DNA from: Akkermansiaceae bacterium
Lineage (GTDB): Bacteria > Verrucomicrobiota > Verrucomicrobiia > Verrucomicrobiales > Akkermansiaceae
Assembly (NCBI GenBank): GCA_947491475.1
Contig: CANLKN010000013.1
Coordinates: forward strand, 1 to 52,724
Length of the DNA: 52,724 bases
Direction: 5' to 3'
Of the stretch, positions 1 through 52,724 are shown in pieces. The first letter of the stretch is position 1. The number at the start of each line of letters is the position of its first letter. Under the pieces are notes generated by a model. The model had not been told where the DNA came from, searched no databases, and saw only the letters and a program-made list of their open reading frames with translations. The translations under genes were made by a program, and so were the position numbers.

Positions 1-203
1 CCACCTACCTGATAATCGCAATCCTCCACAAGCAGCTCAAGCTGCCCGGCACGCTCCACAGAACTTTGCAGCTTTTGAGCGTTCATCCGTTCGAAAAAGT
101 CACTCTAAATGAGCTACTTATGGAAACTGACCACAGAACTTTCATCAACCCTGATCCTAACCAATTGAATTTGTTTTAGTTACAACCGGACACTTGTGAT
201 GTC
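1..203 (+). mobile_element. Right end of an IS4-type insertion sequence (cut by window edge)
   Basis: The first ~200 bases hold the 3' end of a transposase gene plus a short tail before recognisable clpS sequence resumes near position 204. The left end lies outside the window, so the terminal inverted repeats and target duplication cannot be checked, and the right boundary is only inferred from where ClpS similarity starts. The element has truncated the clpS homologue that follows. Confidence 0.6.
3..179 (+). CDS. IS4-family transposase, C-terminal 58 residues
   Basis: Frame 3 is open from the window edge to a TAG at 177-179. It reads TYLIIAILHKQLKLPGTL, continues with LLSVHPFEKV and ends NQLNLF. 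This tail, with a hydrophobic strand then K-x-L-x-L, a LxxLLSV-x-x-FEK block and a terminal NQLxLF, is characteristic of IS4-family DDE transposases, whose C-terminal region follows the catalytic glutamate. The catalytic residues themselves are upstream of the window, so activity cannot be judged. Alternative: another DDE family with a similar tail, but the FEK and NQLNLF signatures make IS4 the best fit. Confidence 0.75.
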   Translation, partial: TYLIIAILHKQLKLPGTLHRTLQLLSVHPFEKVTLNELLMETDHRTFINPDPNQLNLF

Positions 204-380
204 ACTTATGTATTGATGAAAATTTTCGGCTACGATGATAAGAAAGCAGCCATTCTCATGTTGCAGGTGCACAAGCAGGGGCGCTCGATCGTCTGGAACG
301 GCCAGCGCGAGAAGGCGGAGTTCTATGTCCAGCAACTCCAGTCGCACCAATTGAAATCCTCACTGGAAAAAGCCGAGTGA
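204..380 (+). pseudogene. clpS: clpS remnant, 5' end removed by the IS
   Basis: The open frame after the transposase stop reads VLMKIFGYDDKKA, then ILMLQVHKQGRSIVWNGQ and REKAEFYVQQL, and ends at a TGA at 378-380. This matches the second half of ClpS, the adaptor that delivers N-degron substrates to ClpAP: the L-x-V-H-x-x-G segment and the following helix and strand are in the right order. About 35-40 N-terminal residues are missing, including the part that docks on ClpA and half of the N-degron pocket, so the product is unlikely to work. Its stop codon overlaps the GTG start of the next gene, an arrangement seen for intact clpS-DUF2017 pairs. An ATG at 216 could still initiate a 54-residue fragment. 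Confidence 0.72.
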
Positions 381-850
381 AAATCCTGCCCACATTGGAA
401 GGCGGCCTGCGCATCGATGCCGAGGATCCGGGCGATTGGACCTTGCTGCAAGGCATCACCCACGATGCGATTTCCTGCGATAAAAAACTCGCCGCGCGCC
501 TCGGAAATCTCATCACCGATGAAGACGTGGCTCCCGATTGGCAGGAATACGTGGTGCCCGATCTTGAAGAGGCGTTCCATGCGGACCTCACTCATATCGC
601 ATCCGCCATCGCCTCCGCGCACGTCGAATGCGGCGGTGGTCCCGGCCCGCTTTGGATCACCACCGAGGATGCGGGGCAATGGTATAGCGCCCTCAACCAG
701 GCGCGGCTCGCGCTGGAGGAAATCCACCACTTCGGGCCAGCGGAAAGCCTGCAACCCGCGGATCTGCCCCCCCCGAGCCGCAATGCCTTCCTCAGATCCC
801 AATTCTACTGCGCCATACAAAGCCTGTTGCTTGAGTATGTGATGCGTTGA
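377..850 (+). CDS. DUF2017-family protein encoded after clpS
   Basis: The 157-residue product starts with GTG at 377, overlapping the clpS stop by three bases. It begins MKILPTLEGGLRID and is mostly helical and acidic, with a conserved-looking WYSALNQARLALEE segment around residues 95-110. DUF2017 proteins are typically found directly downstream of clpS in Actinobacteria, and the size and position fit. Function is unknown; translational coupling with clpS suggests a link to Clp proteolysis. With clpS truncated by the IS, expression now probably depends on a promoter in the IS or the clpS remnant. No signal peptide or membrane segment is visible. Confidence 0.6.
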   Translation: MKILPTLEGGLRIDAEDPGDWTLLQGITHDAISCDKKLAARLGNLITDEDVAPDWQEYVVPDLEEAFHADLTHIASAIASAHVECGGGPGPLWITTEDAGQWYSALNQARLALEEIHHFGPAESLQPADLPPPSRNAFLRSQFYCAIQSLLLEYVMR

Positions 851-908
851 GCACTGCAGTGGTTTTCTTTCGGTTGCAATGCGGGCCATGGTTCTTATGA
901 TTCCCGCG

Positions 909-1367
909 ATGCAGACATTTTTTCGCGCCATTTCCTTGTTTCTCGTGGTTCTCTTCGCCAGTTGCGCCAGCAACACACGCACACCATTCAGTCCTGAATC
1001 AGGCCCGCCGACGGTTGGCATGCCGGCCGCGCTTTCCGAGCGCGAGCGATTGTTCGTTCCCGATCTTGAGAGGGCCTTGCGCGACCACGGACTGGTCACA
1101 GTGCGCGATGGTGCAGGCGACATGCAGTTGGAATTCGTGATGGATGCCGGCCCGATCAACACCGACACCCACATCGCTCTCACCGAGAAGCGCCGCACCC
1201 TCGCTCAAGGAAAAGGGCGCGCCTCCGGCCTGCCGTTGATCGGCCGCTCGCGCGTCGCGGAAAATTCCTTCTCCCGCGCATTCGAGGAATTTCAAAGCGA
1301 ATTGAGCGATTCCAGCAACCGCCGCGGGTGGTCAAGCGCCAGCGGCTCCCAAAATGGCATCTATTAA
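909..1367 (+). CDS. Small putative lipoprotein
   Basis: The 152-residue product has an N-terminal stretch MQTFFRAISLFLVVLFASC, a short positive region and a hydrophobic core followed by a lipobox-like FASC (F at -3 is unusual but tolerated). The start at 909 is preferred over ATGs at 879 and 888 because it gives a normal-length signal peptide. The mature part resembles small Verrucomicrobial lipoproteins with a DMQLEFVMDAG strand around residue 80 and a polar C-terminus (RRGWSSASGSQNG). No family was recognised. It stands alone between the DUF2017 gene and the oxidoreductase on the same strand. Confidence 0.6.
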   Translation: MQTFFRAISLFLVVLFASCASNTRTPFSPESGPPTVGMPAALSERERLFVPDLERALRDHGLVTVRDGAGDMQLEFVMDAGPINTDTHIALTEKRRTLAQGKGRASGLPLIGRSRVAENSFSRAFEEFQSELSDSSNRRGWSSASGSQNGIY

Positions 1368-1403
1368 GAAACGCTGCCTGGATCAGCCTCGACTCAAAAA
1401 ACA

Positions 1404-2687
1404 ATGAATCCTTCTAAACCCTCATTCACACGCCGGCAGATTCTCAAGGGCGGCCTCGCCACGGCATTTGCCTCATCTGCGCCGATGATTCTTTCATCGC
1501 GCGTCCTCGGTAGGGCTGGCAATGTCGGACCTAACAGCCGCATCAATATCGGAATCGTCGGCAACGGCCTGATCTCCGGCGGCCACCGCGGATTCTGCCT
1601 GACCCAACCGTCCACCCAGGTGGTCGCGCTGTGCGATGTGAACCGCCAAGTGCTCGAAAAAGCGATGGCCGAGGCCAAGGAAAAAGGCGCAGCCTGCGAT
1701 GGCTACAATGACCACCGCGAGCTCTGCGCACGACCGGATGTGGATGCCGTGATGGTTTGCACTCCGGACCACTGGCACGCGGCGATTTCCATCGATGCCA
1801 TGCGCCACGGCAAGGACGTCTATGTCGAGAAACCCATGACTCTCACCGTGGATGAAGGCAAGGCGATGCGGGCGGCCGCGGCCCGTTATGGCAGCATCCT
1901 GCAGGTCGGCTCACAGCAGCGGTCCGATGCCGCCTTCCGCAGAGCCGCAGAATTGGTGCGCAATAGCTACATCGGCAAGGTCCACACCATTGCCTGCGTC
2001 CTGGGCGAGTTCGAGCCGGGAGCGCAGTTTCCCGAACAACCTGTGCCGGAATATCTCGACTACGACCGCTGGCTCGGTCCCGCACCTTGGGAATCCTATC
2101 ATCCGGATCGAGTCAAAAGCAATTATGGTGGCGGCTGGCGAAAGTTCTGGGATTACGGTTCGCGCAAAAACGGCGACTGGGGCGCACATCACTTCGATAT
2201 CGTCCAGTGGGCACTCGGCATGGATGATTCCGGCCCGGTTCGCTTCGTTCCCAAAGGCTACGGCGGCGCGCCATGCCAACATCATTTCTATGCCGACGGC
2301 ACCAAGGTGGTGCGCGACGGCGGCACCCGGGGCCACATGATCCGCTTCATCGGCGAAGAAGGCGAAGTGCTCGTTTCACGCGGTGGCAAGCTGGAAACCA
2401 CGCCTCCAGGCCTCAACAATCTGGTCTTCAAATCCGGCGATGTGCGCCTTTACGAATCACGCGACCACCGCCAGAACTGGCTGCAGGGCATCCGCACGCG
2501 CTGCCAACCGATCTGCAACGTCGAGATCGGCCACCGCACCGCCACCCTCTGCCACCTCAGTAGCATCGCCGAGCGCCTCGGCCGCCCAGTCCGCTGGGAC
2601 CCGCAGGCCGAGCAAGTCATCGGCGACCCCGCCGCCTCACGCATGTGCGACCGGCCTCGCCGCGCACCCTACAGCCTGCCAGGTTGA
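1404..2687 (+). CDS. Gfo/Idh/MocA-family oxidoreductase with Tat signal
   Basis: The 427-residue product starts with a twin-arginine signal (FTRRQILKGG, residues 8-17) and a hydrophobic stretch ending near SSRVLG. An N-terminal Rossmann fold carries IGIVGNGLISGGHRG (residues 49-63). The family's EKP motif is at 142-144, where the lysine serves in catalysis and nicotinamide binding. A C-terminal domain contains GDWGAHHFDIVQWALG, the histidine-containing block typical of Verrucomicrobial and Planctomycete secreted members. The family carries out NAD(P)-dependent oxidation or reduction of sugars and related polyols; the substrate cannot be read from sequence. The Tat signal implies the enzyme folds with cofactor in the cytoplasm and acts in the periplasm. 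The downstream HEAT protein is only 24 bp away and also exported. Confidence 0.9.
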   Translation: MNPSKPSFTRRQILKGGLATAFASSAPMILSSRVLGRAGNVGPNSRINIGIVGNGLISGGHRGFCLTQPSTQVVALCDVNRQVLEKAMAEAKEKGAACDGYNDHRELCARPDVDAVMVCTPDHWHAAISIDAMRHGKDVYVEKPMTLTVDEGKAMRAAAARYGSILQVGSQQRSDAAFRRAAELVRNSYIGKVHTIACVLGEFEPGAQFPEQPVPEYLDYDRWLGPAPWESYHPDRVKSNYGGGWRKFWDYGSRKNGDWGAHHFDIVQWALGMDDSGPVRFVPKGYGGAPCQHHFYADGTKVVRDGGTRGHMIRFIGEEGEVLVSRGGKLETTPPGLNNLVFKSGDVRLYESRDHRQNWLQGIRTRCQPICNVEIGHRTATLCHLSSIAERLGRPVRWDPQAEQVIGDPAASRMCDRPRRAPYSLPG

Positions 2688-2711
2688 ACTTTTTGTTAGA
2701 TGATACCTCCC

Positions 2712-4166
2712 ATGAAACTTTTGACCATTCTGTTCATTCCTCTGCTGCTGGCAATGCCTTGCGCCGCGCTCGACCAAGCCGCCGTGACCACGGTTGCCGC
2801 CAGGTTCGCCAGCGAGTCGTATGACGATCAATTCAAAGCCCGCGCCGAGCTCGACGCATTGGTGGACACCGCCACCCTGCCGGACCGTGGCGACTTCGCC
2901 GCCGCCACGCGCACACTCTGCGCTGTGCTCAACGATGCCACCACCACCCGCGAGGCGAAAAAATACCTGCTGCGCGCCATGCGCCGCATCGTCACCGAAG
3001 ATGCCGTGGAAACCCTTACTTCGATTCTGAAGGGCGGCGACGCCATGCTCGCCGAGGAAGCCCGCCAGGTGCTCGAAGCGATCCCCTCCCCCGCCGCCAG
3101 TGCCGTGCTTGCCGAGGCTCTGCGCGCTGCCATCGATTTCCGCGCCAAAGCCGGTTTTGCCGACTCGCTCGCCCTGCAAGGCAGCGATGCCGCCATTGCG
3201 CCGCTTGCAGAGCTCCTGCAAGACCCCGACCCGCAACACGCCCGCATCGCAGCCGCCGCACTGGCCAAGCTCGGTGCCCGCGCCGTCGCACCCTTGAAGG
3301 AAGCGCTGGCTGGCGGCAAACTGCCTGCCGCAGCCGTGCCCGAGGTCGGGCGCGCCCTGCTAATTGCCAGCAGCGGTGATCCAAAAACCGCGGCAAAAAT
3401 TTTCCACGGCACTCAGGATTCCGTGCTCAAAACCGCCGCCTTTCTCAGCGCCACCGCCGGTGCTGAAAATCACGACGAGTTGATCGCCACCGCCGCGCGG
3501 AGCGAATCCGCCGCACTGCGCCACACCGCCTTGGCTCGCGGATTGGAGCAAAACAGCCCCGCCATCACCGGCACACTTGCCCAAGGGTTCGCCCAAATGC
3601 CTGCCGACGACCGACTGGTGGTGCTTGGCCACCTGCACTACTTCAAGGATGCGGCGGTTGCGGAAAAAATCGCACTTTCCGCGCTGGTGGCGGAATCCGT
3701 GGACGAGCGCATCGCCGCCCTTGCCGCTCTTGGCCGCATGCCCACCGCGGGTGCCATCCATGCCGCACTCGGTGCCTTATCAGCCCGCGAGCCGCGCATC
3801 AACCAGGCAGCCGCCATCGCACTGGCCGCCAATGCTTATCCAGAGGCCGATTCCGTCCTGCTTGCCAATCTCAAAGACGGCTCCGGTGATGCGCGGCTCG
3901 CCGCCATCAAGGCTGCTCCCATCCGGGCGATCCCGGGCGGCAATGCCATTCTGATCGAAATCCTCGCCGGCTCCGATGAAGAAGCCGCGCGCGAGGCACT
4001 CAAATCACTGTATTTCACCGCTTCCATCGACGACCTCCGCACTCTCTGCGCCAAGGCCACCACCACCGAGGAACCCCAGCGCAAGTCCCTTGTCGCCGCC
4101 TGCACCCGCATCGCCGGCCGCCTCGGCAGCGAGGAAGCCATGACATTGATCAAGCCGCTGCAGTGA
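2712..4166 (+). CDS. Exported HEAT-repeat protein
   Basis: The 484-residue product has signal peptide MKLLTILFIPLLLAMPCAAL followed almost entirely by paired helices rich in Ala, Leu, Asp and Glu. Repeating units such as AIAPLAELLQDPDPQHARIA and AAALAKLGARAVAPLKEAL are typical HEAT or PBS-lyase-type repeats. The start at 2712 is chosen because the upstream ATG at 2700 only adds MIPP before the signal. Such repeats make solenoid scaffolds for protein-protein contacts; no catalytic domain is visible. It follows the Tat oxidoreductase on the same strand and ends convergently with recA, 13 bp apart. Confidence 0.85.
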   Translation: MKLLTILFIPLLLAMPCAALDQAAVTTVAARFASESYDDQFKARAELDALVDTATLPDRGDFAAATRTLCAVLNDATTTREAKKYLLRAMRRIVTEDAVETLTSILKGGDAMLAEEARQVLEAIPSPAASAVLAEALRAAIDFRAKAGFADSLALQGSDAAIAPLAELLQDPDPQHARIAAAALAKLGARAVAPLKEALAGGKLPAAAVPEVGRALLIASSGDPKTAAKIFHGTQDSVLKTAAFLSATAGAENHDELIATAARSESAALRHTALARGLEQNSPAITGTLAQGFAQMPADDRLVVLGHLHYFKDAAVAEKIALSALVAESVDERIAALAALGRMPTAGAIHAALGALSAREPRINQAAAIALAANAYPEADSVLLANLKDGSGDARLAAIKAAPIRAIPGGNAILIEILAGSDEEAAREALKSLYFTASIDDLRTLCAKATTTEEPQRKSLVAACTRIAGRLGSEEAMTLIKPLQ

Positions 4167-4179
4167 GAAAACGGGCGGG

Positions 4180-5223
<1,044 letters not shown>

Positions 5224-5286
5224 GGGTGTGTGGGGTTGGGATGCACGGGATATGGCCCGGCAAGCGGGGCAGCGCAAGAAAAAAGA

Positions 5287-5300
5287 TGTTCACTCGAACA
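5287..5300. promoter_or_regulatory. LexA box (SOS operator) of recA
   Basis: TGTTCACTCGAACA is a perfect TGTTC-N4-GAACA palindrome in the 100-bp gap between recA and the upstream gene on the same strand. This is the consensus reported for LexA in Verrucomicrobia and tested on the Verrucomicrobium spinosum recA promoter. It differs from the E. coli (CTG-N10-CAG) and Bacillus (GAAC-N4-GTTC) boxes, so it is also a phylum marker for the window. Confidence 0.9.
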
Positions 5301-5323
5301 AAAATCTGCCAAGTGTCTGGAAA

Positions 5324-6187
5324 TCAGCGGAAACTGATCGCAAGGCGGGCACTGCCATCAGGGTCCTTGGTCGGAACTGGAGTCCATGCGACCTCGAAGC
5401 CTTGGTAGAGTGGAGCGGATTTGGAGTTGGAAAGGGTCATTGCGGTGCCGGGTGAGGCGGTGAGCATGAGCTTGCGGCCGCGGAAGGTCTCGCTCTGCAA
5501 TTCCAACTCGGTGATGTCCGGTTTGTTGATTTCCCCGGAGCCGGCATCGACCGGTTCGGACAAGGGTAGTCTGAGCGCCGAACCGTCGCTGCGTTTGAGT
5601 GAGAGCCGGTCGCCCCGGAGTTTGTCGGCGAGTGCCTTTTCCTCACGGCGTTTTTCCCGTTCGCTGAGATCGGCCCCGGATTTGCGCGCGGTTGGTTGGA
5701 GCTTGGGGATTTTCACGGAAATCACGAACTTGAGCGGATTCTTGAGGTTTCCGGGATCCAGCAGGCGACCGCCTAGATAGATGATTCCGCGGTTTTGCTC
5801 GACGGTGACCTCAAAGGTGGCGTTGCCAGAGACCTTGCCACGATAGGTGACTTTTTCGAGTTTCTCGGTGGCGGAATCGGTGGTTTCGAGCGAGTCGGCA
5901 ATCAGGCGTTTGGCGACGGTTTTTCCACTGGTTTGGGTTTCCAACACAGTGGGCTCGATGTGGATGACATAACTATCGGCGATGGAGGAACCGGACACGA
6001 CTGGCTTGAGATGCAGTTCTCCCATCGTGGAGACGCCGATTTGGCAACGGTTGCTGGTGTGTGCGGCGAAATAGCCGATCCATGGTTGTTTATCGATGCT
6101 TGGGAGCTGTGCTTGAAGCGGCTGCAAGCCGGTGGCTGAGAGGATGAAGGAGACGATGAATGCGCTAAGGCGGAATTGCCATTTCAT
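5324..6187 (-). CDS. Secreted protein of unknown function, paralogue A
   Basis: The 287-residue product has an N-terminal signal peptide (FRLSAFIVSFILSATGLQPL then AQAQ-like cleavage at QAQ). The mature part is beta-rich with a central charged helix (SEREKRREEKALADKL). It aligns by eye along its length with the next gene: LPSIDKQPW/LPTLESEQW near the start, FEVTVEQNRGIIYLGGR/FEVTVEESRGIFLLGGR in the middle and SARLAISFR/EARLAVSVR at the end. No known domain was recognised. It lies immediately upstream of recA on the same strand, but the recA LexA box and promoter sit between them. Confidence 0.75.
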   Translation of the reverse strand: MKWQFRLSAFIVSFILSATGLQPLQAQLPSIDKQPWIGYFAAHTSNRCQIGVSTMGELHLKPVVSGSSIADSYVIHIEPTVLETQTSGKTVAKRLIADSLETTDSATEKLEKVTYRGKVSGNATFEVTVEQNRGIIYLGGRLLDPGNLKNPLKFVISVKIPKLQPTARKSGADLSEREKRREEKALADKLRGDRLSLKRSDGSALRLPLSEPVDAGSGEINKPDITELELQSETFRGRKLMLTASPGTAMTLSNSKSAPLYQGFEVAWTPVPTKDPDGSARLAISFR

Positions 6188-6274
6188 GCAGCGAAAGATG
6201 CCGGAGGTGCTGCCGGATGCCAGCGGAAAAACGGGCCCGGCGGATGACGCGCGAGTATGCCAAGCCGCGCCGGC

Positions 6275-7147
6275 CTATCGCACGCTCACGGCGAGGCGGG
6301 CTTCGCTTTTGGGATCCTTGGCGGGGTCTTGCGACCAGAGGATCGCGAAGCCGCTATTGAGCGCGGCCGCCTCGGGGGATCTGCCAACCAGTTTCATCGA
6401 GGAATTCGGAGCTGCGGTGAACTGGAACTTGTGTTCCTCAAAGGCCACGGCCTCGATCTCGAACTCGGCGATGCCCGGGCCATTGATTTCTTTGGAGGAA
6501 ATTTCGATTTTATCGTTGAGCGATTGCCTTGTCTTCGTGCCATCGGTCCATTTCCACGAAGCTCGGTCGCCAGTGGTTTTTTTCTCAAAGGCTTTTAGGA
6601 GTTTCTTCTTCTCGCGCTCGTTTTCGGTTTCTTCGATCTTCTTCACTTCGTTGGTATAAAGATCGGGCATGCGGATGACGAAGGAAAATGCAACCGGGTT
6701 TTTGGTGACTGCAGGATCGGTCACGCGGCCACCGAGCAAAAAAATACCGCGCGATTCCTCGACGGTGACCTCAAAGGGAATGCCGGATTTGGTCTTGGCG
6801 CGGAAAGTGGTTTTCTCAAGCTTATCGGTGGTGGGGTCGGTGGTTTCGAGCGTCTCGGGTTCGTGATCCCGGAATGCGGGAGTTCCATTCGGCAGGGTTT
6901 CGACAATGATCGGTACGATTTCATAGGGCCGATTGCCAATCGGCGAGCCGCTGCGGTCGAGCAGTTTGATTTCGATTCCACCTTGGGAAGACACGCCTAA
7001 CTGGAAGCGCTTGTTGCTTTGGCCTGCAAAAAAACCGCGCCATTGCTCGCTTTCGAGCGTGGGCAGTTGGGCGTGGGCCGGAAACAACGCCGAGGCGGCG
7101 AGAAGGAGCGAGGAAAAGGCACCAATGATCGATCCATAATTTCTCAT
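6275..7147 (-). CDS. Secreted protein of unknown function, paralogue B
   Basis: The 290-residue product has signal peptide SSLLLAASALFPAHA. It is a tandem paralogue of the 5324-6187 gene, sharing the WxGFFA start, the LETTDPTTDKLEKTTFRAK segment, FEVTVEESRGI, a charged helix (NEREKKKLLKAFEKK) and the terminal beta strand. The ~45 bases upstream of the two starts are also similar (GAAAGATGCCG then a GGATGC-AG-GGAAAA pattern), so the duplication included the leader. Function unknown; probably periplasmic or outer-surface. Confidence 0.75.
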   Translation of the reverse strand: MRNYGSIIGAFSSLLLAASALFPAHAQLPTLESEQWRGFFAGQSNKRFQLGVSSQGGIEIKLLDRSGSPIGNRPYEIVPIIVETLPNGTPAFRDHEPETLETTDPTTDKLEKTTFRAKTKSGIPFEVTVEESRGIFLLGGRVTDPAVTKNPVAFSFVIRMPDLYTNEVKKIEETENEREKKKLLKAFEKKTTGDRASWKWTDGTKTRQSLNDKIEISSKEINGPGIAEFEIEAVAFEEHKFQFTAAPNSSMKLVGRSPEAAALNSGFAILWSQDPAKDPKSEARLAVSVR

Positions 7148-7209
7148 GCCGGGAAAGATGCCGAGCCCCCCGGCGGATGCGAGTGGAAAATCCGCGAGGC
7201 TGGCGATTC

Positions 7210-8289
7210 TTACAGATAGGCCGACAAGCCATCGACCGTCTCCTGATCGAGCCGCCGGACCAACGCGATGACCAGCGAGACCATGTGCAGGTGATCGTTG
7301 ACGTCGATCATGGCGTTGTGCGAGTGGATGTAGCGGGCCGGCACACCGAGCACGATGCTGGGAATGCCATGGTTGGCGAGGTGGAACGAGCCGGCATCAG
7401 TGCCACCGCTGCGGCGCACGGTCACCTGATGCGGGATGCCTGCGTCACGGGCGGTGTCGATGGCCAACCGTGCCAGCCGAGGATTGGCGATGGCGGTGGG
7501 GTCGAACATGCGGATCTGCACGCCACCGCCGAGCCGGCCCTGGCTTTCCGCACGGGAAAACCCGGGCGCATCATCGGCCGGCGGGCCTTCAAGGACGATT
7601 GCCACATCGGGCATTGCGAAGTTGGCCGCAGTTTTAGCTCCGCGCAGGCCGACTTCCTCCTGCACGGTGCCGCAGAGGATCAGGCGGTTCGGGTGCATCG
7701 ACTGGGTGAGGATTTGCCCTGCCTGAATGACCCCGGCCATGCCCACCCGGTTGTCGAAGGCTTTGGCCATGAAATAATCCTCACGCGCCATCGGCGTGAA
7801 GGCGGAGCAAGGCGCGATCGGATCGCCCAGAGATATGCCGAGTTCATCGACTGCCTGGCGGCGGTTTTCCGCACCGACATCGATGAACATCTGGTCGATG
7901 TGCATGACTTGCCGACGCTGGTTATCGGGCAGGAAATGCGGCGGACGGGAAGCGATCACACCGAGGATTTTGTTGCCGCTGCGGGTGAGGATTTCAACGC
8001 GTTGGGCAAGCAGGTTGTGTTCCCACCAACCGCCCACGGCAACGAACTGGATGAAGCCGTCCGGCGTGATGTTTTGCACCAGAAACCCGACCTCATCCAT
8101 GTGGCCGGCCACCATCACCCGCGGGCCATCACTGCCGGTTTCGCAGAAGACCGAGCCATTGCGGTCGGTAGCGAGTTCACCGCACTCGGCGAGTTCATCC
8201 ACGAAAATAGCGCGGACTTCATCTTCATGGCCGGGCACCGAGTGGGCCTCGGTCAATTCCTGCAACAGCGAAACAGCCGTGTCTCTCAT
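7210..8289 (-). CDS. M42-family metallo-aminopeptidase
   Basis: The 359-residue product has the M42 (glutamyl aminopeptidase/PepA/FrvX) motif set: VAGHMDEVGF with the first metal ligand, AFDNRVG containing the bridging Asp, QEEVGLRGA with the catalytic Glu pair, and an HSH near the C-terminus (RYIHSHNAM). These enzymes are cytosolic dodecameric peptidases with two metal ions that trim peptides from the N-terminus. Length and motif order are normal. It follows the groEL terminator on the same strand and precedes the two secreted paralogues. Confidence 0.93.
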   Translation of the reverse strand: MRDTAVSLLQELTEAHSVPGHEDEVRAIFVDELAECGELATDRNGSVFCETGSDGPRVMVAGHMDEVGFLVQNITPDGFIQFVAVGGWWEHNLLAQRVEILTRSGNKILGVIASRPPHFLPDNQRRQVMHIDQMFIDVGAENRRQAVDELGISLGDPIAPCSAFTPMAREDYFMAKAFDNRVGMAGVIQAGQILTQSMHPNRLILCGTVQEEVGLRGAKTAANFAMPDVAIVLEGPPADDAPGFSRAESQGRLGGGVQIRMFDPTAIANPRLARLAIDTARDAGIPHQVTVRRSGGTDAGSFHLANHGIPSIVLGVPARYIHSHNAMIDVNDHLHMVSLVIALVRRLDQETVDGLSAYL

Positions 8290-8435
8290 GCGCCGGAGAA
8301 TGCACGCCTAGGCCGACTGATCCAAGCGCCAAGTTGTTGGAGGAAGGAGGAAACGTGCGGCTCGGAAGGCACGGATTTCCTGATTCGGCACGGGTATGGC
8401 TTCGAGAACCATGAAACAACCGGGGCTCCAAACGA

Positions 8436-8469
8436 AAAAAGCCGGGCAGGTTTCCCCGCCCGGCTTTTT
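8436..8469 (-). terminator. Rho-independent terminator of groEL
   Basis: GCCGGGC (8441-8447) pairs with GCCCGGC (8458-8464), extended by AAAAA/TTTTT on the outside and two more G-C pairs inside. On the minus strand the stem is followed by a run of six T, placing it 41 bases after the groEL stop codon. The A/T flanks make it nearly symmetric, so it could work in both directions. Confidence 0.85.
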
Positions 8470-8476
8470 GTTAGCT

Positions 8477-8500
8477 GTAGCGTCGGTCTATGACCGTCGC
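8477..8500 (+). repeat. REP-like hairpin, GTAGCG/TCTATGA type
   Basis: GTAGCG followed by CGGTC-TAT-GACCG, with an outer arm GCG/CGC and one T-T mismatch: eight of nine pairs around a TAT tri-loop. It has the same framework as the element at 29322-29345, where the stem letters differ but still pair. It lies between the groEL stop and its terminator. Confidence 0.55.
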
Positions 8501-8509
8501 ATGATCGGT

Positions 8510-10280
<1,771 letters not shown>

Positions 10281-10293
10281 CCGCCGCAGGCGG

Positions 10294-10584
10294 TCAGCCG
10301 ACGATGCCGAGGATGTCGGATTCGTTGATGATGAGGACTTCCTGTCCGTCGAGTTTGACTTCGGTGCCGCCGTATTTGGAGATGAGCACCTTGTCGCCGA
10401 CTTTCACGGAGAACTCGATGGTCTTGCCATTGTCATCCTTGCCGCCGGTTCCGAGGCTGAGGACTTCGGCTTCCTGGGGTTTTTCCTTGGCGGTGTCCGG
10501 AAGGACGATGCCGCCGGCGCTGATTGCATCGGCTTCGATGCGCTTGACGAGGACACGTTGTCCGAGTGGTTTGATGTTAGCCAT
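10294..10584 (-). CDS. groS: Co-chaperonin GroES (10 kDa)
   Basis: The 96-residue product starts [19 protein letters not shown]; in-frame codons further upstream (to 10707) come from repeat DNA and are discarded. It has the mobile-loop region [21 protein letters not shown] (residues ~17-37, with the GGIVLP that contacts GroEL), followed by the beta-barrel with [20 protein letters not shown]. It caps the GroEL chamber. No CIRCE element is visible upstream; the leader contains a run of TTTGG units (10595-10620). Confidence 0.98.
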
Positions 10585-10624
10585 ATTGTTGTTTTGGTTT
10601 GGTTTGGTTTGGTTTGGTTGTTGG

Positions 10625-10730
10625 TGAGAGAGACAGAAGATTTGGAGACAGAAGACAGAAGAAAAGAGAGTGAGATGCTGTGGCATTCTCTTTTCTTCTG
10701 TCTTCAAGTCTTGTGTCTTCTGTCTTCGAG
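10625..10730. repeat. Inverted heptamer arrays (GTCTTCN) forming a 19-bp hairpin
   Basis: On the plus strand, positions 10700-10728 read as units GTCTTCAA, GTCTTGT, GTCTTCT, GTCTTCG. The inverse units (CAGAAGA, GGAGACA, GAAGACA) fill 10631-10657. The arms 10651-10669 and 10687-10705 are perfectly complementary over 19 bp around a 17-nt loop. It lies between the fic stop codon (10704) and groES and supplies the last codons of fic. There is no T-tract, so it is not a standard terminator, although it could attenuate read-through from fic into groES. Confidence 0.7.
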
Positions 10731-11447
10731 AGCTTGGAGCCAGGTGTCGAATTCCTGGTTGATGAGATGGGTGATGAAGTTTTGCCAGCTTTGAAAGTCG
10801 CCGGAGTCGGCGGCTTCGAGGGCGTTGTAGTAGGCTTGGCGGAGATCGGTGGGGATGGAGATGGGAGGATAGCCTGCCGAAAGCAGCACGAAGTTCATCG
10901 CGAGTCGGGCGGCACGGCCGTTGCCATCGGTGAAGGGATGGATGCTCGCGATGCCATGGTGGAGTTTCGCCGCGCGCCCGACGGGATCAGCGATGGCTTG
11001 GATTTCGGTAAAGAGTTCTTCCATCAGGTCCGGGACCTTGATCGGATTCGGCGGAACGTGGTGGGAACCGGCGATGCGAACGGCACCCCTGCGATAAGAG
11101 CCCGCGAAGTCGTCTTCCACGCGGGTGAGAACGATGCGGTGGAGATCGAGAAGATCGTGCTCGGTGAGAACGGCGTCCGGTTTGGCGAGCGTCTTCACTT
11201 TTTCCCATGCCTTCGCAAGGTTGACGGCCTCGAGGTGATCCTTGAGCGGTTTGCCGGAAACGGTGATGCCTTTGGAAAGCACCAGCTCGGTTTCGCGCAG
11301 CGTGAGGCTGTTGCCTTCGATGGCATTGGACTCATGCACCATCCGCACATCCCACGCCGCCGCAAGACTGGCGACCGACTCCGGAGAGAGCGGGCGCAGC
11401 GCGGCAAGGCGGGCGTGTTTGGTGGGGAGGGTCATGGGAAGTTGCAC
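10704..11447 (-). CDS. Fic-domain AMPylase-type protein with N-terminal inhibitory helix
   Basis: The 247-residue product has the Fic motif [12 protein letters not shown] (from residue 170), matching HPFx[D/E]GNGRxxR with all catalytic residues. The inhibitory-helix motif (S/T)xxxE(G/N) appears as SNAIEG at 40-45, before the Fic core, so this is an autoinhibited class II Fic protein. Fic enzymes usually transfer AMP from ATP to a hydroxyl of a target protein; the target here is unknown. A second ATG at 11435 is an alternative start. It is upstream of groES on the same strand; whether the two are cotranscribed is unclear because a 19-bp hairpin separates them. Confidence 0.93.
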
Positions 11448-11487
11448 TGGCGGATTAATTTCGTGATGTCACGAAACTGATTGGGTT

Positions 11488-11513
11488 GGCGGCGGGCGAG
11501 ACGCCCGCGCCAC
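11488..11513 (-). repeat. REP-like hairpin, GTGGCGCGGG/TCT-loop type, copy 1
   Basis: On the minus strand GTGGC is followed by stem GCGGGCG, loop TCT, stem CGCCCGC. Nearly identical copies lie at 33524-33549 and 33636-33661. It sits in the 69-bp gap between the dnaK stop and the fic start. Confidence 0.65.
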
Positions 11514-11516
11514 GGG

Positions 11517-13591
<2,075 letters not shown>

Positions 13592-13703
13592 GACAAAATG
13601 ACGCGCTTTCGTGATGACAAGTTGTCGCGGTGCACCGAATTGCGCACTTTTCGTTTCAAACCTTGAACCGCCTGGCAATCCACCTCTAGGGTCCGGGGCA
13701 TTC

Positions 13704-15401
13704 ATGCGAGCGCAGCCCTTTAAATGGATTCCGCGCGGCGAACCGTTTCAAAAACAGGAAACCGGTCTGCCGGGCTCTTTTCCGCCGATTCTTGAGCACT
13801 TGATCCGCCAGCGAGGGCTGCCTCCGGGTGTGGATTTGGAGAGTTTCCTGCGGCCGAAACTCAAGGATTTGGCTGACCCTTTCCTGATTCCGGATATGCA
13901 GGCGGCGGTGGAGCGGATTTTGGCCGCCATCGATCAAAAGCAGCAAATCTGCATTTACGGTGACTACGATGTGGACGGGGTTTCCTCGATCACGCTGATG
14001 CGGCGGATCCTGCTGGCCTACGGGGTGGAGGCGCGGCATTTCATACCGCGGCGAGGGCCGGAGGGCTACGGCCTGAGTGTCGCGGCGCTCGAGCGCTGCA
14101 TGTCGGAGGGGCCCAAGCCGGATCTGCTCATCACGGTGGATTGCGGCACGGTTTCCATCAATGAAGTGGCCATGTTGCGGGCGGATGGTGTGGATGTGGT
14201 GATTGTCGATCACCATGAGCCGCTGCTCGACCAGCGACCGGATTGCTGTGCGTTGGTCAATCCGAAGTGCGGCGAGGAGTTTACTTACCTCTGTGCAGCG
14301 GGAGTGGTTTTCAAGCTCGGCCACGCCCTTTTGAAAACGCGTCAAGTGGCGCTCGATCTCAAGGAACTCATCGATCTGGTGGCGGTGGCGACCATTTCCG
14401 ACATCGTGCCGATGGTCGGTGAGAACCGTTTGCTGGTGCGCCACGGACTGAAACACCTGTCCAACACCCTGAATCCCGGCCTGCGCGCGCTGCAGGACGT
14501 CACCGGCATGAATGGCAGCGCCACCTCGATGGACGTCGGGTTCCGGATCGGGCCGCGCCTCAACGCGGCGGGCCGCATGGATGTGCCGGAGGACGCGCTC
14601 GCCACCCTCACCACCGACTGCCGCCGCCTCGCCCGCGAACTGGCGCAGAAACTCGATGAATACAACAAGGAGCGCCAGAATCACGAGGGGCTGATCCGCC
14701 GTGAGGCAGTGGAAATGCTCAAGCGGGATTTTGATCCGGAGCGCGATTCGGTGATCGTGCTGGGTTCGCGCTCATGGCATCACGGGGTGGTCGGCATCGT
14801 CGCCTCGCGACTGATGCGCCAATATCACAAGCCGACCTTCATCATCGCCATTGATGACAACGGGATCGGCAAAGGCTCGGGCCGCAGCATCCCGGGCGTC
14901 TCGCTGGTGGAGGTGATCCGCGCCTGCGAGGGCGAGTTGATCGCCGGCGGCGGCCATGCCATGGCGGCAGGGCTTTCCATCGAGGAAGGCAAACTCGCGG
15001 CCTTTCGCGAAAAGTTCCACAGTTATGTGTTGGAAAACACCACCGACGAACAGCGCCGGCCCACACTCACCTATGATGCCGAGATTTCCTTTGATCAACT
15101 CTCGCTCGAATTCCTCGCCAGCTACGACCTCTTGCAACCTTTTGGAAACGGCAATCCGCAACCGGTATTCGTGGCGCGAGGCGTGGGGCTGAGCCGGCCG
15201 CCGCAGCACATGAAAAACCATCATCTGCGTTTCATGTTGCGGCAGGGATACCACGAGCAGGATGCGGTGTTTTTCGGCGGCGGTGAGTATCCGTTGCCAA
15301 ATCCACCGTGGGACATCGCGTTCACGATCGACCGCAACACCTTCCGCGGCCGCACCACGCTGCAACTCATCATTCAGGATGTGCGGGCGGCGGATGATTG
15401 A
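13704..15401 (+). CDS. recJ: Single-stranded-DNA exonuclease RecJ
   Basis: The 565-residue product is called from ATG 13704 (MRAQPFKWIPRGEP), because the upstream in-frame ATG at 13611 lies inside the intergenic region and adds a non-conserved stretch. DHH-domain motifs are YGDYDVDGVSS, VDCG and VDHHEP, all metal ligands. The DHHA1 domain carries GRSIPGVSLVEVI and GGGHAMAAGLS, and an OB-like C-terminal domain contains PFGNGNPQPVFV. RecJ degrades single-stranded DNA 5' to 3' in RecFOR recombination and mismatch repair. Length is typical. It is divergent from dnaK. Confidence 0.96.
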   Translation: MRAQPFKWIPRGEPFQKQETGLPGSFPPILEHLIRQRGLPPGVDLESFLRPKLKDLADPFLIPDMQAAVERILAAIDQKQQICIYGDYDVDGVSSITLMRRILLAYGVEARHFIPRRGPEGYGLSVAALERCMSEGPKPDLLITVDCGTVSINEVAMLRADGVDVVIVDHHEPLLDQRPDCCALVNPKCGEEFTYLCAAGVVFKLGHALLKTRQVALDLKELIDLVAVATISDIVPMVGENRLLVRHGLKHLSNTLNPGLRALQDVTGMNGSATSMDVGFRIGPRLNAAGRMDVPEDALATLTTDCRRLARELAQKLDEYNKERQNHEGLIRREAVEMLKRDFDPERDSVIVLGSRSWHHGVVGIVASRLMRQYHKPTFIIAIDDNGIGKGSGRSIPGVSLVEVIRACEGELIAGGGHAMAAGLSIEEGKLAAFREKFHSYVLENTTDEQRRPTLTYDAEISFDQLSLEFLASYDLLQPFGNGNPQPVFVARGVGLSRPPQHMKNHHLRFMLRQGYHEQDAVFFGGGEYPLPNPPWDIAFTIDRNTFRGRTTLQLIIQDVRAADD

Positions 15402-15486
15402 CTGGAAAAAACCAGCGGAACCCGGAGTTCATGGCGATCGTTCCAAAGCGCAACGATCGCTGATTTCAAAGTAACCGCCCGCAGTT

Positions 15487-17268
15487 TCAGACCTTGCCGT
15501 AGAGCGGGCCGTAGTTCTGGCATGCGCGGAAATCGGCTCCTTCCAAATCGGCGGTGCCGAAGGCGCGCCAGGCACTGGGCCGGAACACTCGCTCCTCGCC
15601 GACGTTGTGCATGTAAACCGGGATGCGCAGCATCGAGGCGAGCGTGAGATACAAATGGCCGACGTGGCCGCAGGTCATCACGCAGTGGTTGGCACCCCAG
15701 TGGTTCATCACTTCGTAGGCGCTGCGGAAAGCCCCTTCGCCCGTTAGAACAGGCGCGAACCAAGTGGTCGGCCAGGTTGGGTTGGTGCGTTGGTCGAGCA
15801 CGTCGTGCACATCATCCGGCAGATCAATGGTGTGACCTTCGGCGATTTGCAGAGCAGGGCCCAGGCCATCGACGAGGTTGAGGCGAATCATCGTGGCGGG
15901 CATGCCGCCCTTGGTGCGGTAGCGGGTGCTCCAGCCGCCGCCGGGGAAATACTCGGTGATGGATGGATGCCAGGTGGTGGCATTGAGACACTTCTTCACT
16001 TCCGCGTCGGAAATTTCCCAGAAGGGCTTCATCGTCGGAACTCCCTTTTTCGTCTGCTCGCCGGTGCCGTCAAGCGCGGCCGGGCCGGAGTTGATGAGAT
16101 GCAGAATGCCATCGCCGACGAGCGGGTGTTCCACTTTCCGGCCGCTGGCTTTTTCGATGGCATCAATGCTCCAGTAGGTGCGCAGGTCGGCGAAAATCTG
16201 CGCGGTGTTGGTGAGAAGCCAGCCGAAAAGCATGCCCGCGCCGTTGAGTGCGTCGTTTTCGGTGGCGACGATGTAAGGTGCGCGCTTGCCGTTCCAATCG
16301 AAAGACGTGTTGAGAATCGCCTCCATGAAGTCGCCGTTGGGGAAGTGGTCGGTCCACTGGCGCTGGCCTTGGAAACCTGCGGCGATAGCATTGTGGCCGT
16401 GTGCCTGCTCGCCGAGTTTCATTTTCTTGAGCACCGGATTTCCGACCATCAAGTCGCGGGCGATGAGTGCCATTTTCACGCTGTCCTCCCACTCGGTATC
16501 GAGTTGTTCGCGCGAGCGGGTGGTTTGCGGCGAGTTGTAATCCTTGCCTTCCTTGCAGTGTTTTTTGACCCAGGCGAGGGCGGTTTCATACTCGGCCTTG
16601 TCATACTGGCCCTTGCGCATGCGGCCGGCGATCTCGCTCATGTCGATGGATTCGACACGCATGCCGAACCACTTTTCCCAGAGTTTGGTATCCACCACGG
16701 AGCCGGCGATGCCCATCGAGGTGCCGCCCATCGAGAGATAGGATTTTCCGCGCATCAGCGCGACGGCGAGGCCGCATTGGGCGAAGGAAAGCAGTTTTTC
16801 CTCCACATCGGCGGGCATCTTCGTGTCGTTGGCAGCCTGCACATCCTTACCATAAATGCCGAATGCGGGCAGGCCCTTCTGCGTGTGGCCGGCGAGCACC
16901 GCGGCCAGATAAACCGCGCCGGGACGCTCGGTGCCGTTAAAGCCCCACACGGCTTTCGGCGTGTGCGGATCCATGTCCATCGTTTCGGAGCCGTAGCACC
17001 AGCAAGGGGTGACTGTTAGAGAAACACCGACGTTGCTGAGCTTGAACTTGTCGGCGCAGGCGGCGGCTTCCCGCACGCCGCCGATGCAGGTGTCGGCGAT
17101 CACGCACTCGACGGGCGTGCCGTCGGGGTAGCGGAGTTTGGAAATGAAAAGTTCGGCCACGGATTTGGCCTGCTGCATGGTGCGTGCTTCGAGTGACTCG
17201 CGGACGCCGCCGAGGCGGCCGTCGATGGTCGGGCGAATGCCGATTTTTGGATAGGATGCTTTTTTCAT
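15487..17268 (-). CDS. fucI: L-fucose isomerase
   Basis: The 593-residue product matches the usual ~590 of FucI. It starts [18 protein letters not shown] and contains [15 protein letters not shown], an [17 protein letters not shown] block around residue 340 with the acidic metal ligands, and a C-terminal [18 protein letters not shown] region with metal/active-site histidines. It interconverts L-fucose and L-fuculose (also D-arabinose and D-ribulose) using Mn2+ in the cytoplasm. A divergent AraC-type regulator starts 175 bp away, a common layout for sugar catabolism. Fuculokinase and aldolase genes are not in the window. Confidence 0.95.
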
Positions 17269-17442
17269 GATGGAATGGGTTGGTAGGCCCTTGCGGGTGA
17301 AAACGTGCCATTCGTGAGCGCTTTGTCAGCTATTTTCCGCGAAATGAGTGGTGAAAATGATCGGGATTCCGCATGAAGATTCCAATCATGAATGACGATA
17401 TTTGCCTTGATGAGCAGGATGTGATTTTTCATTCATTTCCGG

Positions 17443-18321
17443 GTGAAAGACGCGCGCTCTGCCAGTTCCTATATTTCGCGGCAGGTCGAGTCTTCGCGGT
17501 TGTTTTTCTTCGAGCCCGGAGAAGAGGAGGATTTCGGCGTGGTGTTCGGCGGCTTTGAGCGTTGCGGGCCGGACTATCGGATCGACCGGCGGAATTTTCC
17601 GTGGTTCTGCCTCGAATTCGTGAGCCGCGGGGCCGGCGCTCTCGTTCTCGGGGGCGCGTCGCATCAGTTGCGGCCCGGGAGTTTTTATCTCTACGGTCCC
17701 GGTTTGCCCCATCGGATCGAGAGTTCGGCGGATCATCCCTTGGGCAAGTATTTCATTGGATTCACCGGCAGCGGGGTGGCGGATTTTCTGGCGCGCTATG
17801 AAATCGAACCCGGCTTTGTCTCGCGCTGTCTGAAGGGCGAACCGATCCGCCGGACTTTTGACATGCTCATTGACCGCGGCGTTCGCAAATCCCGGCTTGC
17901 GCGGCCGCTCTGTGCCCTGATCACCCGCGAACTGCTGCTGCTTTGCCGCGACGACGCCGCGGATCTTGGAAATACCGATTCAGTCGCGTTCGCGACTTAC
18001 AACCGCGCGAGGGAGCTCATTGAGCGCGATTTTCTCGATCTCCAAACGCTGTCCGCCACCGCGGCGGCTTGCGGCTTGGACGCTCCCTACCTCTGCCGCC
18101 TGTTCGCCCGCTATCACGATGAGAGTCCCTATCAGTTTCTAACACGCCTGCGGATGGACCACGCCTCTCGGTTGTTGCTGGAGGAAAACGCCACGGTGAA
18201 ATCCGTGGCCGCCGCGCTGGGCTTCAAGGATGCGTTCCACTTTTCCCGCGTCTTCAAATCCGTGCATCATGTGCCGCCTTCGCGCTTCCGGCAGTCGATG
18301 CACCCGCAGTGGCCGGGGTGA
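17443..18321 (+). CDS. AraC-family transcriptional regulator, probably of fucI
   Basis: The 292-residue product is called from a GTG start at 17443. The N-terminal cupin-like sensor (residues ~40-120) includes GSFYLYGPGLPHRIESS and GKYFIGFTG. The C-terminal AraC double helix-turn-helix carries LQTLSATAAACGLDAPYLCRLF (first HTH) and ENATVKSVAAALGFKDAFHFSRVFK followed by PSRFR (second HTH and signature). It binds a sugar ligand and DNA; given the divergent fucI, L-fucose or a derivative is a reasonable guess. Its last 68 bp overlap the 3' end of the convergent rhomboid gene. Confidence 0.85.
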   Translation: MKDARSASSYISRQVESSRLFFFEPGEEEDFGVVFGGFERCGPDYRIDRRNFPWFCLEFVSRGAGALVLGGASHQLRPGSFYLYGPGLPHRIESSADHPLGKYFIGFTGSGVADFLARYEIEPGFVSRCLKGEPIRRTFDMLIDRGVRKSRLARPLCALITRELLLLCRDDAADLGNTDSVAFATYNRARELIERDFLDLQTLSATAAACGLDAPYLCRLFARYHDESPYQFLTRLRMDHASRLLLEENATVKSVAAALGFKDAFHFSRVFKSVHHVPPSRFRQSMHPQWPG

Positions 18322-19174
18322 GCGCGCCGATAACGCTGCCTGCGCAAAGGCCCGAAGCGAAACCGAAGACGTGGCCGAGCACATCGGTGTTGCCGTTTTC
18401 CGAACCGCCGCCCAGCCAGCCTAACAGAATGATACCGGCCAACACCGGTGCCGCGACTCGCGCCCACGGCAGGCTGACGCGCTGGCGCAGGGTGGCTGAG
18501 AACCCGAGACCTGCGAGGATGCCAAGCGCGCCAAAAACCGCGGTGGAGGCACCGATGGAGGTAAATGAATCCGGCCAGGTGATGGCCGAGGTGAGGGTAT
18601 TGCCGAGGGTGCCGCAGGCGAGAATGAGCGCCCAACCGCGCCATGGGCCGATGCTTCGGGAGACCAGTGTCCCGAAAAACAAGCCGCTGAGCAGGTTGCC
18701 GATCAAATGCGGCGCATCGCCATGGAAAAACAGTCCGGTGAACGGCCGCCACCACTCGCCGCGGCCGATCAGCCCGGTGCTCGAGGAAGCACCGCGCTCG
18801 ACCAGCGAAGGGTCGTTGGTTTGCAAAACAAAACAGGCGATCAACGCCAGCATCCAGATGCCGTAAACACTCCATCCCGCGGAATGGCGGAATATTTCAC
18901 TCTCCGGCACCACAGCCGAGCGGGGAAGCTCCCGCTCGTTTTCGTAGGCTTGGATTTCTTGGACAATTTCCGGCGCTGCGGCCGGTTCGGCATGAAGCGC
19001 GTATTGTCCGGGTGTTTCCGTGTCGCTGATCATGCACGGCTGGCTCATCGCCAGAACCACCAGTCCGTGCTCGTGGGCTGCATCGAGCGTCGGATATCTG
19101 CCGACTTCAGTGAGATCTGCAGTTTCCGTCTCTGGTTCTTGGTCGGCGCCTTCGACTGGTCCTGCGGGTTTCAC
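18254..19174 (-). CDS. Rhomboid-family intramembrane serine protease
   Basis: The 306-residue product has a soluble acidic N-terminal domain (~1-100) followed by six or more membrane segments. Catalytic dyad: Ser210 in GASTAVFG and His268 in GHVFGFASG. The HGDAPHLIGN loop at 151-160 is the family's conserved H-x-x-x-H-x-x-x-N region. Rhomboids cut substrates inside the membrane; the substrate is unknown. The C-terminus (TPATAGASTAGSAKAAHDARI) is encoded within the 3' end of the convergent AraC gene. Confidence 0.9.
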   Translation of the reverse strand: MKPAGPVEGADQEPETETADLTEVGRYPTLDAAHEHGLVVLAMSQPCMISDTETPGQYALHAEPAAAPEIVQEIQAYENERELPRSAVVPESEIFRHSAGWSVYGIWMLALIACFVLQTNDPSLVERGASSSTGLIGRGEWWRPFTGLFFHGDAPHLIGNLLSGLFFGTLVSRSIGPWRGWALILACGTLGNTLTSAITWPDSFTSIGASTAVFGALGILAGLGFSATLRQRVSLPWARVAAPVLAGIILLGWLGGGSENGNTDVLGHVFGFASGLCAGSVIGALTPATAGASTAGSAKAAHDARI

Positions 19175-19195
19175 GGAATGTTTTGCAGGTTTGTA

Positions 19196-20131
19196 TCAAG
19201 CAACCCCCAGCAGTTTGCGGAAGTAAGCGATGGTGGCATCCAGGCCTTGCTCAAGCGGCACGGTCGGTTGCCAGCCGAGTTCTTTTTTCGCCAGACTGAT
19301 ATCCGGCTGACGCTGCTTGGGATCATCTCCCGGCAGCGGGAGATGGGTGATTTTTGATGGCCCACCCACCTTTTTGATCACTAGCTCGGCAAGCTCCAGC
19401 ATCGTGAACTCGCCGGGATTGCCGATGTTCACCGGTCCGATGAGCGACGGGTGATTCATCAGCCGGACGAAGCCCTCGATCAAGTCGTCCACATAACAGA
19501 ACGAGCGGGTCTGCGTGCCGTCGCCATAGATGGTGAGGTCCTTGCCTTGCAATGCCTGGACGATGAAATTGGAAACGACGCGTCCGTCATCGGGCAGCAT
19601 GCGCGGGCCATAAGTGTTGAAAATGCGCACCACACGGGTGTCCAAGCCGTTCTGGCGGTGGTAATCGAAGAACAGGGTCTCGGCACAACGTTTGCCCTCG
19701 TCATAACAAGAACGGACTCCGATCGGATTGACGTTGCCCCAGTAGGACTCGGGTTGCGGATGCAATTCGGGATCGCCATAGACCTCGGAGGTGGAGGCTT
19801 GGAAAACCCTCGCACCAGTGCGCTTGGCAAGCCCGAGACAATGAATCGCTCCCATCACCGAGGTCTTGATGGTCTTGATCGGGTTGTGCTGGTAGTGCGG
19901 CGGCGAGGCCGGGCAGGCGAGGTTGTAGATCTGATCGACTTCGAACTTGAACGGCTCGGTCACATCATGGCGGACCAGTTCGAAGTAGGGATTTCCTAAC
20001 AGGTGGGCGACGTTGCATTTCCTGCCGGTGAAAAAATTGTCCAGGCAGACCACCTCGTGGCCTTCATTGAGCAGTCGTTCGGAAAGGTGGGAACCCAGAA
20101 AGCCCGCCCCGCCGGTGATTAGGATGCGCAT
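19196..20131 (-). CDS. uxs: UDP-glucuronate decarboxylase (UDP-xylose synthase)
   Basis: The 311-residue product is called from ATG 20131 ([16 protein letters not shown]); an in-frame upstream ATG adds 23 non-conserved residues. It is an extended SDR with Rossmann motif GGAGFLGS (7-14), the UXS-specific [18 protein letters not shown] segment, ASTSEVYGD and the catalytic Y143-x3-K147 (SCYDEGKR). It converts UDP-glucuronate to UDP-xylose via a 4-keto intermediate. The matching UDP-glucose dehydrogenase is in the same cluster at 26414, so the two can supply UDP-Xyl. It is divergent from the GbsR-like regulator. Confidence 0.95.
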
Positions 20132-20193
20132 GCAGGGAAACCCAGCGGGAAAAGTCGCCGCTGGCAAGACGGTAGCGTGGATTTCCGTGTTGA

Positions 20194-20213
20194 TGTTCAT
20201 TTTTATTTGAACA
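20194..20213. promoter_or_regulatory. Candidate operator between uxs and the GbsR-like gene
   Basis: TGTTCATTTTTATTTGAACA has 6-bp inverted arms (TGTTCA/TGAACA) around 8 A/T bases, in the 111-bp divergent gap. An A/T-rich spacer with short arms suits a winged-HTH dimer such as the GbsR/MarR protein encoded 29 bp downstream. Spacing differs from the LexA box (N4), so it is not an SOS site. Confidence 0.45.
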
Positions 20214-20242
20214 ATCCGTCTGTTTGTTTAGCCTGTGCCCCT

Positions 20243-20752
20243 ATGGACGCCGCGCCGGACAGTTCAATCGACGGACTCGCCCCCCTGGAGCGCCAGGTAG
20301 TGGACTTCTTCGTGGACGGGGTGCGGGTGCTCGGGCTGCCTCGCTCGATTGGCGAAATTTACGGCCTGCTTTTCATTTCGCGCAGCCCGTTGGCACTCGA
20401 CGACTTGGTCCAACGCCTTGGAATCAGCAAAGGATCTGCCAGCCAGGGGCTGCGGATGCTCAAAAGTCTCGGCGCGGTGCGCGAGGCCAGCGGCAACGGC
20501 AATGGAGAACGCCGCACCTACTACGAACCAGCCGTCGAACTCAAGCGGTTGGTTGGTGGTTTCATCCGCGAGCAGATCCGCCCGCACCTCGAAAGCGGCC
20601 AGAGCAAGATCCACCGCCTCGCTGAGAGTGCCCGCGCCGAGGACGATCCCGAGCAAAGGAAATTTCTCGAAGAGCGGATGGAACGTCTCGAACAATGGAT
20701 GCGCAGCGGCGGACGCGTGCTGCCGATTCTCCAGAAACTCCTCGGCCAATGA
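20243..20752 (+). CDS. GbsR/MarR-like winged-helix transcriptional regulator
   Basis: The 169-residue product is called from ATG 20243 (MDAAPDSSIDGLAPLE). The winged HTH spans residues ~30-95: LPRSIGEIYGLLFISRSPLALDDLVQRLGISKGSASQGLRMLKSLGAV, the layout of GbsR-type MarR relatives, then a wing (SGNGNGERRTYYEPA) and a C-terminal helical dimer region. Its stop overlaps the start of the NusG paralogue (ATGA), so the two are translationally coupled. Linked to the exopolysaccharide locus, it probably controls that operon or uxs; the ligand is unknown. Confidence 0.8.
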   Translation: MDAAPDSSIDGLAPLERQVVDFFVDGVRVLGLPRSIGEIYGLLFISRSPLALDDLVQRLGISKGSASQGLRMLKSLGAVREASGNGNGERRTYYEPAVELKRLVGGFIREQIRPHLESGQSKIHRLAESARAEDDPEQRKFLEERMERLEQWMRSGGRVLPILQKLLGQ

Positions 20753-21300
20753 GCACTCCCCACCATCCCGATGATCCCGGCTGGTTCTGCGTGCGCACGC
20801 AGACCAAGCGCGAGCACATCGCCGCCGGACACCTCCGAGAGCTCGAAGCGGTGGAAGTTTTCTGCCCGCGGCTGCGCTACCGCAAGGCCACCCGCCGCGG
20901 CAAGATCTGGTGGGTCGAGCCGCTTTTTCCCGGCTACCTGCTCGCCAAGTTCAACCTCGCCGAAATGGAGCGCGCCGTCACTTTCTGCCAAGGCGTGCGC
21001 GGGCTGGTGCGCTTCGGTTCGGAAATCCCGCCCGTGCCCGAATCCTTTGTCGAATCATTGCGCAAGGAAGTCCGCAACCGCTCCGTCGAGGACGAGGAAA
21101 CCTTATCGGTCTCTCCAGTCATCGAGATCGGTGACGAAGTGGAAATCGCCCACGGCCCACTCCAAGGCATGCGCGGCACCATAGTTTCCGTCGCCCCAGC
21201 CGCAGAACGCGTGAAAATCCTGCTGGAATTCCTCGGCCAGGAGCATGCTGTGGATGTGGACCTGTTTTCACTGCTCCTGCCCCGCCGCCCGCTTCCATGA
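20749..21300 (+). CDS. Specialised NusG paralogue (RfaH/LoaP-like antiterminator)
   Basis: The 183-residue product has an NGN domain over residues ~10-115: GWFCVRTQTKREHIAAGHL, then EVFCPRLRYRK, then WVEPLFPGYLLAKF, the standard NusG/RfaH core with the RNA-polymerase clamp surface. A KOW domain follows with IEIGDEVEIAHGPLQGMRGTIVSV. The absence of ribosomal or secE neighbours, and its place at the head of an exopolysaccharide locus, mark it as a specialised paralogue rather than housekeeping NusG. RfaH, LoaP and Bacteroides UpxY act this way on long polysaccharide or biosynthetic operons. The first downstream leader carries an ops-like element 159 bp after the stop codon. Confidence 0.88.
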   Translation: MSTPHHPDDPGWFCVRTQTKREHIAAGHLRELEAVEVFCPRLRYRKATRRGKIWWVEPLFPGYLLAKFNLAEMERAVTFCQGVRGLVRFGSEIPPVPESFVESLRKEVRNRSVEDEETLSVSPVIEIGDEVEIAHGPLQGMRGTIVSVAPAAERVKILLEFLGQEHAVDVDLFSLLLPRRPLP

Positions 21301-21431
21301 ACCTTTCCCGGAATACCACACCTGATCACTTAGCTCGCCGACTCCAGGTTTTAACTAAAACCTCCGCTCATCCGAATCCGCCCTTCTGAGGGCGGCAAAC
21401 CAGCACCCCGAAGCATCCGCCCGCCTTGGTT

Positions 21432-21470
21432 TCTTTCCAGTATGGAAAGATCGACCACGGGCGGCAGCGT
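21432..21470 (+). promoter_or_regulatory. Leader hairpin plus ops/JUMPstart-like element, copy 1
   Basis: The hairpin TCTTTCCA-GTA-TGGAAAGA (21432-21450) is followed 8 nt later by GGGCGGCAGCGT (21459-21470). The E. coli ops core within JUMPstart is GGGCGGTAGCGTG; this copy differs by C for T in the TAG and lacks the final G. It lies in the 233-bp untranslated stretch between the NusG paralogue and fcl, on the coding strand. A second copy is at 34660. The rest of this stretch shows no gene. Confidence 0.5.
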
Positions 21471-21533
21471 TCCCCGAAGTAAAAGCTGGGACGAGAGCCT
21501 TCGGGTCGTGTATTGGCTTTTCTCCATCTACCT

Positions 21534-22472
21534 ATGAAACGTCTCTTCATCTCCGGCCACCGCGGCATGGTCGGCTCCGCCCTCGTCCGCGAAGCTGACA
21601 GGCTCGGCGACTTCGACCTGATCACCGCCAGCCGCTCCGAACTCGACCTCTGCGACCAGTGCGCGGTATTTGATTATCTATCATCCAACAAACCGGAAGC
21701 CGTGATCATCGCCGCGGCCAAGGTCGGCGGCATCCACGCCAACTCGACCTACCCCGCCGATTTTATTTACGAAAACCTCACCATCGCCGCAAACCTGGTA
21801 GAAGGCAGCCGCCGCGCCGGTGTGAAACGCGTCTTGTTTCTCGGCTCATCCTGCATCTATCCGAAACTCGCGCCGCAGCCGATGCCGGAAGACTGCCTGC
21901 TCGGCTCGCAGCTCGAACCGACCAACGAGGCCTACGCCATCGCCAAAATCGCCGGCTTGAAACTCTGCCAGCATTACCGCGCCCAGCACGGGCTGCTGTA
22001 TCACAGCGCCATGCCCACCAACCTGTATGGCCCCGGCGATAACTATCACCCGGAAAACTCCCACGTCATCCCCGCGCTGATCCGCCGTTTTCATGAAGCG
22101 AAGGAACGCGGCGACGCCTCCGTCACCATCTGGGGCACCGGCACACCGCGCCGCGAGTTCCTCCATGTGGACGACCTCGCCGCCGCCTGCTTCCACCTGA
22201 TGACCCTCGACAACCCGCCCGACTGGGTGAACGTCGGCACCGGCGAGGATCTTACGATCCTCGAACTCGCACAACTTGTCGCGGCGACCACCGGCTTCGC
22301 GGGAGATATTCTAACAGACCCGTCCAAGCCCGACGGCACGCCGCGCAAGCTGCTTGATATTTCCAAGATCGCGGCCACGGGCTGGGCTCCCGCCATTCCG
22401 TTCGAGGACGGCCTCGCCGCCGCCTATCAGGATTTCAAGAAGTCGCTCGCCGCGGGCGGGGCGAGGCTTTGA
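21534..22472 (+). CDS. fcl: GDP-L-fucose synthase
   Basis: The 312-residue product is called from ATG 21534 ([18 protein letters not shown]). It has Rossmann motif [30 protein letters not shown] and the catalytic Y-x3-K in [10 protein letters not shown], all diagnostic for the epimerase-reductase WcaG/Fcl. It converts GDP-4-keto-6-deoxy-D-mannose to GDP-L-fucose with NADPH. gmd, which makes its substrate, follows 76 bp downstream on the same strand. It is the first gene after the ops-like leader. Confidence 0.96.
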
Positions 22473-22482
22473 AGAGATCGCA

Positions 22483-22543
22483 GATTGTGGATAGTGGATC
22501 ACAGACATCCGCTCGTCACTATCTACGATCCACTATCCATCAC
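22483..22543. repeat. Inverted heptamer arrays (GATNGTG) before gmd
   Basis: The left arm reads GATTGTG, GATAGTG, GATCACA (22483-22503). The right arm reads CACTATC, TACGATC, CACTATC, CATCAC (22517-22543). Bases 22488-22500 pair perfectly with 22527-22539 (13 bp). The same heptamer type forms the larger pair of arrays at 31271-31378. It fills the gap between fcl and gmd and ends 5 bases before the gmd ATG. Confidence 0.65.
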
Positions 22544-22548
22544 ATCTT

Positions 22549-23664
22549 ATGAAAAAAGCACTCATCACCGGCATCACCGGACAAGACGGCTCCTACCTTG
22601 CCGAGTTCCTGTTGGGAAAAGGCTACGAGGTCCACGGCATCAAGCGCCGGGCCTCGCTCTTCAACACCCAGCGCGTGGACCATATCTACGAGGACCCGCA
22701 TGTCGAGAACTCGCGCTTCCGCCTCCACTACGGCGACCTAACCGACAGTTCCAACCTGACCCGCATCCTCAGCGAGGTGCGGCCGGATGAAGTCTATAAC
22801 CTCGGCGCGCAGTCGCACGTGGCTGTCTCCTTCGAGGCACCGGAATACACCGCCGATGTCGATGCGCTCGGCGCGCTGCGTCTGCTGGAGGCGATTCGTT
22901 TCCTCGGACTGGAGAAAACAACCCGTTACTATCAGGCTTCCACTTCCGAGTTGTATGGTTTGGTGCGGGAAATCCCGCAGACCGAGAAGACGCCCTTCCA
23001 CCCGCGCTCGCCCTACGGAGTCGCCAAGATGTATGCCTATTGGATCACGGTGAACTACCGCGAGGCCTATGGCATGTATGCCTGCAACGGCATCCTCTTC
23101 AACCACGAGTCGCCGCGCCGCGGCGAGACCTTCGTCACCCGCAAGATCACCCGCGGAATCGCCAACATCGCCCAAGGCCTCGAATCCTGCCTCTTCCTCG
23201 GCAACATCGACTCTCTGCGCGACTGGGGCCACGCCAAGGACTACGTCCGCATGCAGTGGATGATGCTCCAGCAGGAAACGGCCGACGATTTCGTCATCGC
23301 CACCGGCAAGCAGATCTCTGTCAGGGAATTCATCCGCATGTCAGCCGCCGAAGCCGGCATCACGCTGGAGTTCCACGGCGAGGGCGTCGATGAAACCGCC
23401 ACCGTCCGCTCCGTTGATCCCACCATCGCCCCGGCGGTTAAAACCGGCGATGTGATCGTGCGCGTTGATCCCCGCTATTTCCGCCCGGCGGAGGTCGAGA
23501 CCCTGCTCGGAGATCCCTCCAAGGCGATGGAGAAACTCGGCTGGAAACCCGAAATCACCGTCGAGGAAATGTGCGCGGAAATGGTCGCCTCAGACCTTGA
23601 GGAAGCCAAGCGCCACGCCCTTCTCAAGGCCCACGGCCACCATGTGTCCGTGTCCAAGGAGTGA
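22549..23664 (+). CDS. gmd: GDP-mannose 4,6-dehydratase
   Basis: The 371-residue product starts [20 protein letters not shown] (GxxGxxG of GMD). It includes [42 protein letters not shown] and the catalytic Y-x3-K in [12 protein letters not shown], then [18 protein letters not shown], the family's cofactor/dimer signature. It dehydrates GDP-D-mannose to GDP-4-keto-6-deoxymannose, first step to GDP-L-fucose. Length matches the family. With fcl it makes a complete two-step pathway; a GDP-mannose pyrophosphorylase is not in this window. Confidence 0.97.
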
Positions 23665-23718
23665 GTCGATCAGACAGAATCTTCTGGACAGGAAACCTGT
23701 CCGTGTTTTCATCACTCC

Positions 23719-23994
23719 ATGCCCACGATTTCCTACACCGAAGCCCGCGACCGTCTGGCGGGCATCTGGGACCAGGCGGTCGCCAGTCGTGAACCGGTCA
23801 CCATCGACCGCCGCGGCCACGAGTCGATGATCTTGGTTCCCGCCGGCGAATGGGAGGGCTTGGTGGAAACCGCCCACCTGCTCCGTTCGCCCGCCAATGC
23901 CCGCAGGCTACTGGCGGCGCTCCACCGTCTCGAACAAGGCGAGGGCCTGCAGCTCACTGTGGACGCCCTGGCGGCAAAGACCGGTGCCCAATGA
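23719..23994 (+). CDS. yefM: YefM/Phd-family antitoxin
   Basis: The 91-residue product MPTISYTEARDRLAGIWDQAV then SREPVTIDRRGHESMILVPAGEWEGLVET is the YefM fold: an N-terminal DNA-binding dimer domain that reads a palindromic operator, and a C-terminal tail that neutralises the toxin. Its stop overlaps the start of a YoeB-type toxin (ATGA), the standard translationally coupled order. The module lies between gmd and the sugar kinase fusion, in the direction of the operon. Confidence 0.9.
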   Translation: MPTISYTEARDRLAGIWDQAVASREPVTIDRRGHESMILVPAGEWEGLVETAHLLRSPANARRLLAALHRLEQGEGLQLTVDALAAKTGAQ

Positions 23995-24260
23995 ATCCCG
24001 CAGACCGCAGCCTTGTCTTTGACCGCGACTTCCTCGAGGATTTGACTCATTGGGTCGCCACTGATCGCAAGACGGCACTGCGGATTCTGGAACTGGTCGA
24101 GGCGATCCGGCGCGATCCATTCGCTGGAATCGGCAAACCCGAACCGCTGCGTCATCTTGGACCGGGGATTTGGTCACGCCGCATTACCCAGGAACACCGC
24201 CTCGTCTATCGCGTGAAGGACGACCGCATCCTCTTCGCCCAAGCCCGCTATCATTATTGA
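23991..24260 (+). CDS. yoeB: YoeB-family mRNA interferase toxin
   Basis: The 89-residue product starts at ATG 23991, overlapping the antitoxin stop. YoeB signatures: FDRDFLEDLTHWVATDRK, then LVEAIRRDPFAGIGKPEPLR, then WSRRITQEHRLVYRV and the C-terminal RYHY, containing the catalytic Glu, Arg, His and terminal Tyr of the RelE-fold ribosome-dependent endoribonuclease. All key residues appear intact, so the module looks functional. Confidence 0.92.
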   Translation: MNPADRSLVFDRDFLEDLTHWVATDRKTALRILELVEAIRRDPFAGIGKPEPLRHLGPGIWSRRITQEHRLVYRVKDDRILFAQARYHY

Positions 24261-24272
24261 AATGCCCAATTT

Positions 24273-24300
24273 CAAATCTCACATTTCAAATCTCACATTT
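24273..24300 (+). repeat. Heptamer tandem repeat before the kinase fusion
   Basis: CAAATCT-CACATTT occurs twice in direct succession, i.e. four heptamers and a perfect 2 x 14-bp repeat. It fills the gap between yoeB and the next start codon, 8 bases before the ATG at 24309. Confidence 0.7.
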
Positions 24301-24308
24301 CCTGTCTT

Positions 24309-25391
24309 ATGAAAAAAGTATTCGTCTCCGGTTGTTATGACATCCTCCATGCCGGCCATCTCCAGTTCTTTGAGGAGGCCCGCGCGCTTGGCGACTACCT
24401 GATCGTTTCCTTCGCCTCCGCCGAGGTGCTGTGGCACCACAAGCGCCGCAAACCTTCAATACCCGACGAGCACAAGCAGGCGCTATTGCTGGGACTGCGC
24501 ATGATCGACGAGGTGATCATCACCCACGGCCACAAGGAAGGACTCGACTTCGAAGATGACTTCCTGCGCATCCAGCCCGATTTCCTGATCGTCACCGAGG
24601 ACGACAAATACGGTCAGGCCAAACACGAACTCTGTGCCAAGGTCGGCGCAAGATATACCATCCTCCCCAAAACTCCGCCGAAGTTCGCACCGGTCTCCAC
24701 TTCTTCGATCGTGCGCTGGGTGCAGGCCCCCACCGAGGCACCGCTGCGGGTGGACTTCGCCGGTGGCTGGCTAGATGTTCCGCGCTTCGCCCGCCCCGGT
24801 GAATATATCGTCAACTGCGCCGTCTCGCCGCTCGTTTCACTGCGCGAGTGGCCATATGAAAAACAAGCAGGCCTCGGCGGCAGCGGCGCATGGGCCTTGC
24901 TCAACGGCCGCGACGGCGTGGATTCGGAAATCGACCTCGGCGTCGGCTGGCAGGACCCCGCTGTGATCCGCGAAACCGGCCTCTGCGTTTGGCGCTCCGG
25001 CCCGAAACCGGTGCTCGATTTCAAACACAACGGCGATTTTCTAACAGGCCGAATGGCGATCTACTGGACTGGCACCAGCCACGACACACCCGGTGTGGCC
25101 GGTCACCCGCGCGACTACGACCGCATCGCGCAAAGCTCGCGCATCGCCCGCGACGGAGTGTTGCATGCCGACATCCACAAGCTCGCCGAAGGCATCACTC
25201 TCTATCACGCCACCCAGCTCGACGAAGGCATGGAGCCGCTGACCGAAATCGAAGGCTCCATCGCCCGCAAATACTGCGGCGGCGGCTACGGCGGCTACGC
25301 GCTCTATCTCTTCACCGAACCCGCCGCCCGCGACACCGCCGTCACCAACACGCCGGAGCTCCGTGCCGTCGAGCCCTTCTGCCGGGTATGA
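24309..25391 (+). CDS. Cytidylyltransferase-like / GHMP-kinase fusion
   Basis: The 360-residue product joins two domains. Residues 1-~135 form a nucleotidyltransferase fold: VFVSGCYDILHAGHLQFFEEA with the HxGH signature at 14-17, and a C-terminal STSSIVR that corresponds to the ISSTxIR motif. Residues ~141-345 resemble a GHMP kinase: APLRVDFAGGWLDVPRF (N-terminal signature as in HddA-type sugar kinases), phosphate loop GLGGSGA (188-194) and the C-terminal KYCGGGYGGYALYLF. The kinase half is ~100 residues shorter than usual, so an internal segment is reduced. Such a fusion would phosphorylate a sugar at C1 and activate it with a nucleotide. Heptose or fucose are candidates by context; the substrate is not determinable. 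The fold assignment is fairly safe, the reaction is inferred. Confidence 0.72.
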   Translation: MKKVFVSGCYDILHAGHLQFFEEARALGDYLIVSFASAEVLWHHKRRKPSIPDEHKQALLLGLRMIDEVIITHGHKEGLDFEDDFLRIQPDFLIVTEDDKYGQAKHELCAKVGARYTILPKTPPKFAPVSTSSIVRWVQAPTEAPLRVDFAGGWLDVPRFARPGEYIVNCAVSPLVSLREWPYEKQAGLGGSGAWALLNGRDGVDSEIDLGVGWQDPAVIRETGLCVWRSGPKPVLDFKHNGDFLTGRMAIYWTGTSHDTPGVAGHPRDYDRIAQSSRIARDGVLHADIHKLAEGITLYHATQLDEGMEPLTEIEGSIARKYCGGGYGGYALYLFTEPAARDTAVTNTPELRAVEPFCRV

Positions 25392-25394
25392 GGT

Positions 25395-25460
25395 GGCGCT
25401 ACCGTCATTGACGGCCACTTACTCGGGAGCGAGGTAGGGCGCTACCGCCGGGAGCGCCAG
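25395..25460 (+). repeat. REP-like hairpins: CCGTC-ATT-GACGG and ACCGCCGGG-loop copy 1
   Basis: Two adjacent hairpins fill the gap after the kinase fusion. The first is CCGTC-ATT-GACGG (25402-25414) within GTGGCGCTA/GGCCAC flanks. The second has header GGTAG, stem GGCGCT (25438-25443), loop ACCGCCGGG and stem AGCGCC (25453-25458). The loop recurs unchanged with different, still complementary stems at 35680-35705 and 35786-35811. Confidence 0.65.
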
Positions 25461-25474
25461 CGAATGAGAAGAGA

Positions 25475-26356
25475 ATGCAAAGCCCTTGGAAAGCCGGAAT
25501 GTCGAAAATGGACCACTCATTCGCCATCCATTCACCGGTTCCCCCGACGGTGGAAACCTACCTTTCTACGCTCGCTCAGCAGGAACACCCACCCAGCATG
25601 ATCACCCTCCCCGTCATCGGCCTGCCCATCGCCGCCACCGACTATGCGGGCGCGGTGAAATGGGTTCTCACACATGCTGCGAAGGCGGGCCGAGCCTTCG
25701 CGGTCGAAGCCGCCAACACCCACGTCGCCGCGCTCGCCCGCAGCGATGCCTCATTCGGCGGGAGCATGCGCCGTTTCGACCTGATCGTCCCCGACGGCAT
25801 GCCTTTGGTATGGGCGCTCAACCGGCAGCTGCCTCCGGATCAAAAACTCACCGACCGCGTCTATGGCCCAACCCTGATGTTGGAAACGCTCAAGGCCACC
25901 GAGAACCAGCCGAAGTTCCGCCATTTCCTGTTAGGTGGCAGGCAGTCCACGCTCGACAAGCTCCACGATGTCTTCGCCGATCGTTTTCCCGGAGCCGCGA
26001 TCGCCGGCATGCACTCGCCTCCCTTCGGCGAGTGGCAGCCTGATGAATTCGACCGCGTCTGCGACATGATCCGCGGCTCTGGCGCCAATCTCATCTGGGT
26101 CGGCCTCGGCTGCCCGAAACAGGAACACTGGATCGCCCGCCACAAGGACCAGCTCCCCCCCGGCGTCTATTTCGGCATCGGCGCAGCCTTTGCCTTCCAC
26201 GCCGGAGAGGTGAAACAATCGCCGCCCCTGCTGCAGAAAATCGGCCTCGAATGGGCCTACCGCCTCGCCATGGAACCGCGCCGCTTGTTCAAACGCTATT
26301 TCACTTACAACACGCTTTTTCTTTATCTTCTGCTTCGTGACCGCATGCGGAACTGA
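25475..26356 (+). CDS. WecG/TagA/CpsF-family glycosyltransferase (GT26)
   Basis: The 293-residue product (ATGs at 25508 or 25601 could be the true start; the core begins LPVIGLPIAATDYAGAV). GT26 motifs: VEAANTHVAALA, LIVPDGMPLVWALN with the catalytic Asp, and IWVGLGCPKQEHWIARH near residue 210, then FGIGAAFAFHAGEVKQSPP. The family transfers ManNAcA, ManNAc or another sugar from a UDP donor to an undecaprenyl-linked acceptor at the membrane, as in ECA, teichoic acid and capsule assembly. The C-terminal FKRYFTYNTLFLYLLLRD is the usual membrane-associating tail. Confidence 0.9.
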   Translation: MQSPWKAGMSKMDHSFAIHSPVPPTVETYLSTLAQQEHPPSMITLPVIGLPIAATDYAGAVKWVLTHAAKAGRAFAVEAANTHVAALARSDASFGGSMRRFDLIVPDGMPLVWALNRQLPPDQKLTDRVYGPTLMLETLKATENQPKFRHFLLGGRQSTLDKLHDVFADRFPGAAIAGMHSPPFGEWQPDEFDRVCDMIRGSGANLIWVGLGCPKQEHWIARHKDQLPPGVYFGIGAAFAFHAGEVKQSPPLLQKIGLEWAYRLAMEPRRLFKRYFTYNTLFLYLLLRDRMRN

Positions 26357-26413
26357 GGCGGACCCGCGAGTCTCACCTTGCGCATCCTCCGCTGATAACT
26401 AACCTCAACACCT

Positions 26414-27802
26414 ATGAACATCCAATCCATCTGCTGCCTCGGCGCCGGCTACGTCGGCGGCCCCACCATGGCGATGATCGCCGCCAAGTGCCCCGACATC
26501 AGCGTCACCGTCTGCGACATGAACCAACAGCGCATCGACGCCTGGAACTCCGATGATCTGCCTGTCTATGAACCTGGCCTCGACGCCGTGGTCGCCTCCG
26601 CCCGCGGTCGCAACCTGCATTTCACTACCGATATCCGCAACGCCATCGCTGCTGCGGACTTGATCTTCGTTTCGGTCGGCACGCCAACCAAGTCCTACGG
26701 CATCGGCGCCGGACGCGCCGCCGACCTGCGTTATGTCGAGGGTGCCGCCCGCCTGATTGCAGAGGTTTCCCACGGCCACAAGATCATCGTCGAGAAAAGC
26801 ACCATTCCGGTCAAAACCGCCAGCGCCATCAAGACGATCATCTCCGCCAATTCCACCAGCGGTGCCACCTTCGAGGTGCTCTCCAATCCTGAGTTCCTCG
26901 CCGAGGGCACCGCCGTGGCCGACCTCGAAAACCCGGACCGCATCCTAATCGGCGGCGAGACCACCGATTCCGGAAACGCCGCTGTCGAAGCGCTGGCCTC
27001 GATCTATGCCCGCTGGATTCCGCGCGAGCGCATCATCACCACCAACTTGTGGTCCTCCGAACTTTCCAAACTCGTTGCCAACGCCTTCCTCGCCCAGCGC
27101 ATCTCATCGATCAACTCGATCTCCGCCCTCTGCGAAGCCACCGGCGCAGACGTCGATGAGGTCGCGCGCGCCATCGGCTCGGACTCGCGCATCGGCCCCA
27201 AGTTCCTCAAAGCCTCGGTCGGATTCGGCGGGTCCTGTTTCCAAAAAGACATCCTCAATCTGGTCTATCTCTGCGAATCCTTCGGCCTGCCGGAGGTCGC
27301 CGACTACTGGCGGCAGGTCGTCCAGCTCAACGACTGGCAGAAATCCCGCTTTGTCGAAAAAATCGTCCGCACACTCTTCAATACGGTCAACGGCAAGCGC
27401 ATCGCCATCCTCGGTTTCGCCTTCAAGAAAGATACCAACGACACCCGCGAGTCGCCCGCCATCCAGGTCTGCGCCGACCTGCTGCGAGAACACGCCCACG
27501 TCGCCCTTTACGACCCGCGCGTGGAACCTGAAATCATCCTCAAGGAACTAGCCGACGCAAAAGTCCCCGCCAGCCTGATCGCATCCAACTTGGAGATCCA
27601 CACCGATCCCTACGCCGCCCTCAAGCATGCCCACGCGCTGGCCACCCTCACCGAGTGGGACGAGTTCCGCGATCTCGACTTCGCCCGCATCCACGACCTC
27701 ATGCTCAAGCCCGCCTTCGTCTTCGACGGTCGCGCCATCCTGCCCACCTCCGCCCTGAAATCCCTCGGCTTCGAGACCTTCACCATCGGCAAGGGTCAAT
27801 AA
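26414..27802 (+). CDS. ugd: UDP-glucose 6-dehydrogenase
   Basis: The 462-residue product has N-terminal [16 protein letters not shown] (NAD binding), the longer eukaryote-like insertion [39 protein letters not shown], and the catalytic cysteine in [11 protein letters not shown] (~residue 277). A C-terminal domain has [16 protein letters not shown]. The sequence type resembles animal/plant UGDHs more than the short bacterial Ugd. It oxidises UDP-glucose to UDP-glucuronate with 2 NAD+. With uxs at 19196 it provides UDP-GlcA and UDP-Xyl. Confidence 0.96.
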
Positions 27803-27855
27803 CTACGAAGTTTTCCACAGCCGCTTGCTGGAACAAATGCATTTCCAGCGTCTTT

Positions 27856-27884
27856 TCTTGCGTCTTGCGTCTTGAAGTCTTGAG
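27856..27884 (+). repeat. Heptamer array (TCTTGNG) before cysC
   Basis: Units TCTTGCG, TCTTGCG, TCTTGAAG, TCTTGAG run directly up to the cysC leader (ATG 27895). A 26-nt exact match to this stretch occurs before cysD (29485-29516) and a TCTTGTG variant before cysN (31385-31410). Confidence 0.65.
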
Positions 27885-27894
27885 TCTCTTTCCC

Positions 27895-28485
27895 ATGCAC
27901 ATCCACCCCGAGTTTCACCGTTTTCTTTCCCGCTCCGACAAGGAACAACTCCTCGGCCAGCGTGGCATCGTCGTCTGGCTCTGCGGCCTCTCCGGCTCCG
28001 GCAAGTCCACCATCGCCAACGCCGCCGAACGCGTCCTCCACCAGCAAGGCCGATTCACTGTCATTCTCGACGGCGACAACGTCCGCAGCGGTCTCAACTC
28101 CAACCTCGGCTTCACCGACCAGGACCGCCTCGAAAACATCCGCCGCATCGCAGAGGTCGCCAAAATTTTCGTTTCCCAAGGCGTGATCACCTTCGTCTCC
28201 GCCATCACCCCGCGTGGTGAACTGCGCGATCTCGCCCGCGGCCTGCTCGGCGAGGACCTCTTCGAAGTTTATGTGAAAGCCTCCTACGAGGCCTGCGAGA
28301 AACGCGACGTCAAAGGCCTCTACGCCAAGGCCGCGCGCGGCGAAATCCAGCACTTCACCGGCAAGGACGGCTCCTTCGAACCGCCCCACAGCGCCGACCT
28401 GATCCTCGACACCGAATCCACCACCATCGAGGATGCCGCCTTCGAAATCCTCGAAGCCATCCGTGAGCGCATCGGCCAAGGATAG
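27895..28485 (+). CDS. cysC: Adenylyl-sulfate (APS) kinase
   Basis: The 196-residue product is called from ATG 27895 (MHIHPEFHRFLSRSDKE). P-loop GLSGSGKST at 31-39, then LDGDNVRSGLNSNLGF (APS-binding), RIAEVAKIFVSQGVITFVSAITP and VKASYEACEKRDVKGLYAKA, all standard for CysC. It phosphorylates APS to PAPS, the sulfate donor for sulfotransferases and PAPS reductase. cysD and cysN, which make APS, follow at 29532 and 31446, separated by toxin-antitoxin genes and repeats rather than in a tight operon. Confidence 0.96.
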   Translation: MHIHPEFHRFLSRSDKEQLLGQRGIVVWLCGLSGSGKSTIANAAERVLHQQGRFTVILDGDNVRSGLNSNLGFTDQDRLENIRRIAEVAKIFVSQGVITFVSAITPRGELRDLARGLLGEDLFEVYVKASYEACEKRDVKGLYAKAARGEIQHFTGKDGSFEPPHSADLILDTESTTIEDAAFEILEAIRERIGQG

Positions 28486-28491
28486 CGCGTC

Positions 28492-28698
28492 TTGCACGGA
28501 TTCGCGGATTCAGGTGGTGTGCCGTCAAAATCGATTTTCACGGCTGCATCGAGCGGCTTCGCTCTGGCCGACGGCACCTCGCTTGCGCTGCGCTTGGGCC
28601 ACCGTGTTTCGGTGGATTTGGATTTCTTCACCGGCGGTGATTTCGATCCGGAAAAACTGGCGATTTCCCTCGCTACGAGCCACGAATCCATACCTTGA
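28492..28698 (+). pseudogene. AbiEii-type nucleotidyltransferase toxin remnant
   Basis: The 68-residue open frame contains FALADGTSLALRLGHRVSVDLDFF, then TGGDFDPEKL. This is the N-terminal core of AbiEii/AbiGii toxin nucleotidyltransferases, with the usual GGT changed to DGT and the Asp pair (DLD) kept. It stops after SLATSHESIP, whereas the family runs ~200-300 residues. It is therefore a truncated leftover, and no cognate AbiEi antitoxin is present. Confidence 0.6.
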
Positions 28699-28794
28699 AA
28701 TGAGGGCCCACGTCTCAGCACGATCCATCTGCCGCTTTAATGCCATTCCACCCATCTTGTTTTTCAATTTGAAATCCGAAATCATTGTGAGCCC

Positions 28795-29025
28795 ATGAAA
28801 ACCATCACAGTCCGCGAAATGAAAGCCCATTGGTCGGCGGTGGAGGCCCAGGTTCGCGATGGTGAGACCTTCGAGGTCGTCAATCGTGGCAAACCCACCG
28901 TTAGGATCGTCGCCGCCGCTCCACTCCGCGTTCTTGTCTGGGACGATCACCTCGCCACAGCCATTTCCGCCGCCGGTCGCTCTGCGGAGGAAACCGTGGC
29001 CGCCGACCGGGAGGGGCGCTGGTAA
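28795..29025 (+). CDS. Phd/YefM-family antitoxin, orphaned
   Basis: The 76-residue product MKTITVREMKAHWSAVEAQV then RDGETFEVVNRGKPTVRIV is a typical Phd-type antitoxin N-terminal domain, with a C-terminal toxin-binding tail (ATAISAAGRSAEETVAADRE). The toxin gene that should follow is reduced to a VapC C-terminal fragment, so this is now an orphan antitoxin, possibly kept as a regulator or simply decaying. Confidence 0.8.
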   Translation: MKTITVREMKAHWSAVEAQVRDGETFEVVNRGKPTVRIVAAAPLRVLVWDDHLATAISAAGRSAEETVAADREGRW

Positions 29026-29026
29026 C

Positions 29027-29143
29027 CATGTTTCCCATGTCGCGTGCGCCTTGGAAATCGGTGCCAGCGAATTCCTCAGCTTTGACCAACGGCAGAACGC
29101 ACTTGCCACCCACGCCGGGTTGAAACTTGCCCCGCTTCCCTGA
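29027..29143 (+). pseudogene. VapC (PIN-domain) C-terminal remnant
   Basis: Directly after the Phd stop (29025) the frame reads HVSHVACALEIGASEFLSFD then QRQNALATHAGLKLAPLP and a stop at 29143. This is the last third of a VapC toxin: the alanine-rich helix with the D/H-x-x-H-V-A-x-A-L pattern and the final strand with its Asp. About 95 N-terminal residues with the first catalytic Asp are missing, so a deletion fused the toxin tail to the antitoxin end. Confidence 0.65.
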
Positions 29144-29274
29144 ACCCGCATTGCGGCAGTCGCTTCAAGCTACAGGACTGCCTGGTTTCCGGCATCGCTT
29201 TTTAATTACATTATCAAACTGCCCATCTTTGTAATTATTTCTTGCATCTCTTCATCGCCGCCCCTATCCCCGCC

Positions 29275-29345
29275 CCGCGCAGTCACAGACTGCCGCGCTA
29301 CATCCGGTCCATGTGCAGAATGTAGCGGCGCTCTATGAGCGTCGT
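29275..29345. repeat. Inverted REP-like doublet, GTAGCG type
   Basis: The minus-strand copy at 29301-29275 has header GTAGCGCGG, stem CAGTC, loop TGT and stem GACTG. The plus-strand copy at 29322-29345 has header GTAGCG, stem GCGCTC, loop TAT and stem GAGCGT (one G-T). The two headers face each other across a 20-nt spacer. Framework matches 8477-8500. Confidence 0.6.
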
Positions 29346-29484
29346 GCCAAAGAACAGCGCGTAGCCCTCTTCCACCACTCACTGATCACTTCTTTCACAC
29401 CTCACACCGCTGGCGACAAGTGGGCGCGCCCGGCCCTACCGCTTCCAACTTCTCTCTTCTCACTCGGCACTTTTCTTCCTCTTC

Positions 29485-29516
29485 TCTTGCGTCTTGCGTC
29501 TTGAAGTCTTGCGTCT
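29485..29516 (+). repeat. Heptamer array (TCTTGNG) before cysD
   Basis: Units TCTTGCG, TCTTGCG, TCTTGAAG, TCTTGCG, then TCT; ends 15 bases before the cysD ATG. Shares 26 identical bases with the array before cysC. Confidence 0.65.
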
Positions 29517-29531
29517 TCTCACCACCCCGTC

Positions 29532-30437
29532 ATGCCCAACTACCACCTTAGCCACCTCGCCCAACTCGAAGCCGAAGCCATCTTCGTGCTACGCGAAACC
29601 GCCGCCCAGTTCCAGAATCCGGCCCTGTTGTTCTCCGGCGGCAAAGACTCGATCGTCATGGCCTGGCTCGCTAAAAAAGCCTTCTGGCCCGCCCGCATGC
29701 CCTTCCCGCTGGTCCACGTCGATACCGGCCACAATTTCACCGAAACCATGACCTACCGCGACGAGTTCGTGGACCTCATCCGCGCCAAGCTGGTCGTCGG
29801 ATTGGTCCAGGAATCCATCGACAGCGGCCGCGTGGTCGAGGAAAAGGGCCCCAACGCCTCGCGCAACAAACTCCAGACCGTCACCCTGCTCGATACCATC
29901 GAGAAACACCAATACGACGCCTGCCTCGGCGGCGGCCGCCGCGATGAGGAAAAAGCCCGCGCCAAGGAGCGCTTCTTCTCGCATCGCGACGATTTCGGCC
30001 AGTGGGACCCCAAAAACCAGCGGCCCGAACTCTGGAACCTTTTCAACGGCCGCAAGCACCCCGGAGAGCACTTCCGCATCTTCCCGCTCTCAAACTTCAC
30101 CGAGATGGACATCTGGATGTATATCCAACGCGAGGAAATCCCCCTCCCCTCTATCTACTTCGCCCACGAGCGTGAAATCTTCGAGCGCAACGGACAGCTT
30201 CTCGCCGTCACCGATTTTCTCAAACCCCAGGACCACGAAAAAGCCGAAAAACGCATCGTCCGCTTCCGCACCATCGGCGACGCCACCTGCACCGGCGCCG
30301 TCGAGTCCAACGCCTCCAACCTCGACGAGGTCATCGCCGAAGTCGCCGCCGCCCGCCAGACCGAACGCGGCACCCGCGCCGACGACAAGCGCTCCGAAAC
30401 CGCCATGGAGGACAGGAAAAAAGAGGGTTATTTTTGA
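29532..30437 (+). CDS. cysD: Sulfate adenylyltransferase subunit 2 (small)
   Basis: The 301-residue product starts MPNYHLSHLAQLEAEAIFVL. The PP-loop SGGKDS is at 35-40 in the ALLFSGGKDSIVM context, then PLVHVDTGHNFTE, CLGGGRRDEEKARAKER, EHFRIFPLSNFTEMDIW and the C-terminal RTIGDATCTGAVES, matching CysD along its length. With the GTPase CysN it makes APS from sulfate and ATP. A heptamer array precedes the start. Confidence 0.96.
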   Translation: MPNYHLSHLAQLEAEAIFVLRETAAQFQNPALLFSGGKDSIVMAWLAKKAFWPARMPFPLVHVDTGHNFTETMTYRDEFVDLIRAKLVVGLVQESIDSGRVVEEKGPNASRNKLQTVTLLDTIEKHQYDACLGGGRRDEEKARAKERFFSHRDDFGQWDPKNQRPELWNLFNGRKHPGEHFRIFPLSNFTEMDIWMYIQREEIPLPSIYFAHEREIFERNGQLLAVTDFLKPQDHEKAEKRIVRFRTIGDATCTGAVESNASNLDEVIAEVAAARQTERGTRADDKRSETAMEDRKKEGYF

Positions 30438-30536
30438 GTGTTGCCCAAAAATAACAGTTATTAGTGATTTGTGATTCGATATTAGGTTCTCTTCCCCAAT
30501 CTCCAATTTCAAATTCAAAACACCCCTTAACCACCC

Positions 30537-30725
30537 ATGCAGCCTCCCACCCAAGCCTCCATCTGGAAAGCGATGCCGCTGTCGGAGAAATACAATCTCC
30601 TCGCCGCCAGCATCCGCCAAGCACGGGAGCTCAAACGTATCGGCATCCGGATGCGCCGCCCGAATGCCTCACCGGAGGAAGTCGATAAAGAACTCGCCCG
30701 CATCTGGCTCCATGCAAGACCCTGA
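30537..30725 (+). CDS. Small helical protein paired with a nucleotidyltransferase
   Basis: The 62-residue product is helical and basic: SEKYNLLAASIRQARELKRI, then RMRRPNASPEEVDKELARIWL. It overlaps the following nucleotidyltransferase gene by 14 bp on the same strand. Short helical proteins of this kind are commonly encoded just upstream of minimal nucleotidyltransferases, a two-gene arrangement reminiscent of toxin-antitoxin pairs. No DNA-binding motif is evident and no family name is offered. Confidence 0.6.
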   Translation: MQPPTQASIWKAMPLSEKYNLLAASIRQARELKRIGIRMRRPNASPEEVDKELARIWLHARP

Positions 30726-31275
30726 TCTCATCCGCCTGTTCGTCGTCCCATTGGAAAACGCGGGCATCCGCTACATGATCACCGGTTCGATCGCCAGTTC
30801 GATCTATGGCGAACCACGCAATACTCTGGATATCGACCTCGTCGTGCTGCTCGGATCAAACCAGATCCCCCAACTGCCCGGACTCTTCCCCGAAGACGAA
30901 TTCTACCTGCCACCCGCCGACGTGATCGCCATCGAGTCCCGCCGCGAAGCACACGGCCATTTCAATATCATCCACCACAACACAGGCCTCAAGGCGGACA
31001 TCTATCTCTCCCGCAACCACCCATCATTGCCATGGGCTCTCCAAAAAATCCGCCGTGTAGAAACCCCTTCCACTCCAATCAATCTTGCCCCACCGGAATA
31101 CGTGATCATCCACAAGCTTGAATTCTTCCGCGAAGGGGGCTCACAAAAACACCTCCGCGACATCGCAGGCATCATCGAACAACAGGACCTCGACCAAGAA
31201 TTCCTGGACCGCTCCATAGACGCCCTCGGACTCCAACCCCAGTGGCAGGCAGCCAATGCCCTCACCTGGCGATAG
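30712..31275 (+). CDS. Minimal nucleotidyltransferase-superfamily protein
   Basis: The 187-residue product is called from ATG 30712 (MQDPDLIRLFVVPLENAGIR). It has the nucleotidyltransferase core GSIASSIYGEPRNTLDIDLVV, i.e. G-S followed by D-I-D metal ligands, and the later ADIYL strand with the third Asp. The C-terminal part (PPEYVIIHKLEFFREGGSQKHLRDIAGI) is the helix pair seen in DUF6036/AbiEii-like nucleotidyltransferases. It likely transfers a nucleotide to an RNA or protein; it may form a module with the preceding 62-residue protein. Its stop codon TAG lies inside the first GATAGTG heptamer of the downstream array. Confidence 0.72.
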   Translation: MQDPDLIRLFVVPLENAGIRYMITGSIASSIYGEPRNTLDIDLVVLLGSNQIPQLPGLFPEDEFYLPPADVIAIESRREAHGHFNIIHHNTGLKADIYLSRNHPSLPWALQKIRRVETPSTPINLAPPEYVIIHKLEFFREGGSQKHLRDIAGIIEQQDLDQEFLDRSIDALGLQPQWQAANALTWR

Positions 31276-31378
31276 TGGATCGTAGATAGAAGATCGTAGA
31301 TTGTAGATAATTGATAGCGAAACACTCACCCACGATCCACGATCCACGATCCACAATCCACAATCCACAATCCACAAT
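31271..31378. repeat. Large inverted heptamer arrays (GATNGTR / CCACRAT)
   Basis: The left arm 31271-31319 holds seven consecutive 7-mers: GATAGTG, GATCGTA, GATAGAA, GATCGTA, GATTGTA, GATAATT, GATAGCG. The right arm 31330-31378 holds seven CCACRAT units (three CCACGAT, four CCACAAT), the inverse of GATYGTG, so the arms can pair imperfectly over most of their length around an ~10-nt centre. The left arm begins inside the stop codon of the upstream gene. It is the longest array in the window. Confidence 0.75.
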
Positions 31379-31384
31379 CTCTTC

Positions 31385-31445
31385 TCTTGTGTCTTGAAGT
31401 CTTGTGTCTCTCTTCCCCTTCACTGATAACCGATAACTGATAACA
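31385..31445 (+). repeat. TCTTGTG and GATAACN heptamers abutting the cysN start
   Basis: TCTTGTG, TCTTGAAG, TCTTGTG (31385-31406), then a spacer, then GATAACC, GATAACT, GATAACA (31425-31445), the last unit directly touching the cysN ATG at 31446. This leaves no Shine-Dalgarno sequence. Confidence 0.65.
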
Positions 31446-32690
31446 ATGGACCTCCTCCGCTTCTCCACCGCCGGCTCCGTCGATGACGGCAAATCCACCC
31501 TCATCGGCCGTTTGTTATACGATTCCAAATCCATCTTCGAGGACCAACTCGAAGCCATGGAGGAATCTTCGCGCCGCCGCGGCGACGAAAACGTCAACCT
31601 CGCCCTTCTAACAGACGGCCTCAAGGCCGAGCGCGAACAGGGCATCACCATCGACGTCGCCTACCGCTACTTCGCCACGCCCAAACGCAAGTTCATCATT
31701 GCCGACACCCCCGGCCACATCCAATACACCCGCAACATGGTGACCGGCGCATCCACCGCCAACCTCGCCATCATCCTCATCGACGCACGCAAAGGCGTCA
31801 TCGAGCAGACCAAGCGCCACAGCTTCATCGCCAACCTGCTGCGCATCCAGCACCTCGTCGTCGCCGTCAACAAGATGGACCTAGTCGATTACTCAGAGGA
31901 GGTTTACAACCAGATCGTCAGCGATTTCCGCGACTTCGCCTCGCGCCTCGACAACATCGTCGAGATCACCGACATCCCGATCTCCGCACTCAACGGCGAC
32001 AATGTGGTCGAGAAATCCACCAACATGCCGTGGTATCAGGGCCCCACCTTCCTCTATCACCTCGAACACGTCTATGTCGGCGGCGAGGAAAACCACGTCG
32101 ATGCCCGCTTCCCCGTCCAGTGGGTGATCCGCCCGATGTCCGACGAATGGCATGACTTCCGCGGCTACGCCGGACGCGTCGCCGGCGGCGTCTTCAAGCC
32201 CGGCGATGAAGTCACCGTGCTGCCCTCCGGTTTCAAATCGGTCATCACGGCCATCCACACCGCCGACGGCGAGATCGAGGAAGCCTTCGCCCCGCAATCC
32301 GTCTGCCTCACCCTCGCCGATGAGATCGACATCTCGCGCGGCGACACCCTGGTCAAGGCCAACAACCCGCCAGCGGTAAGCCAGGACATCGAGGCGATGA
32401 TCTGCTGGTTCTCACCCAAGCCGATGGCCCACCGCGCCAAGCTCATCGTCCGCCACACCACTCAGGAAACCAAGGCCATCGTCCAGGAGGTCAAGTATCA
32501 CGTGGACATCAACACGCTCCACAAGATCGAAGGCGTGGACAGTTTTGAGATGAACGACATCGGCCGCATCACCATGCGCACCGCCGTGCCGCTCATCCAT
32601 GATGCCTACCGCCGCAACCGCAGCACTGGCTCCTTCGTCCTCATCGACCCCGGCACCAACGAAACCGTCGCTGCGGGAATGATCGTGTAG
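31446..32690 (+). CDS. cysN: Sulfate adenylyltransferase subunit 1 (GTPase)
   Basis: The 414-residue product starts MDLLRFSTAGSVDDGKSTLI with G1 GSVDDGKS (10-17). G2/switch region EREQGITIDVAYRYF, G3 DTPGH, G4 NKMD and G5 SALNG follow, then two beta-barrel domains. No APS-kinase fusion is present; CysC is separate at 27895. The GTPase couples GTP hydrolysis to APS formation by CysD. The gene is intact, ending VAAGMIV. A second copy of its last 100 bp occurs 804 bp downstream, beyond a vapBC-like module. Confidence 0.96.
   Translation: MDLLRFSTAGSVDDGKSTLIGRLLYDSKSIFEDQLEAMEESSRRRGDENVNLALLTDGLKAEREQGITIDVAYRYFATPKRKFIIADTPGHIQYTRNMVTGASTANLAIILIDARKGVIEQTKRHSFIANLLRIQHLVVAVNKMDLVDYSEEVYNQIVSDFRDFASRLDNIVEITDIPISALNGDNVVEKSTNMPWYQGPTFLYHLEHVYVGGEENHVDARFPVQWVIRPMSDEWHDFRGYAGRVAGGVFKPGDEVTVLPSGFKSVITAIHTADGEIEEAFAPQSVCLTLADEIDISRGDTLVKANNPPAVSQDIEAMICWFSPKPMAHRAKLIVRHTTQETKAIVQEVKYHVDINTLHKIEGVDSFEMNDIGRITMRTAVPLIHDAYRRNRSTGSFVLIDPGTNETVAAGMIV
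32587..32686 (+). repeat. cysN 3'-end direct repeat, left copy
   Basis: These 100 bp encode the last residues of CysN. They match 33391-33490 at 95 of 100 positions; all five differences (CGC/CGA, ACT/ACC, GCT/GCC, GCG/GCT, GGA/GGG) are third-position and synonymous. The repeats bracket the vapBC-like genes. Confidence 0.9.
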
Positions 32691-32760
32691 TGGTAAAAGC
32701 TGAAAGGCAGATGCCGCTTCCTCTGCTTGATTTTCGCGAAATCTCCCCCATACTAGCCGC

Positions 32761-32982
32761 ATGTCAAAAGCAGCATTGCTTCAGGCCAAGGCGGCAAATC
32801 TACCGGAGCCCATCGCGTCAGAGGTTCTGGACTTCCTCGAATTTGTGACAACCCGCCGAGAATTCGAAAGCCGACGCACTACCGGGACCATCCAACAATT
32901 CAGAGGAGCATTCAAAGGGCGGCTCAGCTCATCGGAAGAGTTTGCGGCCAACAAAACCAATGAAATCCGCTTGGAAAAATGA
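32761..32982 (+). CDS. VapB-like antitoxin (DUF2281-type)
   Basis: The 73-residue product MSKAALLQAKAANLPEPIAS then EVLDFLEFVTTRRE resembles small DUF2281/VapB-type antitoxins: a helical N-terminal part with LPEPIASEVLDFLEF and a polar C-terminal tail. It overlaps the PIN-domain toxin gene by 23 bp. It sits between the two copies of the cysN 3' end. Confidence 0.75.
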   Translation: MSKAALLQAKAANLPEPIASEVLDFLEFVTTRREFESRRTTGTIQQFRGAFKGRLSSSEEFAANKTNEIRLEK

Positions 32983-33385
32983 GCCATGCGTCATTCTCGA
33001 CGCATGTGCCCTGATTGCTTTTCTTAACGACGAACCGGGAGCGGATGTGGTGGCTTCGATATTTGAGACAGTCGCATCAGTTGAAATCTCGGCGATCAAT
33101 CTGCTTGAAATCGCATACGACGCGGTGCGCCGCACCGGTGACACCCAGACCGCTTATGATGTTCTTAATGCTGTCAACCAGCTTCCGCTGAAAATCCATT
33201 GGAGCATCAACGATGAGGTTTTTCTACAAGCCGCCGGTTTCAAAGCCGGTTACCGAATCTCTATTGCCGACGCCATCGCATTGGCAAGCGCCGCAGCGCG
33301 TGGCGCACCATTGGCAACGAGCGATCACCATGAGTTCGATCCGCTGGAGAAACAAGCGGCGGCGCGATTCATTTGGATCCGCTGA
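32960..33385 (+). CDS. vapC: VapC-like PIN-domain toxin
   Basis: The 141-residue product is called from ATG 32960 (MKSAWKNEPCVILDACALIAF); an in-frame ATG six codons earlier is possible. PIN acidic residues: D14 in VILDACALIAFLND, E in INLLEIAYD, then D in RISIADAIALASAA and D in PLATSDHHEF. These four bind Mg2+ in the RNase active site; VapC toxins cut tRNA or rRNA. It looks complete. Its stop at 33385 lies 5 bp before the right copy of the cysN repeat. Confidence 0.88.
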   Translation: MKSAWKNEPCVILDACALIAFLNDEPGADVVASIFETVASVEISAINLLEIAYDAVRRTGDTQTAYDVLNAVNQLPLKIHWSINDEVFLQAAGFKAGYRISIADAIALASAAARGAPLATSDHHEFDPLEKQAAARFIWIR

Positions 33386-33390
33386 AGCCC

Positions 33391-33490
33391 TGCCGCTCAT
33401 CCATGATGCCTACCGACGCAACCGCAGCACCGGCTCCTTCGTCCTCATCGACCCCGGCACCAACGAAACCGTCGCCGCTGGGATGATCGT
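33391..33490 (+). pseudogene. Displaced duplicate of the cysN 3' end
   Basis: The frame encodes ALPLIHDAYRRNRSTGSFVL then IDPGTNETVAAGMIV and a TGA at 33492-33494, identical in protein to the CysN C-terminus. No start precedes it; it would only be translated as a read-through of upstream sequence. Perfect protein conservation with only synonymous DNA change shows both copies diverged while under coding selection, as expected if one came from a related strain. Confidence 0.85.
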
Positions 33491-33523
33491 TTGAGCCATA
33501 ACCATGCAGTAGGATAGCAAACC

Positions 33524-33661
33524 GTGGCGCGGGCGTCTCGCCCGCCGCCATATCAAGCCAGCGGCTGCACGCCAAAAAATCCACAGCAATGGGTATGTAA
33601 GGCATCTTCTGGCAAGTAGCAGGGATTTTCAGAAAGGCGGCGGGCGAGACTCCCGCGCCAC
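33524..33661. repeat. Inverted REP-like pair, GTGGCGCGGG type, copies 2 and 3
   Basis: The plus copy at 33524-33549 has stem GCGGGCG, loop TCT, stem CGCCCGC. The inverted copy at 33636-33661 has one stem mismatch. They differ from copy 1 (11488-11513) at only one or two bases. Head-to-head arrangement 86 bp apart resembles a REPIN. Confidence 0.7.
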
Positions 33662-33696
33662 TATGGTCCGCTGCATGGCTACCGCTAATGGTAGAT

Positions 33697-33785
33697 GCTG
33701 AAATGCTGAAATGCTGAGATAATATCCCCTGGTCCGCGCAATAGCTCTCTTCTTCTTATCCCAGCTTCTCAGCTTCTCAGCTTCT
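33697..33785. repeat. Inverted octamer arrays (GCTGARAN / CAGCTTCT)
   Basis: The left arm 33697-33720 holds three octamers: GCTGAAAT, GCTGAAAT, GCTGAGAT. The right arm 33762-33785 holds three CAGCTTCT, the inverse of AGAAGCTG. The right arm supplies the TGA stop and the last two codons of the minus-strand VTT gene. Confidence 0.65.
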
Positions 33786-34496
33786 ACCCCGCAACCTCTG
33801 CCGCAGGATCTGCACCACCACCACGCCCACCACGATCAGCCCGACTCCGGCGATCGCCGGCGCGAAGTTTCCACCGGCCACACCCGCGCCACTGAGCACG
33901 ATGCCACAGGCAATCAAGCCGCTGCAGGCCATGGAGACCGGAAGGTAGAGCCCGAAAGGCACGCGAAAGAATCCCAGTAGATAATTCTGAAAAAATAGTG
34001 GCACGCCCGGAGTGAGGCGCACAACCAGCAACAGCCGCAAATGGTTGCCGCCGGGTGATTCCGGCACTCGCCACGTGCCCGCCGCCAGCAGCTTCTCCAC
34101 CAATCCCCTGCCCGGCCGCGCCGCCAGCCAATACGTCCAGCTCATGTTGAGCGCCAGCGCCACCAGACAAATCGCACACGCTGCCACCGGCCGATCGCGC
34201 CAAACCGTGCCGGCCAGAATCAGCAGCGCACTGGTCGGCACCGGCAGGCCTGGCAGGATCACCAAGCCCGCAAACAACCACCACGGACGCTCCCGCAAAA
34301 AAGCCTCCGCTCGCAACCAGTTCGCTTTAAGCATCGCCAGGTCCACCCCCATCCGCCACGCCCACAGCAGCGCCGCTAATCCAAGCACCAGCCCCACTCC
34401 CGCCACTCGGTGAAAACGCCGATCCCGCAAAATTTTCTTCAATCGATCCATCCGCGCGGAGACTGATCCTCCATTTCCCCTTCCGCAATCCTGCAT
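33777..34496 (-). CDS. TVP38/TMEM64-family (VTT-domain) membrane protein
   Basis: The 239-residue product (or 224 from the ATG at 34451, MDRLKKILRDRR) has five or six membrane segments. The VTT-type motif is FAGLVILPGLPVPTSALLIL, then RLTPGVPLFFQNYLLGFFRV with the re-entrant loop proline and glycines. DedA-superfamily proteins affect lipid distribution and membrane homeostasis; recent work links some to undecaprenyl-phosphate or phospholipid flipping. Its stop codon is made by the CAGCTTCT array. It is divergent from the polysaccharide epimerase at 34711. Confidence 0.85.
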   Translation of the reverse strand: MQDCGRGNGGSVSARMDRLKKILRDRRFHRVAGVGLVLGLAALLWAWRMGVDLAMLKANWLRAEAFLRERPWWLFAGLVILPGLPVPTSALLILAGTVWRDRPVAACAICLVALALNMSWTYWLAARPGRGLVEKLLAAGTWRVPESPGGNHLRLLLVVRLTPGVPLFFQNYLLGFFRVPFGLYLPVSMACSGLIACGIVLSGAGVAGGNFAPAIAGVGLIVVGVVVVQILRQRLRGRS

Positions 34497-34659
34497 TCCG
34501 CCGCCCTCCGGCCTCCGATTTACCCCACTTCCGCTTTATTCATTTTTTCTTGAACAAACCAGCCGCCAAGCCACCTTCCACCCCATGCAATCCTCGCGGG
34601 TTGCTGCTCATCCACGCTTGATTCCCTAGCAGTTCTGTCTCTCCCAAGACCGTAACCAC

Positions 34660-34673
34660 GGGCGGCAGCGTGC
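34660..34673 (+). promoter_or_regulatory. ops/JUMPstart-like element, copy 2
   Basis: GGGCGGCAGCGTGC matches the last 14 bases of enterobacterial JUMPstart (GGGCGGTAGCGTGC) at 13 positions. Both window copies share CCACGGGCGGCAGCGT. It lies 37 bp before the epimerase start on the coding strand, in a leader with no other gene. CGGGC/GCCCG around the core could form a short hairpin. Confidence 0.5.
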
Positions 34674-34710
34674 CCGCACAGGCCCTCGGCTCACTCAGCA
34701 CCTATCTCCC

Positions 34711-35622
34711 ATGCGCGTCCTCATCACAGGCGGAGCCGGATTCATCGGCAGTCATCTTGTCGAATCTTTCCAAAGCCGGGCGGAAATTGTCGTTCTGGAC
34801 AATCTGCGCAGCGGCTACCGTCGCAACCTCGACGGTCTCGCCCACACCTTCATCGAAGGCAGCGTCACAGATCCGGCCGCAGTTGCGCAAGCCATGCAGG
34901 GGGTGGACATGGTATTCCATCTCGCGGCGATGATTTCCGTGCCTGAATCCATGGACCACCCACGCGAATGCGTGGACATCAACGTCACCGGACTGCTCCA
35001 CGTTTTGGAAGCCGCCGCCAAGGCGGGTGTCAAAAAACTTGTGCTCGCCAGCTCTGCCGCTGTCTATGGCGACAATCCAACGGTCCCGAAAACCGAGGAT
35101 ATGTTACCAGAACCCAAGAGCCCCTACGCCATCACCAAGCTCGACGGCGAATACTACCTTGAAATGTTCCACCGCGAGGGTCGGCTGCAAACCGCCTCGC
35201 TGCGCTTCTTCAACGTCTTTGGTCCGCGTCAGGACCCCGCAAGCGCCTATGCCGCCGCAGTGCCCATCTTTATCCGCAAAGCACTCGCCGGAGAGGACAT
35301 CGTCATCTTCGGCGATGGCGGCCAGACGCGTGATTTTATCCACGTGCGCGACATCATCGCCGCGCTGGTCCATGCCGCCACACAACCGGCATTCTCAGGC
35401 AGCCACAATGTCGGCTACGGCCGCAGCATGACAGTGCTGGATCTCGCACAACTCATCATTCGCCTCGCAGGTTCCAAGTCGCGCATCATCCACCAGCCCG
35501 AGCGCCCCGGCGATGTCCGCCATTCACGCGCTGCTATCGACAAACTCCTCGCCACCGGCTTCCACCACGTCAGCTCGCTGGAACAAGGACTGGTGGAAAC
35601 GTTGGCGTCGTTTCGTGGATGA
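34711..35622 (+). CDS. NAD-dependent sugar epimerase (UDP-glucose/GlcNAc 4-epimerase type)
   Basis: The 303-residue product is an extended [22 protein letters not shown] (NAD binding), FHLAAMISVPESM, ASSAAVYGD and the catalytic Y-x3-K in SPYAITKLDG. RFFNVFGPRQDPAS and GDGGQTRDFIHVRDI follow, standard for UDP-hexose C4-epimerases (GalE/WbpP group). It probably interconverts UDP-Glc/UDP-Gal or UDP-GlcNAc/UDP-GalNAc; exact specificity is not readable. It is the first gene after ops-like copy 2. Confidence 0.88.
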   Translation: MRVLITGGAGFIGSHLVESFQSRAEIVVLDNLRSGYRRNLDGLAHTFIEGSVTDPAAVAQAMQGVDMVFHLAAMISVPESMDHPRECVDINVTGLLHVLEAAAKAGVKKLVLASSAAVYGDNPTVPKTEDMLPEPKSPYAITKLDGEYYLEMFHREGRLQTASLRFFNVFGPRQDPASAYAAAVPIFIRKALAGEDIVIFGDGGQTRDFIHVRDIIAALVHAATQPAFSGSHNVGYGRSMTVLDLAQLIIRLAGSKSRIIHQPERPGDVRHSRAAIDKLLATGFHHVSSLEQGLVETLASFRG

Positions 35623-35679
35623 TGGGTGATCCGAATGGAGGAGACGCCCACCAGTGCTGCATCAGATAGGGCGCCACGA

Positions 35680-35705
35680 GGTAGGGTTCCACCGCCGGGG
35701 GAACC
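35680..35705 (+). repeat. REP-like hairpin, ACCGCCGGG-loop, copy 2
   Basis: Header GGTAG, stem GGTTCC (35685-35690), loop ACCGCCGGG, stem GGAACC (35700-35705). The loop matches copy 1 (25438-25458) exactly while both stem arms differ and still pair. Confidence 0.7.
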
Positions 35706-35785
35706 GGCCAAAGGAACGAGAAAGAGCTGCCTAAACGTGGATATTCCAACTCTCCTTGGACTTCCCCTTTCCCATCTCTTTGTCC

Positions 35786-35811
35786 GGCGGCCCCGGCGGT
35801 GCCGCCCTACC
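35786..35811 (-). repeat. REP-like hairpin, ACCGCCGGG-loop, copy 3 (inverted)
   Basis: On the minus strand: header GGTAG (35811-35807), stem GGCGGC, loop ACCGCCGGG, stem GCCGCC. Inverted relative to copy 2, 80 bp apart, so the two form a REPIN-like doublet. Confidence 0.7.
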
Positions 35812-35835
35812 TTCCCTTTCTCCTCTCATTGTCAT

Positions 35836-35860
35836 GCGGTCTCGGCGAGACCGCGCTACC
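35836..35860 (-). repeat. REP-like hairpin, GTAGC header, GCGGTCTC stem
   Basis: On the minus strand GGTAGC is followed by GCGGTCTC-GCC-GAGACCGC: an 8-bp perfect stem with a 3-nt loop. It lies 31 bp before the GT2 start. Confidence 0.6.
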
Positions 35861-35891
35861 CTCAGCGTCTTCTCACTCGGCACTTCTTCCC

Positions 35892-36632
35892 ATGCATATC
35901 CTTCTGGCGATTCCGTGCTACAACGAGGCCGGACGCTTGCCCGCCTACCTCCCTGCACTGCTGGAGCAGATCGAGATCAGCGGCCTGCCTGTCACGGTGG
36001 AAGTCGTCGATGATGGTTCGCAGGAATCCGAACGTGCCGGCACGGAACGCTTGATCACCGACCTGCAGGCCAGCTACCCGTTCCTACTGCCACTGCGCGC
36101 ACTGCCCCACAACCTCGGCAAGGGAGCCGCAGTCCGCGCCGCCTGGGACGCCGCGGTGGAAACCCATAACTTTCTAGCCTTCGTCGATGCCGACGGCTCG
36201 CTGTCACCTGCCGAGACCTGCCGTTTTCTCGCTCACTGCCTGCGGCAAACCAGCCCCCACACCTGCTTTGCCAGCCGCATCCAAATGCTGGGCCGCAACG
36301 TAAAGCGGCACCTCTACCGCCACTACACCGGACGAATCTTCGCCACCATGGTCGGCACACTCATCGACAGTCATGTCTATGATTCCCAGTGCGGCCTGAA
36401 AGCGCTTCCAAGCGCCCACTACCGGATGATCCGTCCACGGCTGCGGGAAAACCGCTTCGTCTTCGACGTCGAACTCCTCGCCGCCCTGCGGCACGCCGGT
36501 CTCCCAGTCATCGAATTCCCAGTCGATTGGACGGACGTCCCGGGCTCCAAGATCCACCCCATCCTCGACACCTTCGGCATGGCCTGCGGCCTATTCCGTA
36601 TCCGCAGCCAACGGCGCGGCTGGGTCGTTTGA
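35892..36632 (+). CDS. GT2 glycosyltransferase (dolichyl/undecaprenyl-phosphate glucosyltransferase type)
   Basis: The 246-residue product is called from ATG 35892 (MHILLAIPCYNEAGRLPAYL). GT-A fold: VEVVDDGSQESE, HNLGKGAAVRAAWDAA, FVDADGSLSP (DxD metal site) and YDSQCGLKAL, the signature of the DPM1/GtrB-like group that loads a hexose onto a polyprenyl phosphate. No C-terminal membrane segment is evident, unlike GtrB. It likely provides lipid-linked sugar or a glycosyl branch for the polysaccharide. Confidence 0.88.
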   Translation: MHILLAIPCYNEAGRLPAYLPALLEQIEISGLPVTVEVVDDGSQESERAGTERLITDLQASYPFLLPLRALPHNLGKGAAVRAAWDAAVETHNFLAFVDADGSLSPAETCRFLAHCLRQTSPHTCFASRIQMLGRNVKRHLYRHYTGRIFATMVGTLIDSHVYDSQCGLKALPSAHYRMIRPRLRENRFVFDVELLAALRHAGLPVIEFPVDWTDVPGSKIHPILDTFGMACGLFRIRSQRRGWVV

Positions 36633-36804
36633 TGCTGTCGGGATGTTTGATCCTTGAAATGAAAATGTTCCAGATTTCCCTGGAATTCCCCTTGCCTCCT
36701 CATTCTCCGCCGCCCTACCTGGCTTTTCTTCCGTCCTCTTCGCTTGCATCGTTCCACTCATCAGTGATCACGCAGCACTTCCAAATGGCAGCATTTACCT
36801 CTCA
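36633..36804. other. 172-bp gap without a recognised gene
   Basis: The stretch is pyrimidine-rich on the plus strand and has no convincing open frame, hairpin or ops-like site. It marks the point where GC content and codon use start to loosen relative to the upstream genes. Confidence 0.5.
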
Positions 36805-38343
36805 ATGACCTTCGACTCCTCAAAACTCAAATTCATCGTCATCGCAGTGCTTGCGCTGTTTGTGGCGCTCTACCTCGGCATCACCTCCGCCACCGCCCAG
36901 GTAGAAACCATCGCTTGGGTGGTTGGCGCGCTGACGATGGTGCCTTGTCTGCTCCTCGGTAAAAGAGTCTGGCTGCTCATACCCTTCCTGGGTTCGCTTC
37001 ATTTGACGCTGATGATCCAGGGGCGACCCGATACTATGCTGGTGGCACAATGCTTGGTCATCGGTTTCTCTACTCTCATGTTTCTGGCCCGCAAGCTGCC
37101 ATTCCGTGTCCAGTTTTCCGAAGTTGAATGGTGGATCCTGTTGCTCTTCCTCTGCGTTCTTCAGGTATATCTTCGAAATCCCGTCGGACTCAATATGTTC
37201 GGTGGCAGCCAGGTTGGAGGACGGCCCTACTTGTTATTCGTGTTGGCGCTGTTCACCGCCCTGATTCTTTGCGGACTTCGGGTTCCCGCCATTCAACTCA
37301 AGACCGCTCTTAAATTGTCAATACTGGGTGGGGTTCTCAATTTTACGATTGGCTTCCTCGGTTGGCTCTGGGCTCCTTTCGGCTACTGGTTCGGCATGGC
37401 TGGCACCGTGGCCAACGCTCCGGAAATCCAGCAGGAGGCGTTGGATACGGAACGAACCACCCGGATCGAGTTTGTCCGGCGTCTCGCACATACGCTTGCG
37501 TTGGCGGTATCGAGTTTCAGAAACCCCCTGACTGCCATTTTCAGTGTTCGCTGGGCACCACTAGTGCTATTGTCTCTCGCTCTTGCCGCAGCCAGTGGTT
37601 TTCGTAATGTCGTCGGTGCCATCGGCCTCACCTATCTGGTAGGAATTTTTTACCGTGGTGGAATCGTCGCTCTGATCGCATCCTCGCTTGCCGCCGGCAT
37701 TGCCGTGGCACTTCTAGCCCTGGTCAATTTGGCCACCCCCCTACCTCCCAACATCCAGCGCTCTCTGTCTTTCCTTCCCGGCACTTGGGAAGAACGTTAC
37801 ATCCTAGATAGCAAGAGTTCCACCGATTGGCGTGTGGAGATGTGGAAGGAAGTCCTGTTCACCGAGAGATGGATTGAAAACAAGGTGTTTGGTGACGGCT
37901 TGGGTTTCTCCGCAAGGGAACTTGCCTTGCAGGGCCAGTTGAGGGAAACAAAGCGCACTACCGGACTGGGAATGTCCGGATTCGATGTCGCCCGCGAATA
38001 CGTGCTCATCAATGGCGACTACCACAGCGGCCCCGTCAGCGCGGTTCGAACCATCGGCTATGTCGGACTTACAGTCATGTTTCTGATGCAGCTGCGTATG
38101 ATGGTTCTTGCCCACCGCCAGATTCAACGCTGCCGTGGCACCGAATGGTTTCCCGTCGCTCTGTTCTTCGGCATTCCCATCATCTGGTATCCATTCTTTT
38201 TCACCTTTATTTTCGGAGGGTTTGGTGTGGACGGAATTACAATCCTCATGAACGCAGGGATTTTGCGCCTGCTGGAAAACAATCTGCCCCTGCCCGCCTA
38301 TGCCCGGGCGAGAACGACGGTTGCTTTTCCATCCGCACCCTGA
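36805..38343 (+). CDS. O-antigen polymerase/ligase-like membrane protein (Wzy-like)
   Basis: The 512-residue product has about 10-12 hydrophobic segments and a large periplasmic loop around residues 320-400 (DWRVEMWKEVLFTERWIENK then FGDGLGF). The R-x-x-x-W and G-D-G-L-G-F features are typical of the Wzy_C/O-antigen ligase family. Wzy polymerises lipid-linked repeat units in the periplasm. Sequence alone does not separate polymerase from ligase. It is followed by a flippase, the expected Wzx/Wzy pairing. Confidence 0.75.
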   Translation: MTFDSSKLKFIVIAVLALFVALYLGITSATAQVETIAWVVGALTMVPCLLLGKRVWLLIPFLGSLHLTLMIQGRPDTMLVAQCLVIGFSTLMFLARKLPFRVQFSEVEWWILLLFLCVLQVYLRNPVGLNMFGGSQVGGRPYLLFVLALFTALILCGLRVPAIQLKTALKLSILGGVLNFTIGFLGWLWAPFGYWFGMAGTVANAPEIQQEALDTERTTRIEFVRRLAHTLALAVSSFRNPLTAIFSVRWAPLVLLSLALAAASGFRNVVGAIGLTYLVGIFYRGGIVALIASSLAAGIAVALLALVNLATPLPPNIQRSLSFLPGTWEERYILDSKSSTDWRVEMWKEVLFTERWIENKVFGDGLGFSARELALQGQLRETKRTTGLGMSGFDVAREYVLINGDYHSGPVSAVRTIGYVGLTVMFLMQLRMMVLAHRQIQRCRGTEWFPVALFFGIPIIWYPFFFTFIFGGFGVDGITILMNAGILRLLENNLPLPAYARARTTVAFPSAP

Positions 38344-38510
38344 AACCGGGCACTTCCCACGGGGGATAGGGACCCGGTGTTGCGGAAACGCTATGCGGTC
38401 GCTGTCTCGGTAGGACGTTAACGATACCAGAGAAAGAATCGGAGCTAAACCACCGCCCTTTCGCTCTGACCTAAACACCGAGCCTGCGGCAACCGAAATA
38501 CCGAAAAAAA

Positions 38511-40058
38511 GTGACTCCCTACTCCACCAAGAAAATCTATGTGCACGGTCTGGTCGGGAGTTTGCTCAATCTGGTGGTGGTTGCGGTTTACGCCCTGCTG
38601 GTCATCCGCTTGTCGCTGCACTATCTGGGAAAGCAGGAATTCGGGTTGATCAGTTTGGTCACCCAGGTTTCCACCTACATCGCCGTTATCGATCTGGGCC
38701 TGTTCACGGCGTTCTCGAGAATCTTGATCGACTACACCACCGGAAGCCGGGAGCGCTACGCCAACGCACTCAAGACCGCATCACGCGTATTTCATATCCT
38801 GGGTTTGAGCGGCTTGTTTATCTCCTGCCTTGTCGCATTCGCGGGGCCGGTTTTCCTCTCTATCCCGAGCGCCCTACACCAGGAGTTCAAGGTTCTGATG
38901 TGCGCTCAGGGCGTCGTCCTGTATCTATCTTTCGCGCTCAAACCCATCACGGCTCCGCTCGTAGCGAACGGAAAACATCATTACGTCCTGTGGCTATCCT
39001 CCGGTTTGGTGTTTGTCAATGCCTTCGTTTTCTGGGTCGCCATACGCGGGGGTGTCGGTATCTACAGCTTCTTGCTTGCAGGCTCCGTGGCAATTCTGGT
39101 CAATGTGGCTTGTTTATGGAAATTGGCTCGTCCCTACCTCAATACCGGTCCAGCCCGCGGACATTTTGATCGCACGATATTCAAAGAGGTTGCGGCATTT
39201 GCGCGGGACACCATGATCTGGCAGATAGGTGGCCAAACGCTTATTTCCCTGCCTATTATTCTTGCGACTGCCTGGTTCGCTCTCAGTGCCACCGCGGATA
39301 TTTCCGGCGGCATGAAACTGATCATGCTGATGATATCCGTCTGCACCCGCTTCGGCGACATGGCTGTCACGCCCTTGTCGATTGAATTTGCAAACGGAAA
39401 CGAGATCGGCGCGGCCAGCAAGATGACCCGCATTGCCAGCCTGTCCGGCACCGTAAGCGCCTGTGCCGCAATTTTGATCATATGCGTCAATCCTTCCTTC
39501 ATCCACTGGTGGATGCTCGACAAAATATCCTGGGCTTGGCACGAAAATCTCATGGGTGCCCTCTGGGTCAGCATACTTTCTGTCACTCAGTGCATGTATG
39601 GATACGCGATTGTGAGCCGACAGCTGAGCATCATACGCTGGGCTTTGCTCGCGGAGTGCCTGATCTTTGTCCTATTGGCTTACAGCCTACGGCCAATTGC
39701 TCATTCCGCCGCACTTCTTTGGGCCAAACCTGTCGCAACTCTCATTCTCACCGTGGCGGTCGGATGGCAGATCAGCAAACACACCCGGTTCGACGCGCTT
39801 AAGCTAGTTCCCATCTTTCTGCGCCAGTTTTTCGCGCTCGCAATTATGTTCCCGCTCTGTTTCTGGGCTCTGGATATTCTCCAACTCTTTAACCTTTCCC
39901 CATTCGGCTTGTTTCTCGCAGCATGTCTGCTGGGACTTGGAGCCGTGCTACTCGCAATACCCTTCCTCATCTCCCGCGAAACCAGGACAGATCTAGTGCG
40001 CATGATTTCTGGTTTTTTGCATCGCAATCGACCTGATAAGACAATCACTACCGAATAG
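38511..40058 (+). CDS. Polysaccharide flippase (Wzx-like, MOP superfamily)
   Basis: The 515-residue product starts with GTG (MTPYSTKKIYVHGLVGSLLN). It has ~12-14 membrane segments; the opening GLVGSLLNLVVVAVYALLVIRL and YLGKQEFGLISLVTQVSTYIAVIDLGLF is a clear MOP/Wzx N-terminus, with the L-G-L/E-F-G-L pattern. It would flip undecaprenyl-linked repeat units across the inner membrane. Codon use is less GC-biased than upstream genes, suggesting more recent acquisition. Confidence 0.85.
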   Translation: MTPYSTKKIYVHGLVGSLLNLVVVAVYALLVIRLSLHYLGKQEFGLISLVTQVSTYIAVIDLGLFTAFSRILIDYTTGSRERYANALKTASRVFHILGLSGLFISCLVAFAGPVFLSIPSALHQEFKVLMCAQGVVLYLSFALKPITAPLVANGKHHYVLWLSSGLVFVNAFVFWVAIRGGVGIYSFLLAGSVAILVNVACLWKLARPYLNTGPARGHFDRTIFKEVAAFARDTMIWQIGGQTLISLPIILATAWFALSATADISGGMKLIMLMISVCTRFGDMAVTPLSIEFANGNEIGAASKMTRIASLSGTVSACAAILIICVNPSFIHWWMLDKISWAWHENLMGALWVSILSVTQCMYGYAIVSRQLSIIRWALLAECLIFVLLAYSLRPIAHSAALLWAKPVATLILTVAVGWQISKHTRFDALKLVPIFLRQFFALAIMFPLCFWALDILQLFNLSPFGLFLAACLLGLGAVLLAIPFLISRETRTDLVRMISGFLHRNRPDKTITTE

Positions 40059-40110
40059 ACAGCACTAAATCAACCGAACCCGACAAAAAAGCAACAATCG
40101 TCAAGAAATC

Positions 40111-41046
40111 ATGTACACCAATCCTACAGAAACCAAAAATGCCATGTTCGTCGATGAACATCTCAACATTATCACAGGACAAAGGGCAATTGAATTGATT
40201 CAGGAACGAGAAGCTCTCCCAATCGATTCTGAAAAAGGCATCATCAAGGTTGATCAAAAGCGCTGGCAGGAAGCCCAACGATACGAAAGAAGGACCTGGA
40301 TGGAGGGTTTGGCAACCATGTCGGATCGGAATGAATATCATGACGAGAAATTAAACCGCTATGAGGCTCTGAAAGGGAAGTCGTTTGCGAGCGCAATCGA
40401 ACTGGGGTGCGGCCCTTTTACGAACATGCGCAAAATCCTTACTCGCTGTTCAATTGGCGACATTCATCTTCTGGATCCTCTCGCAAACGACTATCTTGAG
40501 CATCCGTTTTGCCGCTATCGGGAAAAGAAACTGGGAGGCATCACGAAAACCTCGCTGATCCCATGGTCGGCAAGAAGCGGACTGAAACATCCGCTGCGGT
40601 TCTACAAACACAAGTGGAATGAATGGATGATAGGAGGATTATCCGGGCGGCCCGTCACTCTCCACGCTTCAAGCATCGAGGACTTCACGCCTCCACAAAC
40701 CTATGACCTTTGCGTGATGATCAATGTCATCGAACATTGTTTGGACATCGAGAGAATCTTTTCAAAAGTTTTAGAAATGACGTCTACAGAAAGTTACTTT
40801 ATCTTTGCCGACAAAATATACAATGCTAGGGAAGAGACAGAAAGCGCTACCTATCAATTTGACGCTGGTCATCCATTGCGCGTTGACTACTCAGTCATTC
40901 GCGAATTTCTGGAAACCCATTTCGATGCGATTTTGGACACCGCAGTCAGCGAAGGCGAGGGAACATCCGCACGCAAAGACTTTTACTACATCGGAAAACG
41001 AACCACCCGCCCCTCTTCAAGCAATCCGACACCTCCATTCGAATGA
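40111..41046 (+). CDS. Class I SAM-dependent methyltransferase
   Basis: The 311-residue product has a motif I-like IELGCGPFTNMRKIL, then YDLCVMINVIEHCLDIERIF (motif IV with the I-E-H of lipid/sugar methyltransferases) and an EMTSTESYFIFADKIY strand. An N-terminal ~80-residue helical part is present. It probably methylates a polysaccharide sugar. The stop overlaps the next start (ATGA), so the two are coupled. Confidence 0.8.
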   Translation: MYTNPTETKNAMFVDEHLNIITGQRAIELIQEREALPIDSEKGIIKVDQKRWQEAQRYERRTWMEGLATMSDRNEYHDEKLNRYEALKGKSFASAIELGCGPFTNMRKILTRCSIGDIHLLDPLANDYLEHPFCRYREKKLGGITKTSLIPWSARSGLKHPLRFYKHKWNEWMIGGLSGRPVTLHASSIEDFTPPQTYDLCVMINVIEHCLDIERIFSKVLEMTSTESYFIFADKIYNAREETESATYQFDAGHPLRVDYSVIREFLETHFDAILDTAVSEGEGTSARKDFYYIGKRTTRPSSSNPTPPFE

Positions 41047-41888
41047 TGCTCCCCACACAGCAGCACTTCTGCACATTCGCCGATTCTAGGATGAAGCGGA
41101 GCCTGAAAAGAATCCGGAGTCAGGCCGAAGCCATAGGCGTCTTCGACTCGATCCATGTGATGGATGAAAGCAACCTCGATCCCGAGTTTCGCTTACGATT
41201 CAAGAACCATCTGCGTCCAGACGTGCGGGGATACGGTTACTGGGTTTGGAAACCTCAAATCATCCGACAAGTGTTTAGATCCATGCGGGAGGGCGACATG
41301 CTGCTATACTGTGACGCCGGGTGCTGGATAAACCCGAGGGGAAAGCAACGTCTCATCCAATACTTCAAAATGTCCGATCGATTTGGTGCCCTGGCCTTCC
41401 AAGTCAAAAACACATTCGGAGATCCCCATCTCGATCGGTTTTCACTACCGGAGAGGAAGTGGACCAAGGGCGATCTCTTCGACTATTTCTCCTCTAGGGA
41501 CAATCCCGATGTCACTGATTCAGAGCAAATTGGTGCCGGGGTCATTCTACTGAAAAAGTGTCCACGTTCGGAAGAATTACTGCGTCGATGGTTGGGTGCC
41601 TTCGAGGACAATTTCGCACTCGCAGATGACAGCCCTTCCCATTCGTCGAATCTCGAAGGGTTCATCGAGAGTCGCCACGATCAGAGCATCTTTGGGATTC
41701 TATGCAAATTGTATGGCATCCACACCTTGTCCGCCTTCGAATATTATTACCCTTCCGGAATTGATCATTCGAAACCGGATTGGAACAAGCTTGCGGAATA
41801 TCCCGTATGGGCGAAACGGGACAAGGATCTCGGACTGTGGGGAACAATTATCGACAAACTCCGCCGCCTGCCCGCACGGCTGCGATAA
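41043..41888 (+). CDS. Putative glycosyltransferase-like protein of unknown family
   Basis: The 281-residue product contains CTFADSRMKRSLKRIRSQAE, RGYGYWVWKPQIIRQVF and MLLYCDAGCWIN, then EQIGAGVILLK and ESRHDQSIFGILCK near the C-terminus. The DAG triplet in a hydrophobic strand resembles the DxD of GT-A enzymes, and the order strand-DxD-HDQ is like several capsule-locus transferases. No family was recognised with confidence. It is translationally coupled to the upstream methyltransferase. Confidence 0.5.
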   Translation: MMLPTQQHFCTFADSRMKRSLKRIRSQAEAIGVFDSIHVMDESNLDPEFRLRFKNHLRPDVRGYGYWVWKPQIIRQVFRSMREGDMLLYCDAGCWINPRGKQRLIQYFKMSDRFGALAFQVKNTFGDPHLDRFSLPERKWTKGDLFDYFSSRDNPDVTDSEQIGAGVILLKKCPRSEELLRRWLGAFEDNFALADDSPSHSSNLEGFIESRHDQSIFGILCKLYGIHTLSAFEYYYPSGIDHSKPDWNKLAEYPVWAKRDKDLGLWGTIIDKLRRLPARLR

Positions 41889-41926
41889 GCAAGGCCTGAG
41901 CATAATCCACTCCGATTCCCTACCCG

Positions 41927-42739
41927 ATGAACTGCCCTATTTGCCAGTCTGAAATGCGCCATGTCTTCGATGCACGGATTCTGGGCAGGCATCCGGCCCG
42001 CTACCACCGCTGCCCGTCCTGCGAACTGATCAAGCCTGAGAATCCCTGCTGGCTTGACGAGTCGTACTCAAACGCCATCGCGGAAACGGATGTGGGACTG
42101 GTGTCCCGGAACCTGCGCAACCGCGAACTGCTCGGCCCCATACTCACCCGGCTCCACCCTGCTTCCGGCAAAATCCTCGATGTCGGAGGCGGTTATGGTC
42201 TGTTGTGCCGCCTGATGCGCGACATGGGCTGGAATTGTTACACCACGGATGCGTATTGTGAGAATCTCTTTGCCGCCGCATACGAACCTGCCGGAGAATT
42301 CGAGTGCCCCACGCTGCTTGCGTTTGAGGTGTTCGAACACATCGAGGACCCGCTCTCGTTCGTAAAAGAAAAAATCCGCGACTACGGGGCGCGCACCTTT
42401 GTCTTCTCCACACTGACCCATTCGTGGGAGATACCGCCTCGTGATTGGTGGTATTATACGTTTGAGACCGGCCAGCACATCAGCCTGTACACACGGAGGA
42501 CGCTATCACGGCTGGCCGATGAAATCGGCTGGCATTATCTACCGATCTCAAACGAAATGCATGTCTTCACCCAATTCCAACCGAACCATATCGACCGCCT
42601 TTTGCTCTGCCGCAAGCATCGCGTCCTGTCGCGCGCCTATAGGTCCTTTGCGAACTTCCGTCTTCGTTCGAAATCATTGATGATGGCGGATTATCGCGAC
42701 ACCAAGGAACGGGTCGTCCGCGCGCAATCACTTCGCTGA
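41927..42739 (+). CDS. SAM methyltransferase with N-terminal zinc-ribbon
   Basis: The 270-residue product starts MNCPICQSEMRHVFD with C-x2-C and a second C-x2-C in HRCPSCELIK, a zinc ribbon seen in sugar/lipid methyltransferases of polysaccharide loci. Motif I is ILDVGGGYGLLCRLMRDMGW, then LLAFEVFEHIEDPLSFV (E-H). The ring-opening or C/O/N-methylation target is unknown. Spacing to the GT4 gene that follows is 15 bp. Confidence 0.82.
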   Translation: MNCPICQSEMRHVFDARILGRHPARYHRCPSCELIKPENPCWLDESYSNAIAETDVGLVSRNLRNRELLGPILTRLHPASGKILDVGGGYGLLCRLMRDMGWNCYTTDAYCENLFAAAYEPAGEFECPTLLAFEVFEHIEDPLSFVKEKIRDYGARTFVFSTLTHSWEIPPRDWWYYTFETGQHISLYTRRTLSRLADEIGWHYLPISNEMHVFTQFQPNHIDRLLLCRKHRVLSRAYRSFANFRLRSKSLMMADYRDTKERVVRAQSLR

Positions 42740-42754
42740 TTCCCCTACATTGTC

Positions 42755-43870
42755 ATGCGGATCGCCATCGACAGTAACATTTTCACCATGCAGAAGTTTG
42801 GTGGGGTTTCACGCTACCTTGTACGGTTGTCCGAAGCAATGTTGCGACTGGGAAACGAAGTGGAAATCCACGGCTGGCTTCACGCCAACCGTCACCTGAG
42901 GGATAGCCCGGCCGCTCTCACACGGATGCGCTACATCGATCACTTCCCGCGGTTTACGAGGCGTCTTGCCCACCACGCCGGGGACTTTTTGGCCAACAGG
43001 CGAATTGACCGGAGCCCTCCTGATCTGATCCACGAATCATTCTGTCACAACCGCCGGGTCGGTTCCGCCTCAACGCCACGGGTTTGCACGGTCCATGACA
43101 TGATTCACGAGTTGTATCCCGAGTATTGGGGGCCGATGGATCGGACGCCGGAATACCGCAGAGCCAGCGTCACCCGCTGCCAGGCAGTGATCTGTGTCTC
43201 GGAAAGCACCAGGACGGACTTGCTTCGACTCATCGATTTGGAGCCATCGAAAGTTCATGTCATTCATCACGGCTTCGAGCATTTCGAGGATCTCACCGGC
43301 ATGACCGTGGCAGACGAGGGAACTGTTGCCGCTGCGGCGGAAAAACCCTTCCTGCTCTATGTGGGTGCGAGACATGGTTACAAGAACTTCATGGGTTTTT
43401 TGCAGGGTGTCGCCAAGTCCGGTTTGAATCGTGATATCGCGATTCTCGCCTTTGGTGGCGGTCCCCTCACCTCGACGGAACAGGAACGTATTTCCGCGCT
43501 CGGTTTTGCTCCGGATCAAGTCAGGCAGCTTTCCGGCTCCGACTCCCTGCTTCGTGGTCTGTTCCTGAGGGCTGAAGCTTTTGTCTATCCATCCTTCTAC
43601 GAAGGATTCGGCTTACCTCCGCTTGAGGCGATGGCGGCGGGATGCCCGGTGATTTCCAGCAACAGCAGTTCGATGCCCGAAGTCATCGGTGAGGCCGCTG
43701 AATTCTTTGATCCCGTGGATCAGGATTCAATTGCCTCCGCAATCCGAAACGTCCTCACGGATCCCGCTCGCCGCAGTCAATTGATCGCCGCAGGAAACCG
43801 CAGGCTTACAAACTTCTCATGGGACCTGTGTGCGAGCAAAACCCTTGAGGTTTACCAAAGCTTGATCTGA
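42755..43870 (+). CDS. GT4-family glycosyltransferase
   Basis: The 371-residue product is a GT-B enzyme: [20 protein letters not shown] (donor-side N-terminal glycine loop), [29 protein letters not shown] and [21 protein letters not shown], the E-x7-E nucleotide-sugar motif. It adds one sugar to the lipid-linked repeat at the cytoplasmic face; donor and linkage cannot be deduced. Confidence 0.9.
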
Positions 43871-43934
43871 TTGCGGATTTCTCGGAAGTCCTGCCATCCT
43901 GATTCCAATCCAATACCACAGATATACAATCATC

Positions 43935-44987
43935 ATGCCCAAGCTACTTGTAACCGGCTCCTCCGGCCTGATCGGCTCCGAGGTCGTCATTCACTTTGCT
44001 CAAAACGGTTGGACCGTCCACGGAGTGGACAACAACCAACGCGCGGTTTTCTTCGGACCCCAGGGAGACACCCGCTGGAATCAACAACGGCTGAAGGATT
44101 GCCTTGGCGCTGCCTTCGCGCATCATGAGCTCGACATTCGCGATCGGGCGGGTGTCTTGAACTTGATCACGTCCGTCAGACCGGATGCCGTGGTGCACAC
44201 CGCCGCACAGCCATCCCATGATCGTGCGGCGGCGATTCCCTTTGATGACTTTGATGTGAACGCCGTGGGCACACTGAACATGCTGGAGGCCTGCCGCCAG
44301 GCGTGCCCGGATGCCCCGTTTGTCCACCTGTCCACCAACAAGGTCTATGGCGACCGACCCAACACCATCGCTCTCAAGGAGCTCGAAACCCGTTGGGAAT
44401 ACGACGATCCGGCGTATGTGAACGGCATCGACGAGAACTTTTCCATCGACCAGTCCAAGCACAGCCTGTTCGGCGCGTCCAAGGTGGCCGGTGACGTGAT
44501 GGTGCAGGAGTATGGCCGCTATTTCGGCATGCCGACCTGCTGCCTGCGCGGCGGATGCCTGACAGGCCCAAACCATGCCGGCGTCGAGTTGCACGGCTTC
44601 CTTAGCTATCTGATCCGCTGCAATTTGGAAGGCCGCGAATACAAGGTCTTCGGATACAAGGGAAAACAGGTGCGGGACAACATCCACTCACACGATGTCG
44701 CTTGTTTTATCGAGCATTTTATCACCAATCCGCGCGTGGCGGAGGTTTACAACATCGGCGGCGGTCGCGCCAACTCAGTCTCGATTCTGGAAGCATTCGC
44801 TCTGGTTGAAGGTTACACCGGACGAAAGCAAGTTTACTCCTACACGGATGAAAACCGAATCGGAGATCACATCTGTTACATCAGCAATCTGGCCAAAATG
44901 CGGGAGCACTATCCCGCTTGGGATATCACACTTTCGCTCGATGAAACGATCCGGCAGATTGTCGCAAGCCATCAATCGCGGATTTGA
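43935..44987 (+). CDS. CDP-paratose 2-epimerase-like SDR
   Basis: The 350-residue product starts [20 protein letters not shown]. It has [28 protein letters not shown], the catalytic Y-region in the [17 protein letters not shown] context, and [20 protein letters not shown], all hallmark features of CDP-paratose/CDP-tyvelose 2-epimerases (RfbE/TyvE). Catalysis normally needs Y-x3-K; here the equivalent is F-G-A-S-K, so the Tyr is replaced by Phe, which is unusual and may alter activity. It is followed directly by a second, similar SDR. Confidence 0.82.
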
Positions 44988-44999
44988 TCCTCCATTTAT

Positions 45000-46064
45000 A
45001 TGAAGATCCTGATTACCGGAATCTGTGGTTTTGTCGGTTCCACCTTGGCGCGGGAACTTCGCCGCCACCGCGATGGTTTCGAAATTGTAGGCATTGACAA
45101 TCTGTCACGCAATGGCAGCGGTGAAAACCTTACATCACTGCGTGAGGAAGGTTTCGATGTTCGCCAGGGCGATGTCCGCGCTGATGCCGACTTGCGGCAA
45201 TTCGGACAGGTTAGCTGGCTGATTGATGCCGCTGCGAATCCCTCGGTTCTGGCAGGCGTGGATGGACAAACCGGCCCCGCCGTACTTCTGGACCACAATT
45301 TGGTCGGTACGATTCCCATGCTGGAAGCGTGTAGAGAATGGCAAATCCCGTTTACCTTGCTTTCAACCAGCCGGGTTTATTCGATCCCAGCCTTGCGTGA
45401 CATCGACCTTGAAGTTTCCAACCATGCCTACGTCCCCAAGACCATCCAGCATGTGGGCACCGTCAGCCGGCGCGGCGTCACCGAGGCTTTTTCCACGGAA
45501 CCTCCCGTTTCGCTTTATGGAGCATCCAAACGCTGTGCGGAACTCCTCGCTCTCGAATATGGAATCACCTTCGATTTCCCCATCTGGATCAACCGCTGCG
45601 GCGTGCTCGCAGGCGCTGGACAGTTCGGCAAACCGGATCAGGGAATTTTCTCATTCTGGATCCACTCGTGGCTGCGGAACAGGTCGCTGAAGTATCTGGG
45701 ATTCGGCGGCCATGGCCATCAAGTGCGCGATTGCCTTCACCCGCGGGATCTGGTCCCTCTTCTTCTGAACCAGTTTGATGCCGGCAGCGGACACAACAAA
45801 CCGAAAACCGTCAATGTATCCGGCGGCGCGGAAAGCGCCATGTCCCTTGCCCAGTTGAGTGCCTGGTGTGAAGACGCCATCGGGTCGCACGAAGTATCCC
45901 GCGACGGTGGCGAGCGTGCGTTTGATCTGCCCTGGGTGATTCTCGATTCCGCTCTTGCGGGAAACACATGGAACTGGAAACCGCAAACTCCCACGGTGTC
46001 CATTCTGGAGGAAATTCTTGAACACGCACACCAACGCCCCGACTGGCTGGAAATCAGCAAATAA
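45000..46064 (+). CDS. Second CDP-paratose-epimerase-like SDR
   Basis: The 354-residue product starts MKILITGICGFVGSTLAREL. It includes LIDAAANPSVLAGVDG, LLSTSRVYSIPALRDI, SLYGASKRCAELLA with an intact Y-x3-K, and NRCGVLAGAGQFGKPDQGI, matching the same subfamily. The two tandem proteins are distinct in sequence, so they are not a recent duplication. No CDP-sugar synthetase (RfbF/G/H) is visible, so the natural substrate may be another NDP-sugar. Confidence 0.8.
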   Translation: MKILITGICGFVGSTLARELRRHRDGFEIVGIDNLSRNGSGENLTSLREEGFDVRQGDVRADADLRQFGQVSWLIDAAANPSVLAGVDGQTGPAVLLDHNLVGTIPMLEACREWQIPFTLLSTSRVYSIPALRDIDLEVSNHAYVPKTIQHVGTVSRRGVTEAFSTEPPVSLYGASKRCAELLALEYGITFDFPIWINRCGVLAGAGQFGKPDQGIFSFWIHSWLRNRSLKYLGFGGHGHQVRDCLHPRDLVPLLLNQFDAGSGHNKPKTVNVSGGAESAMSLAQLSAWCEDAIGSHEVSRDGGERAFDLPWVILDSALAGNTWNWKPQTPTVSILEEILEHAHQRPDWLEISK

Positions 46065-46078
46065 CCGCCGACCACTAT

Positions 46079-46741
46079 ATGAGTGAACAACCATCAGAAC
46101 TGACTCAGATCTATGAACGACGTTTCAAATCCATAGAGGAATATCGGAACCGGGTCTGGAAAGTCCTCATCGGATCATTTTTCGCAAAGTGGCTCCGGCC
46201 CGGCGACTCCGTTCTGGACTTGGGATGCGGCTTTGGAGAGTTCATTAACAATGTCACGTGCCGTCACCGCTACGGCATGGACCTGAACCCGGCAACCGCC
46301 GCCAAACTCAACACGGAAGTGCGTTTCATCGAGCAGGACTGTTCCCAGCATTGGGATTTGCCCGATACATCCCTTGATGTGGTGTTCACCAGCAATTTCC
46401 TGGAACACTTGGGAGACAAGGATGCCGTCAAACGAACCCTCGCGCAGGCTTACCGCAGCCTTCGCCCCGGCGGGCTATTCATCGCCATGGGTCCTAACAT
46501 TCGTTATCTTCCCGGGGCCTACTGGGATTTCTTTGATCATCATGTGATTCTCACAGAACGCTCCTTGTCCGAGGTCCTGTCCATTTCAGGGTTCAACGTC
46601 GAACGCGCGACACCGCGGTTCCTGCCATACACCATGGTCGGAGGCATCCGTTACCCTCTGTGGCTTCTCCGCCTTTACCTTGTGATGCCGTTTCTCTGGT
46701 GGATCAAAGGCAGACAGTTTCTCGTGATCGCCCGGCGCTAA
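46079..46741 (+). CDS. Class I SAM-dependent methyltransferase
   Basis: The 220-residue product has VLDLGCGFGEFINNV (motif I), YGMDLNPATAAKL (post-I), LDVVFTSNFLEHLGDKDAV (E-H motif) and RPGGLFIAMGPNIRYLPG. It belongs to the Methyltransf_11/25 group found in surface-glycan loci. A hydrophobic C-terminal stretch (YPLWLLRLYLVMPFLWWI) suggests membrane association. It likely methylates a glycan or lipid intermediate. Confidence 0.82.
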   Translation: MSEQPSELTQIYERRFKSIEEYRNRVWKVLIGSFFAKWLRPGDSVLDLGCGFGEFINNVTCRHRYGMDLNPATAAKLNTEVRFIEQDCSQHWDLPDTSLDVVFTSNFLEHLGDKDAVKRTLAQAYRSLRPGGLFIAMGPNIRYLPGAYWDFFDHHVILTERSLSEVLSISGFNVERATPRFLPYTMVGGIRYPLWLLRLYLVMPFLWWIKGRQFLVIARR

Positions 46742-46758
46742 TTCCCACCTGAAAACCG

Positions 46759-47547
46759 ATGTCGAACAAAACCGCCGACAAAAGTCCATCCGATGGTCAC
46801 GCCACGCTCAAACTCCTGAGTGTTGTGATTCCAGCAAGGGACGAAGAGGGCTGCATCCGCAGTACCGTGGAACACCTGCACCTCGAACTGAACCTCAATC
46901 AGGTGCCTCACGAAATCGTGGTGGTTGATGATGGCAGTTCCGACAGCACGTGGGAGATCCTCACCAAACTCAAAGAAAGCATCCCGCAACTCAACCCGGT
47001 TCAGAATACGGAGCGGCATGGAATCGGCCGCGCCATCCTTCACGGCTTCGCCTCTATGCAAGGAGATGCTGCGGTAATTATGATGGCCGACGAATCCGAC
47101 GATTGCCGGGACGTGGTTCGCTATTGGCATCTTCTCAACGAGGGTTCTGACGCGGTGTTCGGTAGCCGCTTTCTCAAAGGTGGTGGCGTCATCGATTACC
47201 CGACGCACAAGTTGATTCTGAACCGGATCTTCAACCGCTTCGTCCGGTTGCTGTTCCGGCATGGCCTCAATGATACGACCAACGCATTCAAGGCCTACCG
47301 CAAGACCACCATCGACGGCTGCCAGCCGCTGATCTCCCCCCATTTCAACCTTCTGGTGGAATTGCCCTTGAAAGCCCACATCCGCCGCTATTCATGGACC
47401 ACCATCCCAATCACTTGGAGGAATCGACGCAGTGGCGTCGCCAAACTCAAACTCCGGGAAATGGGCTCACGCTACCTCTTCATCGTCCTCTACTGCTGGT
47501 TGGAGCGCTATTTCAGCAGGGGTGACTATCATAAAAGGCCCGAGTAA
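46759..47547 (+). CDS. GT2-family glycosyltransferase
   Basis: The 262-residue product has LLSVVIPARDEEGCIRSTV, HEIVVVDDGSSDSTWEIL (DDGS), AVIMMADESDD (metal-site region), VFGSRFLKGGGVIDYPTHK and TTNAFKAYRKTTI. It is of the dolichol-phosphate mannosyltransferase/polyprenyl-phosphate type but has no clear C-terminal membrane helices. It likely makes a lipid-linked sugar for the membrane transferase encoded next. Confidence 0.88.
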   Translation: MSNKTADKSPSDGHATLKLLSVVIPARDEEGCIRSTVEHLHLELNLNQVPHEIVVVDDGSSDSTWEILTKLKESIPQLNPVQNTERHGIGRAILHGFASMQGDAAVIMMADESDDCRDVVRYWHLLNEGSDAVFGSRFLKGGGVIDYPTHKLILNRIFNRFVRLLFRHGLNDTTNAFKAYRKTTIDGCQPLISPHFNLLVELPLKAHIRRYSWTTIPITWRNRRSGVAKLKLREMGSRYLFIVLYCWLERYFSRGDYHKRPE

Positions 47548-47577
47548 GACATTCACATCACCCTCAATCAAACGATC

Positions 47578-49113
47578 ATGACCCACCACCCTACGACAAC
47601 ATTCCAGAAAAATCCGATCTGGCTCCTGATTTTCGTGCTTATGGCAGCTGTCATTGCATTCTCCTTGATTTCCGCGTGGAAAGGTTATCCACCGTATCGG
47701 GATATTCACCTTGGAACCGCCATCGAGTATTCCAAATCCTCGATCAGTCTGAAGAACACCCAGATCGTGGGATTCAATGCGAACGAAACCCCCACCATCC
47801 AGGAATTTCCCATTTGGCAAACGCTGGTCGCACTAACCTTCAATGCATTCGGTCCATGGTGGGGATGGGCGAACGTGGTCTCAATCCTGATCTTTACCAC
47901 CTCACTGTTCCCATTGTACCAGTTGGGAAAGGCGCTGATGGGGCCACGGGGCGGCGCATGGACCCTGGTGTTCTTTTTATGCCAACCATTGGTGTTCCGC
48001 TATTATGGCCTTGCGAGTACTGACGGGGCTTCCATCACAGCTGCAATCTGGTTTTGTTATCTGGGCTTCGAACTCCTTTGCTTGGAAAAGTTCTCAGTCT
48101 GGTGGTGGTTGGGCGCATTTGTGGCGGGAACCATGACGGCGCTGTTGAAACTCCCGTTTTTCATGGCCGTCGGCATCGGACTCTTCTTGTTCCAGCTTAT
48201 GAGCCGTCCGCGGGCCTTGAAGCCGATGGTGGCCCTGGCTTCTATTGGAATCTGCGTCTCCACCGTGTTTCTGGGGTGGACCGCCTACACGGGCCATCTA
48301 CAGGCCAATGCGCTGTTTCCATTCGTGGACCTGCGCCTGTCCAACCCGGAAATGAAGTTCTGGTACTTCGGTGATTGGAACTACCGGCTGAACCCAGCAA
48401 ACTGGATCAAGGGAGGATGGAGGATCATGAACACCCTCTTTGGCAGTTTTGTCCTGGTGGGCCTTGCTGCCATTGGCATCTGGAAAAACAGCCCCTTGCG
48501 GCTTCCCGTGTGCCTCCTTCTCGGTGGTGGCATCACCACCCTGGTGTTCAGCCACCTTGTCCTTCATCACAGCCACTATTACCTGATGTTTTCACCCGCA
48601 GTGGCCCTGCTCAGTGCGAATGGGCTCCTGTGGGTCGCAGACGCACTCCGGATGGAGCGCCGCGGTGAGTGGCTATTCACAGGCTTTGCTGGTGCCCTTC
48701 TCTCTCTATCTCTGGTCCAGGGCATGATTGGAATGAAAATCACGACTGCTTTTGATCCTTACTACCGAAACATCGCCCGTATTGTAGAGGAACATACAAC
48801 CTCACAAGACAAAATCTTAATCCAAGGCGGTGGCTGGGGGGGCGACATCCTAATCCGTGCCCAAAGGTCAGGCCTCTCTATTTGGACTACCGAAGTCCTG
48901 GAAGATGACCCGAATTTCAGACAGCTCAAAAATTTGGGCTACAACAAACTTGTCATGATCAGCGAGTCGCCACTGCTTCACTCCGTTCAAGTGATCAACC
49001 CGGGTTCAGCAGGTAGGAAGCGAAAGACTTACCATGAGAACCGAACGCCGATCGTCACGAATTGGAAGGAACTTTATTCGGACGAAAATATTGTCATACA
49101 GGAAATCCCATGA
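47578..49113 (+). CDS. GT39/ArnT-like membrane glycosyltransferase
   Basis: The 511-residue product has ~10-11 membrane segments after WLLIFVLMAAVIAFSLISAW. The first periplasmic loop PPYRDIHLGTAIEYSKS contains the acidic residue region typical of GT-C enzymes using polyprenyl-phosphate sugars, and NETPTIQEFPIWQTLVAL and YYGLASTDGASI follow. The soluble C-terminal part (~370-511) is periplasmic. It would transfer a sugar from a lipid carrier made by the preceding GT2 to the glycan or a protein. Confidence 0.75.
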   Translation: MTHHPTTTFQKNPIWLLIFVLMAAVIAFSLISAWKGYPPYRDIHLGTAIEYSKSSISLKNTQIVGFNANETPTIQEFPIWQTLVALTFNAFGPWWGWANVVSILIFTTSLFPLYQLGKALMGPRGGAWTLVFFLCQPLVFRYYGLASTDGASITAAIWFCYLGFELLCLEKFSVWWWLGAFVAGTMTALLKLPFFMAVGIGLFLFQLMSRPRALKPMVALASIGICVSTVFLGWTAYTGHLQANALFPFVDLRLSNPEMKFWYFGDWNYRLNPANWIKGGWRIMNTLFGSFVLVGLAAIGIWKNSPLRLPVCLLLGGGITTLVFSHLVLHHSHYYLMFSPAVALLSANGLLWVADALRMERRGEWLFTGFAGALLSLSLVQGMIGMKITTAFDPYYRNIARIVEEHTTSQDKILIQGGGWGGDILIRAQRSGLSIWTTEVLEDDPNFRQLKNLGYNKLVMISESPLLHSVQVINPGSAGRKRKTYHENRTPIVTNWKELYSDENIVIQEIP

Positions 49114-49615
49114 AGGGTTCATGCTTGTAAATTAATTCGTGAACAGTTTGTTCACAGGCCGATATTCATCATGTTTCTTCGCTCCGAGCGGCATAGCCAG
49201 ACTGTCTCTTTCATCCGGTTGGCCCGAATTACCTAATGGCATATCGACAATCTCCACCAAAGATATCTGGGCCAATTCTCCGAACCATCATGCGGCGTTT
49301 CCTAATTTTGTCCTAGCGCATAGTTTCTTATTCGCACCATCGAGCAAGTGGAAAACGGTTATTACAGCCCAGATCGCCCAGTAGACCTCCTCGGCAACAC
49401 TTCCTTCAAAAACGCCATCAAAGAAAACACCACAAGGAGCTTGATATGTGCGGGGCCGCCGGAACCCAGCCAGCAGAGCATACACAGCGTAACTTACCAC
49501 ACCAGCATTGTGCCCGTTACTCGGTAAACATCCACAGACTTTGTGGGTCCACGAACAGCTGGCGCGAGCAAGCGAACTCCTATTATGAAACAAAACCGCC
49601 CACCTGAATATGAAA
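49114..49615. other. ~500-bp gap without a supported gene
   Basis: Lower-GC stretch with only short, unrecognisable open frames on either strand. It opens with a perfect palindrome GTGAACA-GTT-TGTTCAC (49139-49155), which has no T-tract and the wrong geometry for LexA. It may contain decayed sequence, but no protein relationship was seen. Confidence 0.5.
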
Positions 49616-50279
49616 ATGATTTCATTTGTTGAGAGGGATTCCCACATTGTGGAAATCGTTTATGGTAAGAGCGTGCTTCACTTGGGTTGCGTGGGCTTTA
49701 CCGACGGAACCCCCGGAGGAGAAGATTACGATGGCGCAAAAGAGCCTACATGCCGCCCTCACTGAAGCGGCAAGCGTATGCACGGGGGTTGACCTAGATG
49801 GTGAGGCAATCAGCGAGTTGCGAAATTTAGGGATCTTCACCAATGTTGTTGAAGGCGATGTTGAGCGCTTGTCCGAACTGGGAAGTGACTTGGGAAGATA
49901 CGACCTAGTGGTGGCCGGTGACATCATTGAACATGTTTCCAACCCGGGTCTAATGCTCGACGGCATCAAGGACCGTTTGAATAAGGATGGGAGATTGATC
50001 GTATCTACACCCAACGCCTTCGGGATCGCTTCATGGATCAAGTATGCCCGGGGAAAATTCCGCGAAGGCGCGCAGCACGTCTTATGCTTCAATCCAATCA
50101 CCCTCCGGCAACTGCTGGAACGCCATGGATACGAAGTCACGGAGGCTTTATCCTGTTACCAATCCAGAGCGGTCGACCAGTATGGCGCGAGCTTTCGGCT
50201 ATTACGCCTGATTTTGGAGAAACAACCCCGCTTCGGCGGTACACTGCTATTTGTGTGCCGAGTCAGGCAGGGTCCGTGA
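49616..50279 (+). pseudogene. SAM methyltransferase broken by a 1-nt insertion in a C5 run
   Basis: From ATG 49616 one frame reads MISFVERDSHIVEIVYGKSV then LHLGCVGFTDGTP, then terminates at 49763-49765. The next frame continues from EEKITMAQKSLHAALTEA through VTGVDLDGEA-like, VVAGDIIEHVSNPGLMLDGI and a full C-terminal half to 50279. Removing one C from CCCCC at 49710-49714 joins them into a standard methyltransferase of this type. Causes to separate: real frameshift, phase variation at the homopolymer, or a sequencing error. A downstream ATG (49731, MAQKSLHAAL) could still start the C-terminal part. Confidence 0.75.
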
Positions 50280-50300
50280 CAACCCGCCAGAAAGCCGCAA

Positions 50301-51281
50301 ATGCCCGGAAAAACAGTCAGCAATCAATGCGATGACGTTCGACGTGTCTCCACTCCAGCGTATTTCCTTGATCGCTACTGGCGGGCGCTAGAAGAGCAGG
50401 GTTGGGAGGCAATTGTCTTGCACTCCTGGCGGGACCTTCCTCAACGGATCGATTCCGATATCGACTATGCGGTGCGCGGACCGACTCCAGGTGATTTGAT
50501 GAGGTTTCTGTTTCAGTTCTCCCGCAGGCATGGCTGGCACATGGTACAGGCGATCGAACATGAGCCCGGAGCAATCTTCTGCGTCTGCCAGCAGGCCGCC
50601 CCCCCGTTTGAGGCCTTGCAACTTGACGTGACCTGGAGCTACCGGCGGCGAGGTCATGTATTGTTGTCTGCGGAGTTGCTTTTTGAAAATAACAGAACGA
50701 TTCCCGGGAAGGTATTCCGGGTTCCCTCACCCGGGTCGGAGTTCATCTACTTACTAGCCAAAGCTGCGGCGAAGGGAAAGGACTTCGGAAGAGTAGAGCA
50801 ACGGTTGGACGAGTTGCTGCACGAGGATGCAGAGGGATGCCACTCCATCGCTGGGCGCGCATTCGGCGAGGTGCCTCCTGCGGATTCCCGGATCCAATCT
50901 TGGGAAATGTGGTTGGGTGCGACGTCGGCTTTCAAACCTGTCAGGCGTGGACGCAAGTTTGGCATTGGGGAACTCGGGCTCTACTTGCGGAGGATTTTTC
51001 GTCCGACAGGATTTTATCTAATAGTGGGACCTGACCCTTATAACAGGGATGTCGAGTATGTGGTAAAAAACCTACTTCCTTCGTTCCGAGAATGGATTGT
51101 GATCACGGATGCGGGTCTCCGTAACTACGTGCGTCGGAAGGTGGCGCTGGTGCGCACTCACCTCGTGATTAATGTGACGACCACCCCTCGATACAAGCCG
51201 AGCCCGGACGCAATAGTCGCTAGGGCGTTGGAAACACTGGCGTCGAGACTGGACAAGAGGCTGGCAAAGACAAGGGAATGA
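50301..51281 (+). CDS. Nucleotidyltransferase-like protein fused to a degenerate kinase-like domain
   Basis: The 326-residue product has WEAIVLHSWRDLPQRIDSDI then DYAVRG (residues ~34-60), which resembles the nucleotidyltransferase core (G/R-S-D-x-D). The C-terminal third has GFYLIVGPDPYNRDVEYVV, in the place where thymidylate-kinase-like partners of this protein type have a GPDGxGKST P-loop; here the Lys/Ser are lost. So the kinase part appears dead or adapted. Proteins of this build occur in surface-polysaccharide loci; function is not assigned. Its end overlaps the next gene (ATGATG). Confidence 0.5.
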   Translation: MPGKTVSNQCDDVRRVSTPAYFLDRYWRALEEQGWEAIVLHSWRDLPQRIDSDIDYAVRGPTPGDLMRFLFQFSRRHGWHMVQAIEHEPGAIFCVCQQAAPPFEALQLDVTWSYRRRGHVLLSAELLFENNRTIPGKVFRVPSPGSEFIYLLAKAAAKGKDFGRVEQRLDELLHEDAEGCHSIAGRAFGEVPPADSRIQSWEMWLGATSAFKPVRRGRKFGIGELGLYLRRIFRPTGFYLIVGPDPYNRDVEYVVKNLLPSFREWIVITDAGLRNYVRRKVALVRTHLVINVTTTPRYKPSPDAIVARALETLASRLDKRLAKTRE

Positions 51282-52549
51282 TGAAGGAGATAACAAAATA
51301 CATTGAGGAAAACAAAGTGAATAACGGTCGTCTGAATGTATTGCTCATCGCCTACGCTTGCGAGCCCGGACGTGGCTCCGAACCTGGCACCGGTTGGAAT
51401 ATGGCGATGGGCCTTGCAACGCGCCATGACCTAACAGTTGCAACCCGCGCCAATAACCGTGCCCGAATCGAGGATGAGCTACAGAAGGTCGCTCCCGCCA
51501 ATCCTCCCCGTTTCCTCTATATCGACCCTCCCCAATGGACCTTACGCCTCAAGGCCCGGGGCCTGATGCCAATCCAGATCTTCTATTACTTATGGCAGCG
51601 GGAACTGGCCACATGGCTCCGGAAAGCAAATGACAATTTTGACATCATTCACCAACTCACCTTCAATTCATTCGAAGTCCCCCCTCTGGATTTCTTCCAC
51701 TTGAAAGGAGCTAAAGTATGGGGGCCAATCGGGGGTGGGCAGACGGTTCCAAGTGAAATGCTACGCGCTTTCGGACCCGGAGGCTCGCGCAGCGAAACTT
51801 TACGAAATGGCAGAGTGAGACTTTCCGCTAAGAGTCCATGGGTCCGGCGCACTTTGGCCAATGCAGATTTGGTTCTGTTTGCAAACAACGAAACACACGG
51901 CTTGCTTGCTCCGGAATGCAAAGGGAAGTGCGAAATGATGATCGATGTTGGAGTGGATCTGCGGAAATTCAAACCGGAAAGAAAAGCAAAACGATCTGAT
52001 CAGGTTACATTCCTAGCAGCAGGACGTTTGGAGGCCCGTAAGGGTATCATTCTTCTTCTGGAGTCCTTCGCCGCATTCGCGAAAGGTCACCAGGGATCGG
52101 ATTTGCGCATCGTAGGAGATGGCCCTGAGATGGCTCGCATCAAGCAAGCCATTGCGGCACTCGGCCTGTCCGGGCGCGTAATCCTGTCTGGCGCAGTCAG
52201 CCACGATGCGATGCAGCGTGAATTTGAATCGGCTGATGTGTTCGTATTCCCAAGCCTACGGGATACTTCAGGCGCGGTGGTCCTGGAAGCCATGGCAATG
52301 GAATTACCCGTCATCTGCTTTGACCACCAAGGCACGGCGCTAATGGTGCCGCTCGATTGCGGGATCAGAATCCCAATCAGTTCCTTCGATAAGACTGTTG
52401 CGCTATTCCGGGCTGCTTTGACTAGAATGGCTGGCGACACCGAGTTGCGCCGACTATATGGTTCCCGGGGCCGTCAGGTAGTCGCTTCAAACTATGACTG
52501 GAGTGTCAAAGTCGCGAGAATTGACAAGTTCTACCGGGAAATCAGTTGA
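51278..52549 (+). CDS. GT4-family glycosyltransferase
   Basis: The 423-residue product is GT-B: N-terminal LNVLLIAYACEPGRGSEPGTGW with the glycine loop, central LFANNETHGLL, and C-terminal VTFLAAGRLEARKGIILLLE, LRIVGDGPEM and FVFPSLRDTSGAVVLEAMAM with an E-type nucleotide-sugar site. The first Glu of E-x7-E is replaced by a Ser/Asp region (SLRDTSGAVVLE), a variant known in GT4. It starts within the stop codon of the upstream gene. Confidence 0.87.
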   Translation: MMKEITKYIEENKVNNGRLNVLLIAYACEPGRGSEPGTGWNMAMGLATRHDLTVATRANNRARIEDELQKVAPANPPRFLYIDPPQWTLRLKARGLMPIQIFYYLWQRELATWLRKANDNFDIIHQLTFNSFEVPPLDFFHLKGAKVWGPIGGGQTVPSEMLRAFGPGGSRSETLRNGRVRLSAKSPWVRRTLANADLVLFANNETHGLLAPECKGKCEMMIDVGVDLRKFKPERKAKRSDQVTFLAAGRLEARKGIILLLESFAAFAKGHQGSDLRIVGDGPEMARIKQAIAALGLSGRVILSGAVSHDAMQREFESADVFVFPSLRDTSGAVVLEAMAMELPVICFDHQGTALMVPLDCGIRIPISSFDKTVALFRAALTRMAGDTELRRLYGSRGRQVVASNYDWSVKVARIDKFYREIS

Positions 52550-52582
52550 ATTACGCATCAAACAACCTGTCCAGTAAACTGA

Positions 52583-52724
52583 TCCAACTGGATCACGCTG
52601 GACGGCGAACCAGGACGTAATGATGCCGAACTGCTGCCGCGCGGTACCATTGAGAACGGATCCTTCGTTTTTCGCTACAATCGATCCCATGGCCGCGACG
52701 ATCTGACCTATCAGATTCTTGCAT
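52583..52724 (+). pseudogene. C-terminal fragment of a secreted-type protein (cut by window edge)
   Basis: After a stop at 52580-52582 the frame is open to the edge without a start: WITLDGEPGRNDAELLPRGT, then SFVFRYNRSHGRDDLTYQIL. The F-x-Y-x-R-x-x-x-x-D-L-T-Y pattern resembles the C-terminal region of large secreted Verrucomicrobial proteins. It may belong to a broken gene that continues beyond the window. Confidence 0.4.

Follow-up and report, generated by a model that had tools for sequence, protein, structure and literature searches.

What does a protein activate that joins a nucleotidyltransferase of the HIGH superfamily to a GHMP kinase within 360 residues, and is its shortened kinase still a kinase? 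The question arises from a 52,724-nucleotide stretch of an Akkermansiaceae genome (contig CANLKN010000013.1, here called the window), in which the fusion gene lies close to genes of L-fucose metabolism. A first-pass annotation had described an HxGH cytidylyltransferase (residues 1 to about 135) followed by a shortened GHMP kinase, and had suggested a different kind of sugar-activation enzyme with heptose-7-phosphate, L-fucose or glucuronate as candidate substrates. Its premise that the known activators use other combinations is correct: Fkp couples a PF07959 pyrophosphorylase to a GHMP kinase, and HldE a PfkB kinase to a nucleotidyltransferase.

Domain architecture of the fusion

The open reading frame begins with ATG and is uninterrupted (Table 1). 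Full-length homologues with 61-86% identity occur in 37 of 99 related genomes, 275 relatives were retrieved from GTDB contigs, and both active sites are conserved in all 40 relatives that were aligned; this breadth and motif conservation far exceed what a chance reading frame would give. The fusion gene is common across Verrucomicrobiota, and copies that MAG labels place beyond this phylum, for example those labelled Planctomycetota, are putative occurrences there.

The N-terminal half is, by its modelled structure, a HIGH-superfamily nucleotidyltransferase of the HldE/TagD fold. PF01467 is the sole Pfam match in the fusion (residues 6-98, 5.9e-10), the model superposes on 3glv with a Z score of 17.2 and an rmsd of 1.6 over 118 residues, and residues 1 to about 136 match GCT, HldC, TagD and related nucleotidyltransferases (Z 16-17, rmsd 1.6-2.7). 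Besides HAGH, the residues K45, D98, K121/T122 and S130 are conserved. The best NCBIfam match of this half is rfaE_dom_II (TIGR02199), at 54.2 bits against a cut-off of 181.5, and glycerol-3-phosphate cytidylyltransferase scores 41 bits. "Cytidylyltransferase" is apt as the name of the PF01467 superfamily, but the name does not give the base that is actually used. A plasmid search returned matches to the nucleotidyltransferase half only, in TagD/RfaE2-like genes. The window genome (G000) also carries a stand-alone TagD-like cytidylyltransferase gene (L144, contig C78, 5443-5952).

Pfam gives no GHMP match (PF00288 or PF08544 above the gathering score) for residues ~140-360 of the window protein; in relatives, PF08544 scores 21.8 against a threshold of 21 in a type-2 fusion (L146) and 37.5 in the type-3 protein (both types are described below). 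The fold emerges from structure prediction. AlphaFold2 models from 40 sequences (pLDDT 84.8) and from 57 sequences (pLDDT 88.3, with 80-82 around the ATP loop) agree, with a pTM of 0.68 that leaves the domain orientation unfixed. Residues 127/142-359 match GHMP kinases with Z scores of 18-20 over 205-223 residues, among them mevalonate kinase, galactokinase, WcbL and the fucokinase of FKP; the scores for FKP, WcbL/HddA, galactokinase and mevalonate kinase are alike, and the comparison does not discriminate between them. All three GHMP motifs (RVDFAGGWLD, GLGGSGA and GGGxGGYA) are conserved in the fusions. R592 and S719 of FKP are 127 residues apart and their equivalents here 45, which makes the window kinase about 80 residues shorter between motifs 1 and 2. 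Judged by the model, the C-terminal half is a shortened yet complete GHMP kinase and not a pseudokinase: the predicted fold is whole, the catalytic residues are present, and the loss of ATP- or sugar-binding residues that a pseudokinase would display was not seen. The division into domains made by the first-pass annotation is borne out by PF01467 and the fold matches, as are its GLGGSGA and GGGYGGYAL motifs.

Table 1. Features of the fusion gene, its neighbours and related loci (window positions unless a locus is named)
Feature	Position	Strand	Basis or remark
Fusion gene, stop included	24309..25391	+	360 aa; homologues
HIGH-superfamily nucleotidyltransferase domain, residues 1-135	24309..24713	+	PF01467; fold matches; conservation
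HAGH, residues 14-17	24348-24359	+	nucleotidyltransferase active site
Compact GHMP kinase domain, residues 140-360 (predicted)	24726..25388	+	fold Z 18-20
Kinase motif 1, RVDFAGGWLD; R147, W154, D156 = FKP R592, W599, D601	24747..24776	+	alignment to 9iip/5yys; invariant 57/57
Kinase ATP loop, GLGGSGA, 188-194; S192 = FKP S719	24870..24890	+	S192 invariant 57/57
GWQD, 213-216; Q215/D216 = FKP Q761/D762, proposed general base	24945..24956	+	invariant 57/57; roles PMC11982464
Kinase motif 3, GGGYGGYAL, 324-332; G326 = D-arabinose-resistance site in Amuc_1591	25278..25304	+	conservation; PMC13313206
fucI, L-fucose isomerase	15487..17268	-	PF07881/PF07882/PF02952; TIGR01089 990.7 bits
fcl, GDP-L-fucose synthase	21513..22472	+	NF047922 469.5 bits, slightly below cut-off 500
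gmd, GDP-mannose 4,6-dehydratase	22549..23664	+	TIGR01472 577 bits, cut-off 415
Phd/YoeB-type toxin-antitoxin pair, between gmd and fusion	23720-24260
WecB/TagA/CpsF-family glycosyltransferase	25475..26356	+	TIGR00696
UDP-glucose-6-dehydrogenase-type nucleotide sugar dehydrogenase	26414..27802	+	TIGR03026
cysD, cysN, sulfate adenylyltransferase, in polysaccharide cluster	29532-32690
Subtype 1b fusion with adjoining type-2-like nucleotidyltransferase	L143 5919-7524; L154 5267-6863; L155 5987-7582; L175; L176; L177

A fucose pocket of the FKP type

Local alignment places residue 144 onward on FKP residue 589 onward, without gaps through motif 1, and the GWQD motif is equated with FKP G759-D762 by motif, not by continuous alignment. 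The counterparts of FKP R592, W599, D601, S719, G759, Q761 and D762 are identical in all 57 fusions of the three types, and T602 is replaced by V157 in the window protein. The crystal structure of FKP assigns the following roles to these residues: proposed base (D762), stabilisation of the transition state (R592), stacking on fucose (W599) and binding of the fucose hydroxyls (D601, T602, Q761 and D762, with T602 contacting O3) (PMC11982464). In alignments, the position of W599 is a glycine in all three solved families of heptose-7-phosphate kinases (represented by WcbL and by proteins from Bacteroides and Campylobacter). The HddA/WcbL model NF049969 gives no match to the fusion up to an E-value of 10, and W154 is invariant, not Gly. 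The PF07959 pyrophosphorylase domain is absent from the window protein and from its genome.

Gene neighbourhood and distribution

In the window, fcl and gmd are followed by the toxin-antitoxin pair, the fusion, a WecG-type transferase, the nucleotide-sugar dehydrogenase, cysD and cysN; the last two suggest a sulfated polymer. ORFs related to the toxin-antitoxin pair occupy the same place in several genomes of the window genus and are missing in others. On the same strand and at most 4 kb from the fusion, gmd is found in 45 of 80 GTDB loci, in at least four gene orders across genera (gmd-FUS, FUS-gmd-fcl, gmd-fcl-x-FUS and gmd-fcl-x-WecG-FUS), the variation extending over Persicirhabdus (L080), Rubritalea (L084), L072 and an Opitutaceae MAG (L094). 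Type-2 fusions (G268, G191, G173; L134) are directly followed by gmd with short gaps, and fucI adjoins a type-1 fusion in L164 and a type-2 fusion in L169. The common denominator of the linkage to gmd/fcl and to fucI is L-fucose, which points to this sugar. Neighbours unrelated to fucose are found in Opitutales, in Planctomycetota-labelled copies and in many Akkermansia copies; around the Akkermansia copy linked to murJ, and in many Opitutae, the flanking genes give no hint of function. In three Opitutales loci (L088 6604-9933, L089 841-4170, L090 6575-9904) the type-1 fusion has immediately upstream of it a gene for a 1110-residue protein, which combines an FKP-kinase-like region (residues 184-557) with a weak UDPGP domain.

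Across 241 genomes drawn evenly from the phylum, a fusion of any type is present in 62, FKP (scored as PF07959) in 43, and both in none, so that FKP is found in 0 of 62 fusion genomes vs 43 of 179 others (Fisher p ~1e-6, treating the genomes as independent though they are related). Both kinds occur within one family, in different genomes, only in three families (f9, f26, f34), and the exclusion is partly confounded by phylogeny. In 8 of 39 type-1 genomes gmd is absent or below the cut-off, and these genomes would depend on salvage.

Types, split and decayed forms

Type 1, to which the window protein belongs, is held together by the identity range given above within the window genus and its close relatives, and occurs also in Akkermansia, often in two copies, and in Opitutae. 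Type 2 (~380 residues, ~25% identical, from other families and classes) combines the same two domains with the same pocket residues, and type 3 is a single protein of 445 residues (L137) with a full HddA/FKP-like kinase. One locus (L145) is split, with a kinase-like gene beside a double-nucleotidyltransferase gene. In seven genomes of the genus Akkermansia, a subtype 1b keeps its kinase residues intact while D11 of the nucleotidyltransferase has become N or S and K45 has become Y; an intact stand-alone nucleotidyltransferase gene, 57-60% identical to that of type 2, adjoins the fusion in six of the seven and lies on another contig in G149. To judge from the sequences, this looks like natural complementation, in which the nucleotidyltransferase step would be needed and types 1 and 2 would be interchangeable.

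Amuc_1591 and D-arabinose toxicity

Enzymes of this kind are already known in outline. In a study of June 2026, D-arabinose-resistant mutants of A. muciniphila were selected, and Amuc_1591, the sole gene changed in all of them, was altered in 12 of 12 (V176G, G326E, frameshift); L-fucose or mucin restored growth under D-arabinose (PMC13313206). The authors describe the protein as a putative fucose-nucleotidyltransferase whose second domain resembles a fucokinase, and place its gene in one transcription unit with murJ. L103, the A. muciniphila counterpart in our set, comes from the same setting and shares 69% identity with the window protein over the full length, and V176 and G326 are present in both with the same numbering. 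The murJ neighbourhood is matched in L105, L078 and L152, the neighbour in L105 being MurJ by TIGR01695; the window copy sits instead in a polysaccharide operon with gmd and fcl. D-Arabinose is a kinase substrate of FKPs, which can also form GDP-D-arabinose (PMC12732313), and this fits toxicity acting through Amuc_1591. The passages of PMC13313206 consulted neither propose a kinase reaction explicitly nor contain enzymology; what is added here is the intact kinase, the proposed role across the family and the naturally split form. A literature search for a fusion of nucleotidyltransferase and GHMP kinase found nothing relevant, and PMC13313206 surfaced via FKP.

Proposed reaction and alternatives

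We consider it likely that the fusion is a compact bifunctional L-fucokinase/L-fucose-1-phosphate nucleotidyltransferase, an analogue of FKP in which a domain of the HldE fold stands in for the pyrophosphorylase. Taking L-fucose as the inferred substrate, the GHMP kinase would act before the transferase, using ATP to phosphorylate C1 of the free sugar to beta-L-fucose-1-phosphate, with R147 in the role of its FKP counterpart, S192 serving Mg and D216 as the base. The HldE/TagD-fold domain (HAGH, K45, K121, S130) would then move NMP from an NTP to give NDP-L-fucose, most probably GDP-L-fucose, for the fucosyltransferases of a surface polysaccharide or LPS. GDP is the weakest step that we infer, and our expectation is evenly balanced: it is a guess, since we know of no GTP-using sugar-1-phosphate enzyme in the HldE/TagD nucleotidyltransferase superfamily, and this fusion would to our knowledge be the first GTP-specific one of that fold. 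The transferase may instead prefer the same base as the rest of its superfamily and make CDP- or ADP-L-fucose for a fucosyltransferase class of its own, which we think possible but doubtful; we know of no such fucose donor.

The fusion would work like FKP but by domain content is not an FKP. It shares with the Bacteroides fragilis enzyme (NF009948, PF07959) a C-terminal GHMP kinase, the same fucose-binding side chains and nucleotide transfer in the same chain; FKP has ~950 residues, a PF07959 pyrophosphorylase with a beta-helix in place of the HIGH-superfamily domain, and an unshortened kinase. HldE/HldC have a nucleotidyltransferase of the same fold and the closest, sub-cut-off profile, but HldE uses a PfkB-type kinase, which the fusion lacks, in reversed domain order. 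HddA/WcbL belong to the same GHMP branch, with the GGxxD motif 1 and an xQD motif, but are stand-alone proteins of ~340 residues with Gly at the stacking tryptophan of FKP and the fusions. The pairing matches neither Fkp nor HldE, and supports the idea of a different sugar-activation enzyme; of the sugars first suggested, L-fucose is strongly favoured over heptose-7-phosphate and glucuronate. The sole support for glucuronate was the Ugd-type gene close by, whose product forms UDP-glucuronate de novo.

The pocket cannot separate L-fucose from L-galactose or D-arabinose, since FKP tolerates C5 substituents, and the same chemistry might yield NDP-L-galactose or NDP-D-arabinose. A type-2 fusion (L148 7171-9376, minus strand) and the split form (L145 6062-8782, minus strand) adjoin epimerase genes that by eye resemble GDP-mannose 3,5-epimerase and have only generic SDR matches in NCBIfam, and D-arabinose toxicity acts via Amuc_1591; the linkage of type 1 to gmd/fcl and fucI favours fucose, and in A. 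muciniphila L-fucose protects against D-arabinose (PMC13313206), which leaves other L-galacto-configured sugars improbable. The literature on bacterial GDP-mannose 3,5-epimerase that was searched has no mention of heptose or of adjoining kinases of this sort.

Synthesis of NDP-heptose, by an HddA-like kinase acting on D-glycero-D-manno-heptose-7-phosphate and an HldE-like transfer to heptose-1-phosphate, we regard as very improbable. The rfaE_dom_II match and the fold match to WcbL agree with it, as does an Akkermansia locus (L139 2227-10592) that holds hldE, gmhA, gmhB, a heptosyltransferase-like gene and a type-1 fusion, but that genome has its own complete HldE, W154 stands where heptose-7-phosphate kinases have Gly, and fusion genes are in general linked to gmd/fcl rather than to gmhA/gmhB. 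The same LPS locus contains two MsbA-like ABC transporter genes. The fusion as a replacement of HldE was rejected, as the Akkermansia genome G324 contains both. Least credible, in our judgement, is a C-terminal pseudokinase that binds a sugar or sugar-phosphate and presents it to the nucleotidyltransferase, a reading near the wording in PMC13313206: the lack of about 80 residues between motifs 1 and 2 relative to FKP and a score below all Pfam GHMP models speak for it, but we set it aside on the invariance of every mapped catalytic residue in 57 of 57 fusions, and subtype 1b, which loses nucleotidyltransferase residues and keeps those of the kinase, is the opposite of what it predicts.

Significance

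Pfam and NCBIfam name no such enzyme, and their models detect only a generic transferase domain. If L-fucose activation is indeed its function, the fusion would be a second, independent solution to fucose salvage in Verrucomicrobiota and would offer chemoenzymatic synthesis an enzyme less than 40% of the size of FKP. It would also explain how the reported toxicity of D-arabinose comes about, and how members of the Akkermansia family without gmd could fucosylate their surface from scavenged fucose.

What the first reader, a model, noticed from the sequence alone, without database searches (positions are those of the whole stretch)
49616..50279. Methyltransferase split by one base in a C5 run
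Deleting one C at 49710-49714 fuses two open frames into a normal methyltransferase. A short homopolymer inside a surface-glycan gene could be a phase-variable switch, a true inactivation or an assembly error.
Basis: partly seen in the sequence, partly recalled or inferred. Interest (0 to 1): 0.5.

Follow-up and report, generated by a model that had tools for sequence, protein, structure and literature searches.

The report
Frameshifted sugar-cluster methyltransferase gene
A methyltransferase gene in a surface-sugar gene cluster is broken by a one-base frameshift, most simply a recent loss of a dispensable gene or an error in the assembly, and nothing beyond its short C run suggests an on/off switch.

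Summary
Two overlapping + strand frames (N part from 49610, C part to 50279) together encode one class I SAM-dependent methyltransferase. Intact relatives from the same genus pin the one-base shift to 49706-49715, ten bases that hold the C5 run. The C part lacks SAM-binding motif I and the N part ends 48 bases after the run, so the gene as written is very probably a null. Intact copies exist in 3 of the 72 other genomes of the genus (4 loci). The relative with the closest neighbour gene has no such methyltransferase, so the gene is accessory. A 353 kb sample of the same assembly holds at least four other apparently broken genes, including a GH3 xylosidase. Phase variation is unsupported: the run is 5 bases, one of 26 exact C5/G5 runs in the window, below the 6-base cut-off of one published survey. 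Programmed frameshifting is unsupported because relatives read through in one frame. A real recent mutation and a consensus error cannot be separated without reads. Ordinary.

The parts
49610..49765 (+). N-terminal part of the methyltransferase (51 codons and stop); carries motif I (VLHLGCVG), out of frame after the shift
49706..49715 (+). interval that must contain the one-base frame shift
49710..49714 (+). C5 run, likely site of the indel
49715..49721 (+). GGAGGAG, Shine-Dalgarno-like, 9 bases before in-frame ATG 49731 (possible internal start; the close relatives have no Met at that place)
   Evidence: inference
49731..50279 (+). C-terminal part of the methyltransferase (182 codons from the internal ATG; frame open from 49626), PF13489 profile positions 45-163
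47578..49113 (+). upstream gene, weak PMT_2 (mannosyltransferase-like) match
   Evidence: 22.2 bits, below cut-off 26.1
49114..49609 (.). 496-base gap without a long ORF, in an otherwise tightly packed gene row
50301..51281 (+). conserved neighbour of unknown family (326 aa); homologues sit beside the methyltransferase in G081 and G020
51278..52549 (+). GT4 glycosyltransferase of the same cassette

Best explanation
A class I SAM-dependent methyltransferase gene of a surface-glycan cluster (inferred: it methylates a sugar or glycan precursor) has suffered a real, recent one-base insertion, most likely by replication slippage in a short C run. Ribosomes starting at 49610 make a 51-residue peptide. 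Any product from the internal ATG lacks motif I and should not bind SAM. The gene is an accessory one, so its loss is tolerated. Shown: the split, its place, intact relatives, presence and absence among relatives. Inferred: that the extra base is real in the cell, that it is recent, and that it abolishes activity.
For: Both halves are conserved and colinear with intact relatives. The residues invariant in the 8-row alignment are all still present across the two halves and there is only one disruption, which suggests youth (that alignment includes the read-through protein itself). Intact homologues are in 3 of the 72 other genus genomes. G079, whose neighbour protein is the closest (46%), has no methyltransferase match at E<=1e-12 and none between its cassette genes. 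The only other match in the own genome is 27% identical, so there is no close paralogue.
Against: No second strain or read set was available, so the reality of the extra base is not shown. The assembly has other broken genes, which would also fit a consensus-error source. The sequencing method of the assembly is unknown to me.
Confidence: 0.53

Rival explanations
1. Consensus or assembly error: the cell carries an intact gene and the extra base arose in sequencing or in collapsing strains.
For: The rest of the gene is intact and conserved. In 15 other 20-kb stretches of the same assembly plus the window, a coding-frame scan found 5 frame changes in 4 genes that look broken, one of them a GH3 xylosidase whose two frames match profile positions 5-558 and 576-838 of 846. 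With 182 contigs, the longest seen 73.9 kb, this is a draft assembly.
Against: A 5-base run is short for an indel error in short-read data (recalled, not tested). 20 C/G runs of 5-7 lie well inside 22 long open ORFs of the window, though choosing long ORFs favours intact ones. The other broken genes do not sit at obvious long homopolymers, so they do not point to homopolymer error.
Confidence: 0.35
2. Phase-variable switch: the C run gains and loses a base at high rate, turning a methyl mark on and off.
For: A C run at the break in a surface-glycan gene, the classic gene class. One published survey mentions a meningococcal C tract that alternates between C5 and C6 among strains (PMC5084427, passage).
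Against: The run of 5 is under the cut-off of 6 used for homopolymers in that survey; another survey called strong candidates at tracts above 9, or with frameshifts, or both (PMC2823697, passage). C5/G5 runs are common here (26 in the window).
Confidence: 0.07
3. Programmed +1 ribosomal frameshift at CCC, giving some full-length enzyme.
For: CCC codons have been studied as +1 frameshift sites in Salmonella-type his-operon test systems (PMC3617221, passages), and GGAGGAG lies next to the site.
Against: The close relatives (L003, L025, L027) read the same stretch in one frame, so the site is not conserved. No stop codon follows directly (the N frame runs on 48 bases), and the SD-like site is downstream, not upstream.
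Confidence: 0.02
4. Two-part or truncated functional protein: re-initiation at ATG 49731 makes a 182-residue protein with a function of its own.
For: ATG 49731 has GGAGGAG 9 bases upstream.
Against: The product lacks the motif I stretch that all seven other rows of the alignment carry; the close relatives have no Met at that place, so the start is not conserved.
Confidence: 0.03

Closest known systems
Class I SAM-dependent methyltransferases, Pfam Methyltransf_23 (PF13489)
   Same: C part scores 54.5 bits against a cut-off of 27; motif I is in the N part; solved relatives such as 3cc8 match a profile of the family
   Different: not encoded in one frame in this assembly
Frameshift pseudogenes in surface-polysaccharide clusters (kind named from general knowledge)
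   Same: single indel in an accessory gene, otherwise intact
   Different: whether the indel is real here is untested
Homopolymer phase-variable surface genes (e.g. Neisseria, Helicobacter)
   Same: C run at the frame break of a surface-glycan gene
   Different: tract shorter than survey cut-offs and not special for this genome; length variation not testable

Membership tests
Class I SAM-dependent methyltransferase (PF13489) | profile match above cut-off | tested here: met
   C part 54.5 bits vs 27, profile 45-163 of 164
Class I SAM-dependent methyltransferase (PF13489) | motif I (SAM loop) at the N terminus | tested here: met
   present, but in the other frame: L23 G26 C27 invariant in 8 rows
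Class I SAM-dependent methyltransferase (PF13489) | one continuous reading frame | tested here: not met
   stop after 51 codons; frame change in 49706-49715
Phase-variable gene with a homopolymer tract | tract at or above lengths used in surveys (6 or more; above 9 for strong candidates) | tested here: not met
   tract of 5 against passages
Phase-variable gene with a homopolymer tract | tract length varies within a clone or between strains | not testable with these tools
   no reads; best relative outside the own genome is 47% identical in protein
Programmed +1 frameshift gene | shift site conserved among relatives | tested here: not met
   L003, L025, L027 read through in one frame
Frameshift pseudogene | intact homologues exist and this copy has a disrupting indel | tested here: met
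Frameshift pseudogene | indel present in the cell, not only in the assembly | not testable with these tools
   needs reads or resequencing

The most novel reading that the evidence does not exclude
An unusually short C5 tract acts as a slow reversible switch for a glycan methyl mark in an environmental bacterium.
Probability: 0.05. Interest if true: 0.4.

Novelty: already known. Interest (0 to 1): 0.08.

Why it matters
It matters little beyond annotation: a single split gene in a draft assembly should be flagged as a likely pseudogene or consensus error, not as a switch. If the extra base is real, it is one more case of an accessory glycan-decorating gene being lost.

Tried and rejected
Looked for a remnant gene in the 496-base gap upstream: six-frame tblastn against 40 loci and the rest of the window showed nothing better than E 0.67 in the output I printed, which was cut at 3000 characters; Rfam gave only chance-level hits, E 3.6 and 4.2. 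Looked for repeats that might mediate recombination at the break: one 13-base pair 851 bases apart and one palindrome, neither at the break. No sigma-70-like promoter was found in 49000-50400. Looked for copies with exact DNA flanks in viral contigs: 0 matches for each of two patterns. The coding-frame scan called 92 frame changes in 353 kb; one search set aside 59 as gene junctions and dropped 20 with under 200 bases of open frame on a side, leaving 13; I looked at 10 of the 13 and judged 5 (in 4 genes) as breaks and the other 5 as gene junctions, spurious or unclear; 3 were not looked at. The scan missed the methyltransferase break itself, so its count is a lower bound. A paper search for frameshifts and homopolymer errors in metagenome-assembled genomes with all five terms found 0.

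Full report
What is there. The C5 run is at 49710-49714. The frame from ATG 49610 codes MKMISFVERDSHIVEIVYGKSVLHLGCVGFTD and ends at a stop after 51 codons. The next frame, open from 49626, codes the rest of a methyltransferase to 50279; from its internal ATG at 49731 it matches PF13489 at 54.5 bits, profile positions 45-163.

Relatives. In 73 genomes of the genus, 4 including the window's own matched at E<=1e-12, giving 5 places: the window, two in G081 (47% and 44%), one in G020 (44%) and a weaker one in G073 (33%). Each of the four relatives is a single open frame in the ORF lists. A scan of named genomes gave 4 loci: L019, from a Chromatiaceae MAG, is a clear single-frame relative; L020 is a more distant methyltransferase-like protein; L021 and L022 look like chance matches to other proteins. 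Four plasmid records matched at 30-37% identity; two of them (L023, L024) were taken into the alignment.

Where the break is. The N frame matches L027 residues 8-34 and the C frame L027 residues 36-216. Read through, the protein aligns to L027 (91/216 identical) and to L025 (96/216) with no gap at the junction. The shift is therefore in the ten bases 49706-49715, which contain the C run. A random 10-base interval holds a full C/G run of 5 or more at 0.37% of positions, a figure computed after seeing the site.

What it does to the gene. Motif I, the SAM loop (invariant L, G and C in 8 rows), is in the N part; the C part has the rest of the fold. From established knowledge of class I methyltransferases neither part should be active alone. 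This was not tested.

Setting. In G081 and G020 the methyltransferase follows a homologue of the 326-aa neighbour and precedes a GT4-like ORF (in one G081 copy a small P-loop-kinase-like ORF, named by eye, lies between). In the window the order is methyltransferase, 326-aa gene, GT4. G079, which has the closest 326-aa homologue (46%), shows a row of transferase-like, kinase-like, 326-like and GT4-like ORFs (names by eye) with no methyltransferase, and had no hit. So the gene is an accessory piece that changes place and is often missing.

Is the assembly prone to this? A coding-frame scan of the window and 15 further 20-kb stretches called 92 frame changes; after removing junction-like cases (59) and short ones (20), 13 remained; 10 were inspected and 5, in 4 genes, look like breaks. 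The clearest is a GH3 xylosidase in L038, whose two frames match NF041776 at 5-558 and 576-838 of 846. A reverse-transcriptase gene in L042 lacks the middle of its profile (matches 32-99 and 209-303 of 353), an autotransporter-repeat ORF in L033 changes frame twice, and an ORF in L038 with a weak Verru_Chthon_A match (21.3 bits against a cut-off of 332.3) changes frame once. These breaks do not lie at obvious long homopolymers. Broken genes, real or not, are thus not rare in this assembly. The scan missed the methyltransferase break itself, so the count is a lower bound.

Switch or not. The run is short, C5 and G5 runs are common (13 each in the window, 81 and 114 in the 353 kb), and 20 C/G runs of 5-7 sit well inside 22 long ORFs that stay open (long ORFs were chosen, which favours this result). 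A meningococcal survey used a cut-off of 6 for homopolymers and noted one C tract that alternates between 5 and 6 (PMC5084427, passages read), so a short tract is not impossible. A Helicobacter canadensis survey called strong candidates at tracts above 9, with frameshifts, or both (PMC2823697, passages read). Programmed frameshifting is not supported because relatives read this stretch in one frame.

Verdict. A confirmed single-base frameshift in an accessory glycan-cluster methyltransferase: real recent inactivation (about 0.53) or consensus error (about 0.35). Ordinary.

Noticed in passing
L038 13760-16392 (own genome, contig C11): A GH3 beta-xylosidase-like gene is split by a frame change between profile positions 558 and 576 of NF041776.
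   Followed up: partly
L042 155-1712 (own genome, contig C16): By eye an Avd-like ORF, HicB/HicA-like ORFs and a reverse transcriptase that lacks its middle part; looks like the remains of a diversity-generating retroelement or similar RT element (names by eye except the RT match).
   Followed up: partly
window 33369-33605: What looks like a short copy of the end of the CysN-like gene (31446-32690) follows a small ORF at 32942-33385; minus-strand readings at 32412-32762 and 33369-33605 share DGFVGAGVDEDEGA and GIMDER.
   Followed up: no
window 49114-49609: 496 bases without a long ORF or detectable relative, directly before the broken gene, in a row where the neighbouring gaps are about 12-30 bases.
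   Followed up: partly
window 50301-51281: 326-aa protein without Pfam or NCBIfam match, found in 6 of 73 genus genomes including the own one; by eye the relatives carry a GG..SDVD stretch like that of nucleotidyltransferases.
   Followed up: partly
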